Source: a virus | IMG/VR virus record: IMGVR_UViG_3300044630_003687 | Span: 1 to 20,397 of that record | Direction: 5' to 3' (one strand) | DNA length: 20,397 bases | Part shown: positions 1 through 20,397 of the stretch, piece after piece | Numbering within the stretch: position 1 is the first letter of the stretch | Layout: every line of letters begins with the position of its first letter | Position numbers and translations under genes: made by a program | The notes under the pieces: generated by a model | What the model was told of the DNA's origin: nothing | Database searches by the model: none | What the model saw: the letters and a program-made list of their open reading frames with translations, nothing else

Positions 1-587
1 TCTTGTTGAAGTACTGCTGGGTTTTGAGCAGCTAGAGTATCAACTAAGCCCCAGAAACCATCAAATGCTGTAGTAGCAGAAGATAGGTCAGAAGCATAAG
101 CTGAACCATCAATTGCACCATTAGCAATTGAAATTTCATCTTGAAGGCCCGCTACGGAAGATCCGTCACCTTGCCAATAAAAAATTTCATTTTGTGCTGC
201 AATTCTTTTTACCATATATTCGGAAATCGCCTGTTCAAAGGGGATAGTCTCTTGGTATCCTGAAGCAGACATTTGAGAAGACAACCAGTAATCTCTAAGA
301 TCATTAGGGCAGAACTGATTTTTTACCATCTTAGTTGCGATAGTAATGTTTTTTTGTGTGTAAACAACTTGGTTGTTACCTACTTGACCAGCTCCGAATC
401 CGCAAGAGTAGTCTTTAATATCTAAGTTTGCACCTAGTATGTTTAAGGCTACGGTTCCAGCTTGGAGTCCGGGCTTAATTGTTACGTTTTGTGCTGTTGC
501 TGGTGATAACACCGCTCTTGAAATTAGACCTTGTGATGTTTCATCTGTCCAAGGTGATAATCCAGCTAAGTTAAATCCTGATGGCAT
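1..587 (-). CDS. Major capsid protein, N-terminal part (cut by left edge)
   Basis: The first 195 codons of an open frame run off the left edge. The start is the ATG at 587, 12 bp after the stop of the scaffold gene, with an A/T-rich leader and no Shine-Dalgarno. The protein begins MPSGFNLAGLSPWTDE, followed by an ISRAVLSPATAQNVTIKPG stretch, a DYSCGFG motif, a VVYTQKNITIATKMV strand, the helix CPNDLRDYWLSSQM, then EQAISEYMVKRIAAQNE and FYWQGDGSS. This pattern (strand, CPxxLRDYxL helix, 'FEQxIxxY' helix, 'E.FxWQGD') is one I recognise from major capsid proteins of Bacteroidota phages, presumably HK97-fold. Its place directly after a prohead protease and a scaffold supports this. It would form the icosahedral shell after proteolytic maturation. 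The remaining C-terminal half is outside the window. Confidence 0.82.
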   Translation of the reverse strand, partial: MPSGFNLAGLSPWTDETSQGLISRAVLSPATAQNVTIKPGLQAGTVALNILGANLDIKDYSCGFGAGQVGNNQVVYTQKNITIATKMVKNQFCPNDLRDYWLSSQMSASGYQETIPFEQAISEYMVKRIAAQNEIFYWQGDGSSVAGLQDEISIANGAIDGSAYASDLSSATTAFDGFWGLVDTLAAQNPAVLQQ

Positions 588-599
588 AATATTAGTTTT

Positions 600-1163
600 T
601 TATTTTTTTAGTGAATTTGTTAATTCCTGCAAACGAGCGATTCTTGCATCTACTTCATTTACATATGTTTTTGGTTCTTCTGAGAAAGTAGAGATTTTAC
701 CTGCTGCAGGTGCTTTGGAGAATTTAGCATATTGCTCTTCCATCTTAGCTACTTTAGCTTTAATTTCTGCGATGTCTTTAACTAGAGGTTCCATTGCCAT
801 AACCACTTTTTCCATGGCTTCTTTAATTTTTTCCTCTATTACTTCTTTAGCATACATTCCTTCTTTCTCTTTTTCATCTGCTGCTTCAATTTCTACTTCT
901 ACTTTAGATTCTTCTTCTGAAGCAGGCTCAACGGAAACTATCTTACCACTTTCGGTTTTCACCTTCAGTCCAGATTCAGTAACGTGTTCTCCGTCAGGTG
1001 CTGCAGTTTTGCTGCCATCCTCTGCTACGACAAATACGTCGAAGCCAGGTGCAAACTCTTCTGCCTCTACCACGGTAACCCCGTCTACCAGTTTCTCACT
1101 AGCTGCTTTCACAGTTAAACCTAAAAGAACTTTAATTGCTGTTACTTTTGATTTGTAATCCAT
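600..1163 (-). CDS. Putative capsid scaffolding protein (187 aa)
   Basis: This is an acidic protein between the prohead protease and the major capsid gene, the classical position of a scaffold. Residues about 1-80 look beta-rich with DGVTVV, EEFAPGFDVFVV and SGKIVSVEP segments, a small domain found in head-region proteins of Bacteroidota phages. Residues 81-105 are almost all Glu/Asp/Lys. Residues about 107-150 (from MYAKEVIEEKIKEAMEKV on) form a Lys/Glu coiled coil. A short basic/leucine helix ends the protein (RIARLQELTNSLKK), as scaffolds often have for capsid binding. Start is ATG at 1163. It probably guides procapsid assembly and is then degraded by the upstream-encoded protease. A decoration or head-fibre role is a less likely alternative. 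The assignment rests on position and composition, not on a diagnostic motif. Confidence 0.6.
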   Translation of the reverse strand: MDYKSKVTAIKVLLGLTVKAASEKLVDGVTVVEAEEFAPGFDVFVVAEDGSKTAAPDGEHVTESGLKVKTESGKIVSVEPASEEESKVEVEIEAADEKEKEGMYAKEVIEEKIKEAMEKVVMAMEPLVKDIAEIKAKVAKMEEQYAKFSKAPAAGKISTFSEEPKTYVNEVDARIARLQELTNSLKK

Positions 1164-1196
1164 TTTTGTGAGTTTTATTTTGTTTTACATTAGTGA

Positions 1197-1223
1197 ATAT
1201 GACAGTTATAAAAACTGCCATAT
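1197..1223 (-). other. Intergenic hairpin between protease and scaffold genes
   Basis: The 75-bp gap (1164-1238) holds an inverted repeat with 11-bp arms (1197-1207 and 1213-1223; ATATGACAGTT / AACTGCCATAT) and a 5-nt loop. The single non-Watson-Crick position is a G-T/G-U type pair, and an extra A-T pair can be added at the base. No U-run follows on the minus strand, so it is not a standard intrinsic terminator. It could be an RNA-processing or stability element that sets scaffold/capsid expression relative to the protease. Function is inferred only from position. Confidence 0.45.
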
Positions 1224-1238
1224 TTCGCACCAATTTTT

Positions 1239-2918
1239 TTAGGAAGTTAAGATTGATACTATTTTGTCAATCAAATCTTTCTCTTTTTCTATATCTTCTA
1301 GATCTTCTTTATCAATAAAATTACCTTCAATAGAAAATCCGTTGTATTTACCTGCTTTAACTGCTTCCCAAACTTTAGGATTTGTTACTTTCATTTTAAC
1401 CATCCAGGTACCAACAGGTACTCCTAATTTGTAAACTGAATTAGCTTTATCCGATTCAGACTCTACTAACCAACTTTCAAAGATATAACTACCGCCATCT
1501 ACGGTTTCATCATGATCTAAGTTAGTAGCACCAAGTCTGGTTTCACGCATAAACTTTTGCTGAATTTTAGCAATAGTCTCTGCAGAGAACTTAACATAAT
1601 ACTCTTCACCGTCTTCGTCTCTACGGAAAATCTCCATATCAGGTACCATTGCTGGCCCGACAACTACTTGTTTATCTTTTTCTAATGCAAATTTTGCTTC
1701 GATTGTAGATAATTTACTAGCAACTACTTCTACTTCATCTTCTATTGGACCACCGCCGACATGTGCTAAACAAGTACGATTAGATGCACATTTAAAATCA
1801 AAGAATTCGCAGTAACCTAATTCTCCTGCTTCTATTACTTTCTCTGCATCGTCACCAATACCAGAAGCAATACATTCTTTCATAGCTTTAGTAATGTTAA
1901 ATGCTGCACAATTACCACAGATTTTACCTTTAGCTTGTTCTGCTGGTACGTCCCAACGTGCTGCTACTTTATCCCAATAATCTCCTGGATTTTCTGGATC
2001 TAATGGACCGTACATTGCTTTGTTAATAGCCTTTTGTCTGTTTGCTAAGTTAACTTCTATGTTTACTGTTGCTTCTGGACATTCTTCAGCTGCTTTTATA
2101 GGTACACAATTAGGTGTTCCGTCGTCTTTTAGACCGTATGCTTCGTATCCTTCCCAACACGGGTTAGGATCTAGGAATTTTTCTTTTTTAGACTTAATAG
2201 GTACACAATTAGGTGTTCCGTCGTCTTTTAGACCGTATGCTTCGTATCCTTCCCAACACGGGTTAGGATCTAAGAACTTATGTTTCTTCTTCTTAGGCAC
2301 CTGATCTACATAAGGTGCTAAACCAGAAGTATCAGTTCCCATTTTTTCTCTAATGCTTTCTAATTTATTCTGTGCCCATTCAATACCTGCTGTTCCGCCC
2401 CACGCGTCCCACATAAGTCGACCACACGATTCAGAATAGGGATTATCTTTATTCTGTGCATGCCTAGCAAAACTTGCCATACGTGCTATAGTTTCTTCCG
2501 AAATAGGTTCGCCTTTAGCTAATTGGTTTGCTCTTGCTTTACCAATTGGTGTTCCGCAATCACCCCAACCATTTTTTTCTGCCCAATCTAATGCTCGCTT
2601 AGCAGCATTCTTAGCAGATTCTGGATAGTCAGTATAGGATTCGAACTTCATTTCTTTAGCAAATTCTTGTTCGTACATAGAAATACACACGGCAACTGCT
2701 TGGTCCTGATCTTTACCTTCGTCGATTAAAACAGGAACGCATCTACCCATAAAATCAGATTGTGATTCTCCAGCAGAAGGTTTTACAAACTTTTGGTTAC
2801 GCATGTAAACCCAATATTTTTCGATAGCAGGCTCGTCTACTAAGGCAATAGCGGAAACACCAGAATCTTCTAGTTCATCCATTACTTCCAGTTCAATTAC
2901 TCTTCTTTCTTTTTCCAT
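1239..2918 (-). CDS. Prohead (capsid maturation) protease, XkdF/peptidase S78_2 type, with inserted phage modules
   Basis: In 559-residue numbering (ATG at 2918), the N-terminus has SGVSAIALVDEPAIEKYW, the usual opening of XkdF-like proteases. The protease body is at the C-terminus: VVVGPAMVPDMEIFRR, EEYYVKFSAETI, NLDHDET with probable catalytic His469, GTWMVKMKV, and GFSIEGNF with probable catalytic Ser529. Between them, about 350 residues hold inserted modules. These are a 'GESQSDFMGRCVPVLIDEG' segment (CxxxxxDEGKDQDQAVAVC), a helical DWAEKNGW...IARMASFARHAQ...WGGTAGIEWA domain, two identical NPCWEGYEAYGLKDDG...NCVPIK copies, and a Cys-rich CGNCAAF...CEFFDFKC...CLAHV domain. A TTG at 2948 would add ten residues. 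I prefer 2918 because it is ATG with an A-rich leader and family-like N-terminus. It should cleave scaffold and capsid N-termini in the procapsid. Confidence 0.85.
   Translation of the reverse strand: MEKERRVIELEVMDELEDSGVSAIALVDEPAIEKYWVYMRNQKFVKPSAGESQSDFMGRCVPVLIDEGKDQDQAVAVCISMYEQEFAKEMKFESYTDYPESAKNAAKRALDWAEKNGWGDCGTPIGKARANQLAKGEPISEETIARMASFARHAQNKDNPYSESCGRLMWDAWGGTAGIEWAQNKLESIREKMGTDTSGLAPYVDQVPKKKKHKFLDPNPCWEGYEAYGLKDDGTPNCVPIKSKKEKFLDPNPCWEGYEAYGLKDDGTPNCVPIKAAEECPEATVNIEVNLANRQKAINKAMYGPLDPENPGDYWDKVAARWDVPAEQAKGKICGNCAAFNITKAMKECIASGIGDDAEKVIEAGELGYCEFFDFKCASNRTCLAHVGGGPIEDEVEVVASKLSTIEAKFALEKDKQVVVGPAMVPDMEIFRRDEDGEEYYVKFSAETIAKIQQKFMRETRLGATNLDHDETVDGGSYIFESWLVESESDKANSVYKLGVPVGTWMVKMKVTNPKVWEAVKAGKYNGFSIEGNFIDKEDLEDIEKEKDLIDKIVSILTS
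2098..2272 (-). repeat. Tandem 99-bp duplication inside the protease gene
   Basis: Positions 2098-2173 and 2197-2272 are identical over 76 nt at an offset of 99 nt, so the duplication is in frame (33 codons). Each copy encodes an NPCWEGYEAYGLKDDG...PNCVP module with two Cys. The third-position identity shows a recent duplication or gene conversion, because protein selection alone would let synonymous sites drift. The linker between copies (SKKEK) differs from the downstream flank. Confidence 0.95.
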
Positions 2919-2945
2919 TTGTACTTTATTTATATATGAATATGT

Positions 2946-2953
2946 CAAACTTA
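2946..2953 (-). promoter_or_regulatory. Candidate Bacteroidota -7 box upstream of the protease gene
   Basis: On the minus strand the octamer TAAGTTTG matches the Bacteroidota -7 consensus TAnnTTTG exactly. It lies over the tape measure stop codon, about 28 nt before the preferred protease ATG (2918). No convincing -33 TTTG was found at 19-21 nt upstream, so this is only a weak promoter candidate for a head-gene transcript. Confidence 0.25.
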
Positions 2954-5587
2954 TAGTCTGGCAAGATTCGCGATTTTCTTATCTGCCTCTGCTTGTGAGT
3001 AAACATCCGATGCTACCACATAAGTCTTAATGGTAGTAGATTGATTATTGCTCATCATAGCTTGTAAATCGGCCATAGACGGCGTTATTCCTCCATCAGC
3101 ATATCTTTTATTGCCTGTGTTATTAATCGCGTTTAAGAGTGGCATAAATGAGCGTGTAGAGCGTTTATTAACTACGAATTCACCACCTTCTAATTCTCCA
3201 AACGAGGTTTTAATACCACCTTGGGAATGACTTGGTCCATCTAGTAAACCACCATTAGCAAATTTACTTCCTGTAGGAGCAGCTGCTGGTGCTGCAGCAG
3301 TAGCAGAAACCTTACCTAAATCCTTAGGAGACTTACCAAGTAAAGATTTAAATTGGGTAACTGCTGTAGCCATTAAAGCTAATGTAGAAGCAATAGCAAT
3401 AATATTGGTAGGAAATCCTTTCTTTAGATCTTTACCTAGACCAGCAAATGCATCTGCTAATGCCATTGCGGTAGCAGATAGTGCTAATGCTTGTTGTATT
3501 TTAATTAAAACTTGACCAGCAGCAGATTCTTCACCCATTGCTTGGGCTAAACTTCCTACTGCATCACCCAATCCTGCAACAGCAGCAATATTTTGCTGAC
3601 GGGATTCTCTCATTAAAGCTTCATTGGTTAATGTAGCTTGGGTATATGCGTCTTGGGTAATTATACCGTCTGCATATGCCTTATCTAAATCTTTTTGTGA
3701 ATTTTCAACCGCTTCTTTTGTCTTTTGGAAGTTACCCTCTGCCTTTAACATGGCACTATTCATGTTCTCGTCTAACTTATTCCAAAAATCTTCTCCAATA
3801 GCTGCATTAGTTGCATCTTTAACTTCTTGCGTTACAGCAGCATTAAATGTTTTAAGTTTTTCTGCATATTGCTCAGCCGTAATCGCTCCAGTTTCTAAAG
3901 AAGAATCTAAAGTTTTCTTAAATGCAGCTTTTTTAGCATCCCCGTCTTTTTCAATCTCTTTTTTCTGTTTTTCTAAACCTTCTTGCATTGCTGCAAGACT
4001 TTCGTCTGCAATTTGCTGATCTATTTCTGCTAATTTTTCTGCGTTAGCTCGTTTAGCATCCTCGATTGCTAGATTGCTATCGGTCTGTGCTTTAACATAA
4101 CCAGCATCTAGATTATTTTTTGCGGTTATTAACGCCTGGTACTCGACAGAATCTTTATCGTATAACGCCATTTTATCCGTAATGGCTTTGGATTCAATAT
4201 CAAATGTTTCTTTACGTTGCGCTTGCTCATCTTTTAATGCTTGGATAGTGTCTTTAGATTTTACCTTAGCAGAGTCTGCTAAAGCATCTTGACTCTTAGC
4301 AAGCTCTTTTGCACGATCTATTTCACCAGCAAGAGCAGCATCAATAATTTTTTCGTTATCTTTAATTGCTTTTGTACGTGCTACACCACTTAATTTTTCT
4401 AATTCTAATTTTTTATCAAGAAGTTTTCTTAATTCTTTTTCGTCAATATCGTTTTTTGCAAGTTCTAAATCTATTAGCGCTTGATTTTCTGATTTCTTAC
4501 GAGCTAATGCTTCTGCTGCAGCTTGTTTTGCTGCATCTGCAGCTTCTTTTTTAGCTGCTGCTGCAGCATCTGCTTCTTGTTTTGCAAAACCAGCATTTTC
4601 AATAGCCATTTGGTTTTTAAAATCTCTAAATTGTTTAGCTTCTTCCTCTGTTAGTGTGCCTTTTTCTTTTAGAGTGTTTCTTAACTTCTGTAATTCAATA
4701 TCTATTAACTGAACTTTCTTATCGTGAATTTCTTTTGCAGATGCTCCTTGTGCTTCTAATAATGCAATTTCCGCTTCTAGATTTTCAGCGGTACGGTCCA
4801 TTTTTTTATTAAACTTTTCTACGTTTCTATCTGCTTCAGAAGTAATACCAACAAAATCTGTAACTGCAGTCACAATACTACCAAAAAAGTCAGCTACAGA
4901 TTTTAATCCAGGAATAAAATTAAAAATGACTTTTTTAACTGTTTCGAAATTAGCAATTAAAAGACCTAATCCTGCTACAAGAGCTCCAACTCCTGTAGAA
5001 ATAATTGCAGTTCTTAAACCACCAAATCCTTTTTCCGCACCTTTAGTAGCTTCTAAAGTTTTTCTTAATGCGCCAGCATTTGCATCTCCTGCTTTGTAAG
5101 CTTCTTTCCAAGCTGCAGTTTGATCTTTAATTGATTTACTAAATTCTTCATTTTTCTTTTTAGTACCTAAAAGGAAATCTGTTAATTTACTAAGTCCTGT
5201 AAATCTACCAATAACTTTTACAACGTCTCCTATATCAGCACCTAAGTTTTTAAATTGTGCACGTACATCAGAAGTTGTAAATCCGCCAAATATTTTAAAA
5301 GCATCTACTGCTTGGTTTACTGACGAACTAATATTACCAATTGGTCCAGGTAGTATAGAAAGAGATCCGTAAATGTCTTTAGATTTTAACGCAACTCTAT
5401 CCATTGCGTCTCTAGTATCATTTAACGCATTATTTAAAATGTTAAATTCTTTAGTTCCTTCTGGAGTTTTTTGTAACTGCCTTAATAGAATTTTTTGTTT
5501 CTCCGCCAACGATAAGGTTCTATCCGACGCAATTTCTAGTGATTCGGAATTAAAATCGTATTTTATTTCTATACTATTTTTAGCCAT
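2951..5587 (-). CDS. Tail tape measure protein (878 aa)
   Basis: This long helical protein has the build of a tape measure. It has an N-terminal helical part with SILPGPIGNISSSVNQAVDAF near residue 80, a hydrophobic segment at about 193-213 (AIISTGVGALVAGLGLLIANF), a long Ala/Lys/Glu coiled-coil region (about 255-560), and a second hydrophobic Ala/Leu-rich part before the end. The C-terminus (about 776-828) has GGLLDGPSHSQGGI, ELEGGEFVVNKRS and an MPLLNAINN helix. I recognise this as the conserved tail end of Bacteroidota phage tape measures. It sets tail length and is probably ejected with the DNA. By the usual 0.15 nm per residue it would suggest a tail of about 130 nm. ATG start at 5587, 15 bp after the preceding stop. 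Unusually, it lies downstream of the tail-tip genes. Confidence 0.88.
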   Translation of the reverse strand: MAKNSIEIKYDFNSESLEIASDRTLSLAEKQKILLRQLQKTPEGTKEFNILNNALNDTRDAMDRVALKSKDIYGSLSILPGPIGNISSSVNQAVDAFKIFGGFTTSDVRAQFKNLGADIGDVVKVIGRFTGLSKLTDFLLGTKKKNEEFSKSIKDQTAAWKEAYKAGDANAGALRKTLEATKGAEKGFGGLRTAIISTGVGALVAGLGLLIANFETVKKVIFNFIPGLKSVADFFGSIVTAVTDFVGITSEADRNVEKFNKKMDRTAENLEAEIALLEAQGASAKEIHDKKVQLIDIELQKLRNTLKEKGTLTEEEAKQFRDFKNQMAIENAGFAKQEADAAAAAKKEAADAAKQAAAEALARKKSENQALIDLELAKNDIDEKELRKLLDKKLELEKLSGVARTKAIKDNEKIIDAALAGEIDRAKELAKSQDALADSAKVKSKDTIQALKDEQAQRKETFDIESKAITDKMALYDKDSVEYQALITAKNNLDAGYVKAQTDSNLAIEDAKRANAEKLAEIDQQIADESLAAMQEGLEKQKKEIEKDGDAKKAAFKKTLDSSLETGAITAEQYAEKLKTFNAAVTQEVKDATNAAIGEDFWNKLDENMNSAMLKAEGNFQKTKEAVENSQKDLDKAYADGIITQDAYTQATLTNEALMRESRQQNIAAVAGLGDAVGSLAQAMGEESAAGQVLIKIQQALALSATAMALADAFAGLGKDLKKGFPTNIIAIASTLALMATAVTQFKSLLGKSPKDLGKVSATAAAPAAAPTGSKFANGGLLDGPSHSQGGIKTSFGELEGGEFVVNKRSTRSFMPLLNAINNTGNKRYADGGITPSMADLQAMMSNNQSTTIKTYVVASDVYSQAEADKKIANLARL

Positions 5588-5602
5588 TTTGCTTTTATTA
5601 TT

Positions 5603-6244
5603 TTATGGACAAGGTCCTGTATAACATGCTACTTCTATTTCTACTTCATCTCCTGGTTGGATTACTACGTTGGAAATAAATGGAAAAGGAGTACTTGTAA
5701 AATACGTATCGTAAGCAACCACATTGTTTATGTAAACAAAGATTGCACCGCAGTTACCAGATCCTGGTAAATTAGTTGTAACGTTACACTGAATTGTGTT
5801 TGTTGAACCGTAAACAATTCCGTTTGGATTTGTTTTATTACCAAACAGAGTAGAACTTAATGGGAAATTACTTGGACCTTCTAATGAATTCATGAAATTA
5901 CCGTTAATTCCAACATCGTTAATCGTACCAAAACCACAACTAGCATTTCTAACAATCCAATCAGAAGTTCCTGGTGGCGGTGGCGGTGGAGGAGGTGGCG
6001 GCGGAGGAGTTGGTACATCACAAGGTACAGAATCTATAGGAATAGTTATACTGCTAGAACATGGTTCAGCAGACGTAACAGTTATTTCAGTAGCAGTTAC
6101 ATCCGCATTTACAACATAGCCACCTAATAATTGTAATCTTGTCACATTAGTTGCTAATGTTCCTAACACATCATCTGTGATAGTGAATGGTCCAGCATCT
6201 GTTCCAATGCTACTTATTTGTATTGTTACTGACGTTGTTGGCAT
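5603..6244 (-). CDS. Two-domain structural protein with a poly-proline hinge (213 aa)
   Basis: I do not recognise a family. Residues about 1-75 form a Thr/Val-rich beta domain (TSVTIQISSIGTDAGPFTITDD). Twelve consecutive prolines (encoded by 5972-6007) act as a stiff hinge. The C-terminal domain (about 93-213) is Asn/Gly/Thr-rich with several Cys and ends in a VVIQPGDEVEIEVACYTGPCP strand pair. The pattern fits a secreted or virion surface protein, such as a tail-tip or fibre accessory carrying a beta-sandwich binding domain. It sits 1 bp after the giant tail protein gene and just before the tape measure, so it is probably co-translated with tail-tip components. The role in host recognition is inference. 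Confidence 0.6.
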   Translation of the reverse strand: MPTTSVTIQISSIGTDAGPFTITDDVLGTLATNVTRLQLLGGYVVNADVTATEITVTSAEPCSSSITIPIDSVPCDVPTPPPPPPPPPPPPGTSDWIVRNASCGFGTINDVGINGNFMNSLEGPSNFPLSSTLFGNKTNPNGIVYGSTNTIQCNVTTNLPGSGNCGAIFVYINNVVAYDTYFTSTPFPFISNVVIQPGDEVEIEVACYTGPCP

Positions 6245-6245
6245 A

Positions 6246-9200
6246 TTAAATATTACATTGGTTTACTGGTGGCAAATCCGCTCCATATATTGTAAAAACA
6301 GTTCCTACTCTAGCACAAATACTATCTCCTTGTGCTATTGATGTAGCATAGTACCAAGTTCCGTCACATAATTGGTAATCTCCTGTCCATTCTTGTCCCG
6401 AATTGTTATAATAAACAAAACATGAATTATTACAAACTATAAATCCAGTCCATGCGTCACTAATAGGATTACTTAAATCTGCAGGTCCTGCTTCAACTTG
6501 TAATCTTAAATTCTGACCTGACGTATAAGGTACTGTTATTGTACCTGACGAAGGAGTGTTTAAAGAAAAGCCCCACGGTCCTGGATAATTTGCATAACCA
6601 ACCCATCCACTAGTAGTAAGCAAACCAGAATTGTTATAAAAATTAAATCTATTAGGTCTATCTAAAGAGAACCAATTAAATGAAATACTTTGTGTGTCCA
6701 GATCATCACAAATATCGTAATTAGGATAAATGTAGAAATCACTACCTGCATAAGTTCCATTTAAATAATCATTACAACTGTAACAAACTCCAGGATCTGG
6801 CGAACCCGTACAGTTTGCATCTACAAATAGTGTTGCACCCTGTGTTACAAATGCTGTACCTGTATTTGTCACGAATAACGGATCGCAACAAGCAGTTAGA
6901 TCGTTATTTACAACATAAAGTGAGTTAGTCTCGTCAATAATACAAGAAGGTTCAATACACTTGAATGCTGATCCACCACTTAATCCACAATCTAAACTAC
7001 TTCCCGTTAGATTAACAGAGAATCTGTATTCTCTACCTGTGGCTGAAGGTAAAGGTGGCTGAAAATTGTAAGTAGAAAAACGCACAGTGTTCTGCGTGTT
7101 TAACGGAACGTTGCCTTGTTCTATTGTGGTAACAAACGTACCAGTAGTATGGGCAGCACCATATGTCAGTGTTCCTCTAACAAACGTTGATGGAGAAACT
7201 GCACCAGTATAATTAAAAGTAGTTAGTGCAGGAATAGTCGATAGATTCTTAACAGATTCTGTAGACCAGTTAGCACCGTCGAATGATTTACTGATTGTAA
7301 AAGTACCAGTTCCGTTTACAGCAGATCTAAAATCAAAATATACATCTAGTGTTTGGTTTTCACATGGTAGACAATCTTCTGGATCTGCAACTTCAGTGAC
7401 GGCGCCCGCACCACCTGTTACTCTAACTGTAGAAATGCCATCTGAATACCAACCATTTAGTACAGGGTTTAATGCTTGATCTAAGTATAAGAAAGTAGCA
7501 TCTGCTAAAAGCGGAGCATTACCATACCAGTTAAAGTTTTGGGCAGACACACAACATGAAGCATCGCATTCGGTAGCACCGGTACATCCAATGTAATAAG
7601 TTAAATCGTAGATGTCACAATTACAAGAATCACAAACATCGGTTGATCCTGGTAATCCATTAGTGATTCTGACGTATCTTTTTATTCCAGATACAGTTGC
7701 AGAGTAGTAACCATTAGCAGGTATTCCGCCGGTTTCTGTTGCAAAGTAAAACGGATTTTCATACCAGTTTGCTCCGTTGCTTTCCATCCATAGAGTTACT
7801 GTGTCTCCTTGGCAGCAACATGCATCACAGAACGTACCTTCGTCTGAAACGTAACATAATTCTAGTGATTCTAAAATAGGAACACACTCACAAAGAGCAG
7901 GAGAAGCATTTATTACATCAACTGCGGTAATAGTTCCTTGACCTTCATCTATTGTATAAACATAAGTACCGTCTGAATAATAACCATCTGGTGCTAGAAT
8001 AGTACCAGTTTCGTTTAAAAATAGGACAGAACCTACTACTAATTCCTCAGCATCTGTAGAAAACACTGTTGTAATTGGAGAAACCAATTGGCAACAAACT
8101 GCTGAACAGATAGTATCTGGTGAATAACAAATATTAAATACAGGTAAAAACGTATTTGGTAACGAAACGCCTATATTATTAAGTTTATAAAGTTCAACTT
8201 TACAAGGAGATTTTTGACCTGGAGTATAATTATTAATATAATTTATTAAATAATAAGCATCTTTAATAAAAATTTTATCATTAAATCTTAATCCTAATAA
8301 ATCTCGATAGTCTAAAATAAACTCTCCTTCAAACAAATAAGCATAATCCTTATCTCTAGGAAGTTGTAAATCATTTTCTGTTGGTACATTGCCTTGTGTT
8401 TCTTCGGTATTTCCGTAGGTAGAATAGTACCAACGCTGCCAATAGTTATTAAACTGGTAACCACCTCCTGCTACACCACTAGGATTAGAATTATAGGTAG
8501 GATTATCTACTCCTGTTATCCAAGTTGGTTGGGCATAACTCCAATCTAGCGATTCAGCTAATGGATCCCAAGGATGAGGCCAATAAGAACTCATTAGTGG
8601 ATAAGTGGTTTGCGGTATTGTGTTTGTGTAATACCAACTTTTTGGCGCACCCGTTAATCCGTAATAATAACCTAATCTTAATTTAGGTTGGATAGGTGTA
8701 CGTCTACCAGGACCATCTTTAGTAACTTCATCTTTTGCTACGTGAGGTATTAAAAATTTCTCAGCAGCAACTACATCTCCAGTAGCTGCAGTTGGACCAT
8801 AACCAATCGGACCAATAGGTAAAGGTGCAAACATTGGTGCAACATCTTTAGTTCCTTTAATAACTTCAATAAAAGAATCTAAGTTTAATTGTCCGTATGT
8901 TTGTTTGTAAGCTTGTTGGTAGTTATAGTTTAGATAGTCAGAATCTTCCTGATCTTTATAAGTTACAAATCTTTCTTGCGTTTGAAATAACGGAGTTAGT
9001 TTGTAATCTTTCTCTCCGTTTAATTTACTAGTCCAATCTCTAACAATGCCTTGTGTGATCCATTCATCCCAAGGTTCTATTCTAAACACTTTAGGATTTT
9101 CAAATAGCGGTTCGAATACAAGTTTAAATTTCTCTACAATTGATTTAATAAAATCAATTTGTTTAATATTATCTGGTAAACAAGAACTTGGGTTTACTTG

Positions 9201-10424
9201 GTTTTGTGGGGTTACTCCTGTTTCTACTGTAACGTCAAATAATCTAAGTCCTGCTACTTGGGTAATTCCTCCAACTTCTAAAAAGAAATATACTTCTTGA
9301 TTTGCATTAAAATAATGTTGGGGTGTTTCAATATTAACATCCGAAATAGGAATGTTATTTATAGGCTGACCCTGTTGTTCATAAACAGTAGAACCAAAAC
9401 CTGTTCCGTCTTTAAGAATAAACTTAACAAATCCGTTTGGTACTAAGTCTGGCTGATTTATTTGCAATTTAGCATTATACTTAAACGTGTAATTACCATC
9501 TACTGGTATGACAAATTTTTGTAAAGCTTGATTAAAGTTAGCACCAAAATCAAAAATTCTTTGGAAAAGATAAATTTGCGAGTTACCACTTAACTCTCCA
9601 AAATCACTATACTGATCATAACCCGCGTACTTCATTCCAATTGTGACATTGATTTCAGCACGTGCAGCAGAATCTGCCACTGTATACAAATCTAAAAACT
9701 GAGGTGAGTTTAAAAAATCAGAGACATAGGTGTATTCTGTATTAGAAAAAATCTTATCCCAAATTGTTTTTACTCTTAATGCAGGTTTTAATTGACCAAC
9801 TCCTAGCGGAGTAGCAGAATTAGTAAAAGTCCTAACACCATCTGTTGAGATAGTAGGAATTGCAGGGAAAGTTGCAGAGCCGCTTCCTTCGTAAGTGTAA
9901 CCCCATTCTATGAGTGGGTAAACTACGTCTCCATCAAATAACAATCTATTCCAGGAATTACGAATTGTGTTGTAATCCTTCGGATGATTGTATTCAGAAA
10001 AATCTAAGTCTCTTAGGAAACCACCATCAGTTTGACCTATACCAATTTGCGTGGCAAAGTCGGAAGTCTCGTTCATGAAGATTATTTCATACTCGACCAT
10101 ACCACTTGCTTCGTTACGGAAAACATTTAGCAACTGTAAATTACCGTTCATCCAAAGCTGTCCTTCGTTGTTAATATAAGCTTGCGCTTTCTTACTTGGA
10201 TCAAACAGTGTTTGGTTAACATTAAAAATTTGTTGAAAAAACTTTCCGTTAGTGTACGTGTGGGGAACTCTAAATGTTTGTGAGTAAGATGCCACAGCAA
10301 TTGTAGGTTCTGTTACATCTTGAACTCGCAAATTCATTCGAATAGGTTCAGTCTCGTAAAGATCTAAAATAACCCATTCCTCTCCTCCGTATGGCCTAGC
10401 GAATAATTGAACTTGTGCCTTCAT
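6246..10424 (-). CDS. Large tail tip/fibre protein with tandem Cys-rich modules (1392 aa)
   Basis: The N-terminal region (about 1-130; QVQLFARPYGGEEWVILDLY, then 'QDVTEPTIAVASYSQTFRVP' and FQQIFNVN) is one I associate with baseplate or tail-tip proteins of Bacteroidota phages. It probably anchors the protein to the tail. A middle part of about 600 residues is Tyr/Trp/Asn-rich with beta character. From about residue 775 three modules follow with starts near 775, 868 and 956 (period near 90). Each has C-x-A-x-CC, then GYYSDG or a variant, then CxC/CxxC. Two beta domains follow, and further Cys pairs (ACCDP, CYSCNDYLNGTYAG) appear from about 1180. The overall plan (conserved tail anchor, variable repeat-rich C-terminus) fits a receptor-binding fibre or tail-tip hub. 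ATG at 10424; 3 bp after the upstream stop. Confidence 0.72.
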   Translation of the reverse strand: MKAQVQLFARPYGGEEWVILDLYETEPIRMNLRVQDVTEPTIAVASYSQTFRVPHTYTNGKFFQQIFNVNQTLFDPSKKAQAYINNEGQLWMNGNLQLLNVFRNEASGMVEYEIIFMNETSDFATQIGIGQTDGGFLRDLDFSEYNHPKDYNTIRNSWNRLLFDGDVVYPLIEWGYTYEGSGSATFPAIPTISTDGVRTFTNSATPLGVGQLKPALRVKTIWDKIFSNTEYTYVSDFLNSPQFLDLYTVADSAARAEINVTIGMKYAGYDQYSDFGELSGNSQIYLFQRIFDFGANFNQALQKFVIPVDGNYTFKYNAKLQINQPDLVPNGFVKFILKDGTGFGSTVYEQQGQPINNIPISDVNIETPQHYFNANQEVYFFLEVGGITQVAGLRLFDVTVETGVTPQNQVNPSSCLPDNIKQIDFIKSIVEKFKLVFEPLFENPKVFRIEPWDEWITQGIVRDWTSKLNGEKDYKLTPLFQTQERFVTYKDQEDSDYLNYNYQQAYKQTYGQLNLDSFIEVIKGTKDVAPMFAPLPIGPIGYGPTAATGDVVAAEKFLIPHVAKDEVTKDGPGRRTPIQPKLRLGYYYGLTGAPKSWYYTNTIPQTTYPLMSSYWPHPWDPLAESLDWSYAQPTWITGVDNPTYNSNPSGVAGGGYQFNNYWQRWYYSTYGNTEETQGNVPTENDLQLPRDKDYAYLFEGEFILDYRDLLGLRFNDKIFIKDAYYLINYINNYTPGQKSPCKVELYKLNNIGVSLPNTFLPVFNICYSPDTICSAVCCQLVSPITTVFSTDAEELVVGSVLFLNETGTILAPDGYYSDGTYVYTIDEGQGTITAVDVINASPALCECVPILESLELCYVSDEGTFCDACCCQGDTVTLWMESNGANWYENPFYFATETGGIPANGYYSATVSGIKRYVRITNGLPGSTDVCDSCNCDIYDLTYYIGCTGATECDASCCVSAQNFNWYGNAPLLADATFLYLDQALNPVLNGWYSDGISTVRVTGGAGAVTEVADPEDCLPCENQTLDVYFDFRSAVNGTGTFTISKSFDGANWSTESVKNLSTIPALTTFNYTGAVSPSTFVRGTLTYGAAHTTGTFVTTIEQGNVPLNTQNTVRFSTYNFQPPLPSATGREYRFSVNLTGSSLDCGLSGGSAFKCIEPSCIIDETNSLYVVNNDLTACCDPLFVTNTGTAFVTQGATLFVDANCTGSPDPGVCYSCNDYLNGTYAGSDFYIYPNYDICDDLDTQSISFNWFSLDRPNRFNFYNNSGLLTTSGWVGYANYPGPWGFSLNTPSSGTITVPYTSGQNLRLQVEAGPADLSNPISDAWTGFIVCNNSCFVYYNNSGQEWTGDYQLCDGTWYYATSIAQGDSICARVGTVFTIYGADLPPVNQCNI

Positions 10425-10427
10425 GTT

Positions 10428-12044
10428 TTAGATTGTTTGCATTGTTCTTTGTGTAGACAATTCCATATTAAATGTTGCAGTGAACAACTTAACTTGTTTA
10501 ATAGTCTTCACAGTGTAACTTCCTTCTGATACTTTACATGTGTAAGGCCAATCATCGTCAGAAATATAAACCCAAGTCTGTGAGCTTTCGACTATACCTT
10601 TTAAGAAGTCTACTTGCTCTTGAGTTAAAAAATCTGAAGTGATAGTCCATCTAGTATTAACCATTTTGTCGTATTGACGTATACCACCTCTTAACCAATT
10701 CTGAGTCGTGTCTCCTGAAGGATTATCAGATAACTGGACTGGTGTGGCACTACTCCAATCTACTTCAGATTGATACCATTCTTTGGTTGATGTATCTACA
10801 GTTTTTTCACTGAAGGCTTGGAAATTAAAATAATCCCTACCACCTTTTTCATTTAAAAAACAAACTCTTGCTCGCGGGTATAATTTACTGTAACAATCTT
10901 CTACTACATTTATTCTTACTAGTTCTGATAAAGGTACTGTAGGTGCGCTAGGATAATTACAAGAACCATCAATTGCTATAGTATTAAAAAGTTGCACTGT
11001 GTAATAAGCAGGCACCTCTCCAATGTTTTCCCAGATTCCCATTTCTTCTAAATCTTTAGGTCCTACTCTTAGTGAAAGTAATTCTTGATTAAGAGAATTA
11101 GAAAAAGAATTAGGTCCGGTTGCTGCAATTGTATCTCCACAAACTTGTCTGGGTGCACCACCGCTAGCACCGTAGTTACCAAAACCCATTTCGTAAAAGT
11201 TATCTCCGGTTGCACTATAGAATTCAAACCATGCAACTTTAGGTGCAGCTGATTGTAAATAAGCACCACCAAGTTCTTCATACACTGGATTACGATTTAG
11301 AAACGAAAGAGTGCGTCTGTCATAAGGTAAATCGTTAACTTCAAAATTATGTGGCGGGGAAGCTGTAGTAGTTTGCCATGCACCACCAGTGACTGTACGT
11401 GGTTCATCACTTAGAAAAAGACCAGGTCCTCCACATGTGGTAGGAGTATAGATGGAATTATTCTTCATGATGTAAGGTGCAACGTAACCAAACAAACCCC
11501 AATAGTCATAATCGTTAATCTGTTGAACTTGTAAGTGTCTTTGTTGTTCTTGCCAATCTAAACTCCAAGGTAACACTTTACATGGAGCAGCACCAGTACC
11601 ACCGGTGCCTCCTTCGTAACCTTGAGCGCCTAATAGATATTGTGGATCTGCTTGATCTTCTACTGCGTCACCTAAACCATTATAAATAATTAAAGGGGAG
11701 TTTGCATTAGGAGATCTATATTCTTCTCCTACTTTTACACTCACAGCTGCCACTGCATCAAACCCCGTTTTAAAAGGTTTAACTAGATTAGATCCAACTT
11801 CATTCGCAAAATTTCCAATCTCTAAATAGGGATCAATCATAGTGCTTACATCTAACATGCCAGCACCAACTGGATTAGGTCTTTGTTTAAAGCGATTGAT
11901 AAAAGCACCGTCGACGTAAACATCAAACACATACTTAAAATCATAAACTTGGTTAGCGTCCCACTTATCAGAATCCACACTCCATATAACTGGGTTGTAT
12001 CCTGGTGAGTAATATTTAGGAGAAAAATTAACTGCGGTTATCAT
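10428..12044 (-). CDS. Tail tip protein, distal-tail-like (538 aa)
   Basis: The protein opens with NFSPKYYSPGYNPVIWSVDSD and a YVFDVYVDGAFINRFKQRPNP segment, which I know as the start of a tail-tip protein in Bacteroidota siphoviruses. The middle is Gly/Tyr/Pro-rich beta. The C-terminus (about 455-538) has WLRGGIRQYDKMVNTRWTI, a TQEQVDFLKGIVESSQ helix and WVYISDDDWP, then strands ending ATFNMELS. This resembles the beta domain of distal-tail proteins that connects the tube to the tip. It precedes the fibre gene and overlaps the tail-chaperone-like stop by 4 bp (ATGA), showing translational coupling. A minor tail or receptor-binding role is also possible. Confidence 0.65.
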   Translation of the reverse strand: MITAVNFSPKYYSPGYNPVIWSVDSDKWDANQVYDFKYVFDVYVDGAFINRFKQRPNPVGAGMLDVSTMIDPYLEIGNFANEVGSNLVKPFKTGFDAVAAVSVKVGEEYRSPNANSPLIIYNGLGDAVEDQADPQYLLGAQGYEGGTGGTGAAPCKVLPWSLDWQEQQRHLQVQQINDYDYWGLFGYVAPYIMKNNSIYTPTTCGGPGLFLSDEPRTVTGGAWQTTTASPPHNFEVNDLPYDRRTLSFLNRNPVYEELGGAYLQSAAPKVAWFEFYSATGDNFYEMGFGNYGASGGAPRQVCGDTIAATGPNSFSNSLNQELLSLRVGPKDLEEMGIWENIGEVPAYYTVQLFNTIAIDGSCNYPSAPTVPLSELVRINVVEDCYSKLYPRARVCFLNEKGGRDYFNFQAFSEKTVDTSTKEWYQSEVDWSSATPVQLSDNPSGDTTQNWLRGGIRQYDKMVNTRWTITSDFLTQEQVDFLKGIVESSQTWVYISDDDWPYTCKVSEGSYTVKTIKQVKLFTATFNMELSTQRTMQTI

Positions 12045-12832
12045 TGCGAAGTTTTATATTGTGCGACTAACTCCCCGATTAGCGTTCTCGTGCTTTCGAA
12101 TCTTGTTTCCTCTCCAAACAAGGAAGTTAAGTGCTTCTCTAACACCGAGTTCGGAAGCTCTGCCGAGATCCAAAGGGTTTTCATTAGCGAGATGAATGAG
12201 TGTTTCGTACCACGACCCATGAACGCTTGTGTCATCGTCTTTTCCAGCATCTTCTTCTCCTTCCGCGGGAGAGCCAAATAGTGAGTCGTAAGTCCTGAAT
12301 ATGCTATCGCGAAAGACAAAAAAAAACCCATAACTGCTTTCGCGTGTTTAACTGGTAGATCTAAAAATAATCGACACCTATCTCGATAACCTTCTGCATC
12401 GTAAGGTGCTATTTTATATCGGAATAGATTGGAAGATTCAATAGGTCGATAAAGAATAGCTAGAATCTCGTGTAACCTACCGTCCATATTAGGATCGGCT
12501 AGAATCACATCGATGTCTGCAAACTCTCCAATACTCATATCATCGAAATTAACAAGTCCGTATTCCACGCCATCGTGTGTGATTTTAGTACGGGCTTCTA
12601 TACCACGAGTTAAATCTCTTTCAATGTAAATCTCTAGTTCAGTCCAGATCTCTAACCATTGGGTAGGAGATAGACTTTTAAGATCTTCTACTGGACAACC
12701 ACTGAGCATACTAACTAGGGAGAAAGAAACCTCATCGTGTTTCATACGCATAGCAGCAGAGATTGTGTAGTAATCTTTAATGCGGATCACTCCAATCTTC
12801 CACTTGTTCTTACCTGTTTTAAATTGTATCAT
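12041..12832 (-). CDS. Putative tail assembly chaperone (263 aa)
   Basis: This is a mostly helical soluble protein. After an N-terminal beta part (QFKTGKNKWKIGVIRIKDYY), residues about 30-75 have VSFSLVSMLSGCPVEDLKSLSPTQW, a 'hxLLSGxxxEELxxLxxxxF' pattern seen in tail assembly chaperones of Bacteroidota phages. A helical C-terminal region follows (HAKAVMGFFLSFAIAYSGL, then MLEKTMTQAF). Its place between gp10-like/tail-completion and tail-tip genes matches such a chaperone, which binds the tape measure before tube assembly. It overlaps both neighbours by 4 bp. I saw no slippery heptamer near the stop that would suggest the usual programmed frameshift, and the tape measure is far downstream, so the assignment is moderate. 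Confidence 0.5.
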   Translation of the reverse strand: MIQFKTGKNKWKIGVIRIKDYYTISAAMRMKHDEVSFSLVSMLSGCPVEDLKSLSPTQWLEIWTELEIYIERDLTRGIEARTKITHDGVEYGLVNFDDMSIGEFADIDVILADPNMDGRLHEILAILYRPIESSNLFRYKIAPYDAEGYRDRCRLFLDLPVKHAKAVMGFFLSFAIAYSGLTTHYLALPRKEKKMLEKTMTQAFMGRGTKHSFISLMKTLWISAELPNSVLEKHLTSLFGEETRFESTRTLIGELVAQYKTSQ

Positions 12833-13263
12833 CTAAAGTCTTTTTGTAATAGGGTTGCAATAATTTTACCTTCTTGTTTAGCAAACTCTTGGGCAAGCTC
12901 GTCGCCGAATGCATCGTATTGGGCTTCGCTTACATTCATCCAGAATCGCGGACGAATACCTCCTACTCCTTTACCAGGACTAGGATTCCATTTATTATTA
13001 CGCAGATTGAAATAAGCATCTGCAAATATTTTAGAACTACCCGGTGCAGTCTCTTTGCCAGTTCCAGTATGTAAATAGGTTCCGTATTTCCTCTCACTCG
13101 GTAAGTAGATCTCTAAAACTCCTTTGACAAATCTCACTTGCACACTCTCTTTCAGCGCTCCTGTTTTAACGGGTGCTTGTGAACGGATGATAGCTTCTAG
13201 TCTTCTAGCAAACTTACCATACAAGGGATTTAAATAAGCTCTACTTCCTTTTACTCCTCTCAT
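12829..13263 (-). CDS. HK97 gp10-like neck/tail-completion protein (144 aa)
   Basis: Residues about 20-45 carry ARRLEAIIRSQAPVKTGALKESVQV, the signature 'APVxTGxLxxS' of HK97 gp10-like proteins (head-tail connector/tail completion). A YGTYLHTGTG segment follows, as expected in this family, then a C-terminal helical part (FGDELAQEFAKQEGKIIATLLQ). Length is typical for the family. It works in the neck, joining the tail to the connector. It overlaps the upstream and downstream genes by 4 bp each. ATG start at 13263. Confidence 0.82.
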   Translation of the reverse strand: MRGVKGSRAYLNPLYGKFARRLEAIIRSQAPVKTGALKESVQVRFVKGVLEIYLPSERKYGTYLHTGTGKETAPGSSKIFADAYFNLRNNKWNPSPGKGVGGIRPRFWMNVSEAQYDAFGDELAQEFAKQEGKIIATLLQKDFR

Positions 13264-13733
13264 GCTACAAATGCTGCGTCGCAGTTATTAAATGGATTTT
13301 TAACTTCGAAGGTCACTTCGGAGGCCCAGCCCGCAACATTATTATTCATACCTTCCACGTAGGGCCTGCACGTGATAGGCACATCCACATACACCTCAAC
13401 ATCTTCCCACTTGGTCTGACGAATGCGAGATAACAAATCTTGTAGAATCATAAAGGTTGTATTCAACATGTCTTCTTCAATTCCTAAATCATTGACTGTG
13501 ATGTCATGCACACCTAAAGTAAAAGAGAACTCTACCGCGCCACCCTCATCAAAATCTGCTCTTCTAGGAATTAGATATACCGTAGGATACTTGGTAGGAT
13601 ATTGCTCATTAGTCTCCACATCGATATCTGATGGTTGACCGAACGTAAATTGTTTCACATTCAAATGGCTAAGCGATAGAGTTCTCATGTACTCTACAAG
13701 TGACTTAAAACTTGAGATAGGTCCTGACGGCAT
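13260..13733 (-). CDS. Putative tail terminator/tail completion protein (157 aa)
   Basis: The protein has an N-terminal helix (SFKSLVEYMRTLSLSHLNV), a strand with YPTVYLIPRRADF, a central FSFTLGVHDIT strand and a long helix (EEDMLNTTFMILQDLLSRIRQTKW), then strands VEVYVDVPITCRPY and GWASEVTFEVKNP. Alternation of a beta sheet with one long helix, and the position just before a gp10-like gene, match tail terminator/minor tail proteins that cap the tail tube. No direct motif proves it. ATG at 13733. This is the first gene of the late operon after the plus-strand insertion, so a minus-strand promoter should lie in 13734-13812 or transcription must read through from TerL. Confidence 0.55.
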   Translation of the reverse strand: MPSGPISSFKSLVEYMRTLSLSHLNVKQFTFGQPSDIDVETNEQYPTKYPTVYLIPRRADFDEGGAVEFSFTLGVHDITVNDLGIEEDMLNTTFMILQDLLSRIRQTKWEDVEVYVDVPITCRPYVEGMNNNVAGWASEVTFEVKNPFNNCDAAFVA

Positions 13734-13748
13734 AGACAGCAGTTTTTA

Positions 13749-13779
13749 TTGGGTGGTTTCTAGATTGAATATATATTTT
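13749..13779 (+). promoter_or_regulatory. Candidate plus-strand promoter for the inserted gene pair
   Basis: TTG at 13749-13751 is followed after 20 nt by TATATTTT (13772-13779), one base off the Bacteroidota -7 box TAnnTTTG. The spacer is in the consensus 19-21 range. A start a few bases downstream would leave a leader of about 25 nt before the ATG at 13813. It lies in the 79-bp gap between divergent genes. Inferred from consensus only. Confidence 0.35.
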
Positions 13780-13812
13780 AGCCATTTTGCAACCAATTAC
13801 CTCAATTATTTT

Positions 13813-14019
13813 ATGGGAAAGACACAAAAACTCCACAGACAGAAAGTCAGAAAAAGAAATGAAGCTCGGCTAGCGGCCCATAAGAAGCTTGTAGCCGCAC
13901 TATCACAACCCCGCCCAGTAGTAGACACAGCCACACTTTATGAACAAGCTACGGCCAATATAAATCAGAAAAGCGCACTCGAATATTTAGAAGAAGATGG
14001 ACCAAGATTTAGCCAGTAA
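13813..14019 (+). CDS. Small basic protein of unknown function (68 aa)
   Basis: I do not recognise a family. The frame is open upstream to 13687, but that part overlaps the divergent gene. I chose the ATG at 13813, which lies after a candidate promoter and an A/T-rich leader. Residues 1-28 are very basic (MGKTQKLHRQKVRKRNEARL), suggesting nucleic acid binding. The rest is Ala/Gln/Glu-rich and ends in an acidic tail (LEYLEEDGPRF). Together with the overlapping next gene it forms a plus-strand pair inside the minus-strand late operon, the pattern of an inserted accessory unit (moron). Function unknown. Confidence 0.6.
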   Translation: MGKTQKLHRQKVRKRNEARLAAHKKLVAALSQPRPVVDTATLYEQATANINQKSALEYLEEDGPRFSQ

Positions 14020-14464
14020 AGAAAAAATACTCGAGATGTACTTGGATTTCACCCTCGGTTATTACAGAAAATTGCGACATGCATGTGACTTACAAGGCAT
14101 TAGAACCTGGAAAGACATAGCAATCTTTATAGTGGAAAGCTTTGAAAGACGTGGAGGCATGGGCATAGCGCCTAGATTAACCCGCGAAGAGAAAGAAATC
14201 TGGAGAAGATGGAGAGAAAAAACCATCTTAAACAAGGAAAAATTGTGGATGACCTATGAAAAAAACCAAGAATATAAGGATCTAATTGGCAAACCTTGGG
14301 CATTATTAAGAGAATTAGCCTCCCGTTTTCCTAATGCAGTGGGGGATTCCTGGAATCTAAAAGCAGCATTAGGTGCGTTCGAGATCCTTTGCCTCGTGGC
14401 CGAAGAGGAAGATCCTAGATTGGTGCCCCCAGTTTCCGGCCCGAACCCATCAGTACGTACTTAG
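13997..14464 (+). CDS. Helical protein of unknown function (155 aa), accessory gene
   Basis: The ATG at 13997 overlaps the preceding plus-strand gene by 23 bp and is preceded by AGAAGA, one of few purine-rich leaders here. The product is helical and rich in Trp, Arg and Lys (LRHACDLQGIRTWKDIAIF, LTREEKEIWRRWREK, KPWALLRELASRF). There are no membrane segments or known catalytic motifs. Its last 50 bp overlap the 3' end of TerL on the other strand, so mRNAs from the two genes would be complementary there. No function can be named. The tight overlap with a small basic partner could fit a two-protein complex, but no family link supports a toxin-antitoxin reading. Confidence 0.65.
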   Translation: MDQDLASKEKILEMYLDFTLGYYRKLRHACDLQGIRTWKDIAIFIVESFERRGGMGIAPRLTREEKEIWRRWREKTILNKEKLWMTYEKNQEYKDLIGKPWALLRELASRFPNAVGDSWNLKAALGAFEILCLVAEEEDPRLVPPVSGPNPSVRT

Positions 14465-15659
14465 TCTGACCAATCTTAAGACCAGTTCCCACCGCATATC
14501 TAATAGCATCCATTAAGTGATTCCAGGAATCTGCGGGTCTGTCCCCACCAGCACGGTAGACATAATTGTCATATTCTAATCTTAAGTTCTCACTTTCGTG
14601 GGAAGCGAACACTTCGTAAGAATGGATTGTGTCGATCCCATGACGGATACTGTCCGGTCCCTTAACACAAGGACGGATGTTATTCCAACCTAACCTACGT
14701 AAGGTCTCGATAGATTTAGGATCTGAACTGTCTGCATAGATGTGGGCATGGCGAGGCACTCCTCTAAGATCCATTAGATGACTTAGATCCTCGGTAGTTA
14801 ACCCAGTTTCATAGATGAATTCCCTTAACCAGATCTTATTGTTCCGCTTCTTCACCTGCACTAGAGCACATGGGTCAGAACTGAAACCGAAATCTAATCC
14901 CCAGATAGTCTCTGCATCCCAATCTGCTAGGTGTTCTCCCCAATGCCAATTCTTAAAGACCTGACCATCCCCTGCGTCTTTCCAGATCCCTCTAATGTGG
15001 TGATCAAAGTAAGCGGGATCAGTCTCTTTAGCTAACTCCCATTCCCGCACCTTGGCAGGATCTAAGTTCTCTATGTTATCTAGGTAAGTGGTGTGTAAGA
15101 AGCCATGGGTATCCTTCCATTTCGGGTTTGGCTCTCCACTTGGAAGGTAGAATCTTTTAAACAGCCAATGCGCCTTGGAGGTCGGATTGAAACATAAGAA
15201 AATTTTTCTCTCCCCTTTTGTACGGAAGGAGTCGATCAACTTAATGTATTCTTCTTCACTGGCCATCTCGGTGGCTTCGTCTATAAGAAGGTGTGTAACT
15301 CGGCTCAATCCTTTACCCTTAGCCACTGTGGTACCTTCCGAGATCTTCATAGAGTGGGTGAGGATCATGTTCCCATTCTTGGGATTGACTATCTCCTCCC
15401 CACTGATCTTTAGGAGGGGTGTTAAACCCCAGGCATTGATCAGATCCAGGATATCCCTATAGATAGAGGAGCTAATAGACCTCTGGGTGTATCTTGCAAC
15501 TACCCCCCTGAAGAAATCGTCTCCCATTAGTCGCATGAGGAAAAATCCAGATACTTGTGTGCTCTTACCTGAGCCCCTCCCCCCACTGATCAACCAATAT
15601 GTCTTATCCTCATAGAAGATGGGTGCGTATGCTTGGAGGAACGTGAAATCTTTGGCCAT
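14415..15659 (-). CDS. terL: Terminase large subunit (414 aa)
   Basis: This is the DNA packaging motor ATPase and nuclease. Walker A is GGRGSGKST (residues 26-34), Walker B is LLIDE (Asp127/Glu128), and the coupling motif is FLCFNPTS (about 154-161). The RNase H-like nuclease acidic residues are seen in GLDFGFSSDP (Asp256), IYADSSDP (Asp310) and HLMDAIRYA (Asp384). Length and motif order fit the Terminase_3 plus Terminase_3C architecture. It works at the portal vertex with the small subunit, cutting concatemers and pumping DNA. ATG at 15659, 48 bp after the putative terS stop. Its 3' end overlaps a convergent gene by 50 bp. The gene looks richer in G+C than the tail genes, suggesting modular exchange of the terminase block. 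Confidence 0.96.
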   Translation of the reverse strand: MAKDFTFLQAYAPIFYEDKTYWLISGGRGSGKSTQVSGFFLMRLMGDDFFRGVVARYTQRSISSSIYRDILDLINAWGLTPLLKISGEEIVNPKNGNMILTHSMKISEGTTVAKGKGLSRVTHLLIDEATEMASEEEYIKLIDSFRTKGERKIFLCFNPTSKAHWLFKRFYLPSGEPNPKWKDTHGFLHTTYLDNIENLDPAKVREWELAKETDPAYFDHHIRGIWKDAGDGQVFKNWHWGEHLADWDAETIWGLDFGFSSDPCALVQVKKRNNKIWLREFIYETGLTTEDLSHLMDLRGVPRHAHIYADSSDPKSIETLRRLGWNNIRPCVKGPDSIRHGIDTIHSYEVFASHESENLRLEYDNYVYRAGGDRPADSWNHLMDAIRYAVGTGLKIGQTKYVLMGSGRKLGAPI

Positions 15660-15707
15660 ATGTTAATAACTACATTTTTATATCTCGCGGTAATACCCAG
15701 GGGGGAC

Positions 15708-16358
15708 TTAGAATTCCTTCCTATATCCTGGTGGAGGTGCCTTCACGAGATCAGCTGGGAGGAACACGAATTCTGGGAGATCTGAGGGTTCTGGGGAATC
15801 CTGTGAGTCCTCCCCGGACACTGCACTATCGGAGTGTCCGTAGTGTCCGTCTTCTTTGGACACTGCACTATGCGAGTGTTCGTAGTGTCCGTCCCTTCCC
15901 TCTGTCGGGGTGCCCTCACCGCTTTCTGGACCCGGATTAATCGAGGACATCGGGGCGCCCTCGCCTATGACTTTGACAGCCTCTCCTGGGGTGGTTAACA
16001 AAGCTGTCGGGGCACCCTCACTGATTTCTAAGGTATCCTCCCGCTTAGGCAGGTGGAACGTGGGGATGTTTATAGTAATCGGGGTAAATGCCTCGCCGTC
16101 GCGCCCCGTTATCTCTTGGCGGCTGAGGCTGGGTGTAAATCTTTCAGAGATCCTTAGCATAAGGTCCGCAGTCTTCAGGGGATCTTTCTTAGCTCCCTCA
16201 GCTAACCATTTTTCCATATTAGGTAACTGATTAGCTAATAACATAGCAAATGCTTGTTTAATCTGGGCATTTATCTCAGATAACGTCCCAATAGGCTTTC
16301 CTGCGGGGTTCCCAGACTCTCCGGGCTGCCATAAATGCTTAGGTCGTCTTCTCGGCAT
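15708..16358 (-). CDS. Putative terminase small subunit (DUF5681-like N-terminus) with repetitive C-terminal tail
   Basis: The N-terminus has LWQPGESGNPAGKPIGT, the 'F/WxPGxSGNPxGRPxGT' pattern of DUF5681-like proteins often found beside TerL. A helical part (IKQAFAMLLANQLPNMEKWL and DPLKTADLMLRISERFTPSLSR) and the strand EITGRDGEAF follow. From about residue 110 the protein becomes low-complexity, with three EGAP/GEGTP-type repeats and two 14-residue DGHYxHSxSAVSxE(D) repeats, ending in PPPGYRKEF. It would bind the packaging initiation site and recruit TerL. The tail is probably disordered. The gene is GC-rich compared with the window. The HTH protein at 16521 is an alternative TerS candidate. 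Confidence 0.55.
   Translation of the reverse strand: MPRRRPKHLWQPGESGNPAGKPIGTLSEINAQIKQAFAMLLANQLPNMEKWLAEGAKKDPLKTADLMLRISERFTPSLSRQEITGRDGEAFTPITINIPTFHLPKREDTLEISEGAPTALLTTPGEAVKVIGEGAPMSSINPGPESGEGTPTEGRDGHYEHSHSAVSKEDGHYGHSDSAVSGEDSQDSPEPSDLPEFVFLPADLVKAPPPGYRKEF
15816..15893. repeat. 42-bp repeat with six GTGTCC-type motifs inside the putative terS
   Basis: Positions 15816-15851 and 15858-15893 match at 33 of 36 positions, at a 42-bp offset. Each copy holds one inverted GGACAC and two direct GTG(T/C)CC-like motifs at 9-bp spacing (15816, 15834, 15843; 15858, 15876, 15885). The first copy forms a perfect 7-bp inverted repeat (GGACACT...AGTGTCC). In protein it is a 14-residue repeat. 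It could be a TerS-binding (pac-like) site, since several headful phages carry pac inside terS. Alternatively it is simply a low-complexity protein repeat. Confidence 0.75.
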
Positions 16359-16486
16359 AGTAAATCGTTGAATATTTTTGAAAACCGGGGCGCCGCACCC
16401 CCTGGATCACTCTATGTCTATTGTTATGTGGGTGCGTCATACTAGTTCTTAATGTAATACTTAATAGTGTATTCCGGGTGCGTCAT
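16339..16486 (-). other. Two overlapping leader mini-ORFs starting in the 18-bp repeats (doubtful)
   Basis: On the minus strand each repeat copy contains ATGACGCACCC. The first (16486-16442) encodes MTHPEYTIKYYIKN and stops TAG; two bases of the next repeat overlap this stop. The second (16440-16339) encodes 33 residues beginning MTHPHNN and rich in Arg and overlaps the terS start by 20 bp. Short uORFs would be a possible translational control of terS, but the shared start may only reflect the repeat. I keep this at low confidence. Confidence 0.15.
16387..16401. other. GC-rich near-palindrome upstream of terS (possible cos/packaging element)
   Basis: GGGGCGCCGCACCCC is a 15-bp palindrome around a central C with one mismatched pair, in an otherwise A/T-rich region, 29 bp upstream of the terS ATG. 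Related GGGGCGCCC words occur inside terS (15951-15960). GC-rich symmetric cores next to terS are typical of cos cleavage sites. The role is inferred. Confidence 0.45.
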
Positions 16487-16493
16487 ACTAGTT
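16430..16493. repeat. Perfect 18-bp direct repeat upstream of terS
   Basis: GGGTGCGTCATACTAGTT occurs at 16430-16447 and 16476-16493, 46 bp apart start to start. It is in the 162-bp intergenic gap (16359-16520) between the HTH gene and the putative terS. The spacer is A/T-rich. Such repeats beside a terminase start suggest TerS-binding sites (as lambda cosB R sites) or an operator for the late operon. Spacing is about 4.4 helical turns. Confidence 0.9.
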
Positions 16494-16520
16494 TTTCTCC
16501 GGTAGTGCGGGTTAGGTGGT

Positions 16521-16928
16521 TTAGTCCTTATTGTCCCTTACAAGATTGCTTACATAAGCGTTAAGATCCTGTGTGTTCTGTACATCTTCGGGTTTCTTAA
16601 TAGCTCTTTCCCTTAGGATCTGGTCTTGGATCATTTTAGGCAGTAAATCGAAAGGGTCGATTGTTTTTTCCACCACAATGTTAGTGTTAGTGGGTTTAGT
16701 CTTCTTATAAATCTTTCGGGGTGGAGCATTCTCGTTCCAAAGGGATTTACTTAGATGTCCAGTTTCCTGTAGCATCTTTAATTGCGTCTTCCAACTCCAA
16801 CCTCTGCGGAGATGGGTAATTGCACAGCGACTCACTCCATATCGCATTGCTACCTGCCTGGAAGGCGTTGAAGAATGTTCTCTTAGTATTTCTAAGACTT
16901 GATCTAGGGTTAATTTATTTCTCGGCAT
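16521..16928 (-). CDS. HTH DNA-binding protein (135 aa)
   Basis: Residues about 6-45 form a helix-turn-helix: LTLDQVLEILREH, SRQVAMRYGVSRCAITHLRRGWSWK. This resembles the resolvase/homeodomain-like HTH found in small phage regulators and in many small terminases ('xxRxVAxxYGVSxxxIxxxRxGxxW'). The middle is Lys/Pro-rich (PPRKIYKKTKPT) and the C-terminus is helical and charged. It precedes the putative terS by 162 bp, so it could be the regulator of that gap or the DNA-recognition subunit of the terminase. Start ATG at 16928, overlapping the upstream gene end by 14 bp. Confidence 0.6.
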   Translation of the reverse strand: MPRNKLTLDQVLEILREHSSTPSRQVAMRYGVSRCAITHLRRGWSWKTQLKMLQETGHLSKSLWNENAPPRKIYKKTKPTNTNIVVEKTIDPFDLLPKMIQDQILRERAIKKPEDVQNTQDLNAYVSNLVRDNKD

Positions 16929-17145
16929 CTGGACTTAATTCGTTTATTATCTCATCTATTCTTGCATGGCTTCTTACTATCTCTTCTAACACTGGTGCTA
17001 ACTCTTTTCTTAGTGCCTCGTACTGTGCTAGTATTATTACTCTTCTATTTAGGTGGGTATGCAACTCTTCTGCTGCTTTATTAAAAGGTCTGCCCGCTTT
17101 GGTTAGTGCTACCGCATTAGGTGGTAGGTTGTTTAGGTCTTGCAT
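16915..17145 (-). CDS. Small helical protein (76 aa), unknown
   Basis: I do not recognise it. From about residue 24 it is a single long amphipathic helix (AAEELHTHLNRRVIILAQYEALRKEL, then a second heptad part to the end), so it may dimerise as a coiled coil. The N-terminus has PPNAVALTKAGRPFNK. It overlaps the preceding gene by 29 bp and the following HTH gene by 14 bp, so it belongs to the same transcript of tiny early/middle genes. ATG at 17145. Confidence 0.7.
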   Translation of the reverse strand: MQDLNNLPPNAVALTKAGRPFNKAAEELHTHLNRRVIILAQYEALRKELAPVLEEIVRSHARIDEIINELSPDAEK

Positions 17146-17362
17146 GTATTATGTCTTCTATATTGGTTGCTAATTGGCTTGCTGCTTGTGTATCGTGCTT
17201 CAGCCTTTGTAAATCCTTTATTAATTCTTGCGTTAGGCTATGCACATGTAATAAGGCGGTACGTGTAGGCTCATATCCATTCTCTTCTAACCATTTTGTG
17301 TATTGGTCTGCTCTTTTATCCTTATCTCTCTGACTTAGAATCTCTTTAAATTGTATGCCCAT
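17117..17362 (-). CDS. Small helical protein (81 aa), unknown
   Basis: This is an unrecognised charged, helical protein (FKEILSQRDKDKRADQYTKWL at the start, LTQELIKDLQRLKHD in the middle) ending in a basic/proline tail (ARPKQPTT). No membrane segments, Cys pairs or catalytic motifs. It overlaps both neighbours (17 bp with the upstream gene, 29 bp with the downstream gene), so translation is probably coupled. ATG at 17362. Confidence 0.7.
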   Translation of the reverse strand: MGIQFKEILSQRDKDKRADQYTKWLEENGYEPTRTALLHVHSLTQELIKDLQRLKHDTQAASQLATNIEDIIHARPKQPTT

Positions 17363-17576
17363 GTTTGTTCAGTTTATATTCTTGGTAGATCCTTCTTACT
17401 CCTTCAGTGGTGTTCTTTACACACGATCCGCAGGTTGTGACAGGCTTATTAGTGCCGTAATACTCGTTGGAGATCTTATAGATGGTTTCTATCTGGGCTC
17501 GTGTCCAGGTATGCTTGGGCGTTTCGAATAGGTGGCCGAATTCCTCGAAGTAGGCGATGATATTGGGTGTTAGCAT
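17346..17576 (-). CDS. Small CxxC protein (76 aa), unknown
   Basis: A single CGSC motif sits in KPVTTCGSCVKNTTEGVRRIYQ, followed by a helix. The N-terminal half is helical with Trp/Tyr/Phe (NIIAYFEEFGHLF, WTRAQIETIYKISNEYY). Small phage proteins with one Cys pair of this type are common in Bacteroidota phages; a metal-binding or redox role cannot be told apart. It starts 1 bp after the stop of the membrane protein gene and overlaps the next gene by 17 bp. Confidence 0.7.
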   Translation of the reverse strand: MLTPNIIAYFEEFGHLFETPKHTWTRAQIETIYKISNEYYGTNKPVTTCGSCVKNTTEGVRRIYQEYKLNKHGHTI

Positions 17577-17577
17577 A

Positions 17578-17835
17578 TTAGAATGTATTATTATGTCTGT
17601 CTAGATTGGTTCCCAGCCAACTTGCTGCTAGGGCATAGAGTGGAGTAGTCCAATGGGGATGTGAGATTAGAAGTATGATTAGTGTGACCCACATAGGTAA
17701 GCAAGTCGGACATAGCCAAGGCTTGTCGGGTAGTCTTAATTTCTGGACTAGTTTAATCCATTGGGGTTGGTTCATCACGGTTAGTGTAGCTAGTGTGGTG
17801 ACTGCGGTTAGGGCTAGGGTTTCAATACTATTCAT
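17578..17835 (-). CDS. Small membrane protein with CPTC motif (85 aa)
   Basis: Two hydrophobic segments are visible: residues about 5-22 (ETLALTAVTTLATLTVM) and about 45-70 (LPMWVTLIILLI, then PLYALAASWLG). Between them is PWLCPTCLPMWV, a CxxC pair at the membrane face, a pattern seen in short phage membrane proteins ('CxxCxxxW'). It has no lysis motif and is not next to an endolysin, so a holin role cannot be claimed. It overlaps the sigma-like gene by 8 bp. ATG at 17835. Confidence 0.7.
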   Translation of the reverse strand: MNSIETLALTAVTTLATLTVMNQPQWIKLVQKLRLPDKPWLCPTCLPMWVTLIILLISHPHWTTPLYALAASWLGTNLDRHNNTF

Positions 17836-18319
17836 ATATGATTCTTTCTTGCACGTGTTTACGAATGCGGTTAATAGTTAAGGTTATAGAAGTACGGGGT
17901 ATTCCAGTCTTGCGACTTAAGGCCGAGGCGTTTCTGCGCTCGTCAATATACACCATGAGCAATTTGCTTTCGTACCAGCTTAACTCTTTGTCTATTATAC
18001 TATCTATCTGCGAGAAAATTCCTGCTTCTTCTTCCTCTGTATCGGGAATGTTCTCATGCGAAGGCAACAACTCGGAGTGCGCGTGTTTGTAATTCTTATA
18101 GAAAGGTGAGGTCTGACTCTTCCAGAGATTCATAGCTATTTTTAGCGTGTAGAAAAAGGCACCGCCTGAATCCACTATCGTCTGAGCATTCTTGTGCTCT
18201 AGAAAAGCTATCACAGTTTCTGATAACAAATCTTCTGACAGATGTGAACCTCCGGCTATTCTTTTAACAGCTTGTCCTAGTATTTCGTAGTGTGTTTCAA
18301 TCCATTGGGAAGTTGTCAA
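17828..18319 (-). CDS. Sigma-70-like transcription factor (163 aa)
   Basis: Residues about 15-50 (AVKRIAGGSHLSEDLLSETVIAFLEH, then FFYTLKIAMNLWKS) resemble sigma region 2 with the 'xDxxxDLxxEtxxxxxxx' helix. Residues about 118-160 form region 4 with an HTH (YESKLLMVYIDERRNASALSRKTGIPRTSITLTINRIRKHVQ). An acidic linker separates them. This is the build of short ECF-type sigma factors encoded by some Bacteroidota phages, where they may direct the host polymerase to late promoters. The start appears to be TTG at 18319: an in-frame stop lies just upstream and the next Met would remove region 2. It is divergent from the plus-strand winged-helix gene with 26 bp between starts. Confidence 0.7.
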   Translation of the reverse strand: MTTSQWIETHYEILGQAVKRIAGGSHLSEDLLSETVIAFLEHKNAQTIVDSGGAFFYTLKIAMNLWKSQTSPFYKNYKHAHSELLPSHENIPDTEEEEAGIFSQIDSIIDKELSWYESKLLMVYIDERRNASALSRKTGIPRTSITLTINRIRKHVQERIIYE

Positions 18320-18345
18320 GTAAGAGTGTTAAGTTAGTAGTATAT

Positions 18346-18777
18346 ATGAGCATGTTTAAACCCCATGCAAATAAGCCATTTCCTTTGGCTTTGTTCGAGA
18401 ATTCTAGAATTAAACCCTCGCATATATTCACGTGGTGGGCTTTATGTAACTCTTTGGAATCCGATAGAACAGGTTGGATCACTATCTCTCGGCCTGATTT
18501 ACAAGATCTTATTAATCGCGAAGTTCCTGGGCGTAATACCAATCCAGTTATTCTGTTAGAAGTGTTACAGGATTTAGGGTTTATTGAATTAAAAAGATTC
18601 CGCAAAGATCCTTATGCTCGTAACACCACAACCGAAATGCAAATTCGAATTTGTACTGGAGCTTGGAAGTTGACCTTAACTCGTAAGACCCAATCCCAAA
18701 CTCCAGAACGACGAGCTTATTATAAAGAGAGATACCGTCTTAAGCGATTAGAATTAACTAGTCGTGTTATAGTTTAA
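18346..18777 (+). CDS. Putative winged-helix DNA-binding protein (143 aa)
   Basis: The start is ATG at 18346 (or 18352, MSMFKPH). Residues about 25-90 look like a winged helix: HIFTWWALCNSLES, WITISRPDLQDLINREV, ILLEVLQDLGFIELKRF. The wing ends with Arg/Lys. The C-terminus is strongly basic (RRAYYKERYRLKRLEL). Its size and place opposite the sigma gene suggest a regulator of the 26-bp divergent intergenic region, or a replication accessory. It ends 24 bp inside the end of the convergent ATPase gene. It is the only plus-strand gene in the right half, unlike the operon around it. The fold call is from helix pattern only. Confidence 0.6.
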   Translation: MSMFKPHANKPFPLALFENSRIKPSHIFTWWALCNSLESDRTGWITISRPDLQDLINREVPGRNTNPVILLEVLQDLGFIELKRFRKDPYARNTTTEMQIRICTGAWKLTLTRKTQSQTPERRAYYKERYRLKRLELTSRVIV

Positions 18778-19314
18778 TAACCTAGAGTCTTGTCCATCCA
18801 CAATGATTATATCGCATAGGTCATAAAATCTAGATACCACTTCTTTACCAAAGATTTGAGTTAATTGTTCTAAATTGTAGTTACTTACGAAATAGTTATA
18901 ACCAGCATCTACGGATTCTAACGGACGGATTCCGTTCTTAGCCTTTAACCAATTATCATAACGGCGTTTAACTAGACTCTTAACTGGATGTTTAACATTT
19001 CCATATTCCACAATAGCGCTTTGTTCATTAGCACCAAGTTCATCAATTAGTAAATAGTAATCATCTAATGAACCTTTACTACGGTAGGAATCTTCTATAA
19101 TTTCCTCGTGGGTTAGTCTATGACCAAATCGTTTAGAACCAGTGACGGGGTTAATCCATTTCCAATCTAGGTATTCGTTCATCATAGTTGTCTTCCAGTT
19201 ACCTGTGTTACCTAAAAACATCTTACCCTTTTCGGTATGCAATCCGAAGTTAGAGTAATTCTCTTCATCTTTTAAGATTTCTAATAAATCTGTGTTTGGG
19301 ATTCTTGTTAGCAT
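18754..19314 (-). CDS. DnaC/IstB-like AAA+ ATPase, putative helicase loader, altered Walker A (186 aa)
   Basis: The P-loop is FLGNTGNWKTT (residues 33-43): Gly35 and Lys41/Thr42 are present but the glycine before Lys is Trp40 (codon TGG). Walker B is YYLLIDELG (Asp91/Glu92), sensor I is FVSNYNLEQL (Asn145) and an Arg finger-like position is Arg162 (VVSRFYDLCD). This order matches DnaC-type helicase loaders, which deliver the replicative helicase to the origin with the initiator. It lies 12 bp after the initiator-like gene. The short length (no long N-terminal domain) fits a phage loader. Whether the Trp abolishes ATP hydrolysis cannot be seen here. No DnaB-like helicase is in the window. Confidence 0.75.
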   Translation of the reverse strand: MLTRIPNTDLLEILKDEENYSNFGLHTEKGKMFLGNTGNWKTTMMNEYLDWKWINPVTGSKRFGHRLTHEEIIEDSYRSKGSLDDYYLLIDELGANEQSAIVEYGNVKHPVKSLVKRRYDNWLKAKNGIRPLESVDAGYNYFVSNYNLEQLTQIFGKEVVSRFYDLCDIIIVDGQDSRLLNYNTTS

Positions 19315-19326
19315 ATTATTTGGATT

Positions 19327-20082
19327 TTAAAAATTATCTTGAGTTAGGACTCCTCCTTTAGGTTTTGGTTTGTTATTAGTGTTATTCTTGTTACGATCTA
19401 TAGCTTTTTTAATACTCTGACCGTTCATCATCTTGTTCTTGAAGAATGTAATAATCCATTCGTTTTGTAAATGTATTAGATCTGGACCAAATTCTCTTAG
19501 CATTTTAATAATACTTTCTTGAACCTCTTCATCTAAAGGAAAGAAATACTTATTGTAACAAGTTGTTAGGGTGGAAGTCGTTTCGCTAGATTTCCATAAA
19601 GAAGTTAACTCTCCCCATCTTGCCATCTTACGAACTTGTTGCTCCGCTGCAATTTGTTCATATTGAGGATCAATCGTTTTAGAAGCACGCGTATGTGTTC
19701 TTTTAACTTGTTTATTAGATTGTATATTATGGGTGAAGTTTTCTTCATGGCCCCCATGAAGATTTCTTCCGGGGTCCCATGAAGTATTCTGCATGGGGGG
19801 ATGAAGATAGATTTTTCTTATGCTCATATCTTTATCCGTGAAAGACAAATCTCTTTTAATAAATCCTGCATCCTCTAATTCTTTTATAGAGTTCTGAATT
19901 GTTCTTTCTGTACATTTTAAATCCTTAGCAAGTTTTTGATTGTGTGCAAAAGCATAACCTTTTAGCTTGGTAAGGTTCCGGATAATACCGTAAAGTAGTT
20001 TAGACGTATTAGATAACGTCTCGTGATAAAGTACGGGTGCAATAATATTTGCATCGTACGCTCTTTGTTCTTGATCTTCCAT
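19327..20082 (-). CDS. Winged-helix replication initiator, lambda O-like organisation (251 aa)
   Basis: Residues about 20-85 form a winged helix of the HTH_36 type (ETLSNTSKLLYGIIRNLTKL, AHNQKLAKDLKCTERTIQNS, IKELEDAGFIKRDLSF), the usual fold of phage initiators. Residues about 93-118 form a Pro/Gly/His/Asn-rich linker (encoding the iteron-like repeats), then a basic segment (KQVKRTHTRASK). A C-terminal helical domain (about 175-230) and a basic Asn/Lys/Pro-rich end follow. The plan of DNA-binding N-terminus, linker carrying the origin and C-terminal loader-interaction domain resembles lambda O. The loader-like ATPase gene follows directly. ATG at 20082. Confidence 0.75.
   Translation of the reverse strand: MEDQEQRAYDANIIAPVLYHETLSNTSKLLYGIIRNLTKLKGYAFAHNQKLAKDLKCTERTIQNSIKELEDAGFIKRDLSFTDKDMSIRKIYLHPPMQNTSWDPGRNLHGGHEENFTHNIQSNKQVKRTHTRASKTIDPQYEQIAAEQQVRKMARWGELTSLWKSSETTSTLTTCYNKYFFPLDEEVQESIIKMLREFGPDLIHLQNEWIITFFKNKMMNGQSIKKAIDRNKNNTNNKPKPKGGVLTQDNF
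19701..19814. repeat. Iteron-like repeats and adjacent A/T-rich stretch (candidate replication origin)
   Basis: Within the initiator gene the word (G/A)TGAAG(A/T)(T/A)TTCT(T/G)C recurs at 19733, 19756 and 19779, with a fourth, weaker ATGAAG at 19801. The starts are 23, 23 and 22 bp apart, about two helical turns. A perfect inverted repeat, CTTCATGG-CCC-CCATGAAG (19743-19761), spans two units. Next to them 19701-19730 is 26 of 30 A/T, a likely unwinding element. This is the arrangement of the lambda origin (iterons inside O followed by A/T-rich DNA). The origin role is inferred. Confidence 0.7.
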
Positions 20083-20098
20083 ATATTATTATTTTATT

Positions 20099-20397
20099 CT
20101 AGTAACTAAAATCTCTAAAGAGATCTTCGTTCACATCGCAATCATCTTCTAATCTGGACAAATTACATGTCATATAACGACGATCGTCTTCTTCCCATGT
20201 GTTTATATAGCCAACAGATTCTAACTCAGCTATGAGCGTTTTAACACGGTCTACGCGCATTCCAAAACAAGTAGAGATATAATCATTACTTGCATAACAT
20301 TCTCCAGACTTCTGTTGGAAGTTCCATACAAAATTTAGTATGAGTTTTTCCTCGACTGTGAATCCTTTATGACTCCAGATAGGTTTACAAAATATTA
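20099..20397 (-). CDS. Winged-helix protein, C-terminal part (cut by right edge)
   Basis: An open frame of 99 codons enters from the right edge and stops with TAG at 20099-20101, 16 bp before the initiator ATG. It holds GFTVEEKLILNFVWNFQQ, YASNDYISTCFGMRVDRVK and LIAELESVGYINTWEEDDR, a complete winged helix (helix, helix, recognition helix, wing) like the one in the next gene. An acidic tail follows (SRLEDDCDVNEDLFRDF). It may be a second initiator domain, a paralogue, or a replication regulator. The start and any N-terminal domain are outside the window. Confidence 0.65.
   Translation of the reverse strand, partial: IFCKPIWSHKGFTVEEKLILNFVWNFQQKSGECYASNDYISTCFGMRVDRVKTLIAELESVGYINTWEEDDRRYMTCNLSRLEDDCDVNEDLFRDFSY

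Follow-up and report, generated by a model that had tools for sequence, protein, structure and literature searches.

A candidate replication origin in the linker-coding part of a phage initiator gene and its covariation with the recognition helix

Gene Content of the Locus

The window, i.e., the whole stretch of DNA analysed here, is a viral record of 20,397 bp (IMGVR_UViG_3300044630_003687) and is probably a fragment. Relatives of its terminase occur in phages of Nonlabens, Bacteroides, Riemerella, Flavobacterium and others (~32–35% identity) and among IMG/VR contigs (53–81% identity), and because of these matches the host is likely, but not proven, to belong to the Bacteroidota.

The initiator gene (19327..20082, minus strand) encodes 251 amino acids, comprising an N-terminal winged helix, a linker (approximately residues 95–137) and a C-terminal helical domain, as assigned from Pfam, PHROG and a structure model compared by Foldseek. 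The N-terminal match to PF13730 (HTH_36) reaches E=1e-11 and 44.9 bits against a gathering cut-off of 25, and the PHROG matches are to replication initiation and DnaD-like helicase loader proteins. A predicted DnaC-like AAA+ helicase loader gene (18754..19314, minus strand) lies 12 nt downstream; its assignment is based on weak matches to phrog_50 and phrog_3277, and it aligns with ORFs of the homologous loci L018 and L022, which bear the Walker A motif GPxGVGKT. In many relatives, a loader or helicase gene likewise comes after the initiator. Direct searches of IMG/VR found no close relative of either the initiator or the loader.

Upstream of the initiator, a second HTH_36 protein is encoded in truncated form (20099..20395, minus strand; PF13730, E=1.5e-9), and no array of the kind described below is present in this small partner gene. 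The tandem arrangement of a small HTH_36 gene and an initiator gene recurs in L002 (4348–4653), L006 (3894–4196) and L020 (5217–5537). Further observations in the window, all on the minus strand, are a weak PHROG_1740 match (phage RNA polymerase sigma factor) at 17828–18319, a protein at 1239–2948 with repeats KFLDPNPCWEGYEAYGLKDDGTPNCVPIK at 99-bp spacing, and a 42-bp repeat near 15792 (HYEHSHSAVSKEDGHYGHSDSAVSGED) in the protein immediately upstream of the large terminase (15708–16358).

A Three-Unit Array within the Initiator Gene

The linker-coding part of the initiator gene contains three 16-bp dyads placed 23 bp apart, each built from two 6-bp half-sites that flank an A-rich 4-bp centre. 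Array search, matrix matching, half-site analysis and reading frame define iteron 1 as ATGCAG-AATA-CTTCAT (19779..19794), iteron 2 as CGGAAG-AAAT-CTTCAT (19756..19771) and iteron 3 as ATGAAG-AAAA-CTTCAC (19733..19748), all on the minus strand. A matrix made from these units finds the same three as its top matches in the whole 20.4 kb (18–19 bits), while the next match scores 14.8 bits and the maxima in shuffled sequence average 11.6 bits, the highest being 17. The array is located 288–350 nt inside the gene. Its units begin at codons 97, 104 and 112, which are three different codon positions, and a protein repeat therefore does not explain it. With the protein held fixed, the 3-copy array score of 42 was matched by 0/5000 synonymous-codon permutations and 0/5000 synonymous resamplings. 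C or G runs (ACCCC, GGGG) separate neighbouring iterons in the window (19733–19800) and in most arrays of L101–L124.

An earlier note on this DNA had described three good copies and one weak copy of a unit at 22–23 bp spacing, together with a palindrome and an A/T stretch, as a candidate origin within the linker-encoding region of the gene for a winged-helix initiator. The three good copies are borne out by the synonymous permutations, and the spacing agrees with the TGAAG starts at 19734, 19757, 19780 and 19802 (spacings of 23, 23 and 22). The weak fourth copy (19802..19819, minus strand) is rejected as an iteron, as it is absent from the 15 best matrix matches and has a different register, with a spacing of 25 when measured by dyad. 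The palindrome TCTTCATGG-CCC-CCATGAAGA (19742..19762, no strand assigned) is real and has 9-bp arms, but it is not a separate element: it consists of the facing halves of the abutting iterons 2 and 3, and it was equalled in 9/300 synonymous resamplings.

Directly 3′ of the array in the direction of the gene, the AT-rich stretch AATATACAATCTAATAAACAAGTTAAAAG (19700..19730, minus strand) was identified by its A/T content as a candidate unwinding element. The 26/30 A/T stretch that had been noted at 19701 is present, and 0.6% of the 30-mers in the window are equally AT-rich.

Recurrence of the Layout in Homologous Loci

Two sets of homologous loci were compared. The first set was assembled from initiator-like genes near related terminases, by iterated profile search, and from 26 phage records, giving 36 initiator loci. 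In 32 of these 36, the best 3-copy array of ~3.3 kb sits within the initiator gene or, in L002, just past its end. The arrays of this set are found ~260–385 nt from the gene start, just after the winged helix–turn–helix (wHTH), with a spacing that is almost always 21–24 bp. Both the unit sequence and the protein sequence of the linker vary between phages, while most homologues share the array with its spacing, its position and an AT-rich tail. Retention of the linker with loss of the 22–23 bp spacing had been named as an observation that would speak against an origin; the opposite is seen.

The terminase of L002 is ~62–63% identical to that of the window, and L002 was the sole match in a DNA pattern search for the window unit. 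Its units (CCCCATGAAAGAATTTACATAG and similar copies) are spaced 24 bp apart, lie just 3′ of the stop codon of a gene that encodes a winged-helix protein of 114 aa and are followed by AATAATACAAGTCTTAATAATACAAGT. In L002, the units are therefore independent of coding. A 23-bp array is also present in L050, although its initiator carries a DnaD_N-type domain. L006 and L030 are without an array, and L004, L015 and L020 have only weak ones. In the first two, a short wHTH gene without an array (L006, 4576–4740; L030, 5600–5720) seems to be followed by hairpin-rich sequence, and the origin of these phages may be located elsewhere or be of another type. A four-member initiator alignment was too divergent to serve as a search query.

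For the independent set, a winged-helix alignment was scanned against bacterial genomes and IMG/VR, which yielded 160 new loci. A few of the loci from IMG/VR nearly duplicate first-set members, and independence is therefore given by unique helices and not by raw counts. The best array of the entire locus lies 200–520 nt after the initiator start in 134/157 loci. Under a strict test (p<=0.025 and score>=37), 109 arrays pass, with spacings of 22, 23 and 24 only, compared with 13/1024 control regions from the same loci. Across the approximately 190 related genes compared in all, the embedded-array layout is thus widespread. In two loci, L222 and L224, a strong 23-bp array precedes the matched HTH_36 start by ~180 nt and does not lie inside the gene; it is possibly a displaced origin. 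In L127 (Enterococcus termitis), a strong array with an 18-bp period is found ~1030–1160 nt after the initiator start.

The AT-rich tail is shared by the homologues as well. In nearly all homologous loci, the corresponding stretch ranks among the most AT-rich, and in the independent set the best 30-mer found up to 80 nt 3′ of the array has a median rank of 0.35% of the locus. GC3 is 0.13 in the 18 codons of this region, whereas the remainder of the gene reaches 0.35 (p=1e-17); in GC-rich genes the two values are 0.19 and 0.51. In addition, the motif AATAATAC was found in 94/109 linkers versus 0.006 per 270 nt elsewhere. The exact motif is absent from the AT element of the window, which has a diverged version. 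The low GC3 and the near-confinement of AATAATAC to linkers point to selection on the AT-rich element at the DNA level, and not for amino acids alone.

Covariation of the Recognition Helix and the Half-Site

The recognition helix of the initiator, TERTIQNSI (residues 58–66; 19885..19911, minus strand), was located by alignment and by covariation with half-site bases 3 and 5; R60 is helix position 3 and N64 is position 7. The half-sites of the homologues were extracted by a rule based on the dyad and the A-rich centre, which may assign a wrong register to a few loci; the registers of L114 and L121, both in the first set, were set by hand.

A rule for half-site base 3 (Arg at helix position 3 to G, Val to A and Lys to C) was fixed on the first set before the second was analysed. 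In the second set, Arg3 is accompanied by G3 in 18/18 new unique helices, versus 17/55 helices without Arg (p=8e-8), and Val3 by A3 in 6/7. The Lys part of the rule failed validation, with G in 8/10 Lys helices. Arg at helix position 7 occurs with C at base 5 in 18/19 helices of the second set versus 2/54 otherwise (p=6e-14). This second relation was first noticed in the test set itself, and a back-count on the first set showed that it holds in the 11 additional unique helices. These Fisher values ignore shared ancestry; the counts use unique helices only, and other stretches of the same domain served as controls.

A blind mutual-information scan of all domain columns against the six bases, from which the window was excluded, ranked the pairs helix 7–base 5 and helix 3–base 3 first. 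Prediction of the half-site from the nearest helix was better than a majority baseline, while other 9-residue stretches of the domain fell short. The first half of the domain is near-identical between SP120 and PMBT9, two Staphylococcus phages, but they differ both in the helix, by a change of Val to Arg, and in their units (TTAACA and TAGAAA). The window obeys both relations: its helix has Arg3 and Asn7, all six half-sites carry G3 and A5, and the half-site predicted from its helix neighbours is ATGAAA, compared with the observed ATGAAG.

It is probable that a simple recognition code extends across HTH_36 phage initiators of several phyla, in which helix residue 3 sets base 3 (Arg–G, Val/Ile–A, Glu–G) and residue 7 sets base 5 (Arg–C). 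With such a code, a small number of amino acid changes, together with changes in the units ~200 nt distant within one gene, would let a phage alter the specificity of its origin, and sequence alone would suffice to locate the origin of an uncultured phage and to predict most of its iteron. A literature search found no paper on this recognition code; it covered openly accessible papers only and is therefore weak evidence of absence, and within the searchable literature the family-wide code looks new.

Relation to Known Initiators and Origins

The structure model of the initiator is confident for the winged helix only, with pLDDT values of 42–64 in the C-terminal domain. The best PDB matches of the N-domain model in Foldseek were 4pql, 4pt7 and 5kbj, entitled ‘Structure of initiator’ and ‘Structure of Rep-DNA complex’, and 4pta and the DnaD N-domain 2v79 followed lower down. 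Of these, 4pql, 4pt7 and 4pta are Rep structures of staphylococcal multiresistance plasmids. A search of solved structures by sequence gave nothing useful, and no Pfam match of the initiator to RepA_N (PF06970) was present up to E=0.1. Judged from the model, the fold is nearest to staphylococcal plasmid Rep initiators of the pSK41 type, and the predicted resemblance to RepA_N plasmid initiators is one of fold alone.

The placement of an origin inside the initiator gene is already known from several systems. In pSK41, the Rep N-domain binds four Rep boxes placed centrally in rep, and the linker between the winged-helix N-domain and the C-domain, a domain order shared with the window protein, is encoded by the origin itself (PMC5703833). 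In contrast to this Firmicutes plasmid with its RepA_N initiator, the window encodes an HTH_36 protein and, next to it, a DnaC-like loader of the phage's own. Gene 38 with oriL of Bacillus phage SPP1 is a further precedent, and SPP1 has a second origin, oriR (PMC6316719). It differs from the window in initiator sequence and host, and no counterpart of its second origin was seen in the 20.4-kb fragment.

In phage lambda, the middle of gene O contains iterons, each an inverted repeat that includes an A-tract, and next to them an AT-rich tract; the replication gene P is found in the same region (PMC7466680). The window shares with gene O and ori-lambda the dyad iterons with an A-rich centre and the adjoining AT-rich stretch inside the initiator gene, but it has three iterons where lambda has four, and O-like PHROGs match its initiator weakly. 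Lambda, to which the earlier note had compared the locus, holds as a precedent, but closer ones are rep of pSK41-type plasmids and gene 38 of SPP1. The Lactococcus phages phi31.1 and ul36.1 (orf269/ORF235) have an HTH_36 initiator and a 22–23 bp array at the same place, with the core AAAG-AAAA-CTTT compared with GAAG-AAAA-CTTC in the window. Unlike the window, they have a Firmicutes host, A at half-site base 3 and Val at helix position 3. In agreement with what had been stated before, no characterised origin of this kind was found for Bacteroidota phages in openly accessible papers, which is weak evidence of absence.

Proposed Function and Alternative Explanations

The recurrence of the array, its position and its AT-rich tail in homologues, and the covariation of the units with the recognition helix, support the reading of this locus as a candidate origin. 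Very probably, the 100-bp stretch is the replication origin of the phage, embedded where the initiator gene encodes the linker and acting through binding by the initiator, opening and helicase loading. From anatomy and precedent, we infer that winged-helix dimers of the initiator would bind the three 23-bp-spaced dyads and that R60 would recognise the G found at base 3 in every half-site. Adjacent dimers, about two turns apart, could stack along one face of the DNA, and this stacking would strain the AT-rich stretch at 19700–19730 until it opens. The C-terminal domain and the DnaC-like loader from the adjoining gene may then load the replicative helicase, and initiation in the cell would start from this site. 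GC skew in the window is uninformative, the record being a 20.4-kb fragment. In Cellulophaga phage phi39:1 (KC821626), the minimum of the detrended GC skew (26.4 kb) lies ~1.3 kb from the array (~25.05 kb), a signal too weak to use.

Since the covariation demonstrates a match between helix and unit and not replication as such, the units could also be operators for autoregulation, at which the initiator blocks transcription within its own gene while replication begins elsewhere. However, a position 288–350 nt inside a gene is unusual for an operator, an AT-rich tail with AT-biased synonymous codons suits strand opening, and the same layout is an origin in SPP1, pSK41 and lambda, so that we regard autoregulation as unlikely. 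Still less probable is that the array is a former origin that came with the gene, the phage now starting elsewhere, e.g., from another origin in a part of the genome that was not sequenced; the fragmentary record and oriR of SPP1 (PMC6316719) leave room for such a site, but the initiator gene is intact, the loader adjoins it, and G3 and A5 are kept in all six half-sites as the helix predicts. Finally, many homologues have a low-complexity linker (NNTSINNTS), as would suit an array that is a by-product of linker protein sequence or low complexity, but that explanation is refuted by the three reading frames, the 0/5000 synonymous shuffles and the L002 units beyond the stop codon.

Implications

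The origin reading provides a concrete candidate origin for a phage lineage related to Bacteroidota phages and, with the helix–half-site relations, a general route to origins in uncultured phages. The proposed protein–DNA code could be checked with few mutants. The origin reading would also account for the linkers of phage initiators, which look unconserved as protein because their sequence would be dictated by the origin that is written into them.
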